Shown piece by piece: positions 1-64,000 of a stretch of 64,000 nt of DNA. The stretch is from assembly GCA_019694165.1 (NCBI GenBank), contig JAIBCL010000005.1, positions 1 to 64,000 of the forward strand, read 5' to 3'. This DNA is from Verrucomicrobiaceae bacterium. Lineage in GTDB: Bacteria; Verrucomicrobiota; Verrucomicrobiia; Verrucomicrobiales; Verrucomicrobiaceae. A program made the translations under genes and the position numbers. How positions within the stretch are numbered: position 1 is the first letter of the stretch; every line of letters begins with the position of its first letter. Under the pieces are notes generated by a model. The model did not search any database. It was not told where the DNA came from and saw nothing but the letters and a program-made list of their open reading frames with translations.

Positions 1-3000
1 CAGGGTGTCCGTGCCGAGGTCGCCCGCTTCAAGCTCGAGGGTGGCGGTGCCGCTGCCGAGGCCGAGGCTCAGCGTGGTTAGGTTGGCAAATGGAGTGCCT
101 GCTCCATCGGCAAAGCTCAGGAACCCGCCGCCGGCCACGCTCACTGAGGTCAGGTTCGCCGGTGTGGTGAGGCCGCCCTTGAGGTTGAGCGCAGCTCCGT
201 TGGCCACGCTGAGGCTCGTTGTGCCAGTCGGGCTGTTGTAGTTCAGCACGCCGCCGCTGACCGTCGTCGATCCCGTATTACCCAGTGAGCCGGTGAAATT
301 AGCTGTTCCCGTTCCGATTTTGACCAAGTTAATCGCTCCGCCGCCCGTCTGTGTGATCGCGTTGCTTCCCGCCCCGCCGCCGAACGCGACCGCCCCGTTG
401 TTGCCGCCCACGGTAAGTGTGGAAGCGCTCGGCGCGCTGTTGATGATCGTGACATTGCCGGCCGAATTCGCCGTCAAGCCGTTGATGGTCTCGTTGAAAC
501 CCGCAAGGTCAAAGGCTGCATTGACGCCGACGGCCGGGTTGAACGTGACGTCCCCGGTGACCTCGAAGGACAGGGCGGCACCGCTCGCGATGTTGGTGGC
601 CGGCGGATTGTTCGAGGGAACGACGCTCGCAGTGATCGTAGTGCCGTTCACAATGCTCGCCACCGTCGTCCCCGCGACGACTCCGGGGCCTGTGATGGCC
701 TGGCCCACCACCAGACCCGCGCTCGATGCAACGGGGATGGTGATCGTGCTCGCCGTCACGCTCACCGCTGCCGTGGCGGTGGTGGCGGCGGCTGTGCCGT
801 GCGGAATGACTTCACTGTTGCCGAGCTTCAAGGTGCCGGAGGATACCGTCAGCGCTCCGTTGTTCCAATCAGTGCCAGTTCCCCCCAAGGTCAGGCTGCC
901 GGTGCCGGAATAGGTCAGGTTGACTCCGAAGCCGGTGCTCGTGGTGATGTTGCCGTTGAGGATCGTGTCTCCGGTGCCATTGACCGTCAGCGTGCGAGTT
1001 CCGGTGATGGAATTCCACTGGATGTCCCCGCCCAGCGTCAGCGTCTTGCCCGAGACGATGGTGTTGGTCAGCGTCTGCCCGGCCGTGGTGTTGCTGTGCG
1101 TCCAGGTTCCCGTCAGATTCAGGCTGTAGTCACCGATGAAGGTCGAGGTGATCGCCGTCGTGGTGGAAGTGTCCGCCAACGGGTTGGTCAGCGTGCGGTC
1201 CGCACCGTACGCGAAAAGCGAGCCGTTGCGCACGCGCAGCGTACCCGTGCCGAAGGCGGCGTTATCACCCGCGCCCAGCGCTCCGCCGGTCACGTCGGTG
1301 GCTCCGGTGTAGGTGTTGGCTCCGGTGAGGATCCATGTCGCGGAACTGTCCACCGTGACGCCCAGGGTGTTGGTGCCAGCCGTGTTGTCGGCCAGCACGC
1401 TGGTGATCATGTTGCCCTCGGTGTTCGCCCCGCGCAGAAACAGCGTCTTGTTGCCCGCCGCCATGTCGTTGAGCACGTTGGTCAGGATCAGCGGCCCGGC
1501 ACCATCCGCGTGGATCTGCGTGCTGCCGGTCGTGGTGTTCAGGCGGATCATGCGGTCGCTCGTCTCACCGGGGCCGACGTATTGCAAAATGGCCGCCGTG
1601 GTGCCGGCGTTGCCCAGCGTGAGAGCGTTGGTTGCGGTGTTGGCACCCGCGCTTGTGCCGAGGCTGGTGCCGACCGTGGGACCCGTGCTCAACCCGAGCG
1701 AATTGACCACGAGCGTGCTGGCGGCCGTCACTGCGGTGACGCCTGAATAGGTGTTGGCTCCGAAGAGCTGCAGGGTGCCCGTGCCAGTCTTGGTCAGACC
1801 GGCCGCGCCGCTGATCACCCCGGTGATGGTGGCAAAATCGGCGAACGTGTTGGCGTTGTCGTCCACCTGGATCGTGCGGGTCACCCCATTGAGGTCGATC
1901 GCGTTGCGCACCTCCACTTCGGAAAGCGCGGTTGATGAACTGAGCACGAACGCACCGGTCGATGTGCCGCTCGCCCCCATGAACCCGCCGCCGCCCCAAG
2001 TCAGAGCCGTCGGGCTGGCAAGGCCGCCGATGGCCACGACCAGCTTGCTGTCTGAAGCCGCAAAACCCACCGCTCCGGTCGTGAGCGTCGAGTTGAATGT
2101 AACAGTGCCAGTGCCATTGACGGGCGTGGTGGTGATGTTGCGCGTGAAGTTGCCGCTGGTCTGGAACACGCCTCCGCCCGTCGTGCCGCCAAGCACCAGC
2201 GGACTGGTGGCGGGGAGCGTCGTGCCATCCACCGCCTGAAGCACGCCACCCGCCGTCGTGGTGACACCGATCTGGGTGACGCCGGTGTAGTTGTTGGAGG
2301 CGTTGCCCAGAATCCACAAGCCCGCGCCAATCTTGTTCACGCTTGTGGCCAGCGCCCCGTTGTCCACGAGCTGGAGGTTGATCTGGTTGTCACCCGTGGA
2401 ACTGCCGCCCAGCGTCAGCGTCTGCGCGTTGGTCAGACCTGGGGCGAAGGCAAGCGCGTTGGTCTTGTTCAGGATGAGGGTGCTGTTGTTCGCGGAATTG
2501 TTGGCGATCTGACCGCCGGCGCCGGCAAAGTTGCCCGCCAGGGTGAAGAGGCGGTCGATGCTCACCGAGGTGGTGCCGGCGTAGGCGATCCCCGCCGTGG
2601 CCAGGCCGCCAAAAACCAAGCTCGCCGCATTGTTCGCATCGTTGACGGTCGTCTGGATGCCCCTGCCAATGCCGCTGGCCGTCCCATAATTCGCCAGCGT
2701 GGTCACGCTCAAGAGCTTGGCGGTGGTCGCGAGTCCGGTGCCGATCGTGGTCACACCCGTGTAGGTGTTCAGCCCGCTGAAGGTGTGCGTGCCGGTGGTG
2801 CCATTGATGCTCACGTTCATCACTCCCGTTCCATCCTGGATGATGCCGGAGAATGTACCCGCACCCGTAGTCACGTTGCCAATGATTAGCGTGGCCGCCG
2901 TCGCGCTGCCATTGGTGACTGTGCCCGCACCATCGAATGCGGCGATCGACCCCTGCGAAGACTGGCCGTTGAGGTCCAGCGTCGCCCCCTGCCGGATGGT

Positions 3001-6000
3001 GAGTGCCGCGTTGTTGCCGCTCAGGCGGGCCGAGTTGACGCCCAGCACCACCTTGCCCTCGTTGATCGTCGTCGTGCCCGTCTGCGCGTTCACACCGTTG
3101 ATTACCAGAGTGCCTGCGCCGTTCTTGGTCAAACCGCCGGTCGTTGCGCTGGCGACGTTCACCGGTGCATTGAGCGCACCCAGATTCAGCACATCGCCAG
3201 TTCCGTCCACACGGATGACCACATTCGTCGCCGCCGCCCCGCCGGTGATCGTGCGCGCCGTGGTGCTGTTGCTCTGGATCGTCGCCGTGCCGCCAGATTG
3301 AAGGATGGCACCTGTCGAGTCAGTCAGGTTGCCGCTCAACGTCAGAGTCTGGCTGTTGGTCAGCAAGGACGAGATGGTCGCCGCCGCGCTGGCAGTGCCG
3401 GTGGTCAGCTTGTTGTGAACACCCGCCACAAGCGCCGCCGCACCCGCATTCTGGAAGTTGCCAGCCGCACCGTAAGTGGGGGCTATGACCTGGCTGGAGC
3501 CGTTGATGTCGGCAAAATTGGAACCGTCTATGTACAAATGCCCCTGAAAGTTGGCCGTCCCGGGAAGCGTGGTCGCCGTCGCCGCAGCCGCACCCGTCAG
3601 GGTGACCGTACCGCCACCACCACCGGCGGTGTTGAAGTTCACGCTCGACTGCGCTGCCGTCGCTCCGAGCGAGCCAAAGACAAGATTCGCCGCCGCTCCG
3701 CCCCCGCCAGTCGTGAGCTTGACCGTGCCTGCTCCCGCCGTCGGCGTCAGCGTGCCGAGCGTCTCCGTCGTCGGCGTGCCGCTCACTCCCACAAACTCCA
3801 GCGTGCCCCCCGCCGCCTGGTTGCCGTTGAGCGCATCCACATTGAACACGATCGGATTGGTGTTCTGCACGATGTTCGACGCCGCATTGGTCGCCGACAG
3901 CTTCAGCGTGCCGCTGGAAACCGTGAGGCTGCCGGACCAAGGCCCGCCGGCCGTGGCTGTGGATACGGAGGGAATGGCGTTTACCGTGTAAGTCCCCGCG
4001 GGAGCCGTGGTCGTCGTCAGGTTCACACCCACGGTGAAGTGCGTCGAGTCGATGATGCTCGTGATCTGCGGCGGCGTGCTCGCCGTCGTCCCCGCCAGCA
4101 CCTGGCCGACGAGCAGCCCGGCGGTGGTCCCTGAAGTAAGCGTGAGCGTGTTGGTCGCCGTCGTGCCCGGATTGGCGATCGTCACGCTGCCAGCGGAACC
4201 AAATGCCGCAGCGGAGGGTTCCTTGAGCACCCAGGTGCCATTGCCGATCTTCGACACCCCTGTCGGACCCGTCGTCCCGCCCCCGACGTTGTTGTCCAGG
4301 ATCAGGCTGCTCATCGTGTTGTCAGCCGTGTTCGTGCCGCCAAGATAAAGGGTCTTCGCCCCCACGCCGCCAGCTCCCACGTTGCCACTGAGAGTGAGCG
4401 CTCCAGTTCCATTGTTGAGGATCGCGTTGTTCGCCGTTGCGGCGGTGAGGCTGAACGGCTTGGCCAAGCTGTCCGCTGCTCCCGTGTAGGTCAGCGTGCC
4501 CGTGCTCAACAGGATGCTGCCGGTGGTGGATGCCTTGTTGATCGCCCCCAGATTGCCGATCGACAGCGTGCCCGTTATCGTCGTGTTCCCCGTGTAGGTC
4601 GATCCCGTGCCGCTGATCGTCAGCGTACCCGTCCCCGACTTCACCAAGTGATGCGAGGCGCCGGACGCCGTCACGCTCCCTGAAAGCACGATGTTGCCTG
4701 TACCCCCAAGGGTCAGCGAGCTGGACGACGTGGCCGTATTACCCCAGAGCGTGCCCCCCAAAGTAACCAAGCCGTTGCCGTTGTTGATCACCCCTTCACC
4801 AGTGCTCCCCGTCGCGATGGCCGTGGCCGCGCTGAACGTCGCCCCGTAGCCATTGCGCGTATTGATCGTCATCGTCTCACCCGCGTCGTAGTCGAAGTTC
4901 GCGAACGTCACCGTCTGATTCAGACCACTGCCACCAGGCAGGCGGTCCAGCATCATGTCCAGCGTGCCGCCGTTGTTCACATTGACGCGCTTGGCGCTGG
5001 CAAATGTGGTCGAATCCGTGCGCAGCTCAAAAATGCCCCCGTTGAGGTCGATCGCATTGGTCGCCGCGCTCGTACCCAAAGCCGCAGTGTCCGTCACCCG
5101 CATCGAACCGGCGCTGATCTGAAAAATCCCGCTATAGCCCGCCGCACTCGACGGCGTGAGAAACAAAGTGCCCCCGCCCGTCTTGCCAACAGTCCCCGTT
5201 CCCGTCAGCGCACCCGTGATCGCGAAACTGCCCGACCCCACGGCATTGCCCGTCCCAAAGCTTACGAATGTCGTGCCCGCAGTACCAGCAACGGCCAGAT
5301 CCCCCAGCGTCAAACGGCCGCCGGCGGAACTGATCACCGTGTTCACCAAGGCCGCGCCATTGGTCACCGGCCCCGTGATCGTGTTGTTGCCCACGCTGAT
5401 CAATGCCGCACCCGTCGCCGGCGCGGGACCCGAACCCTGCAGGGTCAATCCACGCGAAAGCGTCACCCCGGACGAATAACTGCCCTCCAGCAACAGAGCA
5501 CCCCCGCCAAATCCGCGCGTCGCCGATCCATTGATCACAATGGCCGACGTGTCTGTCCCCAGCGCCCCGGCATTGCTGATCGACACGATGCCGTCATTGA
5601 TCGTCGTCGTCCCTGTGTACGAATTCGACGCATTCGTCAGCCTCAGCGCACCGCCGCCTGTCTTCGTAAGGCCCGCCGTGCCCAGCAACTGCGAACCAAT
5701 CGTAGCGGTCATTCCTAAATCGGTCCGAACGGTTCCCGCCGTAAGAGTCAGCGTATTGGCAGGCGCGCCGGAGACCAGCTTGTAATTGCTCTTGAACAGC
5801 AGTCCTGCTGCCGAGATCGCCTCACCCAGCGTCACCGTGTAGTCGCCGCCACCGAAGAGGGCCGTGTCACCGGCAGAATTGTTCCATAGTTGGAACGTCC
5901 CGGCGTTGTTCCAGAAACCCAAGGTCTGATCCCAAGTGTCCGAGCCTCCTGTCGGCGAACCATTAATGCCATCCGTATCCCAAACTAGAGTCACCCCTCG

Positions 6001-6132
6001 CACCTGAACGGTCCAGAGCGACAGGCAGGCCAGCATGGTGGCGGCGAGCGGAACACGCACATGGCGGCGGAGGGCGGCGAGAACAGGGCTGTTTTTTCTC
6101 ATATCGGCAGGCATCTTGGACAGTCGTTTCAT
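1..6132 (-). CDS. Giant autotransporter-associated beta-strand repeat (PATR) protein, C-terminus missing
   Basis: The minus-strand frame beginning at ATG 6132 was open at every place I translated and runs off the left edge, giving about 2,044 codons without an end. Residues 1-45 carry basic residues and then a hydrophobic stretch, consistent with a long signal peptide, followed by the GVTLVWDTDG opening often seen in this class. The body is extremely rich in G, T, N, S, A and V. It repeats motifs of the type G-T-L-x-L-x-G-x-N-T-Y-(S/T)-G-x-T, for example near 1750, 1310, 2290 and 2770. Such repeats (PATR, autotransporter-associated beta-strand) form right-handed beta-helices in secreted or surface proteins, and giant versions are common in Verrucomicrobiota. 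In-frame ATGs at 6114 and 6102 are alternative starts. Whether it ends in an autotransporter barrel or a sorting tag cannot be seen. Adhesion or polysaccharide contact is only an inference. Confidence 0.85.
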   Translation of the reverse strand, partial: MKRLSKMPADMRKNSPVLAALRRHVRVPLAATMLACLSLWTVQVRGVTLVWDTDGINGSPTGGSDTWDQTLGFWNNAGTFQLWNNSAGDTALFGGGDYTVTLGEAISAAGLLFKSNYKLVSGAPANTLTLTAGTVRTDLGMTATIGSQLLGTAGLTKTGGGALRLTNASNSYTGTTTINDGIVSISNAGALGTDTSAIVINGSATRGFGGGALLLEGSYSSGVTLSRGLTLQGSGPAPATGAALISVGNNTITGPVTNGAALVNTVISSAGGRLTLGDLAVAGTAGTTFVSFGTGNAVGSGSFAITGALTGTGTVGKTGGGTLFLTPSSAAGYSGIFQISAGSMRVTDTAALGTSAATNAIDLNGGIFELRTDSTTFASAKRVNVNNGGTLDMMLDRLPGGSGLNQTVTFANFDYDAGETMTINTRNGYGATFSAATAIATGSTGEGVINNGNGLVTLGGTLWGNTATSSSSLTLGGTGNIVLSGSVTASGASHHLVKSGTGTLTISGTGSTYTGNTTITGTLSIGNLGAINKASTTGSILLSTGTLTYTGAADSLAKPFSLTAATANNAILNNGTGALTLSGNVGAGGVGAKTLYLGGTNTADNTMSSLILDNNVGGGTTGPTGVSKIGNGTWVLKEPSAAAFGSAGSVTIANPGTTATNTLTLTSGTTAGLLVGQVLAGTTASTPPQITSIIDSTHFTVGVNLTTTTAPAGTYTVNAIPSVSTATAGGPWSGSLTVSSGTLKLSATNAASNIVQNTNPIVFNVDALNGNQAAGGTLEFVGVSGTPTTETLGTLTPTAGAGTVKLTTGGGGAAANLVFGSLGATAAQSSVNFNTAGGGGGTVTLTGAAAATATTLPGTANFQGHLYIDGSNFADINGSSQVIAPTYGAAGNFQNAGAAALVAGVHNKLTTGTASAAATISSLLTNSQTLTLSGNLTDSTGAILQSGGTATIQSNSTTARTITGGAAATNVVIRVDGTGDVLNLGALNAPVNVASATTGGLTKNGAGTLVINGVNAQTGTTTINEGKVVLGVNSARLSGNNAALTIRQGATLDLNGQSSQGSIAAFDGAGTVTNGSATAATLIIGNVTTGAGTFSGIIQDGTGVMNVSINGTTGTHTFSGLNTYTGVTTIGTGLATTAKLLSVTTLANYGTASGIGRGIQTTVNDANNAASLVFGGLATAGIAYAGTTSVSIDRLFTLAGNFAGAGGQIANNSANNSTLILNKTNALAFAPGLTNAQTLTLGGSSTGDNQINLQLVDNGALATSVNKIGAGLWILGNASNNYTGVTQIGVTTTAGGVLQAVDGTTLPATSPLVLGGTTGGGVFQTSGNFTRNITTTPVNGTGTVTFNSTLTTGAVGFAASDSKLVVAIGGLASPTALTWGGGGFMGASGTSTGAFVLSSSTALSEVEVRNAIDLNGVTRTIQVDDNANTFADFATITGVISGAAGLTKTGTGTLQLFGANTYSGVTAVTAASTLVVNSLGLSTGPTVGTSLGTSAGANTATNALTLGNAGTTAAILQYVGPGETSDRMIRLNTTTGSTQIHADGAGPLILTNVLNDMAAGNKTLFLRGANTEGNMITSVLADNTAGTNTLGVTVDSSATWILTGANTYTGATDVTGGALGAGDNAAFGTGTLRVRNGSLFAYGADRTLTNPLADTSTTTAITSTFIGDYSLNLTGTWTHSNTTAGQTLTNTIVSGKTLTLGGDIQWNSITGTRTLTVNGTGDTILNGNITTSTGFGVNLTYSGTGSLTLGGTGTDWNNGALTVSSGTLKLGNSEVIPHGTAAATTATAAVSVTASTITIPVASSAGLVVGQAITGPGVVAGTTVASIVNGTTITASVVPSNNPPATNIASGAALSFEVTGDVTFNPAVGVNAAFDLAGFNETINGLTANSAGNVTIINSAPSASTLTVGGNNGAVAFGGGAGSNAITQTGGGAINLVKIGTGTANFTGSLGNTGSTTVSGGVLNYNSPTGTTSLSVANGAALNLKGGLTTPANLTSVSVAGGGFLSFADGAGTPFANLTTLSLGLGSGTATLELEAGDLGTDTL

Positions 6133-6412
6133 CAAAAAGTTTGTTTTTGATGCGTCGCCGGCGGCAGGCAATCGCACATGGCCGCATCGCAGGACACATC
6201 ACACACCCGGCTCTCCGCATCCAGAAAAGCAACACCCCCCGCGGCGGGCGACTCCCGCCGTGAGGTCTCGGGAGGAGACTTCCGGGTTGCAGAGAAATAC
6301 ATTTTTTGGGCAGCCTGCGATGAAAACACAGACAGTGGTCATCCGGCAAGAAGTTTCTTGGCTCCAAGCGTGTTCTTTTTGAGCGCAAGCCGGGCGTCCG
6401 ACGCCTCGCCAC

Positions 6413-7786
6413 TCACCCGATTTCCGGGAGCTTCCAGTCTCCGCGGAAAGTGCGCGCCTTCATGCGCGCGGCGGCCCTCTCGTCACCGATGAACGTCTCC
6501 CCCTCAGGGTCCCACTTGAGCTTGCGGTTCTCCTTGATCACGATGGCAGCAAGCTGGCAGAGCGCATCCGAGCGGACCGAGGTGTCGATGTCGCAGTTCG
6601 AGCGCGTGCCCGACAGCACGGCATCGACAAACTTGCGGGTGTGGTCGTCGCTGCCGGAGACGCGTTTGTCCGGGTCTTTTTTGCCGCCGCAGCAGCCGAG
6701 GACTTCGGGGTCGAGCACGACAGGCATCTCCCCGACTTTGTTGTGCGGATCGCGCAAGATGGCTTCGTCACCAGCCTTGATCTGGCCGCGCACGACATGC
6801 ACCCAGCCGTCCTCGCCGATGAAGCGCACGCCGTGGCCGATCTCCTTCGGATCCTGGCTCTGGTTGGCGAAAACTATCGGAGCCCCTTTGGCGAACTCGT
6901 AGCGGATGCGCCAGCTCAGCACGGCATCGCAACTGCCGGACTTGGGAAACGCGCCCGTGCCTTCGACGCTGACCGGGCCGGTGTCGTCGGTGCCATTGCC
7001 CCAGTTCGCTATGTCGAGGTGATGGATGCCCCAGCAGGAGACCATACCGAGGGAAAAGTTGCTGATGTTCTCGTGGAAGCGGCGCGAGATTCTGCGGCCG
7101 CTGAACGGCGTCATCGGCGCCGGACCTACCCAGCGATCCCAGTCGAGCCCCTCGGGCACCTTTTCTTCCCGGAAGGTTTCCACCTCGATGCCGCCCTCGA
7201 CACCGACCTGGATCTCCTTGAGCCTGCCCAGCCTTCCGTTGCGCGCCAGCTCGCAGGCCCAGCGGAACTTCATGTCCGAGCGCTGCTGCGTGCCGAACTG
7301 AAACACCACGCCCTTTTTCTTTACCGCCGCGCGCACATGCTTCGCCTCCTCGATGGACATGCCCATCGGCTTTTCGTGGTAGATGTGCTTGCCGTTCAAA
7401 ATCGCGTCGGCGGCGGGAATGGAATGCCAGTGGACGGGCAGCGCCATGAGCACGGCGTCCACCGTTGGGTCGCGATTCAGCTCGCGGAAGTCGTGATACG
7501 TCTTCACGTCATTGCTGCCGTAGGCGTCGATGATGAACTTCTGCGCGTTGCCGAGGTTCTTCGTGTTCACATCGCACAACCGCGTCACGCGCACGTCAGC
7601 ATGGTTCAAGAACGCCCGCAAATCTCCTGTGCCCTGTGCTCCGCAGCCGATCACGCCGAGCGTCATTTTGTTTGATGGCGCGGTCGCGCCCCGCAAGACA
7701 TGCGCCGGCACGAACCATGGCGCGGCACCGGCAGCAAGGACGGAGTGCAGGAAGGAACGACGACCGGGCATGGAGGCTGATTTCAT
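6413..7786 (-). CDS. Gfo/Idh/MocA family oxidoreductase, Tat-exported
   Basis: A 457-residue NAD(P)-dependent oxidoreductase of the Gfo/Idh/MocA family. I chose ATG 7786 because it starts just before a twin-arginine signal (GRRSFLHSVLAAGAA), followed by the Rossmann motif GVIGCGAQGTG near residue 35. The EKPMGMSIEEA motif that carries the family's catalytic lysine lies near residue 125. Members oxidise or epimerise sugars, inositols or related polyols. Exported versions with Tat signals are common in Verrucomicrobiota and Planctomycetota and often take part in periplasmic sugar processing. The open frame extends upstream to 8041, but that part is low-complexity and lacks the signal. Substrate unknown. 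The next gene upstream on the same strand is unrelated (GspF-like). Confidence 0.85.
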   Translation of the reverse strand: MKSASMPGRRSFLHSVLAAGAAPWFVPAHVLRGATAPSNKMTLGVIGCGAQGTGDLRAFLNHADVRVTRLCDVNTKNLGNAQKFIIDAYGSNDVKTYHDFRELNRDPTVDAVLMALPVHWHSIPAADAILNGKHIYHEKPMGMSIEEAKHVRAAVKKKGVVFQFGTQQRSDMKFRWACELARNGRLGRLKEIQVGVEGGIEVETFREEKVPEGLDWDRWVGPAPMTPFSGRRISRRFHENISNFSLGMVSCWGIHHLDIANWGNGTDDTGPVSVEGTGAFPKSGSCDAVLSWRIRYEFAKGAPIVFANQSQDPKEIGHGVRFIGEDGWVHVVRGQIKAGDEAILRDPHNKVGEMPVVLDPEVLGCCGGKKDPDKRVSGSDDHTRKFVDAVLSGTRSNCDIDTSVRSDALCQLAAIVIKENRKLKWDPEGETFIGDERAAARMKARTFRGDWKLPEIG

Positions 7787-7929
7787 TCTGGCTGCGAGTT
7801 GGTGGATATGCCGACTGAACGCCTTCCCGGCCCGGTCTCTTTTCATCGTTGCGCAGCTTTCGATGCCTTCGTGCGGCGGGACGCATCGCGGCCGCCAGCC
7901 GGACCTGCCGGACTCCGCCGGGTCGTTGC

Positions 7930-8925
7930 TCACGCTTCCTCCATCAGCTTGAACAATGGTGCGTACACGCCCATGAACATGGCGATGATCCGCCACGCGA
8001 TGTAGAGAGCGACGGTTCCATACACAATCCTGGGCAGCCACGATGCGAGGCGGCGCATGGCCTCGCCGGCGAGTCCGGTTTCAACGGCGGCCCAGCGCCG
8101 CATTTCTTTGTCCACCGCGCCGGCTTCCTCGGCGATGGCGATGGAATCGACGAACATGCGAGGGAATGCGCCGGACGCGCCGAGCGAAGAAGCGAGCGGC
8201 GCCCCCGTCTCAATGCGCGCAGCGGCAGCCGCGGTGCCGCGGAGCAGGACGCCGCTCTGCGCCGCCTCTCCGGCCAGGCGGGTCACGCGCGCCATGTTCA
8301 TGGCCGCGAGCAGCCCGGCATGGAAGACCTGCGCAAATCGCGCCAGCGCCCAATGCCGGCGCACCGCGCCGATGAGCGGCACGCGGCCGAGCCATGCATC
8401 GACCGGGGCGGACTTCACGGCAGCGGCCGACAGCCCTCTCCAAGCACGCCAGCCGACGAAGGCCAGCAGCCAGAGCGCCCCGATCTTCACCGCCATCGAG
8501 GCGAGTGGGTTGCCTCTGCCATCGTCCACAAAAAGCGCCGGAATCTCCGGCAGCACGATGCCGAGGTGCGCGAGCACGAGCGGATAGACCAGCGCGCCGC
8601 GCGCCTCACGCACTCCTGCATCGACCGCCTCGAAGTAATGCGCCAGATGCTCGAACGCCTCCGCCAGCCTGCCGCTCGCCTCGCCCGCCGACACGAGCGC
8701 CACCTCCACGCCGGTCACCAGCTCACTGTTCTCCTCTTCGAGCGCCTTCGCGATCCCGGCGCGCCGGGCAAGGCCGCGCTCGAGACCATCGAGAAATGCC
8801 TTTTTCCGCGGCGCCGGATTCTGCCCGGCGAGCAGAGCCACGGCACGGTCGGCGTGGAAGTCGGCGCCGATGAGCCGGGCCAGATCACGATAGAGCGTGG
8901 CTTTGTCGGCGGCGGAAAGTTGCAT
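7930..8925 (-). CDS. Type II secretion system F (GspF/PilC)-like membrane protein
   Basis: 331 residues containing two T2SF-type modules. A cytoplasmic helical segment (about residues 10-110, with the LVSAGEASGRLAEAFEHLA motif of the family) is followed by a hydrophobic pair of helices (about 110-170). A second helical module (about 190-290, with IAIAEEAGAVDKEM) precedes a C-terminal membrane helix. GspF/PilC proteins are inner-membrane platforms that couple the ATPase to pseudopilus assembly. The usual two-module length is about 400, so this is a short version. No secretin, ATPase or pilin gene is next to it, so it is an orphan here. It is transcribed divergently from ribD across an 85-bp gap. 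Confidence 0.75.
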   Translation of the reverse strand: MQLSAADKATLYRDLARLIGADFHADRAVALLAGQNPAPRKKAFLDGLERGLARRAGIAKALEEENSELVTGVEVALVSAGEASGRLAEAFEHLAHYFEAVDAGVREARGALVYPLVLAHLGIVLPEIPALFVDDGRGNPLASMAVKIGALWLLAFVGWRAWRGLSAAAVKSAPVDAWLGRVPLIGAVRRHWALARFAQVFHAGLLAAMNMARVTRLAGEAAQSGVLLRGTAAAAARIETGAPLASSLGASGAFPRMFVDSIAIAEEAGAVDKEMRRWAAVETGLAGEAMRRLASWLPRIVYGTVALYIAWRIIAMFMGVYAPLFKLMEEA

Positions 8926-9010
8926 CGTGACAAGATGGTCATCATCCGCACGGCAGGCGAGTCAAAACTTGCGGCGCGGCGGGGAGTGGTCAAAGTCAGC
9001 GCCCCGCAAC

Positions 9011-10201
9011 ATGGCAGCACGAGTCCCCAGCATTCCCGACGCCCGATGGATGGGCCAGGCCCTCGATCTGGCGAAACGCGGCGTGGGGCTGACCAGCCCG
9101 AATCCGCCCGTGGGTGCTCTCATCGTGAGCCAGGAGGGCGCGGTGATCGGCTCCGGCTTTCACCGGAAGGCGGGGATGCCGCACGCAGAGATCGTGGCCA
9201 TCGATGAAGCCCTCGAGATGAACCCGCGTGCGCTGCCCGGCTCCACCCTTTACGTCACGCTGGAGCCGTGCTCCACCCAGGGCCGCACGCCGCCATGCAC
9301 GCAGACGATCAAGGACGTGGGCATCCGGCGCGTCGTTTTCGGCGCGGCCGATCCCAACCCGAAGCACACGAACAGGAGCTACGCCATCCTCGGCGCATCA
9401 GGCGTCCAGGTGACCGGAGGCGTGCTCGAAGACGAATGCCTCGACATGATCCGGCCTTTCTCCAAATGGGTGATGACCGGCCTGCCATGGGTCATCGTCA
9501 AAGTGGGTCAGAGCCTCGACGGGCGCATCACTCGCCCGCCTGGAGAGCCGGTGTGGATCACCAGCGACTCCGCGCGCTCGCATGCGCGGCGGCTGCGGCT
9601 CCGTGCCGATGCCATCCTCATCGGCGCGGAGACCTTGCGGAAGGACAATCCCCGCCTCACGCTGCGTGATGCCGACGTCGGCACAGGCAAGGAGCAGCCC
9701 TGGCGCGTGGTGCTCACGCGCTCCGGCCGGCTGCCGGTGGACGCGCATCTCTTCACCGACGCGTTCAAAGACCGCACCGTCATCCTGCAAAACCTCTCCT
9801 TCACCGAGGCCCTGCGAGAGCTGGGCCGGCGCGGCGTCTGCACGGTGCTGGTCGAAGGCGGCGGCATCGTCATCGGCCAGGCATTTCAATCCCAGGAAGT
9901 GGACGAGGTGCACTGGTACATCGCCCCGCGCATCTGCGGCAGCGGGCGGCCTTCGTTCGCCGGACTGCCGCTGCCTTTTTCCATCCCGCTCGATCACGCG
10001 AAGGTGCTGCCCATCGCCGACAATGTCTGCATCAGCGGCTTCCCCGTCTGGCCCGACGTGCCGCTGGAAAACGAAGCCGCGGCGCCGCTGTCCACCCCGG
10101 CACCAACGGGGACTCCGGACGCCGGGCCGTCGCCGGCATCGCCGTTCACCGCCGTCACTCCCGCCGTATTCCAGTCACCGCCGGCCATCAGCACGCCATG
10201 A
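9011..10201 (+). CDS. ribD: Bifunctional riboflavin biosynthesis deaminase/reductase RibD
   Basis: 396 residues. The N-terminal CMP/dCMP-deaminase-type domain has the zinc ligands H58 (PHAE, with catalytic E60), C87 and C96 in PCSTQGRTPPC. It deaminates the pyrimidine intermediate made from GTP. The C-terminal domain (about 150-350) is the NADPH-dependent reductase, with VKVGQSLDGRI and the LVEGGG motif. ATG 9011 fits the family N-terminus; the open frame upstream to 8897 has no homology I recognise. Residues about 350-396 form an Ala/Pro/Thr-rich tail not normal for RibD. The stop overlaps the next gene by ATGA, implying coupled translation with the phosphatase downstream. Confidence 0.93.
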   Translation: MAARVPSIPDARWMGQALDLAKRGVGLTSPNPPVGALIVSQEGAVIGSGFHRKAGMPHAEIVAIDEALEMNPRALPGSTLYVTLEPCSTQGRTPPCTQTIKDVGIRRVVFGAADPNPKHTNRSYAILGASGVQVTGGVLEDECLDMIRPFSKWVMTGLPWVIVKVGQSLDGRITRPPGEPVWITSDSARSHARRLRLRADAILIGAETLRKDNPRLTLRDADVGTGKEQPWRVVLTRSGRLPVDAHLFTDAFKDRTVILQNLSFTEALRELGRRGVCTVLVEGGGIVIGQAFQSQEVDEVHWYIAPRICGSGRPSFAGLPLPFSIPLDHAKVLPIADNVCISGFPVWPDVPLENEAAAPLSTPAPTGTPDAGPSPASPFTAVTPAVFQSPPAISTP

Positions 10202-10734
10202 GCCGGCCCGCGGTGTTCTTCGACCGCGACGGCGTGGTGAATATCTCGCCAGGCACCGGCTACGTCTTGAGCTGGGAGCAGTTCGAGTTTTCACCCGGCA
10301 TTGTGGACGCCCTGCGTGTGTGCAAAGCGCGTGGGTACGCCACCGTCGTCGTCACCAGCCAGCAGGGCGTGGGCAAGGGTCTCATGACGCCAGCCGCGCT
10401 CGAGGACATCCACTCGCGGATGCAGGCCGCGCTCGCCGTCCGCGGCATTGCATTCGACGCCATCCACGCCTGCACATGCCTGGCTGACGATCCCCACTGC
10501 ACCTGCCGCAAGCCCAGCCCCGAGATGATCCTCGGCGCACGCGACCAGCTCGATCTCGATCTGACCCGGAGCTGGCTCGTCGGCGATCACGACCGCGATA
10601 TACAGATGGCCCTGAATGCCGGTGTCTCACGCACAGTCCGCATCCTGAACGATGGCAGACCTGCAACCGTCGCGGCCACCGTCACGCTGGCGAATGCCGC
10701 GGAACTGACGGAGCTGCTCGAGCGGGTGCTTTGA
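10198..10734 (+). CDS. HAD-superfamily histidinol-phosphatase/heptose-bisphosphatase (GmhB-like)
   Basis: 178 residues of the HAD IIIA type. FFDRDGVVN near the N-terminus supplies the nucleophile and acid/base aspartates, VTSQQG is motif II, and KPSPEMI with GDHDRDI are motifs III/IV. A CxC...CxC cluster (CTCLADDPHCTC) is the structural zinc site of GmhB and HisB-N. The family dephosphorylates D-glycero-D-manno-heptose 1,7-bisphosphate (LPS heptose) or histidinol phosphate. Its start overlaps the ribD stop (ATGA). A riboflavin pathway phosphatase is usually an HAD enzyme, so the coupling with ribD makes a role on the ribityl intermediate conceivable. That is inference; sequence alone favours GmhB. 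Confidence 0.8.
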   Translation: MSRPAVFFDRDGVVNISPGTGYVLSWEQFEFSPGIVDALRVCKARGYATVVVTSQQGVGKGLMTPAALEDIHSRMQAALAVRGIAFDAIHACTCLADDPHCTCRKPSPEMILGARDQLDLDLTRSWLVGDHDRDIQMALNAGVSRTVRILNDGRPATVAATVTLANAAELTELLERVL

Positions 10735-10920
10735 TGATCGCCGTTTGGCAGGTTGCCGAAAAGGGTTGTGATAGCAGCCAGACTGCTTCGGGCATGGTCT
10801 CGGCATCGGCGATGTGGCACAAAGGGTGGCGAATGCTTGTTGTATCGCGCGAAAACCGTTGCCGATGCTCAGTCGCCGGGCGGGATCATGTGAACCTGAG
10901 CAGGGTGAGGCGAGACGCGC

Positions 10921-10940
10921 AGAACACCTGCGCGTGTTCT
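10921..10940. repeat. Perfect inverted repeat between convergent genes
   Basis: AGAACAC and GTGTTCT arms of 7 bp surround a 6-nt CTGCGC loop. It lies in the 264-bp gap between the convergent GmhB-like and ThuA genes and could act as a bidirectional terminator, although neither side has a T-run. The rest of the gap holds no convincing coding sequence; short open frames there have no gene-like features. Confidence 0.4.
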
Positions 10941-10998
10941 TACGCCTCCAACGCCACTCGAGGCGGGCCACACCGTCGTGGGCAGGGCGCGAAATTGC

Positions 10999-11856
10999 TC
11001 ACTTCCCGTATCCGGCGGCGGGCTTGCCGTCATCGGCCAGTTTTCCACAGGTCCAGAGCAGACCACGGGTGACCATGTCGAGATAGCGCGCGTCTCCTAC
11101 GGTGTCGTTTGTATGACCGATGGTGGTGCTGAAGATGCGCGTCTTTTTCTCGCCGTATTCGTGAGTCCAGGCCACGACAGTCTCGGCTTCGACCTCCGCA
11201 CCGGTTTTTTTGTCCTTCTGCATTTGTTTGCCCTTGGCCAGCGGACGGGCTCCGAGGAGGCTGACGTTGTTGTAGAGTTCCTCATCCACGGTGGTCCATG
11301 TGCCCATGCCTTTCACGATGGGGCTGGACGGGTCCACGAAATTGATGGTGATGGGCTTTTTCCAGTCGTGCCGCGTGCTTTGCAGACCGAGCATCTCATA
11401 CCACTGCGCGTTTTCCGCGCCGGTCTTCACCGGCTCCTGGAAATTTCCCCAGCGGTAGCAGTGCATGGCACAGTGGAGATTCACTGCCGGGGTGCCGTTC
11501 TTGTGGGCGGCGAGGATGTTCTCGAGATAGCCTGGGTGGCTGTCCTTCGTGACGTCAGCGGAACATTCATCGTGGATCACAACGTCAAAATCCTTCGCCC
11601 AATCCTTTGAGGTGTAGATGTCGAAGGTGGCTTTTGTCGTTTTGTCGGGGTTGAAAGCCACGTCCACCACTGCGTTGATGCGCGATTCGATGCCGCTCTT
11701 GAGCAACTGATGCTGGACGGCATAGTCGTGGCAGCAGCCTCCACAAACGAGGAGAACTCGCAGGGGTTTGACATCCGAAGCCGACACCTGCCCTGCGGAC
11801 ATGGCCGCGGTGGCGACAGCGAACAGAGAGGAGAGGAGCAAGAGGCTGCGTTTCAT
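10999..11856 (-). CDS. Secreted ThuA-domain protein
   Basis: 285 residues. ATG 11856 is followed by a clear signal peptide (KRSLLLLSSLFAVATAAMSA, cleavage near residue 25). The mature part is a ThuA (trehalose utilisation, PF06283-type) domain. It shows VLLVCGGCCHDY at the start of the Rossmann-like fold, VVIHDECSAD, the family's NLHCAMHCYR segment with conserved histidines, and TTIGHTNDTVGD near the end. ThuA domains resemble class I glutamine amidotransferases. Paralogues abound in Verrucomicrobiota and Planctomycetota, where they accompany sugar oxidoreductases. The biochemical function is not firmly known. It is convergent with the GmhB-like gene. Confidence 0.85.
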   Translation of the reverse strand: MKRSLLLLSSLFAVATAAMSAGQVSASDVKPLRVLLVCGGCCHDYAVQHQLLKSGIESRINAVVDVAFNPDKTTKATFDIYTSKDWAKDFDVVIHDECSADVTKDSHPGYLENILAAHKNGTPAVNLHCAMHCYRWGNFQEPVKTGAENAQWYEMLGLQSTRHDWKKPITINFVDPSSPIVKGMGTWTTVDEELYNNVSLLGARPLAKGKQMQKDKKTGAEVEAETVVAWTHEYGEKKTRIFSTTIGHTNDTVGDARYLDMVTRGLLWTCGKLADDGKPAAGYGK

Positions 11857-12217
11857 GAGGGTCTCAAGTGTGGTTGGGTTTGATCGTTTACCAAATGGGA
11901 TGCGATAGAACGCTGGCAGTCGAGGCAATAAATCGCGAAAGCTGCTCCCTCCGTGTGCAGGCGGAGATGGAACCGATGCCTGTCCAACCCGGTGGCCGAC
12001 CCACCATTTCGGACAAGCCTGAATATTCCAAATTCGTTGTCGCGAGATTTCCGGGCCGCTGCATTCTTTTTCACCGTTTAGACGGGCGCAAACAGCCGAA
12101 GTTTGTTTCTGCCTTCAGCAAGCTGGTTTCGCACACCGGATCGCTACGCAACGCTGGAGTCCGATCTTCTGCTTGCTGCGGCCGTCGTCGGTGCCCTGAT
12201 CTAAAAAACCGTTCATC
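11857..12217. other. 361-bp divergent intergenic region
   Basis: The gap separates the divergently transcribed ThuA gene and rfbB, so it should hold promoters for both. I see no RNA gene, strong terminator or repeat in it, and no convincing -35/-10 pair. The small open frames in it lack start sites and gene-like composition. Confidence 0.5.
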
Positions 12218-13303
12218 ATGTCCCAAAACAAACGCATCCTCGTCACCGGCGGCGCGGGCTTCATTGGCTCGAACCTCGTTCATTATCTGCTCGGCAAGGC
12301 CGGCGCGGACCTGGGCATCACCGTGAGCAAAGTCGTGAACCTCGACAAGCTCACCTACGCCGGCAATCTCTCGAACCTCGCCGCACTCGAGAATGACGCT
12401 CGGCATGTCTTTGTGCAGGGCGACATTCTCGACGGTGAACTCGTCGGTCGTCTGCTGCGCGAGCACGACATCAACGCCGTCATGCACCTCGCAGCCGAGT
12501 CGCATGTGGACCGCTCGATCGACAGTCCGGAACCGTTCATCCAGACAAATTTTGTCGGCACCTTTCGCCTTCTCGACGCCGCACTCAGGTATCACAAGGA
12601 ACGCACGGCTGCTGGAAAGGACGACTTTCGCTTCCTGCACGTCTCCACCGACGAGGTCTATGGATCGCTCAGCGCCACTGACCCGGCGTTCACCGAGACG
12701 ACGGCGTATCAACCCAACAGTCCGTATTCAGCGAGCAAGGCTGGCAGCGATCACCTCGCACGCGCCTACGTTCACACCTTCAAGCTGCCCGTCGTCACGA
12801 CGAATTGCTCGAACAACTACGGCCCCTACCAGTTCCCCGAGAAACTGATGCCGTTGATGATCCAGAAGGTCATCCGTGGCGAGAAGCTTCCGGTCTATGG
12901 CGACGGCAGCAACGTGCGGGACTGGCTCTATGTCGAGGATCACGCACGCGGCCTGGCGCTCGCGCTCGTGCGGGGCAGGCCCGGGGAGGTTTACAATATC
13001 GGCGGCAAGTGTGAGATGAAGAACATCGACGTCGTCCACGCCATCATCGCCGCCGTGAATGCCGAGCGCCCCGGACTGAAGCGCACGCCGGAAGGACTCA
13101 TCACCTTCGTCACCGACCGCCCAGGCCACGACCGCCGTTACGCGATCAATTGCGGTAAAATCGATCGCGAACTCGGCTGGCAGCCGCTTGAAACCTTCGC
13201 CACCGGCCTGCGCAAGAGCGTGCGCTGGTATCTCGACAACGAGGCTTGGGTGAAGGAAATCGAAGACAAGAAGTACAACCTGGAGCGATTGGGTGCTGCT
13301 TGA
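12218..13303 (+). CDS. rfbB: dTDP-glucose 4,6-dehydratase
   Basis: 361 residues of the extended SDR family. It has the NAD-binding GGAGFIGS motif at about residue 11, HLAAESHVDRSI near 90, STDEVYG near 148, the catalytic YSASK near 172 and NCSNNYGPYQFPEKL near 195. All are diagnostic of RfbB/RmlB rather than a generic epimerase. The enzyme converts dTDP-glucose to dTDP-4-keto-6-deoxyglucose for rhamnose or other deoxysugars of surface polysaccharide. Family length is about 350, so the gene is full length. The other rml genes are not adjacent. Confidence 0.93.
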   Translation: MSQNKRILVTGGAGFIGSNLVHYLLGKAGADLGITVSKVVNLDKLTYAGNLSNLAALENDARHVFVQGDILDGELVGRLLREHDINAVMHLAAESHVDRSIDSPEPFIQTNFVGTFRLLDAALRYHKERTAAGKDDFRFLHVSTDEVYGSLSATDPAFTETTAYQPNSPYSASKAGSDHLARAYVHTFKLPVVTTNCSNNYGPYQFPEKLMPLMIQKVIRGEKLPVYGDGSNVRDWLYVEDHARGLALALVRGRPGEVYNIGGKCEMKNIDVVHAIIAAVNAERPGLKRTPEGLITFVTDRPGHDRRYAINCGKIDRELGWQPLETFATGLRKSVRWYLDNEAWVKEIEDKKYNLERLGAA

Positions 13304-13496
13304 TGCGGGATCGGTTCTCCGTTTCCAGCGTCCGGCACAGAATGGCGCGCCGCCGTGGAAACTGAAGGCGCAGCAATGCGCACTCCCGCGTCCGACGACA
13401 CGTCCGAAGACCATTTCGCTTCCGGCCTTGCCGATCCGGGAGACGGATTGATTGACGCCTTGCCCTGAGGGTGCTGGAATGGTCCGCATCGCGATC

Positions 13497-14423
13497 ATGG
13501 ATGAATGGCACTACAAGCGTGGCGACGCCTCCTTCGGCCCCATAAGTGGCGAGGTTCTCATCGGCTTGCGGGAGCGTGGCAGGCTCACGGGCGAGACGCT
13601 CGTGCGGCGCGACGGCGATGATGCATGGATGCCATTGCGCCTGGCTGATCCCGCAAAGCCGGTGCCCGTGGCGGCGAATGAGGATGGCCCGCTGCCGCCC
13701 ACACCCAAGGATCCCGCGCCGGAGGTCCGCTCCGTCTATGCGCCGCCCGGGACACCGCTGCGGGTGGGTGCCGGCCCGGTCCCGGCGGGCCTGTGGTGTG
13801 CGGCGGCGCTCGTGGCCGCAGTGCTGCTCACCGTGGCGCTGCAGCACGCCGCGGATGTGGCTCTCGTGCTGTGGCATTTGAATTCTCAAGGCGATGGTGC
13901 CGGCCCGCCGGCGGCCCTGACCGTGTGGCTTGCCAGCTGCTCGGAGGCCCTCGCGCCCTTTGCCATCTGGCTTTCCTTCGGCCGCTTGCTGGCCCTCGTT
14001 TTCTGGCAAGGCCAGGCATTCGCCGCCCTGCGCAGGCTGTATGGTGATGCCATGCTGCACCACGGCCCTGCCTCCGGCTTCTGGTGGTTCGCGCCGTTCG
14101 CGAACCTCGTCATGCCGTTCTTCTGCCTGCGTGAGCTGCGGTTCCTCTCCCGCCGGCAGCGGGAGATGCCGCAGTCCGGCGTCCCTTTCGGCACGCTGCT
14201 CTGGTGCGTGGAGGGCAGCCTGCTGGCCGTCGTGTGCGGCAGGCTCTTTGCCGCCATCGAGCATGTTCAGCAGCGCACCCACGCCGTGCGCTTCGATCCA
14301 AGCGTCGAATCCATCAAATGCTGGTTCGCAGTCGCTGAAGTGGCCTTCTGCGTGCTGCTCGCCACCTTCATCATCCACAATCTGGCGCGGCAGGTCCGGC
14401 TGCATCGAACCTGGAAAGGCTGA
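13497..14423 (+). CDS. GYF_2-domain, DUF4328-like membrane protein
   Basis: 308 residues. ATG 13497 places a GYF_2-type domain at the N-terminus (WHYKRGDASFGPISGEVL, then a second half ending DAWMPLRL). A Pro-rich linker (about 60-95) follows. Four or five hydrophobic segments come next, with the FWWFAPFANLVMPFFCLRE type of loop found in DUF4328 proteins. Such proteins are usually bacterial inner-membrane proteins with a cytosolic peptide-binding-like domain, and their function is unknown. It stands alone between rfbB and the DUF1501 gene; upstream ATGs at 13452 and 13479 are less likely starts. Confidence 0.75.
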   Translation: MDEWHYKRGDASFGPISGEVLIGLRERGRLTGETLVRRDGDDAWMPLRLADPAKPVPVAANEDGPLPPTPKDPAPEVRSVYAPPGTPLRVGAGPVPAGLWCAAALVAAVLLTVALQHAADVALVLWHLNSQGDGAGPPAALTVWLASCSEALAPFAIWLSFGRLLALVFWQGQAFAALRRLYGDAMLHHGPASGFWWFAPFANLVMPFFCLRELRFLSRRQREMPQSGVPFGTLLWCVEGSLLAVVCGRLFAAIEHVQQRTHAVRFDPSVESIKCWFAVAEVAFCVLLATFIIHNLARQVRLHRTWKG

Positions 14424-14672
14424 TCGTTCGCGAGGGACAAACTCGGGCGGCACATCTCTCTGCCACGAAACGACCCGCGTCGCTGACCCGTCAGCATTGT
14501 CCGATCCCACCTCCGCGCATGGACAAACCCGCGAGCTGCTCCACCGGGAAAGACCCCGCGACCAGCAGGCGTTTAGCCCACCTGCCGGATTTTGCCTTGG
14601 CCTGCGCCATGCTTGCGACGTAGAATTCCGGCCTCAACGAACTGCGCCACTAACCCTAACCTGAACAACGCC

Positions 14673-16142
14673 ATGTTCCGTCTTCCTGGACAACTCGCCA
14701 AAGACCTCTGTGACTCGAACCTCGGCCTCTCGCGCCGCGACATTCTCCGCGTCGGTGGCGCTGGCATCATGGGGCTGACGCTTAACAACATGTTCCGCGC
14801 GCAGGCTGCCTCGAGCGGGTCAGCGGCAGCCGGACGCGCAGGCTGGGGCAAGGCGAAGCATGTGCTCATGATTTATCTCCAGGGAGGCCCCAGCCATCTC
14901 GATCTCTGGGACCCGAAGGAGAACGTGCCGGACAAGGTGCGCTCCGCCTTCAAAAACATCCCCACCAAGATCCCGGGCCACAACTTCACCGAGATCCTCC
15001 CGCAGCTCGCGAAGGTGAACGACAAGTTCACCATGATCAATTCGATGAGCTACACGCCGAACGGGCTCTTCAACCACACGGCGGCCATCTACCAGATCAT
15101 GACCGGCTACACGACCGACAAGGTCAGCCCGTCCGGCCAGCTCGAGCCGCCGAATGCGAAGGACTTCCCGAACTTCGGCAGCAACATCATCCGCCTGAAG
15201 CCGATGGACGAGCCCATGCTGCCCTTCGTGCAATTCCCGCGTCCGCTGCAGGAATCGAACGTCGTCGGCAAAGGCGGCGGTGCCGGCTTCCTCGGCAAGG
15301 CCTACGATCCCTACACGCTCTTCCCCGATGGCGACGACCTCGACATGAGCAAGATGGACCGCATCAAGATCGACGACCTGCAGTTGCGCCCCGACCTCTT
15401 CAGCCTCCGCCTCCAGCGCCGCGCGAGACTTCGCGACGCCATCAATCAGCAGATGCCCGCCATCGAGGCCGCCGTCAAAGACCTCAGCCTCGACGAGTAC
15501 TACGGCAAGGCGCTCAGCCTCATCGCCTCCGGCCGCGCGCGCGATGCCTTCGCGCTCGATCGCGAGCCCGCGAAGATTCGTGACCGCTACGGCCGCAACA
15601 CTTTCGGCCAGAGCTGCCTCCTTGCGCGTCGTCTGCTCGAAGCCGGCACGCGCGTGGTCGAACTCATCTGGCCCAAGGTCGCAAACTCCGACAATCACTC
15701 ATGGGATCACCACGTCGGTCTCACCGAGCGGATGAAGAACAAATCCGGCCCTATGCTCGACCAGGGCCTCGCCGCCTTGTTCGATGACCTCGACGCCAGC
15801 GGCCTGCTGCAGGAGACCATCGTCGTCGCGCTCGGCGAATTCGGCCGCAGCCCAGAGAAGGGCGTGAGCACCTCCGGCAACGGCAACAGCGCCGACGGTC
15901 GCGATCACTGGCCCTACTGCTACACCGCCATCGTCGGCGGCGCCGGCATCAAGCGCGGCTACATCCACGGCAAATCCGACGCCACCGGCTCCGCCCCCGC
16001 CGAAGATCCCGTGCATCCCACCGAACTCCTCGCCACCATCTACCACTCCCTCGGCATCGACCCAGAGACGATTGTTTACAATCACCTCAATCAGCCCCGC
16101 GAACTGGTGAAGGCCAAGCCGGTGACGAAGCTGTTTGCGTAG
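14673..16142 (+). CDS. DUF1501 family protein (sulfatase-like fold), Tat signal
   Basis: 489 residues. ATG 14673 precedes a twin-arginine motif ([18 protein letters not shown]). Diagnostic DUF1501 features are [17 protein letters not shown] near residue 70, the [14 protein letters not shown] segment, [10 protein letters not shown] near 345, [20 protein letters not shown] and the C-terminal [17 protein letters not shown]. The family belongs to the alkaline phosphatase/sulfatase fold and is greatly expanded in Planctomycetota and Verrucomicrobiota. It is normally paired with a DUF1549/DUF1553 protein; here such a protein lies 25 kb away (39673-42381). The substrate is unproven. The 249 bp upstream contain no other gene I can support. 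Confidence 0.9.
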
Positions 16143-16170
16143 GCTGGTGACGTCGGCCAGTTCAACCGGC

Positions 16171-16731
16171 ATGGCCATCATCCCGGCAAATGAGCGAGGC
16201 AGCCTGATCGTGTTTCAGCGAGGCACTGCGGCAACAGTGGTGGTCTATGGCATCTTTCACGACCAGTGGCTGATGTCGGTATCACCCGAACACTTCAGCG
16301 TCTATCACGACACACTAATCGCAACTGGCTTGCCCAGAGTGAACACGGCAGAGCTCGCATTTGTGGCGACACTCGGTCCGGGCCTCGTACTTGGATGCCT
16401 ATTATGGACGATTGCGCGACTGGGTGCGGAACCAACGCGTCTTTTGTTTGGGTGCGTTTGGAAGAAGCTGATTGTGTTGCTGATCTGTATCGACGTCTTC
16501 GCCGCCTCCATTGGGTTGCTGAGTGCATTCTTGTTCAAAGCTCGTGGAGAAGCCGGGTTGCTGCTGCCGACTTGGATGTTTCCAGAGTTGCGAGCCGATT
16601 TGGTGATCGCGCAGACCATTCAGATGTACACCTATGTTGCCGCTGCGATTGGCAGTGCCTTGCTTCTTTGGCTGATACGGTGTGCCAGACGTAATATGAG
16701 GTCGGGTTTGACGAACGACAGCAATCACTGA
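16171..16731 (+). CDS. Small multi-pass membrane protein, function unknown
   Basis: 186 residues with about four hydrophobic segments, including LAFVATLGPGLVLGCLLWTI, LIVLLICIDVFAASIGLLSA and a C-terminal helix followed by basic residues. I do not recognise the family. ATG 16171 is the likely start, 28 bp after the DUF1501 stop, though an earlier ATG at 16135 is in frame. Base composition is visibly lower in GC than neighbouring genes. Its last codons overlap the end of the first folC remnant on the other strand, so its 3' end abuts the rearranged segment. Confidence 0.6.
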   Translation: MAIIPANERGSLIVFQRGTAATVVVYGIFHDQWLMSVSPEHFSVYHDTLIATGLPRVNTAELAFVATLGPGLVLGCLLWTIARLGAEPTRLLFGCVWKKLIVLLICIDVFAASIGLLSAFLFKARGEAGLLLPTWMFPELRADLVIAQTIQMYTYVAAAIGSALLLWLIRCARRNMRSGLTNDSNH

Positions 16732-16909
16732 TCACTCACCTCACATGCCACCCCGTGACGATGCGCCAGAACTTCGCCGACGAAATAGAGCGAGCCGGTG
16801 ATCAGCCTCCGCTCCGCTGCCTCCAGCACGTCGGCCAATCTGCGCGTCGCATCGCCGACAGGGCAAGCCAACGGTTGCGTCAGAGAGCCGGCGATGTCAT
16901 TCTCTCTAC
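16725..16909 (-). pseudogene. folC 3'-end remnant, copy 1
   Basis: Read on the minus strand, the last 55 or so codons end in RLITGSLYFVGEVLAHRHG...CEVSDQ and a TGA at 16725-16727. The ITGSLYxVGEVL motif is characteristic of the C-terminus of folylpolyglutamate/dihydrofolate synthase (FolC, normally over 400 residues). The reading breaks off where the antitoxin gene begins on the other strand. A second, diverged copy of the same C-terminus lies at 17422-17772 in the same orientation, so this is a duplicated gene end and not a gene. No intact folC is in the window. Confidence 0.7.
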
Positions 16910-17134
16910 ATGAGCGTTGAAGTTCTCAGGCAGGAAATCACTTCGCTTCGCAGTGACGAGCGAGACCAATTGCTCGGCTACATCCTGCATCTGAAGCGGC
17001 TTGAAGAGGAACCCGATCACCTCGCTCGAGTGACCGCCGTTCTTGATGACGAGTCGCCAGATTCTTGGATTCCTTTTGACGAAGTGAAACGCAAAGTCGC
17101 AGAGCTGGACCGATCCGAAGCGAGCGGCGAATGA
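16910..17134 (+). CDS. Type II antitoxin, addiction-module component-like
   Basis: 74 residues, highly charged. A helical N-terminal half (SVEVLRQEITSLRSDERDQL) is followed by an acidic C-terminus. The WIPFDEVKRKVAEL segment near residue 53 resembles the toxin-wrapping tail of RelB/ParD-like antitoxins. It overlaps the downstream toxin by ATGA, the classic arrangement for a type II pair. Antitoxins of this kind usually repress their own promoter. The start lies directly at the junction with folC remnant copy 1. The family is inferred from context and composition; no DNA-binding motif is certain. Confidence 0.7.
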   Translation: MSVEVLRQEITSLRSDERDQLLGYILHLKRLEEEPDHLARVTAVLDDESPDSWIPFDEVKRKVAELDRSEASGE

Positions 17135-17403
17135 AGTACCGCCTGTTTCTTCTCGGTGAGGCTGCCACGTTTCTATACTCGATGAAGCGGGCAGAACGAG
17201 ACCGGCTGATCCGACATCTGGAGTCGATTTCAGAATTCCCTCCGCATTACTCCCAATACTCGTATCGCGACAATCGTGGTCGGCGCATCGAAGGCTGCAT
17301 CGTCGGAAAGCACGCCATCGAGTGGTGGGAAGACACGGCGCACGAAGATTTGAAGGTGCTTTCGATCACGCCAGCCGACGGCCACCGGCTCCCTGAAATC
17401 TGA
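17131..17403 (+). CDS. RelE/ParE-superfamily toxin
   Basis: 90 residues with the compact RelE/ParE pattern: a beta strand (YRLFLLGEAATFL), two helices rich in K/R (MKRAERDRLIRHLESI), then beta strands (RRIEGCIVGKHAIEWWEDTA and DLKVLSITPAD). Toxins of this fold cleave mRNA on the ribosome or poison gyrase. Which applies here cannot be told. It starts within the antitoxin stop codon. Lower GC than neighbouring genes and its position between two copies of a folC end suggest recent arrival. Confidence 0.75.
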   Translation: MKYRLFLLGEAATFLYSMKRAERDRLIRHLESISEFPPHYSQYSYRDNRGRRIEGCIVGKHAIEWWEDTAHEDLKVLSITPADGHRLPEI

Positions 17404-17421
17404 GCATGGTCTACCCCGCGC

Positions 17422-17772
17422 TCACTGATCACTCACCTCACACGCCACCGCGTGACGATGCGCGAGCACCTCGCCGGCGAAATAGAGCGAGCCGGTGATC
17501 AATCTTCGCTCGGGGAAACGCACCGCAATCTCCAGCGCATCGGCGATTCGCTCCGCCTCATGCACTTCCGCGTGCGGTTCAATCTGCGACAGCTTCCCCC
17601 ACACCGTCGTCGTCGGCACGGCGCGATGAGACCGGAAACCGGTGAGTATCCAGCGCTTCGCGACCGGTCGCTGCTCTTGCTGGACAACCGATGCGTCTTT
17701 GCCGGTCAATGAACCGAGCATGATCGCCTCCGAGCCGCTTCCGCTCAGAGCCTGTCCGGCAACTGCTCTGGA
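17422..17772 (-). pseudogene. folC 3'-end remnant, copy 2
   Basis: About 116 codons remain. They run from after an in-frame stop at 17773-17775 to the TGA at 17422. They contain EAIMLGSLTGKD (the FolC VFGxLxDKD-type motif) and end in RRLITGSLYFAGEVLAHRHA...VSDQ. Relative to copy 1, the last ~85 bp match at roughly 85-90 per cent by eye, while the region further upstream is more divergent. The N-terminal three quarters of FolC, including the ATP-binding site, are absent, so it cannot be functional. Confidence 0.7.
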
Positions 17773-17817
17773 TCACCACATTCAGGAATCGAATGCATGA
17801 GAGCGAACGAAGAGCTT

Positions 17818-18006
17818 CCCCCTCACCCCAGCCCTTTGCTGGACTTCTTTTGAAGCATCTTCTCCAGCCATCTCGCTGTCGCTCGGTTCCCCAGGGGAGA
17901 GGGAGACGATGGCTCCCCCCGCGCCACAACGAGAATAGTGTTTTGTCATTCGAGCGGCAGCTCGTTTTGCTCCCTCTCCCTGTGGGAGAGGGCTGGGGCG
18001 AGGGGG
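17818..18006. repeat. REP/REPIN-like element with 18-bp inverted ends
   Basis: CCCCCTCACCCCAGCCCT at 17818-17835 is matched on the opposite strand by 17989-18006 with one mismatch, giving a 189-bp element with inverted ends. Inside the right end, CCCTCTCCC and GGGAGAGGG (17972-17980 and 17984-17992) form a perfect 9-bp hairpin with a 3-nt loop. A related half-site lies near 17887-17906. This sequence class is a known kind of short mobile palindrome in GC-rich genomes. No transposase is nearby. The remaining bases to 18176 hold no gene I can support. Confidence 0.6.
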
Positions 18007-18176
18007 GTAGAGTTCTCGTGGTTCGAGTGATTTACCGGGCAGGCTCTCAGCCGGAGACTCCCTGCTTGCCGTTCGCGACGCTTTGCTCCACAATCGCGCC
18101 CTGATTCCGCAGGCGCGTGGCCTGTCCTTTTCATCATCCATCACTCACACCACATCACCCTCAACTTCTTCATCCC

Positions 18177-19340
18177 ATGAGCAGAAAAATCAGATACGGA
18201 ATGGTCGGCGGCGGCCGCGGAGCTTTCATCGGCGCGGTGCACCGCATCGCGGCGGCGATCGATCAGCAGGTCGAGCTGGTGTGCGGCGCGTTTTCATCCG
18301 ATCCGGAGAAGTCCAAGGCCAGCGGCGCGGATTTGTTCCTGCCGCCGGATCGCTGCTACGGGAGCTTTGAGGACATGATCAAAGGCGAGGCCGCCCTGCC
18401 GGCTGACAAGCGCATGGATTTCGTGGCGATCGTCACGCCGAATCACATGCACTTCCCGCCCGCGAAGATGGCGCTCGAGAATGGCTTCCATGTGTTGAGC
18501 GACAAGCCCGCCACGTTGAATCTCGCCGAGGCGAAGAAGCTGGCGGAGATCGTGAAGAAGACCGGCCTGCTCTACGGCCTCACGCACAACTACACCGGCT
18601 ATCCGCTCGTGAAGGAGGCGCGCGACATGATCCGCGCGGGCAAGCTGGGCAAGATCCGCAAGGTCGTGGTCGAGTATCCGCAGGGCTGGCTGGCCACGCG
18701 TCTCGAGGCGAGCGGCCAGAAGCAGGCCGCATGGCGCACGGACCCGAAGAAGAGCGGCGCGGGCGGTTGCGTGGGCGACATCGGCACGCACGCGGAAAAC
18801 CTGGCCGAGTACATCACCGGCCTGCAGATCAAGGAGCTGGCGGCCGACATCACGAGTTTCGTGAAAGGCCGCAAGCTCGATGACGACGCGAACGTGCTGC
18901 TGCGCTTCAACAACGGCGCGAAGGGCGTGCTCCACAGCTCGCAAATCAGCGTGGGTGAGGAGAACAACCTCAACATCCGCGTCTATGGCGAACTCGGCGG
19001 GATCGAGTGGCACCAGAAGGAGCCGAACACCATGCTCGTGAAATGGCTCGACCAGCCGATGCAGGTCTATCGCACCGCGAACGGCTACCTCGGCAAGAAC
19101 GCCCTCGGCGCAGGCCGTACGCCGCCCGCGCATCCGGAAGGCTACCTCGAAGCCTTCGCGAACATTTACAAGAACTTCGCCAACGCCATCCGCGCACGTC
19201 TCGACAAGGCGAAGCTCGCGAAGGACGATCCGGCGAACGACTTCCCAAAGATCTCCGACGGCGTCCGCGGCATGGCTTTCATCGAAGCCGTCGTCGCCTC
19301 CAGCAAGAAGAACGCCGCGTGGACGAAGCTCGACGTGTGA
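18177..19340 (+). CDS. Gfo/Idh/MocA family oxidoreductase, cytoplasmic
   Basis: 387 residues. ATG 18177 starts directly at the Rossmann domain (IRYGMVGGGRGAFIGAVHR). The family catalytic motif appears as LSDKPATLNLAEAKKLAE near residue 115, and GGCVGDIGTHAENLAEYITG near 195 carries the conserved D-x-x-x-H. No signal peptide is present, unlike the paralogue at 6413-7786, so this copy acts in the cytosol. Close relatives are annotated as sugar or inositol dehydrogenases. Substrate unknown. It is followed by a strong intrinsic terminator. Confidence 0.87.
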   Translation: MSRKIRYGMVGGGRGAFIGAVHRIAAAIDQQVELVCGAFSSDPEKSKASGADLFLPPDRCYGSFEDMIKGEAALPADKRMDFVAIVTPNHMHFPPAKMALENGFHVLSDKPATLNLAEAKKLAEIVKKTGLLYGLTHNYTGYPLVKEARDMIRAGKLGKIRKVVVEYPQGWLATRLEASGQKQAAWRTDPKKSGAGGCVGDIGTHAENLAEYITGLQIKELAADITSFVKGRKLDDDANVLLRFNNGAKGVLHSSQISVGEENNLNIRVYGELGGIEWHQKEPNTMLVKWLDQPMQVYRTANGYLGKNALGAGRTPPAHPEGYLEAFANIYKNFANAIRARLDKAKLAKDDPANDFPKISDGVRGMAFIEAVVASSKKNAAWTKLDV

Positions 19341-19366
19341 TCCCAAGCCGGACCGGAACATGATTT

Positions 19367-19398
19367 GCAGGGCGGACCGAAAGTCCGCCCTGCTTTTT
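19367..19398 (+). terminator. Rho-independent terminator
   Basis: GCAGGGCGGAC and GTCCGCCCTGC form a perfect 11-bp stem around a CGAAA loop, followed by TTTTT. It lies 26 bp after the oxidoreductase stop codon. Confidence 0.9.
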
Positions 19399-19403
19399 GC
19401 AGC

Positions 19404-19709
19404 ATGATTCACCAGCTTCTCGATACGACCAAGGTCGTCGCCACCACCGCGATCGACAGCGTGCCCCACGAAGTGTGCGCGGAGGCGATGGCCGCCCATG
19501 ATCGCGCCACCGCCATGCTCACCGTGAGGCTCCGCGCCTTCCTCCGCACGCTCGAGCACACGCACCTCGGCGACACCATCGCCGCCTCCTGGCTTCCCGC
19601 ACCAGACACCGTCACCGAACACGTCTCCCGCGAAGAGGCTAGCGAGATGGCGAAGGATGTTTTCTCCAGTTGGTGTCACAGGGTGGAACGAGCGGTGCCT
19701 CAGCCTTGA
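19404..19709 (+). CDS. Small hypothetical protein
   Basis: 101 residues, no family recognised. Codon third positions are strongly GC-biased (long runs of C/G), like genuine genes here, which is the main reason to accept it. It looks mainly helical with an Ala-rich N-terminal half and a C-terminal VSREEASEMAKDVFSSWCHR segment; no signal peptide or membrane segment. The ATG sits only 6 bp after the terminator tail, leaving no room for a normal leader, so the transcript may start elsewhere or the true start may be internal. Confidence 0.55.
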   Translation: MIHQLLDTTKVVATTAIDSVPHEVCAEAMAAHDRATAMLTVRLRAFLRTLEHTHLGDTIAASWLPAPDTVTEHVSREEASEMAKDVFSSWCHRVERAVPQP

Positions 19710-19747
19710 CTGATTCCCTCCACGCGGAAGAATCGGCCGCACCTGCC

Positions 19748-21004
19748 ATGAAATCCTGCTTCCACGCCGCCTTCGCCCTTGCAGTCTGCGCCTCTTCGCT
19801 GCCCGCCGGACAAGCGGGTCCGTGGAACCTCGACGCGCTCAAGAAGAACGTGCCGGCCATGCGCTGGCTGAAGCAGGAGGGTCCCGTGCATTCGCTCATC
19901 TACACCGGCGAGGTGTTCGAAGGGCATCCGACGGATGTGTTCGCCTTCTACGCGTCGCCGCTCACGCTCGGCGAGGCGCAGCCGGGCGCGAAGTTTCCCG
20001 GCGTGGTGCTCATCCACGGCGGTGGCGGCACGGCCTTCGCGGAGTGGGCGTGGCTGTGGGCGAAGCGCGGCTACGCAGCCATCGCCATGGACCTCGCCGG
20101 CTGTCAGCCCATCGATCCGCTCTACGATCCGAAAACGGGAGCGCCCGTGTTGAATCAAACCGCGAAACCCGACACCCGGAAGCGTCTTCCAAACGGCGGC
20201 CCCGACCACGGGCACCCGCAGAAGTTCGACTCCATCGGCGGAGACGTGAGCGACGACTGGCCCTTCCACGCCGTCGCGAGCGTGATGCGCGCGCACACGT
20301 TGCTGCGCTCTTTTCACGAAGTTGATGCGGACCACACGGCGGTCACCGGCATCAGTTGGGGCGGTTACACCACATGCCTGGTCGCGTCGCTCGACGACCG
20401 CTTCAAGGCCGCCGTACCCGTTTACGGCTGCGGCTTTTTGCACGAAGGCGAGTCCGTGCAGAAGCCCGGCATCGACAAGCTCGGCGAGCGCCGCGCTCTA
20501 TGGGTGAAGGAATACGATCCGGGCAGTCTGCTGCCGCGTTGCCATGTGCCCATCCTGTTCGTGAACGGCACAAACGACGTCCACTACGTGCTCGACAGCT
20601 ACATGAAGAGCTACAACGTCGTGCCGGGTGAAAAGCACATCCGCATCCAGGTGAAAATGCCCCACGGCCATCCCCCGGGCTGGGCGCCGCAGGAGATCGG
20701 CCTGTTCATCGACTCGAAATGCCGGGGCGGAAAACCCCTGCCCGTTCCCGGCGCCGCCGTCGTCAAAGGTGACCGCGTCGAGGTCACCTGCGAGAGCGCC
20801 ACCACCCTGACGAAAGCCGAGCTGAACTTCACCACCGACACCGGCCTGCGCTCGAAGCGCGAGTGGAAAACCATGCCTGCGACCATCCGTGGCGGCATCA
20901 TCACCGCACCCAAACCGCCGGCGGATGCAAACACCTGGTACGTGTCCATCACCGACGAACGCGACGCGATGGTGAGCACTCCGGTCGTGCTGGAGAAGGA
21001 ATAG
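19748..21004 (+). CDS. Secreted alpha/beta-hydrolase (dienelactone hydrolase/acetyl esterase-like)
   Basis: 418 residues. ATG 19748 begins a signal peptide (KSCFHAAFALAVCASSLPAG, cleavage near residue 20-23). The hydrolase core has the oxyanion segment LIHGGGGTAFAEW, nucleophile GISWGG near residue 200, an aspartate in FVNGTNDVHY and a histidine in PHGHPPG, i.e. a plausible Ser-Asp-His triad. An additional C-terminal beta domain (about 335-418) follows, as in exported esterases of Verrucomicrobiota and Planctomycetota. Likely role is hydrolysis of esterified sugars or small esters in the periplasm; substrate not known. Confidence 0.8.
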   Translation: MKSCFHAAFALAVCASSLPAGQAGPWNLDALKKNVPAMRWLKQEGPVHSLIYTGEVFEGHPTDVFAFYASPLTLGEAQPGAKFPGVVLIHGGGGTAFAEWAWLWAKRGYAAIAMDLAGCQPIDPLYDPKTGAPVLNQTAKPDTRKRLPNGGPDHGHPQKFDSIGGDVSDDWPFHAVASVMRAHTLLRSFHEVDADHTAVTGISWGGYTTCLVASLDDRFKAAVPVYGCGFLHEGESVQKPGIDKLGERRALWVKEYDPGSLLPRCHVPILFVNGTNDVHYVLDSYMKSYNVVPGEKHIRIQVKMPHGHPPGWAPQEIGLFIDSKCRGGKPLPVPGAAVVKGDRVEVTCESATTLTKAELNFTTDTGLRSKREWKTMPATIRGGIITAPKPPADANTWYVSITDERDAMVSTPVVLEKE

Positions 21005-21088
21005 CCGTCACCCCATCTGCCAAGATAGCCTCCTGTTTCGTACGGTTTCCCGTCACGCCATGGCGCTCACATCGAACCACGTCAGACG

Positions 21089-21136
21089 TGGCGCACCCAT
21101 GAGGATTCGAACCTCAAAACCTTCTGATCCGCAGTC
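21089..21136 (+). repeat. att-like direct repeat: 3' half of tRNA-Arg
   Basis: From 21088 the first 31 bases are identical to the complement of the tRNA-Arg 3' end at 29612-29642 (CCA, acceptor 3' strand, T-arm). After one inserted A, CCTTCTGATCCG continues the match. Further bases are tRNA-like but degenerate: no acceptor 5' strand pairs with the 3' strand and the anticodon stem has a mismatch. It is therefore a duplicated tRNA end, not a tRNA gene. Confidence 0.75.
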
Positions 21137-21184
21137 TGAAATGCTGACGGTTCGACTGTGTTCAGCTATGATCGGAAAAGTTGG

Positions 21185-21224
21185 CCTTTCCGAAGGCAAA
21201 ACGACCTTTGCGAAGGGAAAAACA
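21185..21224 (+). repeat. Two tandem 20-bp repeats beside the integrase remnant
   Basis: CCTTTCCGAAGGCAAAACGA at 21185-21204 is followed directly by CCTTTGCGAAGGGAAAAACA at 21205-21224 (15 of 20 identical by eye). Each has a short internal inverted repeat (CCTT/AAGG). Their position between the att-like repeat and the integrase remnant would suit arm-type integrase sites; this is inference. Confidence 0.4.
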
Positions 21225-21269
21225 TGATGAACACGGACGAACAGAAGAGCACGGAGATCAGCAGCAAAA

Positions 21270-21500
21270 ATGGCCGGATTGAAAAACGACCCTGCCACTC
21301 TTGCCAAAAGCGATCAACGGTTCTGGACGCAGCAGGGACGGCTGTTCAAGGAGAAAGGGCCGGCTGCCTATTCGTGCCGAATGATGTTTGCGCGCAAGCT
21401 TGAACGCTTCGGGCTGGACACGGGGAATGCGGCTGCGGCGAAGGCAGCGAGAATCTACGACTCGCTGAAAGCAGACGAGTGGAAGCTAACCTCGGCGAAT
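21270..21500 (+). pseudogene. Truncated tyrosine integrase, N-terminal fragment
   Basis: Residues 1-75 read like the N-terminal domain of tyrosine recombinases common in Verrucomicrobiota. They show SDQRFWTQQGRLFKEK, then RMMFARKLERFGLDTGN, then AAAAKAARIYDSLKADEW, the usual pattern of an opening segment, a beta hairpin and the helix N-(x)AAAA-(x)KA-x-x-I(Y/F)-x-x-L-x-x-x-x-W. The frame then runs into unrelated sequence and the hsdM start, so the core-binding and catalytic (R-H-R-Y) domains are missing. It sits just inside the left att-like repeat, where an island integrase is expected. Confidence 0.6.
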
Positions 21501-21586
21501 TTTTCGCATTGCGCCGGGCATATGGCGCGGACTCCGTGCATCCAGCTTGCCCGACCGCCCGAGATCACCTTTGATAGCTGCCAAGC

Positions 21587-23044
21587 ATGTTCGAACAAGC
21601 ATTCCGCAACATCGACGACGCCCTCCGCAAGGAGGCCGGCTGCGCCACCGAGCTCGACTACGCCGAGCAGACGTCGTGGCTGCTCTTCCTGAAATACCTC
21701 GACGGCCTGGAGCAAGACCGCGCCACCGAAGCCGCGCTCGAAGGCAAGAAATACACCCACCTCCTCGACCCACCCCACCGCTGGGACACTTGGGCTGCTC
21801 CCAAAGGCAACGACGGCCAGCTCGACCACAACGCCGCCCTCTCCGGCGACGACCTCCGCGAGTTCGTTGATCAGAAGCTCTTCCCCTACCTCCAGAAGTT
21901 CAAGGCCCGCGCCTCCGGCCCGAACACCATCGAATACAAGATTGGCGAAATCTTCGGGGAGCTGAAGAACAAGATCACCAGCGGCTACAACCTCCGCGAG
22001 ATCATCGACCACGTGGACGAGCTGCGCTTCCGCTCCCAGACCGAGAAGCACGAGCTGAGCGCGCTCTACGAGGAGAAGATCAAGCGCATGGGCAACGCCG
22101 GGCGCAACGGCGGCGAGTATTACACCCCGCGCCCGCTCATCCGCGCCATGATCCGCGTGGTGAATCCCCGGCTCGGCGAGACCATCTACGACGGCGCGTG
22201 CGGCTCGGCCGGCTTCCTCTGCGAAGCCTTCGATCACCTGCGCGAAGTCAATCCCAAACGCACCACCGCGCAGGACAAGGCCCTCCAGGAGCGCACCTTC
22301 TACGGCAAGGAAAAGAAGTCCCTCGCCTACGTCATCGGCATCATGAACCTGATCCTGCACGGGATCGAGGCGCCGAACATCATCCACACCAACACCCTCA
22401 CCGAGAACCTCGCCGACATTCAGGAAAAGGACCGCTACGACATCGTCCTCGCCAATCCGCCCTTCGGCGGCAAGGAACGCCCCGAGGTGCAGCAGAACTT
22501 CCCCATCCGCACCGGCGCGACGGAGATGCTCTTCCTCCAGCACTTCATCAAGATCCTCCGCGCCGGCGGACGCGGCGGCATCGTCATCAAGAACACCTTC
22601 CTCTCCAACACCGACAACGCCTCCGTGAGCCTGCGCAAGCACCTGCTGGAAAGCTGCAACCTCCACACCGTGCTCGACTGCCCCGGCGGCACGTTCCAAG
22701 GCGCGGGCGTGAAGACCGTGGTGCTCTTCTTCGAGAAAGGCCGCCCCACGCGCAAGGTGTGGTTCTACCAGCTCGACCCCGGCCGCAACCTCGGCAAGAC
22801 CAACCCGCTCAACGACGACGACCTCGCCGAGTTTGTGGAGCTGCAAAAGACCTTCGCCGACTCGCCCAAGAGCTGGAGCTTGGACGCGAAGGACATCGAC
22901 CCCTCCACCTTCGACCTCTCCGTGAAGAACCCCCACGGCGGCGAGACCGTGACCCACCGCAGCCCGCAGGAAATCATGGAAGAAATCGCCGCCCTCGACG
23001 CCGAAAGCGCCGAAGTGCTGGAGAACATCCGCAAGCTGCTATGA
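21587..23044 (+). CDS. hsdM: Type I restriction-modification DNA methyltransferase subunit
   Basis: 485 residues. An N-terminal helical HsdM_N domain (from FRNIDDALRKEAG through about residue 125) is followed by the N6-adenine methylase domain. That domain has GGEYYTPRPLIRAMI near 180, the SAM-binding DGACGSAGF near 203 and catalytic NPPFGG near 290. It methylates adenine within the site chosen by HsdS and forms the M2S core with it. The C-terminus ends AALDAESAEVLENIRKLL; a near copy of this tail recurs 718 bp downstream. The start of the four-helix-bundle gene overlaps the stop (ATGA). Confidence 0.93.
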   Translation: MFEQAFRNIDDALRKEAGCATELDYAEQTSWLLFLKYLDGLEQDRATEAALEGKKYTHLLDPPHRWDTWAAPKGNDGQLDHNAALSGDDLREFVDQKLFPYLQKFKARASGPNTIEYKIGEIFGELKNKITSGYNLREIIDHVDELRFRSQTEKHELSALYEEKIKRMGNAGRNGGEYYTPRPLIRAMIRVVNPRLGETIYDGACGSAGFLCEAFDHLREVNPKRTTAQDKALQERTFYGKEKKSLAYVIGIMNLILHGIEAPNIIHTNTLTENLADIQEKDRYDIVLANPPFGGKERPEVQQNFPIRTGATEMLFLQHFIKILRAGGRGGIVIKNTFLSNTDNASVSLRKHLLESCNLHTVLDCPGGTFQGAGVKTVVLFFEKGRPTRKVWFYQLDPGRNLGKTNPLNDDDLAEFVELQKTFADSPKSWSLDAKDIDPSTFDLSVKNPHGGETVTHRSPQEIMEEIAALDAESAEVLENIRKLL

Positions 23045-23670
23045 AAAACGATGGGAAGAATAGGAAGAATGTGCCGGGCGAAGATCATCCGTCCCCTGAT
23101 TCCCATTCCTCCCATCCCATCATCCCCCCGCGCGGCGATTACCAGACCCTCCTCTCCTACCAGAAAGCCGAGGCCATCTACGACCTCACCTTCCGCTTCG
23201 CGCACAAGTATCTCGCGAAAGGCGACCGCACCGTGGACCAGATGATCCAGTCCGCGCGCTCCGGGAAGCAAAACATCCTCGAAGGCAGCAAGGCCGCCCT
23301 CACCTCCAAGGAAACCGAACTCAAGCTTACCAGCGTGGCCCGCGCCAGCCTGGAGGAACTGCTCGCCGACTACCGCGACTACCTGCGCGTGCGCGACCAT
23401 GCCATTTGGGATAAGGACTCCAAGGAAGCCCAATACGTCCGGCGGCTGGGCCGCAAGACGCCGCACACCTTCGAGCTTTACCGCGAGTTTCTGGAGACCC
23501 GCCCGCCCGAGGTCATCGCCAACATCGCCATCTGCCTGATTCACCAAACCAACTACCTCCTCGACCAGCAACTCCGCGCGCTGGAAAAGGACTTCCTGAA
23601 TCAGGGCGGCCTGCGCGAGCGGATGTTCAAGGCGCGCCTCGCCCACCGCAACCGCCCACCACAAAAATGA
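23041..23670 (+). CDS. Four-helix-bundle protein (S23/IVP-like) inserted in the hsd operon
   Basis: 209 residues. After a low-complexity N-terminus (1-32, Asp/Ser/His/Pro-rich), helices start at YQTLLSYQKAEAIYDLTFRF. The family motif QMIQSARSGKQNILEGSKAA follows near residue 75, with later helices at 100-125 and 160-185. It matches four-helix-bundle proteins related to the 23S-rRNA intervening-sequence protein, with a C-terminal extension. Related bundles include Avd of diversity-generating retroelements, but no reverse transcriptase is present here. ATG overlaps the hsdM stop. A 33-bp direct repeat of the hsdM tail (22987-23019 and 23705-23737) flanks the gene, so it looks like an insertion at the hsdM/hsdS boundary. 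Molecular role unknown. Confidence 0.8.
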   Translation: MKNDGKNRKNVPGEDHPSPDSHSSHPIIPPRGDYQTLLSYQKAEAIYDLTFRFAHKYLAKGDRTVDQMIQSARSGKQNILEGSKAALTSKETELKLTSVARASLEELLADYRDYLRVRDHAIWDKDSKEAQYVRRLGRKTPHTFELYREFLETRPPEVIANIAICLIHQTNYLLDQQLRALEKDFLNQGGLRERMFKARLAHRNRPPQK

Positions 23671-23704
23671 CGACGCTCACTCCCATCATTCCCATCCCTC
23701 CCAC

Positions 23705-23763
23705 CGCCGCCCTCGACGCCGAAAGCGCCGAAGTGCTCACGAACATCAAGGCGCTGCTGAAAT
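23705..23763 (+). repeat. Second copy of the hsdM 3' tail
   Basis: 33 bp at 23705-23737 are identical to 22987-23019 within hsdM. Translated, this copy reads AALDAESAEVLTNIKALLK followed by a stop that overlaps an ATG, i.e. it is a variant hsdM C-terminus. It suggests the original hsdM tail was separated from the gene body by the four-helix-bundle insertion, or that two hsdM alleles recombined. Confidence 0.75.
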
Positions 23764-24053
23764 GAAGAACCGCCCGCCGCGCCCTCACGCCTCCGTCATG
23801 GGACGGAATGGGAATCATGCTTCCCATCCTTCCCCTCTCACCCCTGTCTCCCATCGGGGTGCATTGCGTGCTGGCAGCCTGCGGGAAAGGAGGGCGCTGC
23901 TGAAATGAAGAACCGCCCGCCGCACCCTCACGCCTCCGTCATGGGATGGAATGGGAATCATGCTTCCCCTCATTCCCATCTCACCCATGTCTCCCATCGA
24001 GGGTGGCGGGCGTCGCGCGAGGGCGGCCTGCGGGAAAGGAGGGCGCTGCTGAA
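23751..24053 (+). repeat. Two tandem ~145-bp units between the four-helix-bundle gene and hsdS
   Basis: Units begin at GCGCTGCTGAAATGAAG at 23751 (143 bp) and 23894 (149 bp). A third copy of this junction at 24043 leads into hsdS. The units share ACGCCTCCGTCATGGGA and GGAATGGGAATCATGCTTCC. Each contains an imperfect hairpin (GGAATGGGAA against TTCCCATCC in unit 1) and many ATGGGA/TCCCAT hexamers, also seen at the start of the four-helix-bundle gene. Confidence 0.75.
23762..23908 (+). CDS. Tandem micro-ORF 1 (48 residues)
   Basis: Starts at an ATG overlapping the stop of the duplicated hsdM tail and ends ...LRERRALLK at a TGA that overlaps the next micro-ORF's ATG. The sequence MKNRPPRPHASVMG and a following HPSPLTPVSHRG stretch resemble the start of the four-helix-bundle protein (MKN..., HPSPDSHSSH...RG). 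It may be a decayed N-terminal fragment, or a spacer that keeps ribosomes moving to hsdS. No known function; coding status is uncertain. Confidence 0.35.
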   Translation: MKNRPPRPHASVMGRNGNHASHPSPLTPVSHRGALRAGSLRERRALLK

Positions 24054-24057
24054 ATGA
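23905..24057 (+). CDS. Tandem micro-ORF 2 (50 residues)
   Basis: Second copy of the unit, reading MKNRPPHPHASVMGWNGNH and ending ...LRERRALLK at a TGA overlapping the hsdS ATG. Although the two repeat units differ by 6 bp, both keep an open frame and the ATGA coupling at each end, which argues for selection on translation through the region. No homologue recognised. Confidence 0.35.
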   Translation: MKNRPPHPHASVMGWNGNHASPHSHLTHVSHRGWRASREGGLRERRALLK

Positions 24058-25190
24058 AGAAGGGGTGGACAACGAAACGGCTAGAGGAAGTCTGCGAGAT
24101 TGCTCGCGGTGGTTCGCCGCGGCCAATTGAGAAGTTCCTCACGACTGCACCGGACGGAATCAACTGGGTGAAGATTGGCGACGCTACGGCGAGCGACAAA
24201 TACATCTACAAGACTGAAGAAAAGATTACCTCCGACGGCGTGAAGCGCTCACGCATGGTTCACGACGGCGACTTCCTTCTCTCGAACTCAATGAGCTTCG
24301 GGCGGCCCTACATCATGAAGACGAGCGGCTGCATTCATGACGGCTGGCTCGTTCTGCGGCAGCGGGAGAAGCAGCTTGAGCAGGACTTCCTTTTTTACCT
24401 TCTGAGTTCCGACGAGCTGTTTCAGCAATTCGACCGCCTTGCTGCGGGCAGCACAGTTCGGAACTTGAACATCGGCTTGGTGAAGAGTGTCGAGATTTCG
24501 TTCCCCCCGCTGGCGGAGCAGCAGCGGATCGTGGGGGTGCTGGACGAAGCGTTTGTCGGGCTGGCCACCGCCCAAGCCCACGCCGCCCAGAACCTCCAAA
24601 ACGCCCGCGCCCTCTTTGAAAGCCACCTCCAATCCGTCTTCACCCACCGCGGCAAAGGCTGGGTGGAGAAGACGCTTGGCGAGACGTGCGAGATGTATCA
24701 GCCCAAGACCATCGGGACAAAAGACCTCGTTCCCGACGGCCCGTATCCCGTCTTCGGCGCGAACGGAATAATTGGACGCTACGACAAGTTCAACCACGAA
24801 GAGCCGCAGCTTCTCATCACTTGTCGCGGCGCAACGTGCGGCGCAGTGAACATCTCCGAGCCGAAGTCGTGGATTACCGGAAACGCGATGGTGGTGCGTC
24901 CTCTCGACGCATCGTTGGACCTCGGCTTTCTCGAATACGCTTTTCGCGGCGGCATCGACATTTCCAAAGCCATCACCGGTGCAGCCCAACCCCAAATCAC
25001 GCGCACCAATCTCTCGCCGCTCTTGATTTGCTTCCCGAAGTCCGTCACCGAGCAGAAGCAACTCGCGTCAACCTTCCGAGACCTCGCCGCCGAAACCCAA
25101 CGGCTGACGCGGCTCTACGAGCAAAAGCAGGCGGCGCTGGCGGCGTTGAAAAAGTCGCTCCTGCACCAAGCCTTCACCGGGGAATTGTGA
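24054..25190 (+). CDS. hsdS: Type I restriction-modification specificity subunit
   Basis: 378 residues with the two-fold architecture of HsdS. Target-recognition domain 1 (about 5-150, WTTKRLEEVCEIARGGSPRP) is followed by a conserved helix with PPLAEQQRIVGVLDEA near 160. Domain 2 (about 205-340, WVEKTLGETCEMYQPK) is followed by the second helix with VTEQKQLASTFRDLAAET and the terminal KKSLLHQAFTGEL. Each TRD reads one half of the bipartite DNA site. TRD1 appears to differ fully from TRD2. ATG 24054 overlaps the preceding micro-ORF stop; an in-frame extension to 23946 exists but is repeat-derived. Confidence 0.92.
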   Translation: MKKGWTTKRLEEVCEIARGGSPRPIEKFLTTAPDGINWVKIGDATASDKYIYKTEEKITSDGVKRSRMVHDGDFLLSNSMSFGRPYIMKTSGCIHDGWLVLRQREKQLEQDFLFYLLSSDELFQQFDRLAAGSTVRNLNIGLVKSVEISFPPLAEQQRIVGVLDEAFVGLATAQAHAAQNLQNARALFESHLQSVFTHRGKGWVEKTLGETCEMYQPKTIGTKDLVPDGPYPVFGANGIIGRYDKFNHEEPQLLITCRGATCGAVNISEPKSWITGNAMVVRPLDASLDLGFLEYAFRGGIDISKAITGAAQPQITRTNLSPLLICFPKSVTEQKQLASTFRDLAAETQRLTRLYEQKQAALAALKKSLLHQAFTGEL

Positions 25191-25543
25191 ACGACGAGGA
25201 TTCCCAAGCCCCCGAACTTCCCCACTGGCCCGGCGACTGGCCTGACCGGCGCTTTGTCGATCTCGACAACGTCGGCGACGCAGGGTTCTGGATAGCCGAG
25301 CAACTCCCCGAGCCTGCCGAAGTCCTGTTTGGCGATCCCGAGGATGACCGCCGCATTGCCGAGGAACTTGCCGACGCCTACATCCGCGCCAGCGAGGAAG
25401 ACTACTTCCCGCTTCCAACTGAATTCGGCGCGAGCGAAGAGGAGATGATGGAAGAGGCCGTGGCTGACTTCCTCGGCTTCATCCGCGAGTGGCGCAGAAG
25501 GGCCGTGGCCTCAAATTCTCCCGATGACACTGCCCGTAATTGA
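25187..25543 (+). CDS. Acidic protein coupled to hsdS, unknown function
   Basis: 118 residues from a GTG at 25187 that overlaps the hsdS stop (GTGA). Composition is strongly acidic (about 30 Asp/Glu against about a dozen Lys/Arg) with Trp/Pro-rich LPHWPGDWPDRR near the start and the helix EEEMMEEAVADFLGFIREW near the end. GC-biased third positions support real coding. No family recognised. An acidic partner translated right after hsdS could bind or regulate the R-M complex or mimic DNA, but that is speculation. Confidence 0.6.
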   Translation: MNDEDSQAPELPHWPGDWPDRRFVDLDNVGDAGFWIAEQLPEPAEVLFGDPEDDRRIAEELADAYIRASEEDYFPLPTEFGASEEEMMEEAVADFLGFIREWRRRAVASNSPDDTARN

Positions 25544-25664
25544 CATCGAAGCCTACGTCCCCGCCCTTGTGGCGATGGTGGCGAAGACGAGCTGGCTGCC
25601 GCACCCAGATGCTTGCTCTCGGTGCATCCTTTCCAATATTGACCCGGCATCTGTCAGGCGGTAA
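25524..25664 (+). pseudogene. Short ORF, possible 5' fragment of a lost gene
   Basis: 46 codons from ATG 25524 reading TLPVIDIEAYVPALVAMVAK and on to a TAA at 25662. It overlaps the end of the acidic ORF and ends 2 bp before the kinase-like gene. It reads like an intact N-terminus followed by unrelated residues, as if a longer gene was cut off. Could also be chance. Confidence 0.25.
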
Positions 25665-25666
25665 CC

Positions 25667-26401
25667 ATGAGCCATGCTGAAAACCCCACAGGAGACTCTG
25701 CTCGACCGGCGGACATTGAAGTCATTCGCTGGCGTGCGTGGCCGTGTGAAAGCTGCCGTGGCAGCGCAACCGCGCTCAGTTTCCTTGTCCGATGCCTTGG
25801 CTCAAACCCGGAAGTTTCAGCAACAGACCGGAACGAAGTAATCGACTGGTTCAAGAAGTGGGAGGCGGACCGCCTGCTGGATTGGGTAAAGTCATGCGAG
25901 CATACATCGTGGACAGACACACGGCTGCCACGGCTGGCAGAAGGCTCCGAGCATCTGGTGCTCTTCGATGAAGCGACGGCTGAAGTCGTGAAGATCACGC
26001 ATCCGGGCCTCTACGGAGACTACTATGAAGTGACCAGCGGACGCATTTCCCAATTCGACAGCGCGCCGGCAGAATATCTGCTGCGCATGCGCTGGTGGGA
26101 GAAGCTCTTTTCTGCCGCGCTCGATCCGATCGGCATGACGAAGGGCAAACAGATCGTCTCACGCCAGAGGTTCATCAGCGGCGAGCCGCCAGCTCAGTCA
26201 CAAGTGGACCGCTTCCTGGTGGAAGCGGGACTGATCCCGGTAAAGCAATCGTGCTGGCTCTGGAAGAAGGAGGCCGGTGACTCAGAGGTCGAAGTCTGGG
26301 TGGGCGATGCACGTGCCGACAATTTTGTCTCGGCCGGGGGTGAGATCATTCCCATCGACATTCGAATCTGGGGAGTTCCCATTTTGCACAAACCAAGCTA
26401 A
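25667..26401 (+). CDS. Kinase-fold protein resembling the polyvalent-protein kinase family
   Basis: 244 residues. The first ~85 are a variable N-terminus with two Cys (PCESCRG). The rest follows the order of a minimal protein-kinase-like fold: EHLVLFDEATAEVVKITHPG (strand with candidate ATP-binding lysine), a PAEYLLRMRWWEKLF helix, SRQRFISGEPP as a hinge-like strand, then VGDARADNF in the catalytic-loop position and IIPIDIRIW where a metal-binding aspartate would lie. This pattern resembles the Ser/Thr/Tyr kinase domain found in phage/plasmid polyvalent proteins (Pfam Kinase-PolyVal). It lies 12 bp before hsdR within the R-M operon, hinting at an accessory defence or regulatory role. No experimental function known to me. 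Confidence 0.6.
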   Translation: MSHAENPTGDSARPADIEVIRWRAWPCESCRGSATALSFLVRCLGSNPEVSATDRNEVIDWFKKWEADRLLDWVKSCEHTSWTDTRLPRLAEGSEHLVLFDEATAEVVKITHPGLYGDYYEVTSGRISQFDSAPAEYLLRMRWWEKLFSAALDPIGMTKGKQIVSRQRFISGEPPAQSQVDRFLVEAGLIPVKQSCWLWKKEAGDSEVEVWVGDARADNFVSAGGEIIPIDIRIWGVPILHKPS

Positions 26402-26413
26402 CGGTTTCGCCCC

Positions 26414-28804
26414 ATGAACGAAGCCGAGACCCGCGCCGAGTTGATTGATCCCGCCTTGAAAGAGGCGGGCTGGGGCGTCGTGGAGGGCAGCCGTATCCGG
26501 CGGGAGTATCGGATCACCGAGGGGCGCATCGAAGGCCGGGGCCGACGCGGAAAGGCGGACATCGCCGACTACGTGCTGGAATACCGCAACACGAAGCTGG
26601 CGGTGGTGGAGGCGAAGTCGGATCAGGAGGAAGTCTCGGAAGGCGTCGGGCAGGCGAAAGATTACGCGGGCAAGATGGCAATCCGCCACACCTATGCCAC
26701 GAACGGCAAGGGCATTTACGCCATCGACATGCACACCGGCCGGGAGCGTGACGATCTCACGCAGTATCCGACGCCGGATGAATTGTGGCGGATGACCTTC
26801 CCGGCAAAGGATGACTGGCGGGATCGCTTTGCAAACGTGCCGACGCCCGACAAGAGCGGCAGTTGGACGATTCGTTTTTATCAGGAAATCGCGATGAGCC
26901 GCGTGCTGGAGCGCATCGCCGAGGGCGGAAAACGAATGTTGCTCACACTGGCGACGGGCACGGGCAAGACTTCCATCGCGTTTCAAATCGTGTGGAAGCT
27001 GTTTGAAGCCCGCTGGAATCTCACGGGCCAGCCGGGCCGTAGGCCGCGTGTCTTGTTTCTGGCGGATCGGAACACGCTGGCGACACAGGCCTACAACGAC
27101 TTCACCTCGTTCAGCGCGTTTGCCGAGGACGCGCTGGTCCGCGTGAAGCCGGAGGAGATTCGCAAGAAGGGCAAGGTGCCAAAGAATGCGAATGTGTTCT
27201 TCACGATCTTCCAGACGTTCATGAGCGGGCCGCCGAAGGAAGACGGTTCGCCATCACCCTACTTCGGCGAATATCCGCCGGACTTCTTTGACTTCATCAT
27301 CATCGACGAGTGCCATCGCGGCGGCGCGAATGACGAGAGCAACTGGCGCGGCATCATGGAATACTTCGCACCTGCCGTGCAGCTCGGCCTCACCGCCACG
27401 CCGAAGCGCAGGGACAACGTGGACACCTACGCCTACTTCGGCGAGCCGCTGTATGTCTATTCGCTCAAGGACGGCATCAATGACGGCTTCCTCACGCCTT
27501 TCCGAGTGAAGCAGATCGCTTCGACGATCGACTATTACACTTACACATCCGATGACACGGTGATCGAGGGTGAGATCGAAGCGGGCAGGCTCTACGAGGA
27601 GGCGGACTTCAATCGCAACATCGAAATCCGCGAGCGCGAAAAGAAGCGGGTGGAAATCTTCATGGGCCAGATCGACCAGCGGGAGAAGACGCTCGTCTTC
27701 TGCGCCAATCAATCGCACGCTCTGCTGGTCCGGGACCTGATCAACCAGACGAAGACCAGCCCCGATCCGAACTACTGCCACCGCGTGACGGCTGACGACG
27801 GCGAACTCGGCGAGCAGCATCTGCGGGACTTCCAGGACAACGAGAAGAGCATCCCCACCATTCTCACCACCTCGCAGAAGCTCAGCACGGGCGTGGATGC
27901 GCGAAACATCCGCAACATCGTGCTGATGCGGCCGGTGAATTCGATGATCGAATTCAAGCAGATCATTGGACGCGGCACCCGGCTTTTTGAGGGGAAATAC
28001 TATTTCACGATCTACGACTTCGTGAAGGCGCACGAGCACTTCCACGATGAGGAATGGGACGGCCCGCCGTCTGAACCCGAGCTATGCAAAAAGTGCGGCC
28101 AGTATCCATGCGTCTGCGAGACAAAGCCTCTCCCACCTTGCACCGAATGCGGCGAGCGCCCTTGTGTCTGCCCATGCCCGAAGTGTGGTCGCCGCCCTTG
28201 CGAGTGCGAGCGCCCCAAGAAGGCCAAGGTGAAGCTCGCCGATGGCAAGGAGCGCACGATCCAGCACATGATGATGACCACCTTCTGGCATCCCGACGGC
28301 ACGCCGATGAGTGCGCAGGAGTTTATCGAAATGCTGTATGGCAAGATGCCAGAGTTCTTCCACGACGAAGCGGAACTCCGCACGCTTTGGAGCCAGCCTG
28401 ACACGCGCAAGAAGCTGCTCGACGGCCTCGCGGAGAAAGGCTTTGGCAAACCGCAGCTCGCCGAGATGCAAAAGGCCATCGATGCCACGAACAGCGATCT
28501 TTTCGACGTGCTCGCTTATGTCGCTTACTCGCTGCCGCCGCTCACGCGCGAGCAGCGCGCGGCGAAGGCCAAGGTGGAGATCAGCACGCACTTCAACAGC
28601 AAACAGCAGGTCTTCCTCGACTTTGTGATCTCGCATTATGTCACCGAAGGCGTGCAGGAACTGGATCAGGAACAGCTCTCGCCACTCCTGCGGCTGCGGT
28701 ATCACAACTCCATCGCCGACGCCGTGGCAGACCTCGGCAAGCCCGACGAGATCGGCAGGATGTTCTCAGGCTTCCAGCGGTATCTCTATCAGGGTGCGGC
28801 GTGA
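26414..28804 (+). CDS. hsdR: Type I restriction endonuclease/translocase subunit (EcoEI-type)
   Basis: 796 residues. The N-terminal nuclease domain has the core motif VVEAKSDQEEV near residue 65. A superfamily 2 helicase motor follows with Walker A ATGTGKT near 182, DECHRGG near 300, LGLTATPKRRDN near 325 and the late motif IEFKQIIGRGTR near 515. A cysteine-rich insert (558-598) holds three CxxCGxxPCxC-type modules, 12 cysteines in 41 residues. The C-terminal helical domain binds the methylase core. It translocates and cuts unmodified DNA. It begins 12 bp after the kinase-like gene without a clear Shine-Dalgarno, so it is probably expressed from the same transcript. Confidence 0.93.
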   Translation: MNEAETRAELIDPALKEAGWGVVEGSRIRREYRITEGRIEGRGRRGKADIADYVLEYRNTKLAVVEAKSDQEEVSEGVGQAKDYAGKMAIRHTYATNGKGIYAIDMHTGRERDDLTQYPTPDELWRMTFPAKDDWRDRFANVPTPDKSGSWTIRFYQEIAMSRVLERIAEGGKRMLLTLATGTGKTSIAFQIVWKLFEARWNLTGQPGRRPRVLFLADRNTLATQAYNDFTSFSAFAEDALVRVKPEEIRKKGKVPKNANVFFTIFQTFMSGPPKEDGSPSPYFGEYPPDFFDFIIIDECHRGGANDESNWRGIMEYFAPAVQLGLTATPKRRDNVDTYAYFGEPLYVYSLKDGINDGFLTPFRVKQIASTIDYYTYTSDDTVIEGEIEAGRLYEEADFNRNIEIREREKKRVEIFMGQIDQREKTLVFCANQSHALLVRDLINQTKTSPDPNYCHRVTADDGELGEQHLRDFQDNEKSIPTILTTSQKLSTGVDARNIRNIVLMRPVNSMIEFKQIIGRGTRLFEGKYYFTIYDFVKAHEHFHDEEWDGPPSEPELCKKCGQYPCVCETKPLPPCTECGERPCVCPCPKCGRRPCECERPKKAKVKLADGKERTIQHMMMTTFWHPDGTPMSAQEFIEMLYGKMPEFFHDEAELRTLWSQPDTRKKLLDGLAEKGFGKPQLAEMQKAIDATNSDLFDVLAYVAYSLPPLTREQRAAKAKVEISTHFNSKQQVFLDFVISHYVTEGVQELDQEQLSPLLRLRYHNSIADAVADLGKPDEIGRMFSGFQRYLYQGAA

Positions 28805-28955
28805 GCGGGTAATGCTGGTCTGATAAGTCCCGCAAGCGCTGGCGGCTTGCGCTGTTCAGCCCTGCACGCCATGGTCCACGCATCGGCACGGAACCGCAGT
28901 ATCTCACGGATGCGCTCAACGCGACCGATGTGCCAGCGCCGTGGGAGCCGCGTCC
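28805..28955. other. Non-coding debris after hsdR
   Basis: No convincing gene. The stretch reads in short open segments only and leads into the antitoxin remnant; it appears to be decayed island sequence. Confidence 0.4.
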
Positions 28956-29108
28956 GATCCGGGAAAAACAAACTTCGGGCGGCTGCTGGAGCTGGAGCCG
29001 AGCATGGGCAGCAAGATCATCAATGGCACCCGCCAGCTTACCGACGCGCACGTTCGCCGACTGTCGGCGCACTTCGTGCTGCCTGCGAAATACTTTTGTG
29101 AGGCATGA
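28956..29108 (+). pseudogene. HTH (HigA/XRE-like) antitoxin C-terminal remnant
   Basis: In the frame ending at TGA 29106-29108 the translation includes GRLLELEPSMGSKIINGTRQ, then LTDAHVRRLSAHFVLPAKYF. This matches the second half of an XRE-type helix-turn-helix domain as found in HigA antitoxins (LAxLLxLxPSMGSKI...TxxHxxxLSxxFxxxxxYF). No start codon or first helix is present in frame, and no toxin lies beside it, so it is a decayed fragment. Confidence 0.5.
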
Positions 29109-29605
29109 GACCGTGAAAGCAAAAAGCAAAACCAAGGCAGGCAAGAAGCGCCGGGTGCTGGCTGCAAGCCCAGCGATGGCGTAAGGCGCAAGCGGACACG
29201 CTCAACCAACCACTCAACGAGAAGCCGCCGACTCCGACAAGGAACGAAACCGCAGATTCGCCCAAACCGTGGCATGACCTCATCGACCTGAAGAAGGTTG
29301 CCAGAGCGATGAATGCGTTGTTCGACCTTGGCGATCACATTCATTGCCTTGAGGACTTTCTGCTCCATCGGACGCGCGACAAGCACAGTGATGAGAATAT
29401 CAGACGCGCTTTTTGGCGCCCGATCGAGAGCTGTCCCGATGATCAGTCAATGAATCCCAACTGGATTCCGGGCGCTCTTGAAGAAAGTGCAAGGACCGCA
29501 TCTTGTCTACTGGGCACGCTACCAGAGTGGGCAATGGAGGGGGCAGTCGCAAAAGTGCCCGGGTTGAACTTTTTTGAGCGGTCGAAAACACACCTGCCTC
29601 GTTGA
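29109..29605 (+). pseudogene. Open frame of unknown origin next to the tRNA
   Basis: The frame is open from 29117 to the TGA at 29603, but the first ATG is at 29309 (98 codons, starting NALFDLGDHIHCLEDFLLHR). The upstream part (WLQAQRWRKAQADTL, then a Pro/Thr-rich stretch and PWHDLIDLKKVARAM) reads like protein, suggesting a gene that lost its 5' end. Family not recognised. Codon bias is weaker than in core genes. Confidence 0.35.
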
Positions 29606-29612
29606 TAACGAG

Positions 29613-29689
29613 TGGCGCACCCATGAGGATTCGAACCTCAAACCTTCTGATCCGTAGTCAGATGCTCTAATCCGTTGAGCTATGGGTGC
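29613..29689 (-). tRNA. tRNA-Arg (anticodon ACG)
   Basis: Minus-strand 77-nt cloverleaf. Acceptor GCACCCA pairs with TGGGTGC, followed by discriminator G and an encoded CCA. The D-arm is AGCTCAACGGATTAGAGC. The anticodon stem TCTGA/TCAGA encloses loop CTACGGA, giving anticodon ACG (A34 normally edited to inosine, reading CGN). The T-arm is TGAGG-TTCGAAT-CCTCA. Its 3' half is repeated at 21089-21136, so it is the island's integration site. Confidence 0.95.
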
Positions 29690-29746
29690 TATTGGCGCGG
29701 TGGCCGCCGCAGGTGCCGTCTGCTGCTTGGCTCGCTGCGGGCCGGG

Positions 29747-29774
29747 AGAGTATTCGAGTTCACTTTCTTGTCAA
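29747..29774 (-). promoter_or_regulatory. Sigma-70-type promoter for tRNA-Arg
   Basis: On the minus strand a consensus TTGACA (29774-29769) is followed after 16 bp by TACTCT (29752-29747). Transcription would start near 29740, about 50 nt upstream of the mature tRNA 5' end. Confidence 0.55.
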
Positions 29775-29796
29775 TCGTCGCGGTGGGTTTTGTCCT

Positions 29797-29964
29797 GCGC
29801 ACACCAGGGCTTACGCATGAATTGCTTCTGAGTGAATTCCCACGGATTCAGGGCGACCACGGATCGGACTTCTTCTGAATCCATCTGTGGAATCCTGAAT
29901 CTTGCGGGGCAAATCATAGATTTGAGGCTTGTGCCTTCGGTTCATGCGTAAGCCCTGTGCGCAC
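29797..29964. repeat. MITE-like element with ~24-bp terminal inverted repeats
   Basis: The left end GCGCACACCAGGGCTTACGC plus ATGAA (29797-29821) is the inverse of TTCATGCGTAAGCCCTGTGC plus GCAC (29941-29964), with a small indel. The ~120-bp centre has a further imperfect palindrome (CCCACGGATTCAG against CTGAATCCATCTGTGG). It encodes nothing convincing. Size, terminal inverted repeats and position beside a tRNA/island boundary fit a non-autonomous transposable element. It fills most of the 311-bp gap between the tRNA and the aldolase gene. Confidence 0.6.
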
Positions 29965-30000
29965 ACGCTGGCTGCAACGACAGCGGCGGCCGCAAGAGCA

Positions 30001-31023
30001 TCACAACGAGGCGCGGGCGTCGGCGACGAATGCTTCGACATCCTGCTTCGTGGTCTGCCACGAACACATGAGGCGCGAGCCGCCGCCGATGAAGCCGTAA
30101 AATTTCCAACCGCGCTGCTTGAGGCCGCTCTTCATCCTGTCGGGCAGCCGGGCGAAGACGGCGTTTGCATCCACAGGTTGGAGAATCTCGACGCCGGGAA
30201 GCCGGCCGAGGCCCTCGGCGAGTTCGCGCGCCAGCGTGTTGCCATTCTCAGCGTGCCTGCGCCATGCGTCGGTGGTCAGGATGCGCAGCCATTGGGCGGA
30301 GATGAACCGCATCTTGGAACAAAGCTGGCCGGCCTGCTTGCGCCGCCAGGCGAAGTCCGCTGCCAGGTCGCGGTTGAAAAACACGACCGCCTCGGTGAAG
30401 GCCATGCCAAGCTTGGTTCCGCCACAACTGAGCACATCGACGCCGGCACGCCAGGTGAGATCAGCAGGTGTGCATGACCGGGAGGCGAGCGCATTGAAGA
30501 AGCGCGCGCCATCGACATGCAAAGCGAGGCCGTGCGCGTGCGCGAGGTCAGCGAGGGGTTTGATTTCGTCGGGCCGATAGACGGTGCCCAGCTCGGTGCT
30601 GTTGCTGATGCTGATGGCGCGCGGTTTGTGGAAGTGGACGTCGGTGCGACGGGCGATGAGGCGGGAGACTTCGCCGGGATCGAGTTTTCCATGTTGTCCG
30701 CCCGCGATCAGAATCCGGGCGCCATGCGTGAAGAACGCGGGCGCTCCGCATTCGTCCTGCTCGCAATGAGACTCTTCGGCGGCGATGATGGAGTGGTGTC
30801 CTGCACAGATGGAGGCGAGCGAGAGCGCATTGGCCGCCGTGCCGCTGAAGACGAAGAAGACCTCGCACTCGGCGTCGAAGAAGCGTCGGAAGGCTTCGCA
30901 GGCGCCGCGGGTGAGAGCGTCGTCACCGTAGGACGGCTCGCAGCCCGAGTTCGCAGCTTCGAGCGCCTGCCATGCGTCAGGGCAGATGGCGGAAGTGTTG
31001 TCGCTGGCGAAGGTGAAGTTCAT
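30001..31023 (-). CDS. ltaE: Low-specificity L-threonine aldolase
   Basis: 340 residues of the PLP-dependent fold-type I family. It shows FASDNTSAICPDAWQAL at the start (family N-terminal substrate-binding segment), SYGDDALT near 35, FSGTAANALSL near 60, LHVDGARFFNAL near 170 and the PLP-lysine motif SCGGTKLG near 200. It cleaves L-threonine/allo-threonine to glycine and acetaldehyde. ATG 31023 is chosen because it gives the family N-terminus and overlaps the stop of the upstream MauE-like gene (ATGA), indicating co-translation. Confidence 0.9.
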   Translation of the reverse strand: MNFTFASDNTSAICPDAWQALEAANSGCEPSYGDDALTRGACEAFRRFFDAECEVFFVFSGTAANALSLASICAGHHSIIAAEESHCEQDECGAPAFFTHGARILIAGGQHGKLDPGEVSRLIARRTDVHFHKPRAISISNSTELGTVYRPDEIKPLADLAHAHGLALHVDGARFFNALASRSCTPADLTWRAGVDVLSCGGTKLGMAFTEAVVFFNRDLAADFAWRRKQAGQLCSKMRFISAQWLRILTTDAWRRHAENGNTLARELAEGLGRLPGVEILQPVDANAVFARLPDRMKSGLKQRGWKFYGFIGGGSRLMCSWQTTKQDVEAFVADARASL

Positions 31024-31445
31024 GCCGTGACGGAGACCCGACGAACACGGCAGAGCCACATCAGCGTAAAGCCGGTGACGAGCAGGAGGCCATCACGGAT
31101 GAAGAGTCCCGTGTAACTCGACGCGGCATCCGCACCGCCAAAGCAGCCGCAGTGGATGTCCAGGCCGCGGCTTTTTGCGATGCCGATGGCGACAAAAAAG
31201 ACAACCAGCGCCAGATTCAGAATGAGCAGTGCTCCGTGCCGCAGCACGCCCAGGATGACGGCCAGGCCGCAGAGCAACTCGAGCCAGGGCAGCCCCAGCG
31301 CCATCCAGGCGGCGAACGGATCGGGCAGCATGTCGAAGCTGCGAATGTCGATGAGGAAACGCGAGGGATCAGCCGCCTTCACGGCACCCGCGTAAACGAA
31401 CACGCCGCCAAACACGAGTGCGAGAATGCCGCGAATCCAGTTCAT
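31020..31445 (-). CDS. MauE/DoxX-like membrane protein
   Basis: 141 residues with four membrane helices: NWIRGILALVFGGVFVYAGA, PWLELLCGLAVILGV, LILNLALVVFFVAIGIA and a C-terminal one. The loop GLDIHCGCFGG contains the paired cysteines of MauE-type proteins, which are thought to handle disulfide/electron transfer for maturation of periplasmic redox proteins. It follows the cupredoxin gene by 37 bp and overlaps ltaE. A role in electron supply or maturation for the cupredoxin is a reasonable inference. Confidence 0.75.
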   Translation of the reverse strand: MNWIRGILALVFGGVFVYAGAVKAADPSRFLIDIRSFDMLPDPFAAWMALGLPWLELLCGLAVILGVLRHGALLILNLALVVFFVAIGIAKSRGLDIHCGCFGGADAASSYTGLFIRDGLLLVTGFTLMWLCRVRRVSVTA

Positions 31446-31482
31446 TTATGGGCGCATCCGGCGGCCCGCAGCCAGGGCGAAG

Positions 31483-32148
31483 TTACAGCACCTTCATCAC
31501 GCCGTTCATGAGGATGCCATGTCCGGGAAAGGTGCAGACGTATGGATAGTCGCCCGCCGCCGGAGCGACGAACTCGATGGTCTCCGACGTGTTCGGCTGC
31601 AACAGCTTGGTGTGAACCAGGATGTCAGGTGAATCAGGGACGTAGCCTTTTTCGAGAGCCTTCGGATCAGCCATGAACGCCATGGCGGCGGAGAGTATTT
31701 TGTCCTTCGTGCCCGGCTTGCCCAGCACCCAGTTGTGCGGCTGCGGCGCGGACGGGTGGACGTTGTTGAAGGTAAACTTCACCTTCTGGCCGGCTCTCAC
31801 AGTGAACGACTTCGTGTCATAGGCCAGCGGATTGATCGTATCCGGCTTGATGGTGATCTCCGCCACAGCACCCGCGGGGGCGACTGCCGGAGCGGCCGCC
31901 GTGGTGGCCGGTGCAGAAGCCGCGGGCACCGGTGCTGGAGCGGCGGGCGCGGCAGGAGCCGGCGCCGGTGCAGCCGGCGCTTCAGCGACGGCCGGCGCGC
32001 GGAGCTTGCGGCTGGCGGAGATGCCGCCGACGACGAGCACGGCACCCCAAAAAAGTGCGAAGACGGCCAAAGCAGCGCCCAAGACGATGTTGGCGACGGA
32101 CCAGAAGCCGCCGGAGGAACCTGTGCTGGAGGAAGAATGCGAATCCAT
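31483..32148 (-). CDS. Membrane-anchored azurin/plastocyanin-type cupredoxin
   Basis: 221 residues. Residues 1-45 hold a Ser/Gly-rich start and a membrane helix (VANIVLGAALAVFALFWGAV). About 55-95 is an Ala/Pro-rich linker. The cupredoxin domain (about 100-221) begins with ITIKPDTINPLAYDTKSF. Copper ligands are visible: His in PQPHNWVLG, then Cys, His and Met in YVCTFPGHGILMNGVM. It is an electron carrier on the periplasmic side, held to the membrane by its N-terminal helix. First gene of a three-gene minus-strand operon. Confidence 0.88.
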   Translation of the reverse strand: MDSHSSSSTGSSGGFWSVANIVLGAALAVFALFWGAVLVVGGISASRKLRAPAVAEAPAAPAPAPAAPAAPAPVPAASAPATTAAAPAVAPAGAVAEITIKPDTINPLAYDTKSFTVRAGQKVKFTFNNVHPSAPQPHNWVLGKPGTKDKILSAAMAFMADPKALEKGYVPDSPDILVHTKLLQPNTSETIEFVAPAAGDYPYVCTFPGHGILMNGVMKVL

Positions 32149-32328
32149 AAGAGAACGAAGAAGGCGCAGATTCAAGCACAGCGCCGCTTGAACGCAACCG
32201 CGGAACCAGTCCGCACCCGGCCCGGTTGATCCGCCTCATCGGGAGCATTCTTTCCGCCGATGGTTTCGCCATGTGAAGCACGTATCCTGCGCCATGAAAC
32301 GGTTGCAGTTTTGTTCGGGAGGAAGGCC

Positions 32329-33036
32329 GTGAAAGCGATGCGGGAGATTCTTTTCACCGTGTGGTGCTGCGGCTCCTTGATCCGTGGAGCCGGTGCGTCT
32401 CAGGAAGCGTCCCCGCCGGAGATGGATCCGGCCATTCCCCAGTCCATGAGGGCGCAGAGCTTTGACGCCATCATCGCCAGCTCACCTTTCACGCGGACGC
32501 TCGGCGCATCCGACTCGCTGATCCTCACGGGCATCGCACACATCGAGAAGGACGTGTTCGCCACGCTCTACGACACGCAGACGATGGAGTCGCACGTCGT
32601 GACCAGGACACCCAATGCCCTGGGCTGGCAATTGATCAGCATCGGTGGTGATGCGGCTGATCTGAAGACATTGTCGGCACGGATTCAGGTGGCAGGCGGG
32701 CAGGTCATCACCGTGCGCTACCAGAAGCCGCCGCCGAAAGTGCTGCGTCTCTCGCGCGGCGGTTCATCCGGCGGGGGAAATGCAGCGCCTTTGACCACTG
32801 CGCAGGTGGAAGAGGCCCGGCAGGCCGCGGTGAACTATCGCGAGGGCTTCACCTCCGATGGCTACCCAAAAGCGCCGCCGCCCGAGATGGTGGAGAGACT
32901 CGCACGCCTAAGCGTCGGTCAGCGGGAGGACATCAACCGTCAGATGATCGGCCTCCGCAACCAGGGTCTTGGCATGGAGGAGCGGCGCAAGATTTACGAG
33001 AATCTCGTGGAGCGCTCCATCCAGGGCGGACGGTGA
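32329..33036 (+). CDS. Secreted hypothetical protein
   Basis: 235 residues, no assigned family. I prefer GTG 32329 because GGGAGG lies 6 nt upstream. This gives the signal peptide (M)KAMREILFTVWCCGSLIRGA. ATG 32338 is the alternative. The mature protein has a compact N-terminal domain (SFDAIIASSPFTRTLG, SLILTGIAHIEKDVFATL) that looks like a beta-rich fold, a basic linker with a Gly-rich stretch (RGGSSGGG), and a helical C-terminus (EMVERLARLSVGQREDIN). Similar short exported proteins are widespread in Verrucomicrobiota. Confidence 0.65.
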   Translation: MKAMREILFTVWCCGSLIRGAGASQEASPPEMDPAIPQSMRAQSFDAIIASSPFTRTLGASDSLILTGIAHIEKDVFATLYDTQTMESHVVTRTPNALGWQLISIGGDAADLKTLSARIQVAGGQVITVRYQKPPPKVLRLSRGGSSGGGNAAPLTTAQVEEARQAAVNYREGFTSDGYPKAPPPEMVERLARLSVGQREDINRQMIGLRNQGLGMEERRKIYENLVERSIQGGR

Positions 33037-33138
33037 GCCGCGGGCAACGCGCGTCCGTTTTCACCGGTTTTTCGTCTTGCCAGCAGGCACGCCTGTCCGT
33101 CATGCTGTGACATCACCAACCCGAAACACACACACTCC

Positions 33139-33546
33139 ATGAACTTCCTCAAGCTCGGCTTCCTCGCCAATCCCGAACTCGGCCTGCTCATCCTCCGCGC
33201 ATGGCTGGGTCTGACGATGATGATCAACCACGGCCTGCCGAAGCTGACTCACTTCGCGGAGACGGCGAAGGAGTTTCCCGATCCGCTCCACGTCGGCGCG
33301 AATGTGAGCCTTGGTCTTGCGGTGTTTGCGGAGGTCGTGTGCTCGGCGCTGCTGGTCATCGGCTTCTTCACCCGGCCTGCTGCTTTGATGCTGGGCACCA
33401 CGATGGGCGTGGCATTCTTTGTCGTCCACAAAGGCTCGCTCGCGCTCGGCCCCGGCTCGGGCGAGCTGGCCTTCATGTATCTGGCCGGTTACCTGACGCT
33501 GCTCTTCGCGGGTGCAGGCCGCTTTTCGTTCGATGGCGACGATTGA
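33139..33546 (+). CDS. DoxX family membrane protein
   Basis: 135 residues with four helices: LGLLILRAWLGLTMMINHGL, LGLAVFAEVVCSALLVIGFF, RPAALMLGTTMGVAFFV and YLAGYLTLLFAGAGRFS. The R-x-x-x-G-x-x-x-x-x-x-G-x-x-K pattern near the N-terminus (RAWLG...HGLPKL) is the DoxX signature. The family is linked to oxidative-stress membrane complexes and quinone-linked oxidation, but the exact role is unclear. It is convergent with the PQQ-propeller gene, separated by only 5 bp. Confidence 0.85.
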   Translation: MNFLKLGFLANPELGLLILRAWLGLTMMINHGLPKLTHFAETAKEFPDPLHVGANVSLGLAVFAEVVCSALLVIGFFTRPAALMLGTTMGVAFFVVHKGSLALGPGSGELAFMYLAGYLTLLFAGAGRFSFDGDD

Positions 33547-33551
33547 GCTGG

Positions 33552-34865
33552 CTACTTCGACTCGATCCGATACAGCGCGGCCTTCGTGCGGATGTAGAGC
33601 GCGCCGTCGGCCGCGGCGGGCGTGGCGGTCATTCCGTCCGCCAGCTTGTTCGTGGCGAGGATTTCAAACTTGTCCGCGGCGCGGATGACATTGATGTCAC
33701 CGCGGTCGTTGCAGAAATAGATGCGCCCGTCGGCGGCGATGGGTGAGGGCAGATGCTGGCCCTGAAAGCGCTCCTCCCACAGATCCTTGCCTGTCTTTGC
33801 TTCCGTGGCAGTGACCACTCCGCCGCGCGTGACCTGGAAGATGACGCCATTCACGATCACGGGGCAGGACTCGCTGGCGTTCCGTTTGTCCCGGTCCCAG
33901 ATGACGTGGCTGGCGGTGATGTCGCCCTGCATCTTGTCGTCGATGCGCACGCCGATGGTGTGCGCGCGCTCGGAGCCGGTGTTCAGGACAAGCACATCAT
34001 CCTGGCGCAGCGGACGGATGGCGGCATTGAAGCCACCGTGGCGGATGGTCCACAATTCCTTGCCGGTGCCGACATCGTAGCCGAAGGCGGCGCGCGAGCC
34101 GACGGAGACGAGCACTTGTTTGCCGCCCATTTCGAACACGGAGGGCGTGTGGAATGCCTTTCGCATGTCACCGTCGCGCGTGGGGCGGCCTTCCTTGTCG
34201 AGGTCGCCGTAGTCCGTGCTGCGGTTCGTCTTCCAAACCGTGGCGCCGGTCTTCTTGTCGAGCGCGGTGACGAACTGCTCGTTGATGCCGTCGAAGGTAA
34301 GAATGAGCAGGCCGCCGTGGACGATGGGCGAGGATCCCGGGCCGCGGTAGTGACGCACGTTGATGTCGCGCCGCTGCCACACGACCCTGCCCGTGGCCGG
34401 ATCGATGCACGCGGTGCCATAGGTGCCGAAATGGACGTAGAGCGCATCAGCCTCGAGCGTCGGCGACGGCGCGGCGTAGTTGTTGATCGGGTTGCCGAGT
34501 TCCTCGGGGCTCGGGTTCTCGAAGACGAGGAGATGATGGATGATCTTCCCGCTATGGCGGTCGATGCCATAGACGAACTGCTTCTTCCCGTCCGTCGTCG
34601 CCGAGGTGAACCAGATCATGTCCCCGCCGATGACCGGCGTGGAGTGGCCGCTGTCCTCGAGCGGCGTCTTCCATGCGATGTTCTTGCCGGTGCCTTCGTC
34701 CCAGGTGAGCGGGATGCGCGCGGCATCGGCGGCGGGCACGATGTTGTCGAACGCGGGTCCGTTCTTGTCGGGCCAGAAAAGCGGTGTCGTGGCCGGCTGC
34801 GCGTACGCGGCGGCTGCGATGATGAAGCAGAACAGAACGGTAGTGTGGAGAGTGAGCGGGCGCAT
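33552..34865 (-). CDS. Secreted PQQ-like beta-propeller protein
   Basis: 437 residues. ATG 34865 precedes a signal peptide (RPLTLHTTVLFCFIIAAAAYA). The remainder is a WD-like propeller of PQQ type with repeated blades ending in A-x-x-x-x-T-G-x-x-x-W, e.g. IDPATGRVVWQRRD, ALDKKTGATVWKT, YDVGTGKELWTIRHGG and TEAKTGKDLWEERF. It opens with WPDKNGPAFDN, typical of verrucomicrobial/planctomycetal exported PQQ-repeat proteins. Dehydrogenase active-site residues are not evident, so it may be a structural or binding propeller (BamB-like fold). Confidence 0.85.
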   Translation of the reverse strand: MRPLTLHTTVLFCFIIAAAAYAQPATTPLFWPDKNGPAFDNIVPAADAARIPLTWDEGTGKNIAWKTPLEDSGHSTPVIGGDMIWFTSATTDGKKQFVYGIDRHSGKIIHHLLVFENPSPEELGNPINNYAAPSPTLEADALYVHFGTYGTACIDPATGRVVWQRRDINVRHYRGPGSSPIVHGGLLILTFDGINEQFVTALDKKTGATVWKTNRSTDYGDLDKEGRPTRDGDMRKAFHTPSVFEMGGKQVLVSVGSRAAFGYDVGTGKELWTIRHGGFNAAIRPLRQDDVLVLNTGSERAHTIGVRIDDKMQGDITASHVIWDRDKRNASESCPVIVNGVIFQVTRGGVVTATEAKTGKDLWEERFQGQHLPSPIAADGRIYFCNDRGDINVIRAADKFEILATNKLADGMTATPAAADGALYIRTKAALYRIESK

Positions 34866-35007
34866 GGGGCGGGACGGAAAGGAGGCAGAAAGAACGGATG
34901 CGACAGGAAAATTTTTCCCGGCGGGAGCGGACTGGAGCGGCGCGGCGCCAATTCCATCTGGCGGAAAAGCAAAGCCGGCCCATGATGGCGCTCGTTTTTC
35001 ATCCTGC

Positions 35008-35856
35008 ATGATGCTCCTGCTTTCCCAATGGCGCGCCGAGTGGCTGAAGCTGCTCGCCAGAAAGCGCACTTACATCGGCTTTGGCGCGTTTCTCGCGATG
35101 GAGCTGGTGATTCTGGTTGTTTTCCAACGCCAGGGGCCGGAAGGCTTTTATCGAAGGCTCATCGCGCGCCAGGGCGGGTTGTTTGAGAATTATTTCTCCG
35201 GTCTTACGCTCGGCTTCATCGTGCTGGCGTTTTCCGCCGCCCTGCTCGGGTCCATCTATCTGGCGCTCGTGTCCGGCGACATTGTGGCAAAGGAAAGCGA
35301 GGATGGGAATCTGCGCCTGCTGCTGGCCCGGCCCGTGAGCCGGCTGCGGCTGCTGGCGGTGAAATATGCCACCTGCACCTGCTACGCCTGGCTGCTGGTG
35401 CAGTTCATCGCCTGGTCTGCATTCCTGCTGGGCGTGTGGGTGCGTGGATGGGGCGGCGGCATGTTTGTCTTCGCCCCCGAGCAGGGACTCGCGGAACTTT
35501 GGAACTGGGATGAAGGCTTGCGACGCTACATGCTGTGCTCTGTGTTTCTGGGCTTTAGCATGACGACGGTCAGCTCGGTCGCCTTCTTTTTTTCCTGCTT
35601 CCGCATCAAGCCGGCGGCAGCCACGATCACGGCGCTCTCCTACATGCTCATCGACACGATCCTGCTGCGCACCAAGCTGCTGCACAGCTACGAGTACCTG
35701 CTCATGACGCCTTATCTTGAATCCTGGATGCGCGTCTTCCTCGATCCGGCTCCGTGGGCGCTCATCGTGCGGAACTACACCATCATCGCGGCGGTGAATC
35801 TGAGCCTCTTCGTGCTCGGCGCGGCGTGGTTTCAGTCGCGCGATCTGAAATCATGA
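35008..35856 (+). CDS. ABC-2 type transporter permease
   Basis: 282 residues with about six hydrophobic segments. The N-terminal WRAEWLKLLARKRTYIGFGAF is typical of ABC-2 permeases, and the coupling loop GDIVAKESEDGNLRLLLARP is diagnostic (ExxxGTxxxLLxxPxxR pattern). No ATP-binding partner is adjacent; the gene upstream is on the other strand. Its stop overlaps the panC start (ATGA), a coupling I would not expect functionally. Start ATG 35008, with a second ATG directly after it. Confidence 0.82.
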   Translation: MMLLLSQWRAEWLKLLARKRTYIGFGAFLAMELVILVVFQRQGPEGFYRRLIARQGGLFENYFSGLTLGFIVLAFSAALLGSIYLALVSGDIVAKESEDGNLRLLLARPVSRLRLLAVKYATCTCYAWLLVQFIAWSAFLLGVWVRGWGGGMFVFAPEQGLAELWNWDEGLRRYMLCSVFLGFSMTTVSSVAFFFSCFRIKPAAATITALSYMLIDTILLRTKLLHSYEYLLMTPYLESWMRVFLDPAPWALIVRNYTIIAAVNLSLFVLGAAWFQSRDLKS

Positions 35857-36716
35857 CGGTGCTGGAGACAGTGGCCGCGCTGCGTGAGTGGCGGCGGGAA
35901 AGCACGGCGAAGGTATTCTTCGTGCCGACCATGGGCGCGCTGCACGAGGGGCACGCCGCGCTCGTGCGGGAGGCGCGCCGCCTCGCGGGCATGGAGGGAC
36001 GCGTGGCCGTGAGCATCTTTGTCAATCCGCTGCAGTTCGGGCCGGGCGAGGATCTCGAGCGCTATCCGCGCACGCTCCAGGCCGATCTCGCGCTCTGCAC
36101 CGCGGCAGGCGCGGACATGGTCTTTGCCCCGGCGGTGAACGAGGTGTACTTTGACGACCGCTCCATCAAGATCACTGAGTCCAGCCTCTCCCGCGTGCTT
36201 TGTGGAGCGAGCCGGCCCGGCCATTTCGACGGCGTCTGCACCGTCGTCGCCAAGCTCTTCAACCTCGTGCAGCCCGACGAAGCCGTCTTCGGGAAGAAGG
36301 ATTACCAGCAGCTCGCCATCATTCGCCGCCTCGTGCGCGACCTGGACTTCCCCGTGGCGATCCACGGCATGGAGACAGTGCGCGAGGCCGACGGGCTGGC
36401 GATGAGTTCGAGGAACCGGTATTTGAATCCCGACGAACGCGCGCAGGCACCGGCATTGCGGCGCGCGCTACTGAAGGCGCTGGCGGAGTGGAGGGACGGC
36501 GACAGCGAGGCTTTTAGCCTCGAGGAGAGCGTGCGCGACGAAATCGCGCGGACAGCGCCGCTGGCACGCATCGACTACGTCTCCTGCGTGGATGGGGGGA
36601 CGCTGCAGCCGGTGGACGGGAGTGCGGGCCAGCGGCTCGCGCCACGGGTGATAGCGCTGGCGGCTTTCTTCGGCAAGACGCGGCTCATCGACAATATCGA
36701 GCTGCCAGACGACTGA
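35853..36716 (+). CDS. panC: Pantothenate synthetase
   Basis: 287 residues. It has FVPTMGALHEGHAALV (the HIGH-type ATP-binding motif) near residue 25, FVNPLQFGPGEDLERYPR near 60, GASRPGHFDGVCTVVAKLFN near 120, VFGKKDYQQLAIIRRLVRDL near 150 and GLAMSSRNRYL (the KMSKS-like loop) near 185. It condenses pantoate and beta-alanine with ATP to give pantothenate for CoA. Length matches the family. Coupled by ATGA overlap to the ABC permease upstream. Confidence 0.95.
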   Translation: MTVLETVAALREWRRESTAKVFFVPTMGALHEGHAALVREARRLAGMEGRVAVSIFVNPLQFGPGEDLERYPRTLQADLALCTAAGADMVFAPAVNEVYFDDRSIKITESSLSRVLCGASRPGHFDGVCTVVAKLFNLVQPDEAVFGKKDYQQLAIIRRLVRDLDFPVAIHGMETVREADGLAMSSRNRYLNPDERAQAPALRRALLKALAEWRDGDSEAFSLEESVRDEIARTAPLARIDYVSCVDGGTLQPVDGSAGQRLAPRVIALAAFFGKTRLIDNIELPDD

Positions 36717-36784
36717 GCGTACTCCGGGCCCAGACCGGATTTTCTCTGGCGAAACCATCTTCCGGCGATAGGCTCAGCCCCATC

Positions 36785-36874
36785 ATGAACACGGCATCTT
36801 CCAACGCCCTGAGCCGGGCCGAAGTCTGCGCCACTCCCCGGCTGCGTGACATCCCGGCGAAATCAGACTTGTGA
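36785..36874 (+). CDS. Possible 29-residue leader peptide of nadB
   Basis: ATG 36785 opens a 29-codon frame (begins MNTASSNALSRAEVCATPRL) that ends at TGA 36872-36874, overlapping the GTG start of nadB (GTGA). nadB lacks a clear Shine-Dalgarno, so reinitiation after this ORF could load it. Third-position GC bias is like that of real genes. It could equally be chance. No amino-acid run typical of an attenuator is visible. Confidence 0.35.
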   Translation: MNTASSNALSRAEVCATPRLRDIPAKSDL

Positions 36875-38475
36875 TCGAATACGACTTCATCATCATCGGC
36901 ACGGGTGCGGCGGGCTTGAGCGCGGCGCTCCACGCGGCGGAACATGGCCGCGTGGCGGTGCTCTCAAAGGGCGCGGCGGACGACTCGAACTCGAGCTGGG
37001 CGCAGGGCGGCATCGCCTGCGTGCAGAGCGAGGAAGACTCCATCGAACAGCATGTGAATGACACGCTCGTGGCCGGTGCGGGTCTGTGCAAAGAAGGCGT
37101 CGTACGTGCGATCGTAACCGACGGGCCGGCGCGCATCGCCGAGCTTGTAAAGTGGGGCGTGCACTTCGACCAGCGGGAGGCGACGGACGGGCACCTCGAG
37201 TTTGATCTCACCCGCGAGGGCGGCCACACACGCCGGCGCGTGCTGCACTCCGCGGATGCGACAGGGCGCGAGCTGACCGGGAAGCTCATCGCCGCCGTGC
37301 GCGCGCATCCGCGCATCGAGGTGCTGGAGCACCACTTCGCCATCGACCTCGTCACCACCGCGAAGCTCGGCTTCGTCTCCGAGGAACGTGTGGTCGGCCT
37401 CTATGTGCTCGACGAAAAAAGCGGCGAGGTGGAGACCTTCCGCTCCGACCGCGTGATCCTCGCCACCGGCGGCTGCGGCCGCGTCTATCTTTATACGACG
37501 AACCCGCAGATCGCGACAGGCGACGGTGTGGCGATGGCCTGGCGCGCCGGGGCGACAGTCTCGAACATGGAATTCATCCAGTTCCACCCCACATGCCTCT
37601 ACCATCCGCAAAAGCGCTCGTTCCTCATCACCGAAGCGATGCGCGGGGAGGGCGCGCGGCTCGTGGACAAGGATGGGAACGAGTTCATGCAGAAACACGA
37701 TCCGCGCGGCTCGCTCGCACCGCGTGACGTCGTCGCCCGCGCCATCGACCACGAGATCAAGCGCACCGGTGGTCCGTGTGTGTATCTCGACATCAGCCAC
37801 AAGCCCGCCGACTTCATCATCGCGCATTTCCCGAACATCCACCGCGCCTGCCTCGAGGTGGACATCGACATCACCCGGCAGCCCATCCCCGTCGTGCCCG
37901 CCGCACACTACCAGTGCGGAGGAGTGCTCACCGATGTGAACGGCGCCACCTCCATCCGCGGGCTCGCAGCGGTTGGCGAGGTGGGCTGCACCGGCCTGCA
38001 CGGTGCGAACCGCCTCGCGAGCAATTCACTCCTCGAATGCCTCGTCGTCTCGAAACGTGCCGTCGATTTCATTCTTCAGAAGCTCCCTGTCGGCAAGCCA
38101 CACACGCAGAGCTACGACATCCCCGCCTGGAAGCACGGCGACGCCCAAGACCTCGACGAACTCGTGGTCATCTACCACAACTGGGACGAAATCCGCCGCC
38201 TCATGTGGGACTATGTCTCCATCGTGCGGACCAACAAACGCCTCCAGCGTGCCGCCGCGCGCCTGCGCAATCTCAAGCGCGAAATGCAGGAGTTCTACTG
38301 GAACTTCCGCGTCACCAGTGAGGTGCTTGAGCTGCGCAATCTCGTCGAAACCGCTTCTCTGATCGTCGATTGCGCCGTCCGCCGCCAGGAAAGCCGCGGG
38401 CTGCACTACACACTCGACTATCCCGCCACCGAAAACGCGAAACCACCGTCCGATACATTGCTGCGACGGTATTGA
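36871..38475 (+). CDS. nadB: L-aspartate oxidase
   Basis: 534 residues from a GTG start. FAD-binding IIGTGAAGLSAALHAAEHG is at the N-terminus, SNSSWAQGGIA near 35, the FAD/substrate segments HTRRRVLHSADATGREL near 120 and ATGGCGRVYLYTTNP near 200, and AHYQCGGVLTD near 345. The fumarate-reductase-like C-terminal helical domain follows. It oxidises L-aspartate to iminoaspartate in de novo NAD synthesis, feeding NadA. The final ~100 residues lack the succinate-dehydrogenase flavoprotein features, consistent with NadB. Followed by a hairpin/terminator. Confidence 0.94.
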   Translation: MIEYDFIIIGTGAAGLSAALHAAEHGRVAVLSKGAADDSNSSWAQGGIACVQSEEDSIEQHVNDTLVAGAGLCKEGVVRAIVTDGPARIAELVKWGVHFDQREATDGHLEFDLTREGGHTRRRVLHSADATGRELTGKLIAAVRAHPRIEVLEHHFAIDLVTTAKLGFVSEERVVGLYVLDEKSGEVETFRSDRVILATGGCGRVYLYTTNPQIATGDGVAMAWRAGATVSNMEFIQFHPTCLYHPQKRSFLITEAMRGEGARLVDKDGNEFMQKHDPRGSLAPRDVVARAIDHEIKRTGGPCVYLDISHKPADFIIAHFPNIHRACLEVDIDITRQPIPVVPAAHYQCGGVLTDVNGATSIRGLAAVGEVGCTGLHGANRLASNSLLECLVVSKRAVDFILQKLPVGKPHTQSYDIPAWKHGDAQDLDELVVIYHNWDEIRRLMWDYVSIVRTNKRLQRAAARLRNLKREMQEFYWNFRVTSEVLELRNLVETASLIVDCAVRRQESRGLHYTLDYPATENAKPPSDTLLRRY

Positions 38476-38492
38476 GTAAACCGACAATAATT

Positions 38493-38538
38493 GTCATTCT
38501 CAGGCACGAGAATGACGCGCGTTTGCTCGCGGGTTTTT
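38493..38538 (+). terminator. Double hairpin with T-tract after nadB
   Basis: GTCATTCTC/GAGAATGAC (38493-38501 and 38508-38516) is a perfect 9-bp stem with a 6-nt loop. A short CGCG stem and GGTTTTT at 38532-38538 follow. It lies 17 bp after the nadB stop. Confidence 0.5.
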
Positions 38539-38682
38539 CATGAGAGAAATCGAACGCCCTGCCGTTTTGTTCGTCCCATTTTGCCCGGCTGGGATCGGTT
38601 CGTTTCCAGCAGGGCCAGACCATTGTGTTTTTCTGGTTATTTGCCGCAATTAAGCACCTCAATTTTTGTGACATGGAAATGG

Positions 38683-38712
38683 TTGCCGGAAGCCGGACGG
38701 ATTTGGTAAGCT
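38683..38712 (+). promoter_or_regulatory. Candidate promoter of the secreted DPBB-like protein gene
   Basis: TTGCCG (38683-38688), an 18-bp spacer and TAAGCT (38707-38712). A start near 38719 would leave a leader of only about 10 nt before ATG 38729. Weak match; no experimental support. Confidence 0.3.
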
Positions 38713-38728
38713 GACTTTTATTCGGACA

Positions 38729-39655
38729 ATGAGCATGGGCGCAATAATCAAAGCAGCAGGTCTCGGGGTGCTCGTCGCCATGAGTGTGGCGGACACGAAC
38801 GCGCAGACGCTTTCCTCCTCGTCCGCTTCGCTGGCGCGCGATCCATCGCTGCCGTCCTCGCTCACTCTGAAGTCGCGCAATGGCACCACCGTGGAGACGC
38901 CGCTGCCGCGCGTCTTCGTGCCCACGCTGCCGCGCACCGCATACACGCGTTACCCGTGGAAGACGGACATCACCGCCACGGTGTTCTGGATCGGCGAGGC
39001 ACCGACAGCGAACAATCCGACGCCGAACCACCAAAGCTCCTGGGACACCGAGTGGGCCAAGAACTACGGCGGCTTTGACGATCCGGATCCCACGCATCGC
39101 GGACGTGATTACTGCCCGCTCAAGTTCAAGCCGGGCCAGAATCCATTCTACGTGGCGCTGCCTTACAATGACCTCATCGACTACAAGACCACCAAGTCCG
39201 AGGCAGCGCGCATCGTGCCGTGGTACAAAGAGCGCTTTGTGAAGGCCGGCAGGAGCGTGCTCAAGGGCCAGTGGATCGCCATTCGCTACGGGAACCGCGT
39301 GTGCTATGCGCAGTGGGAGGACTGCGGCCCCTTTGTAACCGACGATGCCGCCTACGTGTTCGGCAGCGCACGGCCCAAGAACCCTGAGAACAGCGGCGCG
39401 GGCATCGACATGTCCCCCGCCGTGCGCGACTACCTCGGCATCTCCAGCGGCATGAAGTGCGACTGGCGCTTCGTCGATCTCAACGAAATCCCCGATGGAC
39501 CGTGGCGCAGCTACGGGACCAACAACCACTTCGTGCAAAACAAAACCAAGGCCGCCGCGCAGCAAAATGAAATGCTCGCCTCACGCCTCGAGGAACTGCG
39601 CCGGATGCGCGACGAGTACTTCCGCAAGAGCGGAACGAATCAGGCCATCCGCTGA
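38729..39655 (+). CDS. Secreted protein with a double-psi-barrel-like region
   Basis: 308 residues. The signal peptide is about residues 1-25 (GAIIKAAGLGVLVAMSVADT, cleavage near NAQ). A Ser-rich stretch follows, then a domain opening with YPWKTDITATVFWIGE. The part from GQWIAIRYGNRVCYAQWEDCGPFVTDDAAYVFG to GAGIDMSPAVRDYLGI resembles the pattern of double-psi beta-barrel enzymes such as RlpA: a cysteine pair, then D-C-G-P-F and D-x-S-x-A-x-x-x-L-G. The C-terminal 40 residues are helical and charged. A cell-wall role is an inference from the RlpA-like pattern. Confidence 0.6.
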   Translation: MSMGAIIKAAGLGVLVAMSVADTNAQTLSSSSASLARDPSLPSSLTLKSRNGTTVETPLPRVFVPTLPRTAYTRYPWKTDITATVFWIGEAPTANNPTPNHQSSWDTEWAKNYGGFDDPDPTHRGRDYCPLKFKPGQNPFYVALPYNDLIDYKTTKSEAARIVPWYKERFVKAGRSVLKGQWIAIRYGNRVCYAQWEDCGPFVTDDAAYVFGSARPKNPENSGAGIDMSPAVRDYLGISSGMKCDWRFVDLNEIPDGPWRSYGTNNHFVQNKTKAAAQQNEMLASRLEELRRMRDEYFRKSGTNQAIR

Positions 39656-39672
39656 ACGCACGGCCTCCCCCT

Positions 39673-42381
39673 TCAATCCACGAACATGAATTCGTTCGCG
39701 AGCATGAGCACCTGCGCGAGCTGCTGCCACGGATCGAGGTGTGCGGCCGTTTCGCCTCTGAAATCACTCTCCGCATTCCAGGTTTGATCGGCGGCGTCTC
39801 CGCCGGCGCCCGCGACGGCGGTTGTCGTGGTGATCTTCGGGGCCCAAAGGAACTGGTCGTTGTTCAGCCCGTCCCGGATATCGACGATGAAGTCGAGCGT
39901 CTCGCCCTTGTTCATCGCGATGGAGTCCAGATCGATATGCTCGGTGGCATGGTGGATGGCGGTCGAGCGCAGCAGCCCGCGGGTGCCGTGGCTCACAAAG
40001 GCGCGGATACCATCACCAGCCGTCGGCTCATGGACGAGAGTGGAAGCAAAGGCGTACGTCCCGCCCTGCGGCGCGGTCCAGCGGCGTACGACGGCATGCC
40101 GGCGGTCGTTGCCGGGATGTCCTCCCGTGGCGGTGAGCTGCGCCCAGCCGAGCTTCGAATCGGGCCAGCTACCACCGCCTTGCCAGGCACTGCCGGTAAA
40201 GTGCGGCAGCGGCGTGAAGCTCTTCATGCGGCCGGTGCTTTCGTCGAACTCGCCGTAGCCATGGCTCCAGGCGAGGGGCTGCATGTTTTGTGCGGGCGGC
40301 ACCGCGCTGCCGTGCACGAAGTCGAGCGCGGTTTCCATTTCAGCCGCCGTGGGCTGGCGCTGGTAAAGGCGCGAGTAGAGATCCCGCACGCGCGATTTGT
40401 CATCCAGCCGCGCGGCGGTCCAACTCGCGGTGATGGCCGCGGCACGAGCGGCGATGAAGGGATGGTTCATGCCGAAGAGCGCCTGCTGCGGCACGGTGGT
40501 CTCATTGCGCTGCGGTATGGAGAGGTCGGGATTGGCAAAGTCAAACGTGCGCAGCACCGCGGGTACATTCTCACGGTCGATCAGCGCGTAGAGCGTGCGC
40601 CGAGTGTTGCCTCCGGCGAAGAGCGCGTCCGGTTTCCCGCCGATGCGCAGATCCAGCTCGCCGGAGGCCGCAAGCCAGGCATCACGCGCCTCCTCAAAAC
40701 TGAGGCGGTGCGCGGTCATGCGCCATAGCAGGCGGTTGTCGGGGTCGGCGTCCCGGGCACGAGGCATGGAGCGTGGAGCATTGGCATCAGCAACCTCAAT
40801 GCCCGCTGCACCATGCTCCGTGCTGCTCTGCTGATAGGTCTGCGAGAGCATGATCTCGCGGTGCAGTGCCTTCAGACTCCAGCCGGAGTCGATGAGCCGG
40901 AGGGCGAGGTAGTCGAGCAACGCGGGATGCGAAGGCGGTTCGGCGCGCTTGCCGAAATCGCTGGGCGTGGTGACCAGACCACGGCCGAAGTGATGCATCC
41001 ATACGCGGTTCGCGATGACACGTGCGGTGAGCGGATTGCGCGCGTCGGCGATGGCATCGGCCAGTTCGAGCCGTCCGCTGCCGTGCGCGAAGGGCACCGG
41101 CCTGTCTCCCGAAAGCGCAGGCAGAAACTGCCGCGGCACTTCGTCGCCCTTGTTGAGAGGATTGCCGCGGATGAAGACGCGGGGCGTGGACGGCACAGCA
41201 CGGTCCCGCAGGATGGTGGCGAAGGCGGGCGCGGCGGACGTCCCTAGCAGGCGCCTGTCCATCTCACCCTGGGCTTTCCACAGCTCAGTCGTTACGCCGG
41301 TGGGGAAGAACATCTCGATGTTTGCGATGTGCTCATCCGGCACGAGCACGGGAGAGTCCGGCGCGGCGAGCAAACGCACGCGCTCGTCTTCAGGCATGAC
41401 CTTGAGCCGTGCGGCGGTGAGCCGGTGCTTTTTCAACCAGCCGGCGAAGCGATGAACGATGAAGGGGTTCAGGTCCTTCTCCTCAAGAATCTGGTCGAAA
41501 CCCTCTGGCGGATACTTTTCCAGCGCCGACTGCGCATCGAGATAATCGTCGATCCGCTTGCGAGTGCGGTCTTCTTGTTCGGCGCGACGCTTCAACATGA
41601 GGTCGCGGTTCTTCTTGTCGAGCACGGCGAGCTCCCCGTCGCCGCCGGCCGGTCCGCACGGCACGAGCGCCTCGGCACTGCTCTGGAAGACGCCGTAGAG
41701 CGAGTAGTAATCGCGCGTGGAGACGGGATCGTATTTGTGATCGTGGCAGCGTGCGCAGGCGACTGTGAGGCCGAGCACGCCGCGTGTGACCACGTCGATC
41801 CGGTCGTCGATGATGTCGTGCGTCACGCCAAGAAAACGGCGGCCGAGGGTGAGGAAGCCCATCGCGGCGAGTTCGGGTGAGCCGGCTGGCACGAGCTGGT
41901 CGGCGGCGATCTGGAGCTTCACAAAGCGGTCGTAGGGCATGTCGTCATTCAGGGCGCGCACCACCCAGTCGCGATACGCCGACGCATGAACCCAGCGCTT
42001 TTCCTCGCGCGCATAGACATAGCCTTTTGTGTCGGAGTAGCGCGCCACATCGAGCCAATGGCGCGCCCACTTCTCGCCGTAGCGCGGCGAGGCGAGGAGG
42101 CGGTCGATGAGCTGCGCGTACGTCTTGTCGGACAGGTCAGCCAGATCCGACGGGGCCGGCGGCAAGCCGGTGGCGTCAAAGTACGCGCGGCGGACAAGCG
42201 TGCGCACATCCGTGCGCGGGGAGCGGCGCAGGCCGTGCGCGGAGAGTTCTGCGTCGATGAATGCATCGATGCCGCCGCGCTTCAATACTGCGCGATCGAG
42301 CGGGCGGAGCGACCACAGTCCCTCCGCTCCGCTGGAGGCTGCGGTGACGAGCGCGAGACTGATGAAGACGAGGCGACGCAT
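39673..42381 (-). CDS. DUF1549/DUF1553 (PSD1-type) secreted protein
   Basis: 902 residues. The N-terminal signal is RRLVFISLALVTAASSGA. The DUF1549 domain has RRAYFDATGLPPAPSDLADL, RYGEKWARHWLDVARYSD near 115 and the haem-like CARCHDHKYDPVSTRDYYSL near 225. The DUF1553 domain has NPLTARVIANRVWMHHFGRG near 470, LSQTYQQSS, RLSFEEARDAWLAASGELD and the late NVPAVLRTFDFANPD. Between 690 and 860 lies a beta-rich region. These proteins are hallmarks of Planctomycetota/Verrucomicrobiota and are usually paired with DUF1501. Here no DUF1501 gene is adjacent and no N-terminal cytochrome-c domain is visible. Function unproven. Confidence 0.9.
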   Translation of the reverse strand: MRRLVFISLALVTAASSGAEGLWSLRPLDRAVLKRGGIDAFIDAELSAHGLRRSPRTDVRTLVRRAYFDATGLPPAPSDLADLSDKTYAQLIDRLLASPRYGEKWARHWLDVARYSDTKGYVYAREEKRWVHASAYRDWVVRALNDDMPYDRFVKLQIAADQLVPAGSPELAAMGFLTLGRRFLGVTHDIIDDRIDVVTRGVLGLTVACARCHDHKYDPVSTRDYYSLYGVFQSSAEALVPCGPAGGDGELAVLDKKNRDLMLKRRAEQEDRTRKRIDDYLDAQSALEKYPPEGFDQILEEKDLNPFIVHRFAGWLKKHRLTAARLKVMPEDERVRLLAAPDSPVLVPDEHIANIEMFFPTGVTTELWKAQGEMDRRLLGTSAAPAFATILRDRAVPSTPRVFIRGNPLNKGDEVPRQFLPALSGDRPVPFAHGSGRLELADAIADARNPLTARVIANRVWMHHFGRGLVTTPSDFGKRAEPPSHPALLDYLALRLIDSGWSLKALHREIMLSQTYQQSSTEHGAAGIEVADANAPRSMPRARDADPDNRLLWRMTAHRLSFEEARDAWLAASGELDLRIGGKPDALFAGGNTRRTLYALIDRENVPAVLRTFDFANPDLSIPQRNETTVPQQALFGMNHPFIAARAAAITASWTAARLDDKSRVRDLYSRLYQRQPTAAEMETALDFVHGSAVPPAQNMQPLAWSHGYGEFDESTGRMKSFTPLPHFTGSAWQGGGSWPDSKLGWAQLTATGGHPGNDRRHAVVRRWTAPQGGTYAFASTLVHEPTAGDGIRAFVSHGTRGLLRSTAIHHATEHIDLDSIAMNKGETLDFIVDIRDGLNNDQFLWAPKITTTTAVAGAGGDAADQTWNAESDFRGETAAHLDPWQQLAQVLMLANEFMFVD

Positions 42382-42515
42382 TGGCTGGATGCCCGCAGGC
42401 CGGAGAAGTACGGGGCCGCCGACGGCGTTGTTGCCTTGAAGCACCGCACCCGGCCTGCCCGGCAGCGCATCGACGACGACGACGAGGGCCGGCGGACGAT
42501 GATCCGCCTGCCGAG

Positions 42516-43502
42516 TCAATCGAACAAGGGCATCAACTCCCGCAGCAGTGGCGAGGTTTTGCAGACTGCGGTGAGATTCGCGACAGCGGCGGGGATGTGC
42601 TGCTTGAAGTGCGGCTTGCCCTGGTTGCGGCTGAGATTGCCGTAGGCGCCGAGGGCCTGCATGAGCCTTTGCGCGGCGCAGAGGTGGAAGGACTCGCGCA
42701 GCTCGAAGAGGGAGACACCGCGGTACGCAGCGTAGAAGTGGAGCAAGTCGTCGCGCTCGCTGTCGGTGAGCGTGACGTACGGATCGAGCAGCAGCGAGGC
42801 GAGATCGTACTCCGCCATGCCGAGACGCAGGCCCTGGTAGTCCACGAACCACGTCGTGCCGCCTTCGCGCAACATGATGTTCTGGCTTTGAAAATCGCGG
42901 TGCACGAGGCAGCGCGGCTGCCGTGCAAGCTGCTGGCGCAGATGCTTCAATGCATCGTGCGCGGCGGCGAAGCGCTCGGTGCGGAAGTCGCGCCCCAGAT
43001 GGCCGCGCACGAAGTGGTCGAGGAAGTACTTCTGCTCCCACTCGTAGAGCGCTTCGTCGAAGGGCGGCTCCAGCTCGGCCTTGTCGCGCGCGGAGAGATC
43101 AGACTCGCGCACGGCGTGGATCTTCGCCACCTCCCGCAGCGCCGCCTGATAGAGCGGCGCGCGCTCGGACCACGGCTCGGCGGCTTTCGAATGAAGATCA
43201 GTGCTGCCGAGGTCCTCGAGCCAGACGAAGAGGCGGTCGGAATCGAAGGCGTAGATCTTCGGCACGTTCACGCCGAGCGCGGCGAGGCGGTGCGTGGCTG
43301 GTACGAATTTCGGATTGTCCCGCCGCGCCATGGTATAGACCATGAGCACCATCGGCGGATGCGCGCCGCCCTGCCACACGAGGCGGTAGAAGTGGCGGTC
43401 GCTGCCGCCTTTGACGATGGCCTGCACCTCGCACGAAGCCTCGGCCAGCAGAGGGAACTGCTGGCGGGTGAGAATGACGAGGGCTTCGTGTTCGGGCGGC
43501 AT
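42516..43502 (-). CDS. Aminoglycoside phosphotransferase-family kinase, AmgK-like
   Basis: 328 residues of the APH/choline-kinase-like fold. It shows IVKGGSDRHFYRLVW near 30, a catalytic-loop segment CLVHRDFQSQNIM near 215 and the metal-binding WFVDYQGLRLGMAEYDLASL following it, then LLDPYVTLTD. This matches AmgK, the cell-wall amino-sugar kinase that phosphorylates MurNAc/GlcNAc at the anomeric position in peptidoglycan recycling. The next gene on this strand's upstream side is a nucleotidyltransferase (MurU-like), the known AmgK partner, which supports the call. ATG 43502 is preferred to the low-complexity extension up to 43694. Confidence 0.75.
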   Translation of the reverse strand: MPPEHEALVILTRQQFPLLAEASCEVQAIVKGGSDRHFYRLVWQGGAHPPMVLMVYTMARRDNPKFVPATHRLAALGVNVPKIYAFDSDRLFVWLEDLGSTDLHSKAAEPWSERAPLYQAALREVAKIHAVRESDLSARDKAELEPPFDEALYEWEQKYFLDHFVRGHLGRDFRTERFAAAHDALKHLRQQLARQPRCLVHRDFQSQNIMLREGGTTWFVDYQGLRLGMAEYDLASLLLDPYVTLTDSERDDLLHFYAAYRGVSLFELRESFHLCAAQRLMQALGAYGNLSRNQGKPHFKQHIPAAVANLTAVCKTSPLLRELMPLFD

Positions 43503-43569
43503 GGTGGAGACTGAAGACAGAAGACTTGGAAGACAGAAGACGAGGGACGGAGGGGCAACTGCGCGACGC

Positions 43570-44529
43570 TCAAAAATCGCGGTCAGTGTGGCTGCCGGCG
43601 GCATTCGTGCCGGCGCGGAGGATGCAGCGCGTGAGGCGGGCGTCCGACGCCACGTGTGATCCGGGCCAGAGGATGCAGTCGGCGAGTTCAGCACCAGGAT
43701 CGATCACGCAATTCGCGCCGACGACATTGGTGCCGCTGAGCTTCGCGTCGCTGGAGACGCTGGCGGATGGATCGATGGACACGCGCTTCCTGAGTTCGGG
43801 CGCGGCGTAATGCGGGAAGTGCGAGTTCAGCACACGCAGCTCGCGATGCGCTTCGATGTAGCTCGTGCGATTGCCGAGGTCCCACCAGCGGCCTTCGTCG
43901 ATGATCACGCCGCCGAGGCGCGCGCCTTTTTGAATCATGGCGAGGAAGACCGGGATCACGGACTCCACCTTGCCGGGCGTGAGCCAGTCGAAGAACGCCG
44001 GCTCCACGACATAGATGCCGGTGAAGAGGAATTCCCCCGCATTGCCCGTGCCGAGCATTCCGCGAATGTCGGTGACCAGTCCGGCGGATCGATCGAAGGC
44101 AACGTGCTGTGCAGGGCCAGCGCCGCGCAGCGCGAGAGTGACCATGTTGCCCCGTGTGCGGTGCTCCTCGAGCAACGGCGCGAGCGGCAGGTCGGTGAGG
44201 ATGTCGCCATTATAGACGATGAAGGCTTCGTCGCCGATGAGATCGCGCACGTTGGCGATGCCGCCCGCGGTTTCGAGGCGCTGCGGAGACTCGTTGCGGA
44301 AACAGATGGGCGCGCCGCGATACATTTGATCGGGAAACGCGCGCGCATAGGCCCCGGGGATGTGGTGCGTGTTCACCACGAACTCGCGTACGCCGACGGC
44401 CAGCAGGTGATCGAACGCATAGGTGATCAGCGGCTTTTGAAAAACAGGGATGAGCGGTTTTGGAAGCTGGTCAGTGAGCGGGCGGAGCCGCTCACCAAGC
44501 CCGGCACCCAACACAAAAGCCTTGTTCAC
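43570..44529 (-). CDS. Sugar-1-phosphate nucleotidyltransferase, MurU-like with beta-helix tail
   Basis: 319 residues. The nucleotide-binding signature AFVLGAGLGERLRPLTDQLP is at residue 4 and KPLI follows. YNGDILTD near 108 supplies the metal-binding Asp, and EGRWWDLGNRTSYIEAH near 215 is typical of MurU/GlmU/GMP-type enzymes. A short left-handed beta-helix tail (about 250-310: hexapeptide pattern VSSDAKLSGTNVVGANCVID) is appended; classical MurU (about 220 residues) lacks it. With the adjacent AmgK-like kinase it would convert MurNAc-1-phosphate to UDP-MurNAc. GDP-mannose synthesis is the alternative. Confidence 0.75.
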   Translation of the reverse strand: MNKAFVLGAGLGERLRPLTDQLPKPLIPVFQKPLITYAFDHLLAVGVREFVVNTHHIPGAYARAFPDQMYRGAPICFRNESPQRLETAGGIANVRDLIGDEAFIVYNGDILTDLPLAPLLEEHRTRGNMVTLALRGAGPAQHVAFDRSAGLVTDIRGMLGTGNAGEFLFTGIYVVEPAFFDWLTPGKVESVIPVFLAMIQKGARLGGVIIDEGRWWDLGNRTSYIEAHRELRVLNSHFPHYAAPELRKRVSIDPSASVSSDAKLSGTNVVGANCVIDPGAELADCILWPGSHVASDARLTRCILRAGTNAAGSHTDRDF

Positions 44530-44610
44530 GGGCCGGATTTACGTTCTCATAACGGACGATGCAAACGGAAATGCCTCGTGCTTCCGGCCGGCATCACCGC
44601 AGGAGAAACC

Positions 44611-45090
44611 ATGAACGACATCGAGCGCAGAATCATCGCCGCCCAGGGTTACGTGGAGCTCGGCCTCTTCGCCGATGCACGCGAGGAGCTGGGCGCGCTG
44701 CCGCGCGAATTCGCCGGGCGCTCTGACGTGGTGGAGATCACCGTGCTCTGCCTGATGGGCGAGCGCCGGTGGGAGGAGGCGCTGAGCCTCGCGCGGCAGC
44801 TCTGTGCGCTGGAGCCCGAGGAGCCCGGAGGCTTCATCCATGCCGCCTACTGCCTGCACGAACTGGACCGCACGCGCGAGGCCGTGGATGTGCTGGTCCG
44901 CGGTCCCTCGTCCCTGCAGGGCAAGGCGGTCTTCTTTTACAACATGGGCTGCTACCGCGCAAAACTCGGCGAGGTGGATGCGGCCGTGGACATGCTTCAG
45001 CGGGCGTTCATCAAGGACGCAGGCCTGCGCAAGGCTGCGCGGCGCGATCCGGATCTCGACGCGCTGCGCACGAAGCTGGAGGCGATCTGA
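44611..45090 (+). CDS. TPR-like protein
   Basis: 159 residues, all helical. Degenerate tetratricopeptide units are visible: AAQGYVELGLFADAREELGA, a second around RRWEEALSLARQLCALEPEE, and AVFFYNMGCYRAKLGEVDAA near 110. GGAG lies about 7 nt before ATG 44611, supporting this start. No signal peptide, so a cytosolic scaffold or adaptor. The stop overlaps the next ATG (TGATG), coupling it to the serine hydrolase. Confidence 0.75.
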   Translation: MNDIERRIIAAQGYVELGLFADAREELGALPREFAGRSDVVEITVLCLMGERRWEEALSLARQLCALEPEEPGGFIHAAYCLHELDRTREAVDVLVRGPSSLQGKAVFFYNMGCYRAKLGEVDAAVDMLQRAFIKDAGLRKAARRDPDLDALRTKLEAI

Positions 45091-46238
45091 TGGCGGCTCT
45101 GTCAAACCCTGTCCAGGCGGCGGTCACGCGCTGCTTCGAGCAGAATTTCCGCGAGCGCGGCGAGCTGGGCGCATCGCTCTCCGTCTGGAAAGATGGCGTC
45201 GAGGTGCTGTCGCTCGCACACGGTCATGCGAACCGGGAGCGCACGAAACCATGGACCGCGGACACGCTCGTGCCCGTGTGGTCGGCGACGAAAGGGCCGG
45301 CCGCGATCGCGTGCCTCATGGCGCTGCACGAGGCCGCGCTGCCGCTCGACTGTCCCGTCGCCGAAGTTTGGCCCGAGTTTGTGACGGCGGGCAAGGCGGA
45401 CATCACCTTTGGTCATGTGCTCTCCCATCGCGCGGGCCTGTGCGTGCTCGACGAGCGCGCGCCGATGATCAATTACGACGCCGTCGTCACCGCCATCGAG
45501 CGCCAGGCACCGCTCTGGCCGCCCGGCGCACGGCAGGCCTATCACGCGCGGACGTTTGGTTTTCTCATCGACGAAATCGTCCGCCGCATCATCGGTGCGG
45601 AATCGCTCGGCGAATATTTTCGCGAAATCATCGGTGCGCCGCTGACACTCGATTTCTGGATCGGCCTGCCGCCGGAGCAAAGGGATCGCGTCGCCTCGAT
45701 TTACCCTGGCAAGGTCAGCATCGACACGCGCGACCAGGCGTTTCTAAAAGCCTTCAACACATCAGGCTCCGTCACGCAGCGCGCCTTCGCCTCGCCCGTC
45801 GGATTTGGCGCGGTGGCCGATCTCAACAAACCCGAAGCCTGGTCCGCCGGTTTCGCTTCCATGGGAGGTGTCGGCACCGCAAGCGCGCTCGGCCGTTTTT
45901 ATTCCGCGCTGGCTTGTGGTGAGTCCATCGTGCCGCCCGCCGTTGTCGCGCTCGCGCAGGAAGCGCTGTCGCAAGCAGACGACGCCGTCCTTTGCCTCAA
46001 CACAGCCTTCAGCGCCGGCCTCATGAAGGACCCCGTGGACACCGAGACCGGCGCAAAACTGCGTACGCTCCTCGGCCCCTCGCCACAAGCCTTTGGCCAC
46101 CCCGGTGCCGGCGGCAGCCTCGCTTTCGCCGATCCTGAACACAAAATCGCCTTCGCTTACGTGATGAACCAGATGGAAGTCGGCGTGCTGCCCGGCGAGA
46201 AGGCGCTGGGGTTGGTGGAGGCGGTGTACTCCGCCTGA
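45090..46238 (+). CDS. Serine beta-lactamase-family hydrolase (EstB-like)
   Basis: 382 residues of the class C beta-lactamase/esterase superfamily. The nucleophile motif S-x-x-K is SATK near residue 70 (VPVWSATKGPAAIA). The catalytic tyrosine position is probably the Y of AYHARTFGFLIDEI near 152. GHPGAGGSLAFADP near 335 replaces the third K-T-G box with an H-x-G form, as in esterases of this family. No signal peptide, so a cytosolic esterase is more likely than a true lactamase. Translationally coupled to the TPR gene. Confidence 0.85.
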   Translation: MAALSNPVQAAVTRCFEQNFRERGELGASLSVWKDGVEVLSLAHGHANRERTKPWTADTLVPVWSATKGPAAIACLMALHEAALPLDCPVAEVWPEFVTAGKADITFGHVLSHRAGLCVLDERAPMINYDAVVTAIERQAPLWPPGARQAYHARTFGFLIDEIVRRIIGAESLGEYFREIIGAPLTLDFWIGLPPEQRDRVASIYPGKVSIDTRDQAFLKAFNTSGSVTQRAFASPVGFGAVADLNKPEAWSAGFASMGGVGTASALGRFYSALACGESIVPPAVVALAQEALSQADDAVLCLNTAFSAGLMKDPVDTETGAKLRTLLGPSPQAFGHPGAGGSLAFADPEHKIAFAYVMNQMEVGVLPGEKALGLVEAVYSA

Positions 46239-46280
46239 TTTTTCTGTGACAAGGTCGCCAGCAGCCGTATCGCTCTGACT

Positions 46281-47093
46281 ATGTGGACCCCGATCAAACC
46301 CTTCACCGACATCAAGCTGGAGAAGACCAGCGACGGCATCGCGAAGATCACCATCAACCGGCCTGAGGTGCGCAATGCCTTCCGCCCGCTCACCGTGCAG
46401 GAGTTGCTCGCAGCCTTCGACATCGTCCATGAAGACCCCGAAGTCGGCGTAATCATCCTTTGTGGCGAGGGCGACAAAGCCTTCTGCTCCGGCGGCGACC
46501 AGAAAGTGCGCGGTCACGCCGGCTACGTCGGCGGTGACGGCGTGCCCCGGCTCAACGTGCTCGACCTCCAGAAAAAAATCCGCGGCATCCCCAAGCCCGT
46601 AATCGCGATGGTGGCCGGCTATGCCATCGGCGGCGGACATGTACTCCATGTCGTGTGTGATCTCACCATCGCGGCGGACAACGCGCGCTTTGGCCAGACG
46701 GGACCGAAGGTCGGCTCGTTCGACGGCGGCCTCGGCTCGAGCTACCTCGCGCGCATCGTGGGCCAGAAGAAGGCGCGTGAAATCTGGTATCTCTGCCGCC
46801 AATACGACGCGCAGCAGGCACTCGACATGGGGCTGGTGAACACCGTTGTACCGCTGGCTGAGCTGGAGACCGAAACGCTCAGGTGGTGCCGCGAGATCCT
46901 CGCCCACTCGCCGCTGGCGCTGCGCTGCCTCAAGGCCGCGCTCAATGCCGACTGTGACGGCCAGATGGGCCTGCTCGACCTCGCAGGCAATGCCACGCTG
47001 CTCTACTACATGAGCGAGGAGGCGAAGGAAGGGAAGAACGCCTTCATCGAGAAGCGGAAGCCCGACTTCACAAAATTCCCGCGCGTGCCATGA
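46281..47093 (+). CDS. menB: 1,4-dihydroxy-2-naphthoyl-CoA synthase
   Basis: 270 residues of the crotonase fold with MenB-specific features: [18 protein letters not shown] near 30, [16 protein letters not shown] near 70, [20 protein letters not shown] near 113, [20 protein letters not shown] near 140 and [13 protein letters not shown]. The GSFDGG segment carries the active-site Asp expected in MenB. It cyclises o-succinylbenzoyl-CoA in menaquinone synthesis. Other men genes are not adjacent. The stop overlaps the next gene (ATGA). Confidence 0.94.
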
Positions 47094-47812
47094 CGAGCCG
47101 GAGTTTCTTTCTTGTGGCAGCGACAGGTCTGGCCTCATGCGCGCTGCCGCCTGCGGTGGAGACGCCGGCGTTTCCCGCCGTCACGCCGGCCTCATGTCTG
47201 TCTATGGCGGAGGCGTATCGAACGCATCGCTGGACCGGCACCGTCGCGAACGCAAAGCACGGTCTCGACTCGCATGGCATTCGTGTGGATACGCCGGACA
47301 TCTCATACCAAAAGCCCGGCGCCGTGCCGGGCTGGTGGCACGTCGGCGCGGTGAACGAGAGCGTGCCCTACCAGTGGGGCGGATTCAGCACCATCGCGGA
47401 GTTCGACGCAGGCCTCCGCGCGGGAAAGGCGGCGGGCGATGTTTACACCAGCGAGAAACGCCGTCTGCTCGACGACGCGGTTTCCAGCGAGGCGGTGGGC
47501 ATCGACTGCTCCGGTTTCATCTCACGCTGCTGGAAGCTGCCGCGCTCCTTCTCGACGCGCGAGCTGGCCGCCCTGTGCGTGCCGCTGAATTCATGGGATG
47601 ACCTCCACCCCGGCGACATCCTGAACACCTTCAACGCGCATTGCCTGCTCTTCGCCGGATGGAACGATCCCGCGCACGAAAAGCTCATCGCTTACGAGAC
47701 AGGCTCCCCGCCGGACTGGAAGGTGGTGGTGCATACGATCGACGCAAACTGGCTCCGCAGTCTCGGCTACCGGCCTTTCCGCTACCGAAACATGGAGGGT
47801 GCCGTGCGCTGA
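47090..47812 (+). CDS. NlpC/P60-like lipoprotein
   Basis: 240 residues. A lipoprotein signal is visible: [12 protein letters not shown] with lipobox LASC (Cys 17). The catalytic-type motif [14 protein letters not shown] near 140 gives the Cys, and HCLLFAGW near 185 the His of a cysteine hydrolase of NlpC/P60 type, suggesting a cell-wall amidase/endopeptidase at the outer membrane. The N-terminal part ([14 protein letters not shown]...PYQWGG) looks like the usual lead-in to this fold. Overlap with menB by ATGA is probably incidental to function. Confidence 0.75.
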
Positions 47813-47825
47813 TCCGCTCTCTGTT

Positions 47826-47900
47826 TGGTACACGGAGAGGGATTCGAACCCCCGACCAACTCGGTGTAAACGAGCCGCTCTACCACTGAGCTATCCGTGC
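47826..47900 (-). tRNA. tRNA-Val (anticodon TAC)
   Basis: Minus-strand 75-nt cloverleaf. The acceptor GCACGGA pairs with TCCGTGT (G-U at the first pair), then A and an encoded CCA. D-arm AGCTCAGTGGTAGAGC; anticodon loop TTTACAC within stem GCTCG/CGAGT, anticodon TAC (valine, GTA/GTG). T-arm GGGGG-TTCGAAT-CCCTC. The 123-bp gap to ruvA holds a weak TTGCCA...GATAAG pair upstream of the tRNA. Confidence 0.95.
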
Positions 47901-48023
47901 ATCTTTCCCTGCAAAAGCGCCTCACTTATCGTGCCGTGCCGCGCATGGCAAGAGCAAAGCTCAATGCGGCGGCCAACCCGCCGAAGGCGTCCGGCGCGAG
48001 GTTCTCGGCCTACAGTGTCACCG

Positions 48024-48644
48024 TCAGTAGTTCAGCACCCGCAGAGCATCTCGGATCAGCCGGTCCGCTGTGGAGGCGGCCGCGTCGAAGCCTGGCTGCT
48101 TCACAAGTTCCGTCACGGCCTTCTGCGCTTCGACCTGCTTGAAGCCCAGAGCGATCAGCGCCAGCACCGCATCGGTCTGTGCCTGCCGTGAGGGGTCGTG
48201 ATCCGCTTTCGCGGAGCGCGCGGCCTGCCAGGTCTCCACGACGCCCACCTTGTCCTGCAACTCGAGCACGATGCGCTCCGCGGTCTTTTTGCCCACCCCT
48301 TTCATGCGGGAGAGGGCGGCTACATCGTTGCGAATCACGCTGTCCTTGAAGTCCGCGACGGGCATGCCGCTGAGTACAGCCAGCGCCAGCTTCGGTCCGA
48401 TACCGGACACTCGGTCGATAAGCAGCCGGAAGAGGTCGCGCTCCTCGGACGTGAGGAAGCCGAAGAGCATATGGTCGCGGTCGGTGACATGGTAGTGCGT
48501 GAGCAGCCGCACCTCGGCCCCGGGCTGCGGCAGACGATCGAACGTCGAGAGAGGGATGAAGGCGTGGTAGCCGACGCCGTTCACATCAACGGTGACCTGA
48601 TTCGGGAGGGACTCGGCAAGCTTGCCGCGGACGAAAGCGAGCAT
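48024..48644 (-). CDS. ruvA: Holliday junction DNA helicase subunit RuvA
   Basis: 206 residues. The N-terminal OB domain has MLAFVRGKLAES and VDVNGVGYHAFIPLSTFDRL. Two helix-hairpin-helix motifs follow: VSGIGPKLALAVLSG near 75 and MKGVGKKTAERIVLEL near 112. A C-terminal domain III (about 150-206, ALIALGFKQVEAQKAV) contacts RuvB. RuvA tetramers bind four-way junctions and load RuvB for branch migration. ATG 48644 gives the family start. ruvB and ruvC are not adjacent. Confidence 0.94.
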   Translation of the reverse strand: MLAFVRGKLAESLPNQVTVDVNGVGYHAFIPLSTFDRLPQPGAEVRLLTHYHVTDRDHMLFGFLTSEERDLFRLLIDRVSGIGPKLALAVLSGMPVADFKDSVIRNDVAALSRMKGVGKKTAERIVLELQDKVGVVETWQAARSAKADHDPSRQAQTDAVLALIALGFKQVEAQKAVTELVKQPGFDAAASTADRLIRDALRVLNY

Positions 48645-48738
48645 GCGACGATGAAGGCCAGTGATGCGTCGCGGCGCAAGCGAAAGGTTTGTGCGGACGA
48701 CGCTTGAAGCGCGGCAGCGCGGCCGCCACAATGCGCGG

Positions 48739-49431
48739 ATGAACCGGAGCCGACTTCCCACCATCGTCCTCATCCTGTGCTGCTACGCAGGCGGTGAACA
48801 AGCTCCAGCCCAAAGCAAGGCGAAGGCGGGCACAAAATCGAAACCCGCCGCTGCAAAGCCGCCGGCTCCTCCTCAACCGCCGGCAAGAAAGCTGGAGATC
48901 TTTGTGATGCTGCCGGAGCCGAAGGCGATGCGCACAGACCGGTCGCGCTTCCTGCCCGATGCGAAGAAATCGATCATCTCTCCCGCTCACGAAACCGCTG
49001 ATGCATCGGGCGTGCGGGCCTACACGGCGGAGGAGTTTGCCAGGCTCGGCATCAGTGTGGACACATTCATGGACCGCGCGCGCTCGGCGGCGGATCGCAG
49101 ACTGGCGGAGCAGAAGCCAGATTTCATAAAGGATGCCGAGGGCCGCCTGCGGTATGCGGTCTATCGAAGTGACAGCCCGCTCACGGCGTCCCTGCTCATG
49201 GCACCTTCGCTTGGTGCGGTGTTCCGTGAGGCGCTCGGCGGCGACGTGTGGGCGGTGGCCCCGGACAGGAATTCCCTCTTCATTTTTCCCGCCAAGCCCG
49301 AAGCGCTGGAGGAGTTCGCCCCCGACCTGCGGGATCGCTACGACAGCAATCCGTTTGCGGCGAGTCCTGAAGTTTTTCTCATGAGCGCCACCGGCGGTCT
49401 CCCCCGCGTGGTTGGCGCTTTCGGCGGCTAG
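48739..49431 (+). CDS. Secreted hypothetical protein
   Basis: 230 residues. Signal peptide about 1-24 (RSRLPTIVLILCCYAGGEQA), then a Lys/Ala/Pro-rich linker (about 25-50, AAAKPPAPPQPPARK), then a soluble domain without a recognised family. Features are LEIFVMLPEPKAMRTDRSRF, AYTAEEFARLGISVDTFMDR, SLLMAPSLGAVFREALGG and a C-terminal SLFIFPAKPEALEEFAPDL segment. The Pro-rich linker suggests tethering or a spacer in the periplasm. Divergent from ruvA. Confidence 0.65.
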   Translation: MNRSRLPTIVLILCCYAGGEQAPAQSKAKAGTKSKPAAAKPPAPPQPPARKLEIFVMLPEPKAMRTDRSRFLPDAKKSIISPAHETADASGVRAYTAEEFARLGISVDTFMDRARSAADRRLAEQKPDFIKDAEGRLRYAVYRSDSPLTASLLMAPSLGAVFREALGGDVWAVAPDRNSLFIFPAKPEALEEFAPDLRDRYDSNPFAASPEVFLMSATGGLPRVVGAFGG

Positions 49432-49607
49432 AATTGCCAGAAAACCCGCCTTTGCATTGTCCATACGAGGGCGTTTCGGGCCATGCGCGCCGAAAAACGC
49501 GACGGCAAAATCGGCTCTTTCAGATGCGCCAGAAAAACGTACAAATAGTTTCACCAACGCACAAAACCTTCGCCTTGCCTGGGCACTCGTGATATTGTGG
49601 CCGTCCT

Positions 49608-49931
49608 ATGGCTACCACACCGACACGTAAGACACGCTTCTCTCGCAGAGTTCCCGACCATGTTACTGATGAGCTTGTGAATGTGCTCTCCCGGGGTAAG
49701 ACCCACGAGTTCAATGCCCTCTTCGGCCTCGTCTATGAGAACCTCAAGCTGAAGAATGCTGTGAGTGGCGGCGAAGAAATGCTCCGTCTGCGGTCCTACG
49801 AAAAACTTCAGAACCTCGTGAGCCGGGGTCTCTGTGCGAAGGTCGGCAAGACCTATCGCGGCCTCGACGGTCTCGCACAAGCCCACAGCACCGCCGTCGC
49901 CGCGCGTGCTGCGGCTGCTGCGGCGCGGTAA
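49608..49931 (+). CDS. Small basic protein with poly-Ala tail
   Basis: 107 residues. Basic N-terminus (ATTPTRKTRFSRRVPDHVTD), a helical middle (HEFNALFGLVYENLKLKNAV, MLRLRSYEKLQNLVSRGLCA), a short KVGKTYRGLDGLA segment and an Ala-rich tail. The pattern resembles a small conserved verrucomicrobial family, perhaps nucleic-acid binding given the basic start. Well-isolated gene: 176-bp upstream gap and a strong terminator downstream, i.e. its own transcription unit. Confidence 0.7.
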   Translation: MATTPTRKTRFSRRVPDHVTDELVNVLSRGKTHEFNALFGLVYENLKLKNAVSGGEEMLRLRSYEKLQNLVSRGLCAKVGKTYRGLDGLAQAHSTAVAARAAAAAAR

Positions 49932-49969
49932 CCGTCGTAGCTTTCTGATCGATTCAATTTAAGTGCCGG

Positions 49970-50000
49970 AAGGCCGCCCCAGCAGGCGGCCTTTCGCTTT
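49970..50000 (+). terminator. Rho-independent terminator
   Basis: AAGGCCGCC (49970-49978) pairs with GGCGGCCTT (49985-49993) around a 6-nt loop, followed by TCGCTTTTT. It ends the transcript of the small basic protein. Confidence 0.85.
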
Positions 50001-50072
50001 TTCCGAAGGGTGCCGCGCTGCGTGCTGGTTGTCCGACACAGCGCCCCAACGGGGTCCTGAAGGGAGGAGTCC

Positions 50073-51248
50073 TTAGTCAGCACATGGACCGTCGTGCTTG
50101 TCATCGTCTTTCTCACGCACTCGGAACGGAAAATCCGTCTCCAGCGTGGTGCGTGCATCAAGCTGCCGCCGGACTCGGATGCCCCATGTGCGAATGAGCT
50201 GTAGCTCCCGGGTGCTCGGCTTCGCCGCTGCCGGCACGGTGAAGGTGGCGGTGAAGATTCTGGCGTTCGCTGCCGCAGCGTCACGAATCTCGACGTCGTC
50301 CTGCTCGATGAGCATGATCTTCACCGGTGTGCTGGCATCCGAAGATGCTTCATCGCATACAAGCAGCACTTCGTAGCGGCGCACACGCAATGGTCCGGGC
50401 TGCAGCACGCTCAACGCCGTGCCCTGGCCCGGCACCAGCGGCTCATCGTCGATCTCAACCTCGGGCTCGGCAATGCCGGCGACCTTCACAGCCCGGATGA
50501 AATGCCATGCCAAGAAGACTTCAGCGGCGAGCCCGATGCCGAAGACGTAAAACATCGGGCTGAGCATCTGTGTGGTGTGCGCGTGCCACGGCGCCGCCCA
50601 GATGCCAACGAGCGCGACGGCGAGCACGATGATCACGAGCAAAAGGCAGCCGGTGAGCTGCCGATGCGACAAGACAGGCACGAGCCGATAGCGCAGGCGC
50701 GACCCTCGGCACTTTGCACCTTTCCCATAATCGTGACTGCCTGCCAGCGCCCTGCGCATCAGATTGCCACACACGAGGATGAAGAAGCCCGGAATCAGGG
50801 CGCCGAGATAGAACTTCCACTCGAACCGCCGCAGAAGCACCGCCTTCTCTGGATCGTCCGGATCGTACCAGCAGGGGTATTTGCCGCCGTCATCGAATAT
50901 CCGCCACAGTTCGAAGAGAGTTGTCACCCCGTCATGATTGTCGAGACCCGTGGTAACATGTTCCCGGCCGCCGGCCCGAAACTTGAACGTAAACTCCGGA
51001 TGCTGGCTGCGCTCTTCGGTCTCACGACCGCCACCCCAGCGGTAGATGGTCGTGTTTTCCACCATCCGGTGGCTCACGATCTCGCACTCGGCCAGTTCAT
51101 ATACCCGGGCGATGCGGTAGTCGCGTACGGCCTGGAGCGTGAAGGGGATGAGGCCAAGCAGGCCGACAAGCACGAAGATCGCGAAAAACTTCCAGCGGGG
51201 GTCAGGCTTCCTGGACGATTGGGGCTGGGCAGAGTCACTGGCATTCAT
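50073..51248 (-). CDS. DUF3592-domain membrane protein
   Basis: 391 residues. One N-terminal membrane helix (WKFFAIFVLVGLLGLIPFTL) is followed by an extracytoplasmic DUF3592-like domain. That domain has AECEIVSHRMVENTT, HPEFTFKFRAGGREHVTTGL and KYPCWYDPDDPEKAVLLRRF, the typical Y-x-P-x-x-P-x-x-A-x-L end. Further helices lie near 160 (YLGALIPGFFILVCGNLM), 205 and 235. A C-terminal cytosolic beta domain (about 265-391) is similar in outline to those of other DUF3592 proteins. Function unknown; a second DUF3592-like gene lies divergently at 51440. Confidence 0.75.
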   Translation of the reverse strand: MNASDSAQPQSSRKPDPRWKFFAIFVLVGLLGLIPFTLQAVRDYRIARVYELAECEIVSHRMVENTTIYRWGGGRETEERSQHPEFTFKFRAGGREHVTTGLDNHDGVTTLFELWRIFDDGGKYPCWYDPDDPEKAVLLRRFEWKFYLGALIPGFFILVCGNLMRRALAGSHDYGKGAKCRGSRLRYRLVPVLSHRQLTGCLLLVIIVLAVALVGIWAAPWHAHTTQMLSPMFYVFGIGLAAEVFLAWHFIRAVKVAGIAEPEVEIDDEPLVPGQGTALSVLQPGPLRVRRYEVLLVCDEASSDASTPVKIMLIEQDDVEIRDAAAANARIFTATFTVPAAAKPSTRELQLIRTWGIRVRRQLDARTTLETDFPFRVREKDDDKHDGPCAD

Positions 51249-51439
51249 GGCGTATCTCCGGTCTCGATCACAGCATTATTCAAACGCCGGCGACATTCGC
51301 CTTTGGTCGAAAGCGTTCCTTCGCCGCAGCCATGCGGAGGCTTCCTGCCGGCCGGTGCTCCGGCGTTCAGATCATCCACGGCGTCACCATTTCCCCCGCA
51401 CTGCTGGAAACGCTGCCACTCTGCGCCTATCATCGCCGC

Positions 51440-52018
51440 ATGATCACCTGCGGCTGGTGCGGCACCCATTACCATTCATGGAAAAACCAATGTGACCGCT
51501 GCGGCGGTCGGATGCCTCCGCCGCCCGGCATGGAACTGGGGCCGTCTCCGCCTCCAGTGCCGCGCGATCTGCCGAAAGGTTTTGCTTTCCGCCTGCTCGT
51601 CTCGCAAAACATCGCCACCATTGTCGGGGGCTTGATGTTTGCCGTCGCAACACCGATCACATGGGGCACCTTGCAGACAAAAACGTGGGCCGCATCGATT
51701 CCGGGCCTGATGGCGCTCGGCGGGTTCTTCATGCTGCGTTACGGACTGACAACGGCGGGCAGCGTCTTGCGGGCCTTCCGCAAGGGCAGGGCTGCGGAAG
51801 GAACAATCGCGAGCGTGAAGCTCGACACGACGCAGTCGATCAACAACCAGCATCCCTGGAAAGTCGTGTATCACTTCATGGTGGAAGGGCATCAGCACGA
51901 GGGCGTGCTGGTCTCATGGGACAGCACGCTGATAAGCCGCGCAGCCGGTCAGCCGCTGTGGGTGCTCTACGTCGAATCGGACCCAACGCAAAACACCGTG
52001 TATCCTCCGTATCGTTGA
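51440..52018 (+). CDS. Zinc-ribbon plus DUF3592-like membrane protein
   Basis: 192 residues. The N-terminal zinc ribbon is CGWCGTHYHSWKNQCDRCGG (residues 4-23). A Pro-rich linker follows, then two membrane helices (LLVSQNIATIVGGLMFAVAT and GLMALGGFFMLRYGLTTAG) and a DUF3592-like domain (AEGTIASVKLD, HPWKVVYHFMVEGHQHEGVL, WVLYVESDPTQNTVYPPY). The shared domain with the divergent neighbour suggests a duplicated, perhaps jointly regulated pair. ATG 51440 is chosen because it places the ribbon at the start. Confidence 0.72.
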   Translation: MITCGWCGTHYHSWKNQCDRCGGRMPPPPGMELGPSPPPVPRDLPKGFAFRLLVSQNIATIVGGLMFAVATPITWGTLQTKTWAASIPGLMALGGFFMLRYGLTTAGSVLRAFRKGRAAEGTIASVKLDTTQSINNQHPWKVVYHFMVEGHQHEGVLVSWDSTLISRAAGQPLWVLYVESDPTQNTVYPPYR

Positions 52019-52092
52019 CGTCGCCCCCGCCCTGCGTGCGTAATCGTGACAACCGGCAAGGCGACATCGCATGGGATCTGGCCCCTCCGCGG

Positions 52093-52632
52093 CTATTTGT
52101 GCAAGGCGGATGCCATGCCGCCCACGATTCCGAGCACCCCGGTGACGATGATCGCGAGCGCAAAACCGAGCGGCAGCGCGGAAGCGAGGGTGGCCAGCAC
52201 ACCGAGGAACTTGTGCGCGTGAAACCAGCGCGCGAACTCGGGGCGCTCCGCGGCCAGGATGATGGCACCTGCCACGCTGCTGCCGAAGGAGGAGAGGATC
52301 ACCACAAAGGTGACCGCCATGAAGAAGCCGACATCCTGCCCCTTCGCTCCGCTGCCAAAGCCGCTCACAAGCTTGTATGCAAAGATCACCGTGCCTATGA
52401 ACAAGGCGGCATTCGCACGGCAGAGCCATGACCAGCATCGGGCACCAGGCACAAACACCGTCGCAAAAACCACCGGGACCACCACTAGCGGCAGCACCAT
52501 CAACACACGCTCCAGCACCTCGACATCGCGCCCTTCACCGGACGGATGCTGCCGGCAAATCCAGCATACCCACGCGACGACGGCCACCATCAGTGCTTCG
52601 GGTCCGATGAACCAGGTGAGGGCGCGGTTCAT
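52093..52632 (-). CDS. Multi-pass membrane protein, function unknown
   Basis: 179 residues with four to five hydrophobic segments: LMVAVVAWVCWICRQ, VLMVLPLVVVPVVFATVF, ANAALFIGTVIFAYKLV, FFMAVTFVVILSSFGSSVAG and LATLASALPLGFALAIIVTG. No family recognised. It starts 12 bp after the stop of the DUF4412-like gene on the same strand, so the two may be co-transcribed. Confidence 0.65.
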   Translation of the reverse strand: MNRALTWFIGPEALMVAVVAWVCWICRQHPSGEGRDVEVLERVLMVLPLVVVPVVFATVFVPGARCWSWLCRANAALFIGTVIFAYKLVSGFGSGAKGQDVGFFMAVTFVVILSSFGSSVAGAIILAAERPEFARWFHAHKFLGVLATLASALPLGFALAIIVTGVLGIVGGMASALHK

Positions 52633-52644
52633 GAAATCGATGCC

Positions 52645-53268
52645 TTACTCACCCGGCGGCTTGTAACCGGCAGGAACGTTGAACATGGACTCGTCCACCG
52701 GCTGTTCCTTGAGGCTGACGAGCAGCGTAATGAACTTCAGCCCCTGCTGCTCGGTCTCCGTCTTGAGCGCCAGCCCGGGCACCTCCGGCTTCTTCGCGCC
52801 GGGCGTGCCCAGCTTGTCCAGCACCTTCAAGCCATCCCTGAGCTTCTCGTAGCCGGGATAGTCCTTCGTCATCCACATCTTCGTGGTCACGCCGGGCACT
52901 TCCATGGTGTAGATCTCGCATTCGTAGCCCATCACCTTCTCCTTCTTGCCGGTGGCGGTGATCTTCGGCTCGATGGCGCCTGGCAAGGGTTTGTCGGGGA
53001 TCGCAGCGGCGGCGGCCTTGAGTTCCGCCGCGTTTACTTTCGACACCATCTTCTGCTCGTGCATCAGGGTGATCATGTCGCCGCTCTTCGCGTCCATGAT
53101 GACGGAGGTTTCGGTGCCGTTGTCCGTGCGCACCTTGTCGCCGCGGATGTAGAGGGTGGTCTTGGATTTGATTTCGCCGATGATGGTTTCATTGACCATG
53201 ACCAGATCGGCGTGCGCGAATGAAGCGCCAAGGAGGGCGAGGATGGTGATGAGCGATGCTGTTTTCAT
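52645..53268 (-). CDS. Secreted DUF4412-like protein
   Basis: 207 residues. Signal peptide KTASLITILALLGASFAHA, then a domain built of TTLYIRGDKVRTDNGTETSV, MDAKSGDMITLMHEQKMVSK, GYECEIYTMEVPGVTTKMWM and a terminal VDESMFNVPAGYKPP. The order (strand with K-x-R, D-x-x-x-G-x-x-x-x-x-H-E, then x-W-x-x-x-x-Y/F and x-P-x-G-Y) matches DUF4412/LolA-like exported proteins. Function unknown; possibly lipid or hydrophobic ligand binding in the periplasm. Confidence 0.7.
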   Translation of the reverse strand: MKTASLITILALLGASFAHADLVMVNETIIGEIKSKTTLYIRGDKVRTDNGTETSVIMDAKSGDMITLMHEQKMVSKVNAAELKAAAAAIPDKPLPGAIEPKITATGKKEKVMGYECEIYTMEVPGVTTKMWMTKDYPGYEKLRDGLKVLDKLGTPGAKKPEVPGLALKTETEQQGLKFITLLVSLKEQPVDESMFNVPAGYKPPGE

Positions 53269-53333
53269 ATGTGGTGGTTTTGGTGCGAGTTGATGGATTC
53301 GAAAGTTTTTACGGAGACTTTGTGCGGCGCGAC

Positions 53334-53672
53334 TCACCAGTGCTCCAAAAGCGCGGACAATTCATGCAGCCGGTGGAGTGAAAAATCCTCTGTCAAGCCG
53401 CCGGCCAAGCTGTCGCGGACTTTCGTCCACACCTTCTGTTGTCTCTCGAGGACTGAACGCTCTCTGTCATCCAGGCCGGTACCCAGTTGCTTGATGAGCC
53501 GCTGCATCTTCGTCCCGATGTCGGCGGGTTCGTTAGCGCGCTCTCCCCAGCCCAGGACGAACCTGCCGTCGGGCGAGGTGGTGAGCGGAAATCGCTTGAA
53601 GCTTCCGTCCGCCATCCCTGGCTGCGCGGTTCCCCAGACCAGGAGTGACGCGAGAAGAGCCGCCGGTTTCAT
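53334..53672 (-). CDS. Small secreted hypothetical protein
   Basis: 112 residues. Signal peptide KPAALLASLLVWGTAQPGMA, then FKRFPLTTSPDGRFVLGWGE, a stretch like the start of propeller-type exported proteins, and a helical C-terminus (LDDRERSVLERQQKVWTKVR). No family recognised. The shortness suggests either a small binding protein or a truncated larger one. Confidence 0.55.
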   Translation of the reverse strand: MKPAALLASLLVWGTAQPGMADGSFKRFPLTTSPDGRFVLGWGERANEPADIGTKMQRLIKQLGTGLDDRERSVLERQQKVWTKVRDSLAGGLTEDFSLHRLHELSALLEHW

Positions 53673-53725
53673 CGGGTCCAAGTGTCGCTAGCCGAATCCC
53701 AGAAGTCGATCCGCCAAGCGCCGCT

Positions 53726-54178
53726 TCATTTCGCCGGCACGGGCACGGGAATCACGAGCTTGCCGTCCACTTCCGCCACCGGATTGCTGTGCGTGCTCTT
53801 GCTGGTGCTGTCGCCGGACTTCTCCTCGATCACGATGACCAGCTTCCTGACTGGCTTCACGGGCATCTTGCACATGCCGCCGTCGGGCATGGGCATGGCC
53901 TTGTTGTAGCGGGCAGCCTCCTCCTTCGTGGGCGTGACCAGCTCGATGCTGGTGACAGGCTTCCCGGCATCGGCGAGCTGCATCATGCTGAAAAAGCCGA
54001 TGGTACCCACCTCGGCGCCCTTCGTGTAGAGAAACGCGGCCAGCGCCTTCTCGTCCTTGGCTTCAAATGCCTTCTTGTAGTTCTCGACAAACGCCTTCTC
54101 CTGCTCGGGCGTGATGGCGAAAGACGTGACGGCGGCGGAAGCGATGGCGATTGCCAGAAAAGTGCGAATGGATTTCAT
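53726..54178 (-). CDS. Small secreted hypothetical protein
   Basis: 150 residues. ATG 54178 begins a signal peptide (KSIRTFLAIAIASAAVTSFA). The mature part starts with a helix (TPEQEKAFVENYKKAFEAKD) and has an SnoaL/NTF2-like flavour (AAFLYTKGAEVGTIGFFSMM). A MPMPDGGMCKMPVKPVRKLV segment and a VAEVDGKLVIPVPV end follow. Family uncertain. It is divergent from acnA. Confidence 0.6.
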   Translation of the reverse strand: MKSIRTFLAIAIASAAVTSFAITPEQEKAFVENYKKAFEAKDEKALAAFLYTKGAEVGTIGFFSMMQLADAGKPVTSIELVTPTKEEAARYNKAMPMPDGGMCKMPVKPVRKLVIVIEEKSGDSTSKSTHSNPVAEVDGKLVIPVPVPAK

Positions 54179-54426
54179 GACTTGGGCGACGTGGATGAGT
54201 TCTGGTTTCGTGGGTTGGTTCGAAGGCGGGCGTCCGCCGGCCAGCCGCGCATCGTCGCATGAACCGCCCGCAGCGCCATTCTCCAAAGGTCGTAGGCCGG
54301 CAGGCTGATCTGCGGCGCGCATTTGCGCGCCGGAGCAGACATTCTTTGCGCAGGAATTTGTCTTTGCCGCCGTGGCCGGTCTGCCTATTTTCCCGGCCCG
54401 CTTTGCCCTGCATTTTCACATCCACC

Positions 54427-57246
54427 ATGCCAATGAACACGATCCGCGAATTCACCGCCGGCAACGGCAAGCCCGCCAAATTCTGCTCGCTACCCGCTCT
54501 CAAAGAGGCCGGCCTCGCGCCCAATCTCGACAAGCTGCCGGTTTCGATCCGCATCGTGCTCGAGGCGCTCGCGCGCAATTGCGATGGCAAGAAGGTGACC
54601 GAGCAGGATGTGAAGAATCTCGCGAAGTGGAATGCGAAGGCTCCGGGCGACTATGAGATTCCGTTTGTCGTGGCGCGCATTGTTTTGCAGGACTTCACGG
54701 GCGTGCCGCTGCTCGTCGATCTCGCGGCGATGCGTTCGGCCGTGAATGGCATGGGCAAGAACCCGAAGATGATCGAGCCGCTGGTGCCGGTCGATCTCGT
54801 GGTGGACCACTCGGTGCAGGTGGACTACGCGGGCACGGGCGACTCGCTGAGCCGCAACCTCGATCTCGAGTTCCAACGCAACAATGAGCGCTATCAGTTC
54901 CTGAAGTGGGGTGAACAGGCGTTCGACACCTTCAAGGTCGTGCCACCAGGCATCGGCATCGTGCATCAGGTGAACCTCGAGTATCTCGCCAAAGGCGTGC
55001 TTGAGAAGGACGGCATGTTTTACCCGGACTCGCTCGTCGGCACCGACTCGCACACGACGATGATCAACGGTCTCGGTGTCGTCGGCTGGGGCGTGGGCGG
55101 CATCGAAGCGGAAGCCGGGATGCTCGGCCAGCCGGTGACGTTTCTCGTGCCGGAAGTCGTCGGCGTCTATCTGAGCGGCGATCTCGCCGCGGGCGTGACG
55201 GCCACCGACCTCGTGCTGCGCGTGACCGAACTGCTGCGCAAAACGAAAGTCGTGGGCAAGTTTGTCGAGTTCTACGGCCCGGGCGCCAAGGCCCTCAGCG
55301 TGCCGGACCGCGCAACGATCGCGAACATGGCGCCGGAGTATGGCGCGACGATGGGCTTCTTCGGCATTGACGAGGAAACCGTCGCTTATTTGCGCGGCAC
55401 CGGTCGCAGCGAGGAGCTGTGCAAGACCGTCGAGAGCTACTACAAAGCGCAGGGCCTGTGGGGCATCCCGACGGCGAAAGGCGCGATTGAGTTCACTCAG
55501 GAGGTCGAACTCGATCTCAGCACCGTGAAACCGGGTGTTGCCGGACCGAAGCGCCCGCAGGACCGCATCGACCTCGATGCGCTGAAGACGAAGTGGAACG
55601 AATTGCTTACGAAGGCCCTCCCCGATGGTTACGGCAAGACGCCCGCGCTTTCCGAAGGCGAAGCACCCGAAGTTCCCGCATCCATCGACGACAAGCCTGA
55701 TCTCGTTGGCGACGTCACGGAAGCCATGGGCGCCGACGCCGGCGTGGTCGCGCATGCTTCCGATCAACCGTCCTATCCGCTCTATGAAGTCACCGTGGAC
55801 AGCAAGGGCGGAGAGAAGGACGTCATCACGCACGGCAGCGTTTTGATCGCCGCCATCACGAGCTGCACAAATACGAGCAACCCCAGCGTCATGATCGCCG
55901 CCGGTCTGCTCGCGAAGAAAGCGAACGAGCGCGGGCTCACCGTGAAGCCGTCCGTGAAAACCTCGCTCGGACCCGGTTCGCGTGTCGTGACCGATTATCT
56001 CAACAAGACCGGCCTCCAGACCGAACTCGACAAGCTCGGCTTCCAGACCGTCGGCTACGGTTGCACCACTTGCATCGGCAACAGCGGCCCGCTCGACGCC
56101 GGCATCGAAGACGTGGTGAAGAAGGAGGACATCGTCGCCGCCTCCGTGCTCTCCGGTAACCGCAACTTCGAAGCGCGCGTGCATCAGAGCATCAAGGCCA
56201 ATTTCCTCATGTCGCCTCCGCTCGTCGTCGCCTTCGCCATCGCAGGCACGGTCGATATTGATCTCACCACCGAGTCGCTCGGCCTCGGCAGCGACGGCCA
56301 TCCCGTCTTCCTTGCCGACATCTGGCCCACCAGCCAGGAGATCGCCGACGCCATGAACGCGTCGCTCAAGCCCGACGTCTTCCAGCGCCTCTACACCGGC
56401 TTCGCCGAGCAGAATCCGAAGTGGAACTCCGTCAAGGGCAGCACCGGCCACGTTTACAACTGGGACGACAAGAGCACCTACATCCAGAATCCGCCGTTCT
56501 TTGAAAAGTTCAGCATGACACCGCGCGACATCGTCGAGATCAAGGGCGCACGTCCGCTCGGCATCTTCGGCGACAGCGTCACCACCGACCACATCAGCCC
56601 AGCCGGCAACATCAAGAAAGACAGCCCCGCCGGTCGCTACCTCATCGAGAACGGCGTCACGCAGGCCGACTTCAACAGTTACGGCAGCCGCCGCGGCAAT
56701 GACCGCGTCATGACGCGAGGTACCTTCGCCAACGTCCGCATCAAGAACCTCATGTGCGCCCCGACCGAAGGCGGCGTGACCAAGCTCAACGGCGAAACAC
56801 TCGCCATTTACGACGCGGCCGCGAAGAACATCGCCAGCGGCACTCCCACCATCGTCATCGGTGGTGAAGACTACGGCATGGGCAGCTCACGCGACTGGGC
56901 CGCGAAAGGCACGAACCTCCTCGGCGTCAAAGCCGTGATCACCAAGAGCTTCGAGCGCATCCACCGCAGCAACCTCGTCGGCATGGGCGTCCTGCCCTGC
57001 AACTTCAAGGACAAGGCCGACTACGACAAAGTGAAGGACCTCGGCGACGCCACCTTCGATCTCGTCGGCATCAGCAACGACCTGAAGCCCATGAGCGAAG
57101 CCACGCTCGTCGTGAAGCCCGCCAGCGGCGCCTCCTTCAATGTCCCCGTCATCGTCCGCATCGACACCCCGATCGAAATCGACTACTACCGCGCCGGCGG
57201 TATCCTGCCGTATGTGCTCGCGCAGATCCTGCGGGCGAATGGTTGA
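54427..57246 (+). CDS. acnA: Aconitate hydratase A
   Basis: 939 residues. N-terminal domains 1-3 have [15 protein letters not shown] near 120, [19 protein letters not shown] near 175, [20 protein letters not shown] near 205 and [19 protein letters not shown]-like helices near 255. The [4Fe-4S] cysteines are in [13 protein letters not shown] near 480 and [13 protein letters not shown] near 550. The swivel domain has [13 protein letters not shown] near 715 and [16 protein letters not shown] near 815. It isomerises citrate and isocitrate in the TCA cycle. ATG 54427 or 54433 starts the family N-terminus; the upstream open frame to 54259 is not conserved-looking. Confidence 0.95.
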
Positions 57247-57262
57247 GGTCTGTGGGCGCCTT

Positions 57263-57344
57263 CAAATTTAGCTTCGTTTAGCGCGTTGACTAAATTTAGT
57301 TGGATGACTAAATTTAGCCAACGATGGAAACGGAGCTAAATTTG
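57263..57344. promoter_or_regulatory. Array of CTAAATTTAG palindromes over the ATPase promoter
   Basis: Two perfect 10-bp palindromes CTAAATTTAG lie at 57290-57299 and 57308-57317, 18 bp apart. Related half or near-perfect sites lie at 57263-57271 (CAAATTTAG) and 57336-57344 (CTAAATTTG, inside the coding start), each 27-28 bp away. The first perfect copy overlaps the end of the -35 element and the spacer, and the second covers the -10. This is the pattern of an operator for a dimeric repressor, possibly autoregulatory. Confidence 0.6.
57286..57314 (+). promoter_or_regulatory. Strong sigma-70-type promoter of the ATPase gene
   Basis: TTGACT (57286-57291), a 17-bp spacer and TAAATT (57309-57314). 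Transcription would begin near 57321, only about 3 nt before ATG 57324, and no Shine-Dalgarno is present, so a leaderless transcript is likely. Confidence 0.65.
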
Positions 57345-58559
57345 AAACCGCGCGGCAGGTCCGCCAATCCCTTCCGGCCCGGCGCGGGTCACCCGCCGCC
57401 TTATCTGGCAGGCCGCAGCGTGGAACAGGACCGGTTCGCCGAGCTGCTCGCGCAAGACATCATCCTGGAGAACCTGGTGCTCACCGGGTTGCGCGGCGTG
57501 GGCAAGACCGTGCTGCTGGACACGCTGAGACCGCTCGCGGCGAAGGCCGGCTGGCTGTGGACATCCACCGATGTGTCGGAGTCCGCCACCGTGAGCGAGG
57601 AGGCGCTGGCGACGAGGCTGATCACGGATCTTTCGCTGCTTACTTCGCACATCACGCTGCCCGGCAGGGAGAGGAGACGCATCGGATTCCAAGCCGGCAG
57701 CGAGCGCATCAATCTGGCGCTGGATCACGCCATGCTCCGGCATCTCTACGATGAGTCGCCCGGTCTGGTGGCGGACAAGCTCAAGATCTTGCTCGAATTC
57801 GTCTGGGCAAAGCTCGCGGACACCAAGGTGCGCGGCCTCGTCATCGCCTACGACGAGGCGCAGAACCTCTCGGACCGCGCCGAGTCCCATCAGTATCCGC
57901 TCTCGCTGCTGCTCGATGTGTTTCAATCGCTGCAAAAGAAGGGGCTGCCCGTCATGCTCGTGCTCACCGGCCTGCCCACCTTGTATCCGAAACTGGTGGC
58001 CGCGCGCACTTTTGCCGAGCGCATGTTTCACGTCATTACGCTCGGCCGCCTGTCGGACAAGGACAGCCACGATGCGATCTTGAAGCCCTTGAAGCAGCAT
58101 GGCTGGAAGCTTCCGGCGGACGTGACCGAGGAGATCATCCGCCATGCGGGCGGCTATCCGTATTTCCTGCAATTCTTCGGCCGCGAGGTTTGTGACGCAT
58201 GGCTCCGGCAGATCGCGATGGGCCACAAGCCGCCGAAGATTCATTTCCCGAGCATCATCCACAAACTCGACAACGACTTCTTCGCCGGCCGCTGGAGCCG
58301 TGCAACAGACCGGCAGCGCGAACTGCTGCGAGTGATCGCCGAACTGCCGGGGTGTGACGACGAATTCATTGCCGCGGAGGTTTTGGCGCAGTCGCGGAAA
58401 AAAGGGCGGAAACCGATCTCAGGCAGCCAGTTGACGCAGATGCTGGCGAAGCTGGCAGATGCGGGTCTCGTTTATCGAAACGGGCACGGACGCTACAGCT
58501 TCTCAGTGCCGCTGATGGGGCAGTTTATCGCGCGCCAGCATGAGAAGCGGGTGGTTTGA
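57324..58559 (+). CDS. AAA ATPase, Orc1/Cdc6- or ExeA-like
   Basis: 411 residues. After an N-terminal RSANPFRPGAGHPPPYLAGR (the common lead-in R-x-x-E/P-Q box of this class), the P-loop is LTGLRGVGKTVLLDTL near 50 and Walker B LVIAYDEAQNL near 175. A sensor-like VMLVLTGLPTLYPKLV near 210 follows, then HAGGYPYFLQFFGREVCDAW near 280. The C-terminal ~80 residues form a winged-helix-like region (SGSQLTQMLAKLADAGLVYR). It could be a DNA-binding ATPase or STAND-like regulator; no partner domain reveals the role. Its stop overlaps a possible TTG start of dinB, so the two are probably co-expressed. Confidence 0.8.
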   Translation: METELNLKPRGRSANPFRPGAGHPPPYLAGRSVEQDRFAELLAQDIILENLVLTGLRGVGKTVLLDTLRPLAAKAGWLWTSTDVSESATVSEEALATRLITDLSLLTSHITLPGRERRRIGFQAGSERINLALDHAMLRHLYDESPGLVADKLKILLEFVWAKLADTKVRGLVIAYDEAQNLSDRAESHQYPLSLLLDVFQSLQKKGLPVMLVLTGLPTLYPKLVAARTFAERMFHVITLGRLSDKDSHDAILKPLKQHGWKLPADVTEEIIRHAGGYPYFLQFFGREVCDAWLRQIAMGHKPPKIHFPSIIHKLDNDFFAGRWSRATDRQRELLRVIAELPGCDDEFIAAEVLAQSRKKGRKPISGSQLTQMLAKLADAGLVYRNGHGRYSFSVPLMGQFIARQHEKRVV

Positions 58560-58564
58560 TCTTC

Positions 58565-59713
58565 ATGGCGATGCCCGCGCCGCGCGTCATCTTCCATCTC
58601 GACATGGATGCGTTCTACGCATCCGTCGAGCAGCGTGATCATCCGGAGTGGCGTGGCAGGCCGGTGATTGTCGGCTCGCCGCCGGATCGGCGGGGCGTGG
58701 TCTGCGCTGCGAGCTATGAGGCACGGAAGTTCGGCGTGCGTTCCGCGATGCCCAGCGTGACGGCGGGACGCCTTTGCCCCGATGGCGTGTTCGTGCGGCC
58801 CCGGATGGATGTTTATCGCGATGAGTCGAAGGAGATCATGCGCATCGTCGCCGGCTTCGCAGGCGAGCTGGTGCAGCAGGTGTCGGTGGACGAGGCTTAC
58901 CTTGAAGTAACGGACCGCCTTCCTCGTGCGGCGGAGGACACGGTCGCGGCACACGACGCCATGCTCGCGAGCGCTGTGCCGATGGCGGAGGAGATCAAGG
59001 CGGCGATTCGCAAAGAGCGCGGGCTCACCGCAACCATCGGCATCGCGCCGAACAAGCTGCTGGCCAAGATCGCTTCGTCGAATTTCAAACCCGACGGCCT
59101 TACGCTCGTGCTCGAGAGCGAGAAAGTGCGCTTTCTCCGGCCGTTGCCGGTGGGTGCACTGCATGGTGTCGGGAAGGTGACCGAGCAGGCTCTGCACAAG
59201 GCCGGCATTTATTCCGTGGCGGACATGCAGGATTTCGAGGGCGACCTGCGGCCCTACGTCGGCTCGTGGGCCGAAGATCTGCGCAAGATGGCATTTGGCG
59301 ACGATGATCGTCCGCTCGACCTCGGTGATGACATCAAGTGCATCAGCAGCGAAAACACCTTTCTCAAAGACACCGCGCACCGCCCCACGCTGCGGCAGTG
59401 TCTCCGCGAACAGGCGGATGAAATCGCCGGCCGCCTGCAGAAGCGCCGCCTCGCCGCGCGCACGGTGCAGGTGAAGGTGCGCTACAGCGACTTCACCACG
59501 CTCACGCGACAGATTTCCGTGGAAGAACCATTGGCCGACAGCGCGATGATCTACCGCCTTTCCTGCTGGCTGCTCGCGCGGCACGAGCTGGTGAAACGAC
59601 CGCTGCGCCTGCTCGGCGTGGGTGTCTCGGGCATGGTCGATGTCGTCACATGGGACACACAGCTCGTGCTGCCGCTGGAGTTTCCGCGGCCGCCTGGAAC
59701 CGCGCCGGCGTAA
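58565..59713 (+). CDS. dinB: DNA polymerase IV (Y-family)
   Basis: 382 residues. It has FHLDMDAFYASVEQRDHPEW at the N-terminus (metal-binding Asp), GVVCAASYEARKFGVRSAMP near 50, the catalytic VSVDEAYLEVTD near 105 and IGIAPNKLLAKIASSNFKPD near 155. An HhH thumb (PVGALHGVGKVTEQALHKAG near 198) and a little-finger domain (about 255-365) follow. It performs error-prone translesion synthesis. ATG 58565 gives the normal start; a TTG at 58556 overlaps the ATPase stop. Lack of the C-terminal beta-clamp peptide could not be judged. Confidence 0.93.
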   Translation: MAMPAPRVIFHLDMDAFYASVEQRDHPEWRGRPVIVGSPPDRRGVVCAASYEARKFGVRSAMPSVTAGRLCPDGVFVRPRMDVYRDESKEIMRIVAGFAGELVQQVSVDEAYLEVTDRLPRAAEDTVAAHDAMLASAVPMAEEIKAAIRKERGLTATIGIAPNKLLAKIASSNFKPDGLTLVLESEKVRFLRPLPVGALHGVGKVTEQALHKAGIYSVADMQDFEGDLRPYVGSWAEDLRKMAFGDDDRPLDLGDDIKCISSENTFLKDTAHRPTLRQCLREQADEIAGRLQKRRLAARTVQVKVRYSDFTTLTRQISVEEPLADSAMIYRLSCWLLARHELVKRPLRLLGVGVSGMVDVVTWDTQLVLPLEFPRPPGTAPA

Positions 59714-59751
59714 GCGGCGCACTTCCGATGGCGTCGCCACTCCGTGGTCTC

Positions 59752-61248
59752 TCACAGCTTCGGGAAGCCCATGTTGTCCACGTACACGTCTTGAAACCGC
59801 GGGTGTTCGTTCAGCGGCACATGGCGGACCTTGCCGAGCAAGGCGGTGAACGAGCCGTCTTCGCGCGGCAGATCGAAGAGCGCCATCTTTGCACCGAGCA
59901 GCGCGCTGTTGCCGACAGGCCGGATGCGGTCTGCCGCCACGTTGAGCAGGCCGATGCGCCTGGCGCTGGTCCGGTTGATGTAGTTTCCAAATGCACCCGC
60001 GAGGTGCAGCGCGTGCAGATCATCCAACGCGGCGCCCAACTGCTCCGCAAGGAGTTCGAGTCCGGCGGCGATGGCGCCTTTGGCTAGCTGGAGTTCACGC
60101 ACGTCGCCCTGTGTCAGTACGACGGGCGGGGCCAGCATGACGGAGTTCCCCGTCATCATGCGGCCGCTGGGCACGATGGGGCCGAGTTCCAGGCACGCTG
60201 CCACCGCATCCACGAGGCCGCTGCCGCACAGACCGCGCGGCTCCGCGCCGCCGAGGACGTGGCAGACGATGCGTCCGTCCTGTACGTGCACCTCGGAGAT
60301 CGCGCCGGTGGATGCTCTCATGCCCATCGAGATGCGCGCGCCTTCAAAGGCCGGGCCGGCGGCAGTAGAGCAGCAGAGAATGCGGTCGCGATTGCCCACA
60401 ACGATCTCGCCATTCGTCCCGAGATCGACCAGCGCCACCGGCTCCGCGCTTTCGTGCAGCCGCGTGGCGAGAATGCCGGCGAGCAGATCGCTCCCAACGA
60501 AACCACCGAGGCACGGGAGAAATCGAACGCTCGCATCCGGGATGAAGCCCCAGCCCAAATCCATCGCGCGCAAAACTTTCAGCCCGGCATCGTGCGGTTC
60601 GAATGGATCGTAGGCGAGAGGTTCGATGTCGAGGCCACAGAATAGATGATGCATCGCGCTGTTGCCGACGATCACGACGTCCCGCAGCGAAGATGCATCG
60701 CATCCATCGATCATCGACTCGATCAAGCCGCCGATTTGCTCGCGCACGAGCGCCGTCAGCGGCTGCGTGCCTTCGCGGATGGCAAACTCCAGCCGGCTCA
60801 TGATGTCGGCGCCATGCCTCGCTTGCGCGTTCAGGGCGGTGCGTACCGCGACGACGTTGCCGGTGCGCAGATCGAGCAACTGCACGGCGATGGTTGTCGT
60901 GCCCAGATCGACGGCGACGCCGAGTCCACCGCGTGGCGTGAAGGCGAACGTGGAGTCATCGGAGAGGATCGGGGCTTCCCACTGCGCGAGTTCGATGACC
61001 AGATCATCGCGGGCCTCGGCCTGGCAGGCGAGCCGCCAGCCGTCGGCGAGTTCGTTCGCAGTCAGCAGCGTTTCGTCCGCATCAGTGACCGGAAGTTCGC
61101 CACGCAAGACCTTGATCCGGCAGCCCTTGCACTTCCCCCCGCCGCCACACGGGAACTCGACCCCCTGCTCGAAGAGCACATCTTGCAGCGGTGCGCCGGT
61201 GGTGACTTCGAGCGTGCGGCCGAGAGGGTGGAGGGTGAGGACTGGCAT
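59752..61248 (-). CDS. Ferredoxin/ASKHA corrinoid-protein activator (RACo-like, DUF4445)
   Basis: 498 residues. The N-terminal 2Fe-2S ferredoxin domain has C34, C40 and C43 (CGGGGKCKGC) plus C75 in RLACQA. A linker leads to the ASKHA ATPase domain (about 108-498): GVAVDLGTTTIAVQLLDL near 110, VIVGNSAMHHLFCGLD near 195, LVDLGTNGEIVVGN near 275 and HLAGAFGNYINRTSARRIGL near 425. RACo proteins use ATP to reduce inactivated Co(II) corrinoid proteins such as methyltransferases. No corrinoid protein or methyltransferase gene is adjacent in this window, so its client is unknown. Confidence 0.88.
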   Translation of the reverse strand: MPVLTLHPLGRTLEVTTGAPLQDVLFEQGVEFPCGGGGKCKGCRIKVLRGELPVTDADETLLTANELADGWRLACQAEARDDLVIELAQWEAPILSDDSTFAFTPRGGLGVAVDLGTTTIAVQLLDLRTGNVVAVRTALNAQARHGADIMSRLEFAIREGTQPLTALVREQIGGLIESMIDGCDASSLRDVVIVGNSAMHHLFCGLDIEPLAYDPFEPHDAGLKVLRAMDLGWGFIPDASVRFLPCLGGFVGSDLLAGILATRLHESAEPVALVDLGTNGEIVVGNRDRILCCSTAAGPAFEGARISMGMRASTGAISEVHVQDGRIVCHVLGGAEPRGLCGSGLVDAVAACLELGPIVPSGRMMTGNSVMLAPPVVLTQGDVRELQLAKGAIAAGLELLAEQLGAALDDLHALHLAGAFGNYINRTSARRIGLLNVAADRIRPVGNSALLGAKMALFDLPREDGSFTALLGKVRHVPLNEHPRFQDVYVDNMGFPKL

Positions 61249-61531
61249 AACCGTGGCAAGATGTGGCGGATGTCTGGGCGAGTCAGCAGCCTGGACTCAA
61301 AACTCAGCAACCAGCCGGAGTCCAGCAGGGAAGCGCCGAGTTCTGTCACGACGCCGGTTGCCACCATCCCGCCGGCAGAGCGGTTCCCAAATCAACGTCC
61401 ATTCCCGGAGTGCGGCGGGTCATGCCAGCCGGCCTGCATGCCAGTTTCCGCGGTTGACTTGCATGAGCGGTCCGGCCGCCCACTTACGCCGGCCATTGCG
61501 CGGGCGACATCCTCTGCCAACATGCGCGGCC

Positions 61532-62659
61532 ATGCCCCGCGATCTCATTTCCGACCCAGCCGACTTGAAACCCGACACACCGTGGTCCGACACGAAATGG
61601 GCCTGTGTCGGCGAGGAAGAACTCGTCGATCACACGACGAAGGCGCGCCTGTGCGTGGCGACGCTCCTGCCGTTCAAAGATGGGAGGCCCGACTGGGCCG
61701 GCTTCGGCAGGTCGATACGCTGGATGCAGGCATGCGGCGCGCACTACGGCATCGAGATGGTCTTCGTGCTGAATGCGGACACGGGCTACATCTTCGACCT
61801 GAGCAATGATCTCTATGCCGAGGTGCTGCGGCGTTTCCGCGAGGAATTCCCGCGGCAGCGCTTCATCGCCGGCGTGACGGCGCGCGGCGCGGAAAAGGAC
61901 GAAGTGTTCAAGGCGGAGCGCTATCAGCCGCTGCTCGAAATCGCGCAGGCGCACGACAACTGCGAGGTGATGATCATGACCTCCCGGCTGCTGAACATCC
62001 TTGGCCCTGAAGCGCGCAGGGACGCTTATTTTCAAATTGCCGAGGGCTGCATACGACCGGCCATCGTGCATGCGCTGGAGCCGGCCTTCGTGCCGTGGGC
62101 CACGCCGTATGAGCCGTGGCTTTTCCACCAACTCGCCCGCCATCCGAAGTTCACCGGCGGTAAAGTCAGCACGCTGGACGAGCCCCACTTCCTCTACTGG
62201 GCGGCCATGACGAAGGATCTGCAGCTCGATTTCTCGCCGCACAGCGGAGACGACTACGGCATCGCCTCCGCGATCAAAATGGGCCTGCCGCTGCTCATCG
62301 GGGCCGGTGTCAGCGCCTGTCCGCTCATCTGCGCCGCTCGCGACATGTGGCTGCTGGATTCCGTGGTGGACAAGAAGTTCAAGACCGGCACGGGACGCTT
62401 CGACACACGGGTGTACAAGCTCTTTGAAGCCTTCCAGTCGCTCGAGGACCTCGTCTTCCGCCTTGATGAAAAGATGAGCGCCTCGGCCTACAAGCACAGC
62501 ACCGCGCATGTGCTGCACTTGCTGGGGATCATCGACGCACCCGAGGCGCACCCCGATTGCAGGGATCTGCGCGGTCCGGACGAACGCGCACGCATGATCG
62601 AAGCCATGCGCCGGCCGCAGCGAGTGGCCGGGAAGCTCGGCATCCACTTTGGGAAGTGA
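61532..62659 (+). CDS. Dihydrodipicolinate synthase/aldolase-family protein
   Basis: 375 residues with a TIM-barrel pattern of the DapA superfamily. It shows RLCVATLLPFKDGRPDWAGF near 35, a TGYIFDLSNDLYAEVLRRF helix, FIAGVTARGAEKDEVF near 110 and a FTGGKVSTLDEPHFLYW segment near 210 where the Schiff-base lysine is expected. SGDDYGIASAIKMGLPLLIG near 240 follows. The longer C-terminus (helical, about 280-375) resembles the DapA-like group of Verrucomicrobiota rather than true DapA. Likely an aldolase or lyase for a sugar acid; substrate unknown. Divergent from the RACo-like gene; the 283-bp gap shows no other gene. Confidence 0.7.
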   Translation: MPRDLISDPADLKPDTPWSDTKWACVGEEELVDHTTKARLCVATLLPFKDGRPDWAGFGRSIRWMQACGAHYGIEMVFVLNADTGYIFDLSNDLYAEVLRRFREEFPRQRFIAGVTARGAEKDEVFKAERYQPLLEIAQAHDNCEVMIMTSRLLNILGPEARRDAYFQIAEGCIRPAIVHALEPAFVPWATPYEPWLFHQLARHPKFTGGKVSTLDEPHFLYWAAMTKDLQLDFSPHSGDDYGIASAIKMGLPLLIGAGVSACPLICAARDMWLLDSVVDKKFKTGTGRFDTRVYKLFEAFQSLEDLVFRLDEKMSASAYKHSTAHVLHLLGIIDAPEAHPDCRDLRGPDERARMIEAMRRPQRVAGKLGIHFGK

Positions 62660-62759
62660 GTCGTAGCGGGCGCTCCGAATCGTCAAGGCTCGGTGCTCAG
62701 ATTGAGCAGAGGCCGCCAACGGTCTCCGATGCAGGCAGGCACGACTCCAACAACGGGCT

Positions 62760-64000
62760 TCAACGTGCCGCCGCCTTTTCCTTTTCCGGCACGCTCCGCA
62801 CATCGACGAGCAGCGCATCCACGGGGACGAGGTGGCGGTAGATGAATGCCTGCATCATGTCCTCCGCAGGCACGGCATCGACCACAAGCTTGTCACCATC
62901 AGCCTCGGCGGAGCCCATGACCGAGATGGCCACCGGTTCACCGCCTTCGGTGGAGGGCACGGCGAGGGCCACGTCGGCGTTGTCCTTGCCGGCGGGGATC
63001 GTGGCATTGCGCAGGTCAAAGCCGCTGGGCGGACTCTTGAGCTGGAGCTTGATCTCGCCATCGAAGCCGTTCATGCGCAGCGCGTGCACCGTCAGCTTCG
63101 CACTGCCGCCGGGGGCGGCGTTCACGCTCGATGGCGTGACGCGCAGCGCGAACGACGGCTTCGCCTGCGTCACCTTGAGCCGGTAGGCGTGGGAAATGCC
63201 GCCCTGGTGCTGCGTGTCGGATACGCGCACCACGCACATGCCGCCGGGCGGGAGATCGACGACGAGGCGCGAGTCCGCATGGTGTGTGGTGAGGCCGGCG
63301 GTCGGATCTTCATGATCGTCGTTGGTGCCGATCTGCTTGCCGTAAATGTCGAAGGCAGTGAGCGTGGAGTCGAGCGGCGAGCCGAGCCTGCGGGCGAAGA
63401 TTTCAAAGACCATGGGCCTGCTGCCGCGGCCATTGACGCGGTAGTAGTCCACGTCGCCGGGTTTGTCGATGCGGCCGTTGACGACCATCGGCGGCTTCAC
63501 TTCGGTGGCCGATCCGGGCGTGTCATTGCTTTCGTGCTCGGGTTCCTCGTTCACCGCATCGACTTGGAACGGGATGGCATTGGAGCGCACGCCGCCGATG
63601 ACGGCCTGCTGGAGGATGATGCCGGGCTCTTCCGGCGCGGTGAAGCGCTGGCGGAACTTGTCGCCGAGATTCCCGCCCTGGAAGGTGATCTCGCCGGTGG
63701 TGCCAGCCTTCATGCCGAGCGGCGTGATGCCGACGAGGAACGGCAGCTCACCCACGGTGAGGCGGTAAACGAAGTCCTCGCGCCCGCGGTAAATCGAATC
63801 ATGAACCTCGATGTGGTAGTCGCCTTCCTCGGGAATCTTGAAGAAGACGACGGGGTCCGGATCGAAACGGTAGCCGCCGGCGAAGGCCACCTCGCTGCTC
63901 ATCGAATCCTGCAGCGATACGACGGCCTGGAACCAGCCCGGCACAGCGTCCGCGAGATATGGAATGAGGTGCCGCGCTTGCACGGACAGCACGACCTGCT
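62760..64000 (-). CDS. Secreted protein with pre-peptidase C-terminal-like domains, N-terminus missing
   Basis: At least 413 codons; the frame is open to the right edge, so the start lies outside the window. Visible domains are a beta-sandwich with PDPVVFFKIPEEGDYHIEVH (a PPC-type domain pattern) and an IPT-like region (ITPLGMKAGTTGEITFQGGN). A second PPC domain runs from DAVNEEPEHESNDTPGSATE to PGDVDYYRVNGRG. A C-terminal Ig-like region is rich in NAAPGGSAKLTVHAL. Such architecture is common in large exported Planctomycetota/Verrucomicrobiota proteins, often partnered with DUF1549/DUF1553. Ends at TGA 62760. Confidence 0.75.
   Translation of the reverse strand, partial: QVVLSVQARHLIPYLADAVPGWFQAVVSLQDSMSSEVAFAGGYRFDPDPVVFFKIPEEGDYHIEVHDSIYRGREDFVYRLTVGELPFLVGITPLGMKAGTTGEITFQGGNLGDKFRQRFTAPEEPGIILQQAVIGGVRSNAIPFQVDAVNEEPEHESNDTPGSATEVKPPMVVNGRIDKPGDVDYYRVNGRGSRPMVFEIFARRLGSPLDSTLTAFDIYGKQIGTNDDHEDPTAGLTTHHADSRLVVDLPPGGMCVVRVSDTQHQGGISHAYRLKVTQAKPSFALRVTPSSVNAAPGGSAKLTVHALRMNGFDGEIKLQLKSPPSGFDLRNATIPAGKDNADVALAVPSTEGGEPVAISVMGSAEADGDKLVVDAVPAEDMMQAFIYRHLVPVDALLVDVRSVPEKEKAAAR

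What the first reader, a model, noticed from the sequence alone, without database searches (positions are those of the whole stretch)
25667..26401. Kinase-fold protein embedded between hsdS and hsdR
The protein has an ordered set of kinase-like motifs (lysine strand, VGDARADNF, IIPIDI) like the polyvalent-protein kinase family. It sits 12 bp before hsdR in the R-M operon. Kinase-like proteins in defence loci can modify host or phage targets. Here one could license or restrain the restriction subunit.
Basis: partly seen in the sequence, partly recalled or inferred. Interest (0 to 1): 0.65.

Follow-up and report, generated by a model that had tools for sequence, protein, structure and literature searches.

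The report
Mini-kinase cargo in restriction operon
A small kinase-like protein, missing the usual second half of the kinase fold, rides as an exchangeable passenger gene between two genes of a bacterial DNA-restriction operon, and most likely serves as a back-up antiviral weapon rather than as a switch for the restriction enzyme.

Summary
ORF 25667-26401 (244 aa) ends 12 nt before hsdR in an hsdM-hsdS-hsdR operon (EcoAI-type HsdR). It is a divergent relative of the Kinase-PolyVal family: 21.8 bits, below Pfam's 27-bit cut-off, but HHalign 99.6% against other homologs, most of which pass it. Lys109, Glu136, Asp214, Asn219, Asp231 and two family signature residues (Glu95, Gln167) are invariant in all homologs aligned. 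The AlphaFold model is kinase-like (pLDDT 79); the best structural matches are kinases, including C-lobe-less mini-kinases. Orthologs are under purifying selection (dN/dS about 0.2).

Eight of nine intact orthologs lie in hsd operons; the ninth sits beside nSTAND and Abi genes. The slot is a cargo bay: 22 of 22 related operons carry 0.65-6.2 kb there, often Fic, DarTG, MNT, RhuM, nuclease or ATPase genes. Kinase presence is scattered over the hsdR tree. So it is probably an embedded, exchangeable back-up effector, not an obligate HsdR regulator. Kinase activity, trigger and target are inferred.

Bonus: ~100-nt hsdS-tail copies between stacked cargo genes often form 36-codon ORFs beginning like hsdR. 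They look like scars of unequal crossover that stacks cargo.

The parts
21587..23044 (+). hsdM, type I DNA methyltransferase subunit
   Evidence: Pfam N6_Mtase 1.8e-60, HsdM_N; PADLOC MTase_I 2.4e-161
23041..23670 (+). cargo gene in the hsdM-hsdS slot: four-helix-bundle protein with 4-helix suffix; its ATG overlaps the hsdM stop (ATGA)
   Evidence: NCBIfam TIGR04258 83.9 bits, TIGR02436 26.8 bits; sequence
23667..23765 (+). 32-codon mini-ORF whose 3' half copies the hsdM 3' end (about 54 nt); ATG overlaps the stop of the four-helix gene; probable recombination scar
   Evidence: repeat D5; translation read from the sequence printed; tblastn copy AALDAESAEVLTNIKALL; equivalent 57-nt copy in L064 at 100%
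23750..24061 (+). degenerate tandem repeats (110 nt, 94%; 57 nt, 86%) just upstream of hsdS
   Evidence: repeats D2 and D3
24054..25190 (+). hsdS, specificity subunit (open frame from 23946; likely start ATG 24054)
   Evidence: Pfam Methylase_S 7e-32; PADLOC Specificity_I
25187..25543 (+). 118-aa acidic ORF of unknown function; GTG overlaps the hsdS stop; not found in the other loci searched
   Evidence: tblastn against loci; no Pfam hit above cut-off and no NCBIfam hit
25667..26401 (+). the finding: 244-aa C-lobe-less kinase-like protein, divergent relative of Kinase-PolyVal; K109, E136, D214, N219, D231; family signatures E95 and Q167; subfamily-specific N-terminal region with invariant C27xxC30 and C77xH79
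26414..28804 (+). hsdR, EcoAI/FtnUII-type restriction subunit
   Evidence: NCBIfam NF046051 806 bits, over cut-off 550; Pfam ResIII, EcoEI_R_C

Best explanation
The gene encodes a stripped-down protein kinase: an N-lobe plus catalytic core that ends about 13 residues after the metal-binding Asp of the 'DFG' position, with no helical C-lobe. It is a divergent relative of the Kinase-PolyVal family. It is one of many exchangeable cargo genes that occupy the hsdS-hsdR slot of EcoAI-type type I restriction-modification operons in Verrucomicrobiota. It is most likely an accessory (back-up) effector. Made together with the restriction system from the same operon, it would phosphorylate a host or phage protein and so stop an infection that escapes restriction, as other embedded effectors are thought to do. 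Lacking a C-lobe and activation segment, it probably depends on a partner for activation or substrate docking. Its own N-terminal region with an invariant CxxC...CxH, possibly metal-binding, may recruit that partner. Shown here: homology, invariant catalytic residues, kinase-like predicted fold, purifying selection, recurrent placement in the slot, exchangeability. Inferred: catalytic activity, partner, trigger, target and antiviral effect.
For: Kinase-PolyVal is the only Pfam hit. HHalign of nine orthologs against eight homologs from the same group of genomes gives 99.6%, E=1.2e-24, over 191 columns; four of the five stand-alone homologs tested pass Pfam's cut-off, as does the ABC-fused one. 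Invariant residues. AF2 mean pLDDT 78.8, pTM 0.77, with secondary-structure order b3(K109)-aC(E136)-b4-b5(Q167)-aD-catalytic loop(D214, N219)-b7-b8-D231. VIA-align: nearly all of the 50 listed rows are kinase-fold entries (top Z 6.9), and the C-lobe-less bacterial mini-kinases OspG and NleH align over residues 82-244. BFVD: phage polyvalent proteins at E=1.2e-6 and 2.1e-4. NG86 dN/dS 0.17-0.33 in all ortholog pairs. Eight of nine intact orthologs are in hsd operons. All 22 related operons have the slot filled, with Fic, DarT plus macro, MNT, RhuM, NucS-like, HNH, AAA_21 plus DUF4276 and others. Presence is scattered on the hsdR tree. Precedents: DarTG2 embedded between hsdS and hsdR, with antiphage activity of that island (PMC12255303); PrrC in a type I locus (PMC12707154).
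Against: No activity, phosphorylation target or defence phenotype is known for this protein, and none was found in the papers searched for the parent family. The profile score is below Pfam's curated cut-off. Foldseek against PDB gave no match with E<=0.001, and VIA Z scores (6.9 at best) are in the range where a common arrangement can match. Some cargo in the slot is not obviously defensive (UvdE-like, an epimerase, DUF429). The kinase could have a housekeeping or signalling role.
Confidence: 0.55

Rival explanations
1. It regulates the restriction enzyme itself: it phosphorylates HsdR, HsdM or HsdS to license or restrain cleavage.
For: Eight of nine orthologs sit in hsd operons, and the gene ends 12 nt before hsdR in the window, with the same 12-nt spacing in L020.
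Against: HsdR proteins that are 64-78% identical occur without it, with other cargo in the same place. Presence is scattered on the hsdR tree. One ortholog has no hsd genes nearby. In L017, L019 and L093 another gene, Fic, lies downstream of the kinase gene, before hsdR where hsdR is visible.
Confidence: 0.12
2. It is a domesticated phage or conjugative-element gene (polyvalent-protein kinase) used as an anti-restriction or takeover factor, carried in the operon by chance of recombination.
For: [quoted passage not shown] Foldseek BFVD hits are phage polyvalent proteins. Some homologs lie in open frames of 1000-2300 aa.
Against: Orthologs are conserved inside restriction operons and a likely defence island, not in prophages. 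Purifying selection in that context argues for a host function.
Confidence: 0.1
3. It is the toxin of a toxin-antitoxin pair whose antitoxin is the neighbouring 118-aa acidic ORF (25187-25543).
For: The small acidic ORF is directly upstream and overlaps the hsdS stop; toxin-antitoxin pairs are common cargo of this slot.
Against: The 118-aa ORF was found only in the window's own locus; other orthologs follow hsdS directly or follow unrelated genes such as a macro-domain gene.
Confidence: 0.06
4. It is a nucleotide-binding pseudokinase or a kinase-fold enzyme of other chemistry (AMPylation, or small-molecule or nucleic-acid phosphorylation).
For: Kinase-fold proteins without a C-lobe are atypical; VIA-align's top row is YihE and several rows are small-molecule phosphotransferases, with Z close to those of protein kinases. 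No conserved HRD-type His precedes D214.
Against: The full set of Lys, Glu, Asp, Asn and Asp is invariant in 14 homologs, unlike typical pseudokinases; C-lobe-less mini-kinases also match structurally.
Confidence: 0.12

Closest known systems
Kinase-PolyVal (Pfam PF18762; Iyer et al. 2017, PMC5512222)
   Same: Loss of the whole C-terminal subdomain, retained ATP and phosphotransfer residues, the distinctive Glu before strand 2 (E95) and Gln in the last N-lobe strand (Q167); found in Verrucomicrobiota
   Different: Scores below Pfam's cut-off; has its own ~80-aa N-terminal region with invariant CxxC and CxH; stands alone inside a restriction operon instead of in a multidomain phage or conjugative protein
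Embedded defence genes of type I R-M operons: DarTG2 between hsdS and hsdR (PMC12255303), PrrC in ecoprrI (PMC12707154)
   Same: A separate effector gene inside an hsd operon, in the hsdS-hsdR slot for DarTG2
   Different: The embedded gene here is a kinase-like protein, with no cognate antitoxin conserved next to it; no phenotype known
OspG and NleH bacterial effector mini-kinases (PDB 4q5h, 4lrk)
   Same: Compact kinase without the C-lobe; align to model residues 82-243 at Z 5.6-5.9
   Different: 14-20% identity and a Z in the common-arrangement range; those are injected effectors with other biology; homology beyond the kinase fold not shown
PglW of BREX type 2 and kinase-fused DndF (PMC12839542, PMC10853773)
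   Same: Ser/Thr/Tyr kinase domains as proposed co-effectors of DNA-modification-based defence systems
   Different: Those kinase domains are fused to larger sensor proteins, not stand-alone mini-kinases

Membership tests
Kinase-PolyVal (PF18762) | Whole-protein score above Pfam's curated cut-off (27 bits) | tested here: not met
   21.8 bits for the window protein; 14.4-21.6 bits for five orthologs. Filed therefore as a divergent relative, not as a cut-off member
Kinase-PolyVal (PF18762) | Profile similarity to bona fide members over the whole domain | tested here: met
   hhalign A3 vs A4 99.6%, E=1.2e-24, 191 columns; four of five stand-alone homologs tested, and the ABC-fused one, pass the cut-off
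Kinase-PolyVal (PF18762) | ATP-binding and phosphotransfer residues intact (Lys, Glu, Asp, Asn, Asp) | tested here: met
   K109, E136, D214, N219, D231 invariant in 14 homologs and nine orthologs
[quoted passage not shown]
   E95 and Q167 invariant; strands 96-101 and 163-168 in the model
[quoted passage not shown]
   Protein ends 13 residues after D231; last element is strand 233-238
Kinase-PolyVal (PF18762) | Insert between the conserved His and Asp of the catalytic loop | tested here: inconclusive
   Residues 168-213 hold a helix and strands, but no conserved His is seen in A1/A3, so the insert cannot be measured
Protein kinase (activity) | Transfer of phosphate to a protein | not testable with these tools
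   needs biochemistry
Embedded defence gene of a type I R-M operon | Lies inside the hsd operon, same strand, in a slot used by other defence genes | tested here: met
Embedded defence gene of a type I R-M operon | Antiviral activity | not testable with these tools
   needs phage assays
R-M guardian (PrrC-like) | Held inactive by the R-M complex and released by anti-restriction proteins | not testable with these tools
   no interaction data; PrrC precedent in PMC12707154
HsdR-regulating kinase | Constant partner of a particular hsdR lineage | tested here: not met
   Scattered on the hsdR tree, five changes for seven carriers; one ortholog without hsd genes

The most novel reading that the evidence does not exclude
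The mini-kinase is a restriction-modification guardian: it docks on the HsdMSR complex, which supplies the missing C-lobe function or holds it inactive, and when a phage anti-restriction protein disables the complex the kinase is released and shuts the cell down by phosphorylation. It would be the kinase counterpart of PrrC, and a first tested function for a polyvalent-type kinase.
Probability: 0.18. Interest if true: 0.75.

Novelty: new variant of a known kind. Interest (0 to 1): 0.5.

Why it matters
A kinase-like protein recurrently embedded in type I restriction operons gives the polyvalent-kinase family, whose biological role is only predicted, a defence context in which it can be tested. 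The survey also suggests how such operons accumulate passenger genes: recombination between the start of hsdR and the tail of hsdS stacks one embedded gene behind another and keeps the reading frames chained by start/stop overlaps. If confirmed, that would explain why this junction is a hotspot for embedded defence genes and would make the scars usable as markers for finding new ones.

Tried and rejected
No hit in NCBIfam, PHROGs, PADLOC or PDB by sequence. Foldseek against PDB gave nothing at E<=0.001, so the fold assignment rests on the VIA second look, the viral library, sequence motifs and HHalign together. Obligate HsdR regulator: considered and disfavoured (and the survey). Toxin-antitoxin pair with the 118-aa ORF: disfavoured, as that ORF is not conserved. 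hsdS-tail copies as remnants of whole duplicated hsdS genes: disfavoured, because most copies share one 5' edge (about 98 nt from the end) and 11 of 24 have an ATG exactly 36 codons before the stop (0 of 34 full hsdS genes). Mini-ORFs as strongly selected peptides: not supported, pN/pS against the operon's own hsdS tail is 0.69. Catalytic-residue distances could not be measured because model coordinates are not returned. A literature search for an unequal-crossover mechanism in hsd operons returned nothing. The preprint on genetically embedded defences (Payne et al. 2024, cited in PMC12255303) is not held, so whether it lists this gene is unchecked.

Full report
OBSERVATION. The ORF at 25667-26401 (+) encodes 244 residues (P0001) and its stop codon ends 12 nt before the hsdR start at 26414. 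Its neighbours are a type I restriction-modification operon: hsdM 21587-23044, hsdS about 24054-25190, hsdR 26414-28804. HsdR is of the EcoAI/FtnUII type (NF046051, 806 bits). A four-helix-bundle gene sits between hsdM and hsdS, and a 118-aa acidic ORF (25187-25543) lies between hsdS and the kinase gene. The best-matching relatives are Verrucomicrobiota genomes (Verrucomicrobiaceae, Akkermansiaceae).

FAMILY. Pfam gives a single hit, Kinase-PolyVal PF18762, at 21.8 bits, below its cut-off of 27. NCBIfam, PHROGs, PADLOC and PDB sequences give none. Homologs, mostly at 22-36% identity, were found in half of the 96 related genomes. In an alignment of 14 sequences E95, H96, K109, E136, Q167, D214, N219 and D231, among others, are invariant. 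These match the kinase pattern Lys (strand 3), Glu (helix C), Asp-x4-Asn (catalytic loop) and Asp (metal). They also match two special marks that Iyer et al. (PMC5512222) give for the polyvalent kinases: a Glu before strand 2 and a Gln in the last N-lobe strand, with loss of the whole C-terminal subdomain. HHalign of nine orthologs (A3) against eight homologs (A4) gives 99.6%, E=1.2e-24. Four of the five stand-alone homologs tested pass the Pfam cut-off, as does the ABC-fused homolog of the same genome. I therefore call it a divergent relative of Kinase-PolyVal, not a cut-off member.

STRUCTURE. AlphaFold2 on the 14-row alignment gives pLDDT 78.8 and pTM 0.77, with the order of elements expected of a kinase core and nothing after a last strand at 233-238. 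Foldseek finds no PDB match at E<=0.001. In the VIA second look nearly all of the 50 listed rows are kinase-fold entries, with Z up to 6.9, a level at which a common arrangement can match. Among them OspG and NleH, two mini-kinases without a C-lobe (own knowledge), align over residues 82-243. In the viral library the top two hits are phage polyvalent proteins, one of them named as a polyvalent kinase. The first 80 residues are specific to this subfamily and carry invariant C27xxC30 and C77xH79, a possible metal site (inference).

SELECTION AND DISTRIBUTION. Nine intact orthologs are known: the window, and L016-L021, L093 and L104 at 59-67% identity to it. A frameshifted copy is in L009/L088. 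NG86 dN/dS among the seven tested is 0.17-0.33. Eight of the nine are in hsd operons. In L016 the contig begins just upstream of the gene, so hsdS is not visible; in L093 hsdR was not seen in the fetched stretch. The ninth (L021/L089) is in a neighbourhood with a metallophosphatase-nSTAND protein and an Abi_2 protein, a likely defence island.

THE SLOT. I surveyed operons whose HsdR is 64-80% identical to the window's. In all 22 operons where both borders were visible, the hsdS-hsdR interval was 647 to 6154 nt long; the window's is 1223 nt. The cargo is diverse: Fic; DarT with a macro-domain partner, plus IrrE and PIN-like genes; RhuM; GIY-YIG-like/DUF4357; NucS-like and HNH nucleases; MNT nucleotidyltransferase with its substrate-binding partner; AAA_21 with DUF4276; STAS/HATPase; DUF6932; DUF429; four-helix proteins (GIY-YIG, PIN, UvdE and epimerase names are my reading of the sequences). 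Kinase orthologs occur alone (L016; the window apart from the small ORF), with Fic (L017, L019, L093), with a macro-domain gene (L020), or with RhuM and MNT remnants (L018). On a tree of 33 HsdR sequences the seven carriers need five changes (shuffles: mean 6.4, 9% at or below 5), so the kinase is not tied to one HsdR lineage. This matches what others have seen: DarTG2 lies between hsdS and hsdR in enteropathogenic E. coli, and the authors call the site a potential recombination hotspot (PMC12255303).

HOW IT MOST LIKELY WORKS. Best reading: an embedded back-up effector. Co-expressed with the restriction system, it would phosphorylate a host or phage protein once restriction fails. Because the C-lobe, with its activation segment and substrate platform, is missing, a partner is probably needed. 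Shown: homology, intact active-site residues, fold prediction, selection, recurrent placement, exchangeability. Inferred: activity, partner, trigger, target. The strongest novel version is a PrrC-like guardian that senses loss of the R-M complex (precedent in PMC12707154); nothing here tests that.

BONUS FINDING: CARGO-STACKING SCARS. Between stacked cargo genes I found copies of the last ~100 nt of hsdS, in L017, L019, L072, L075, L077, L079, L081 and others, 78-97% identical to the operon's own hsdS and in most cases starting 94-105 nt from its end. Across the fetched loci 24 extra copies were found; 11 have an ATG exactly 36 codons before the stop, against 0 of 34 full hsdS genes. The resulting 36-aa ORFs (for example MNAAETQRLTRLYEQKQAALAALKKSLLHQAFNGEL) begin with ATGAAC in eight of eleven cases, like hsdR (ATGAACGAAGCCGAAACC..., MNEAET). 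The join falls in a stretch, GCCGAAACC(C), shared by the hsdR head and the hsdS tail. The spacing from the kinase stop codon to the next ATG is 12 nt whether that ATG belongs to hsdR (window, L020) or to a mini-ORF (L017, L093). In L018 the kinase gene is followed by a partial hsdR head, and in L074 a longer hsdR head is joined to a shorter hsdS tail. L017 and L019 are 98.4% identical from about 97 nt before the hsdS end through kinase, scar, Fic and hsdR, but have different hsdS upstream, so a natural breakpoint falls at the same spot. Tail copies occur in five of ten intervals above 1.9 kb and none of twelve below 1.5 kb. The simplest explanation is unequal crossover between the hsdR head of one operon copy and the hsdS tail of another, which stacks cargo while keeping stop/start overlaps. 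pN/pS of the mini-ORFs against the operon's own tail is 0.69, so they look like scars or translational bridges more than strongly selected peptides. The window shows the same kind of trace in its hsdM-hsdS slot: a 32-codon ORF (23667-23765) with a copy of the hsdM tail.

VERDICT. Observation confirmed; interpretation partly right (kinase family yes, licensing of HsdR unlikely). A new variant of a known kind: a polyvalent-type mini-kinase as embedded cargo of type I restriction operons.

Noticed in passing
L081, L079, L077, L072, L017, L093, L097, L094, L098, L099: About 100-nt copies of the hsdS 3' end punctuate stacked cargo genes; 11 of 24 form 36-codon ORFs, most of which begin like hsdR. 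Probable scars of unequal crossover between hsdR head and hsdS tail that stacks embedded genes.
   Followed up: partly
L017 from 785 and L019 from 1423: The two operons are 98.4% identical from the hsdS tail through kinase, scar, Fic and hsdR, but carry different hsdS upstream: a specificity swap with its breakpoint at the same tail position.
   Followed up: partly
window 23667-24061: Copy of the hsdM 3' end in a 32-codon ORF after the four-helix gene, followed by 94% identical tandem repeats up to the hsdS start; an equivalent hsdM-tail copy is in L064.
   Followed up: partly
L090:4290-5996 (window's own genome, G000:C20): A Kinase-PolyVal domain (E=6e-14) in one open frame C-terminal to an oligopeptide ABC-transporter ATPase; unusual fusion.
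   Followed up: no
L021/L089, 189-9452: The kinase ortholog outside an hsd operon lies near a metallophosphatase-nSTAND protein (955 aa) and an Abi_2 protein: likely defence island.
   Followed up: no
window 25187-25543: 118-aa acidic ORF overlapping the hsdS stop, no family hit above cut-off, not seen in the other loci searched.
   Followed up: partly
L064:2514-3539 and L101:3804-4850: A 341-348 aa protein without any Pfam hit in L064, 87% identical between two operons, sits next to hsdS or an hsdS-tail copy: candidate uncharacterised embedded gene.
   Followed up: no
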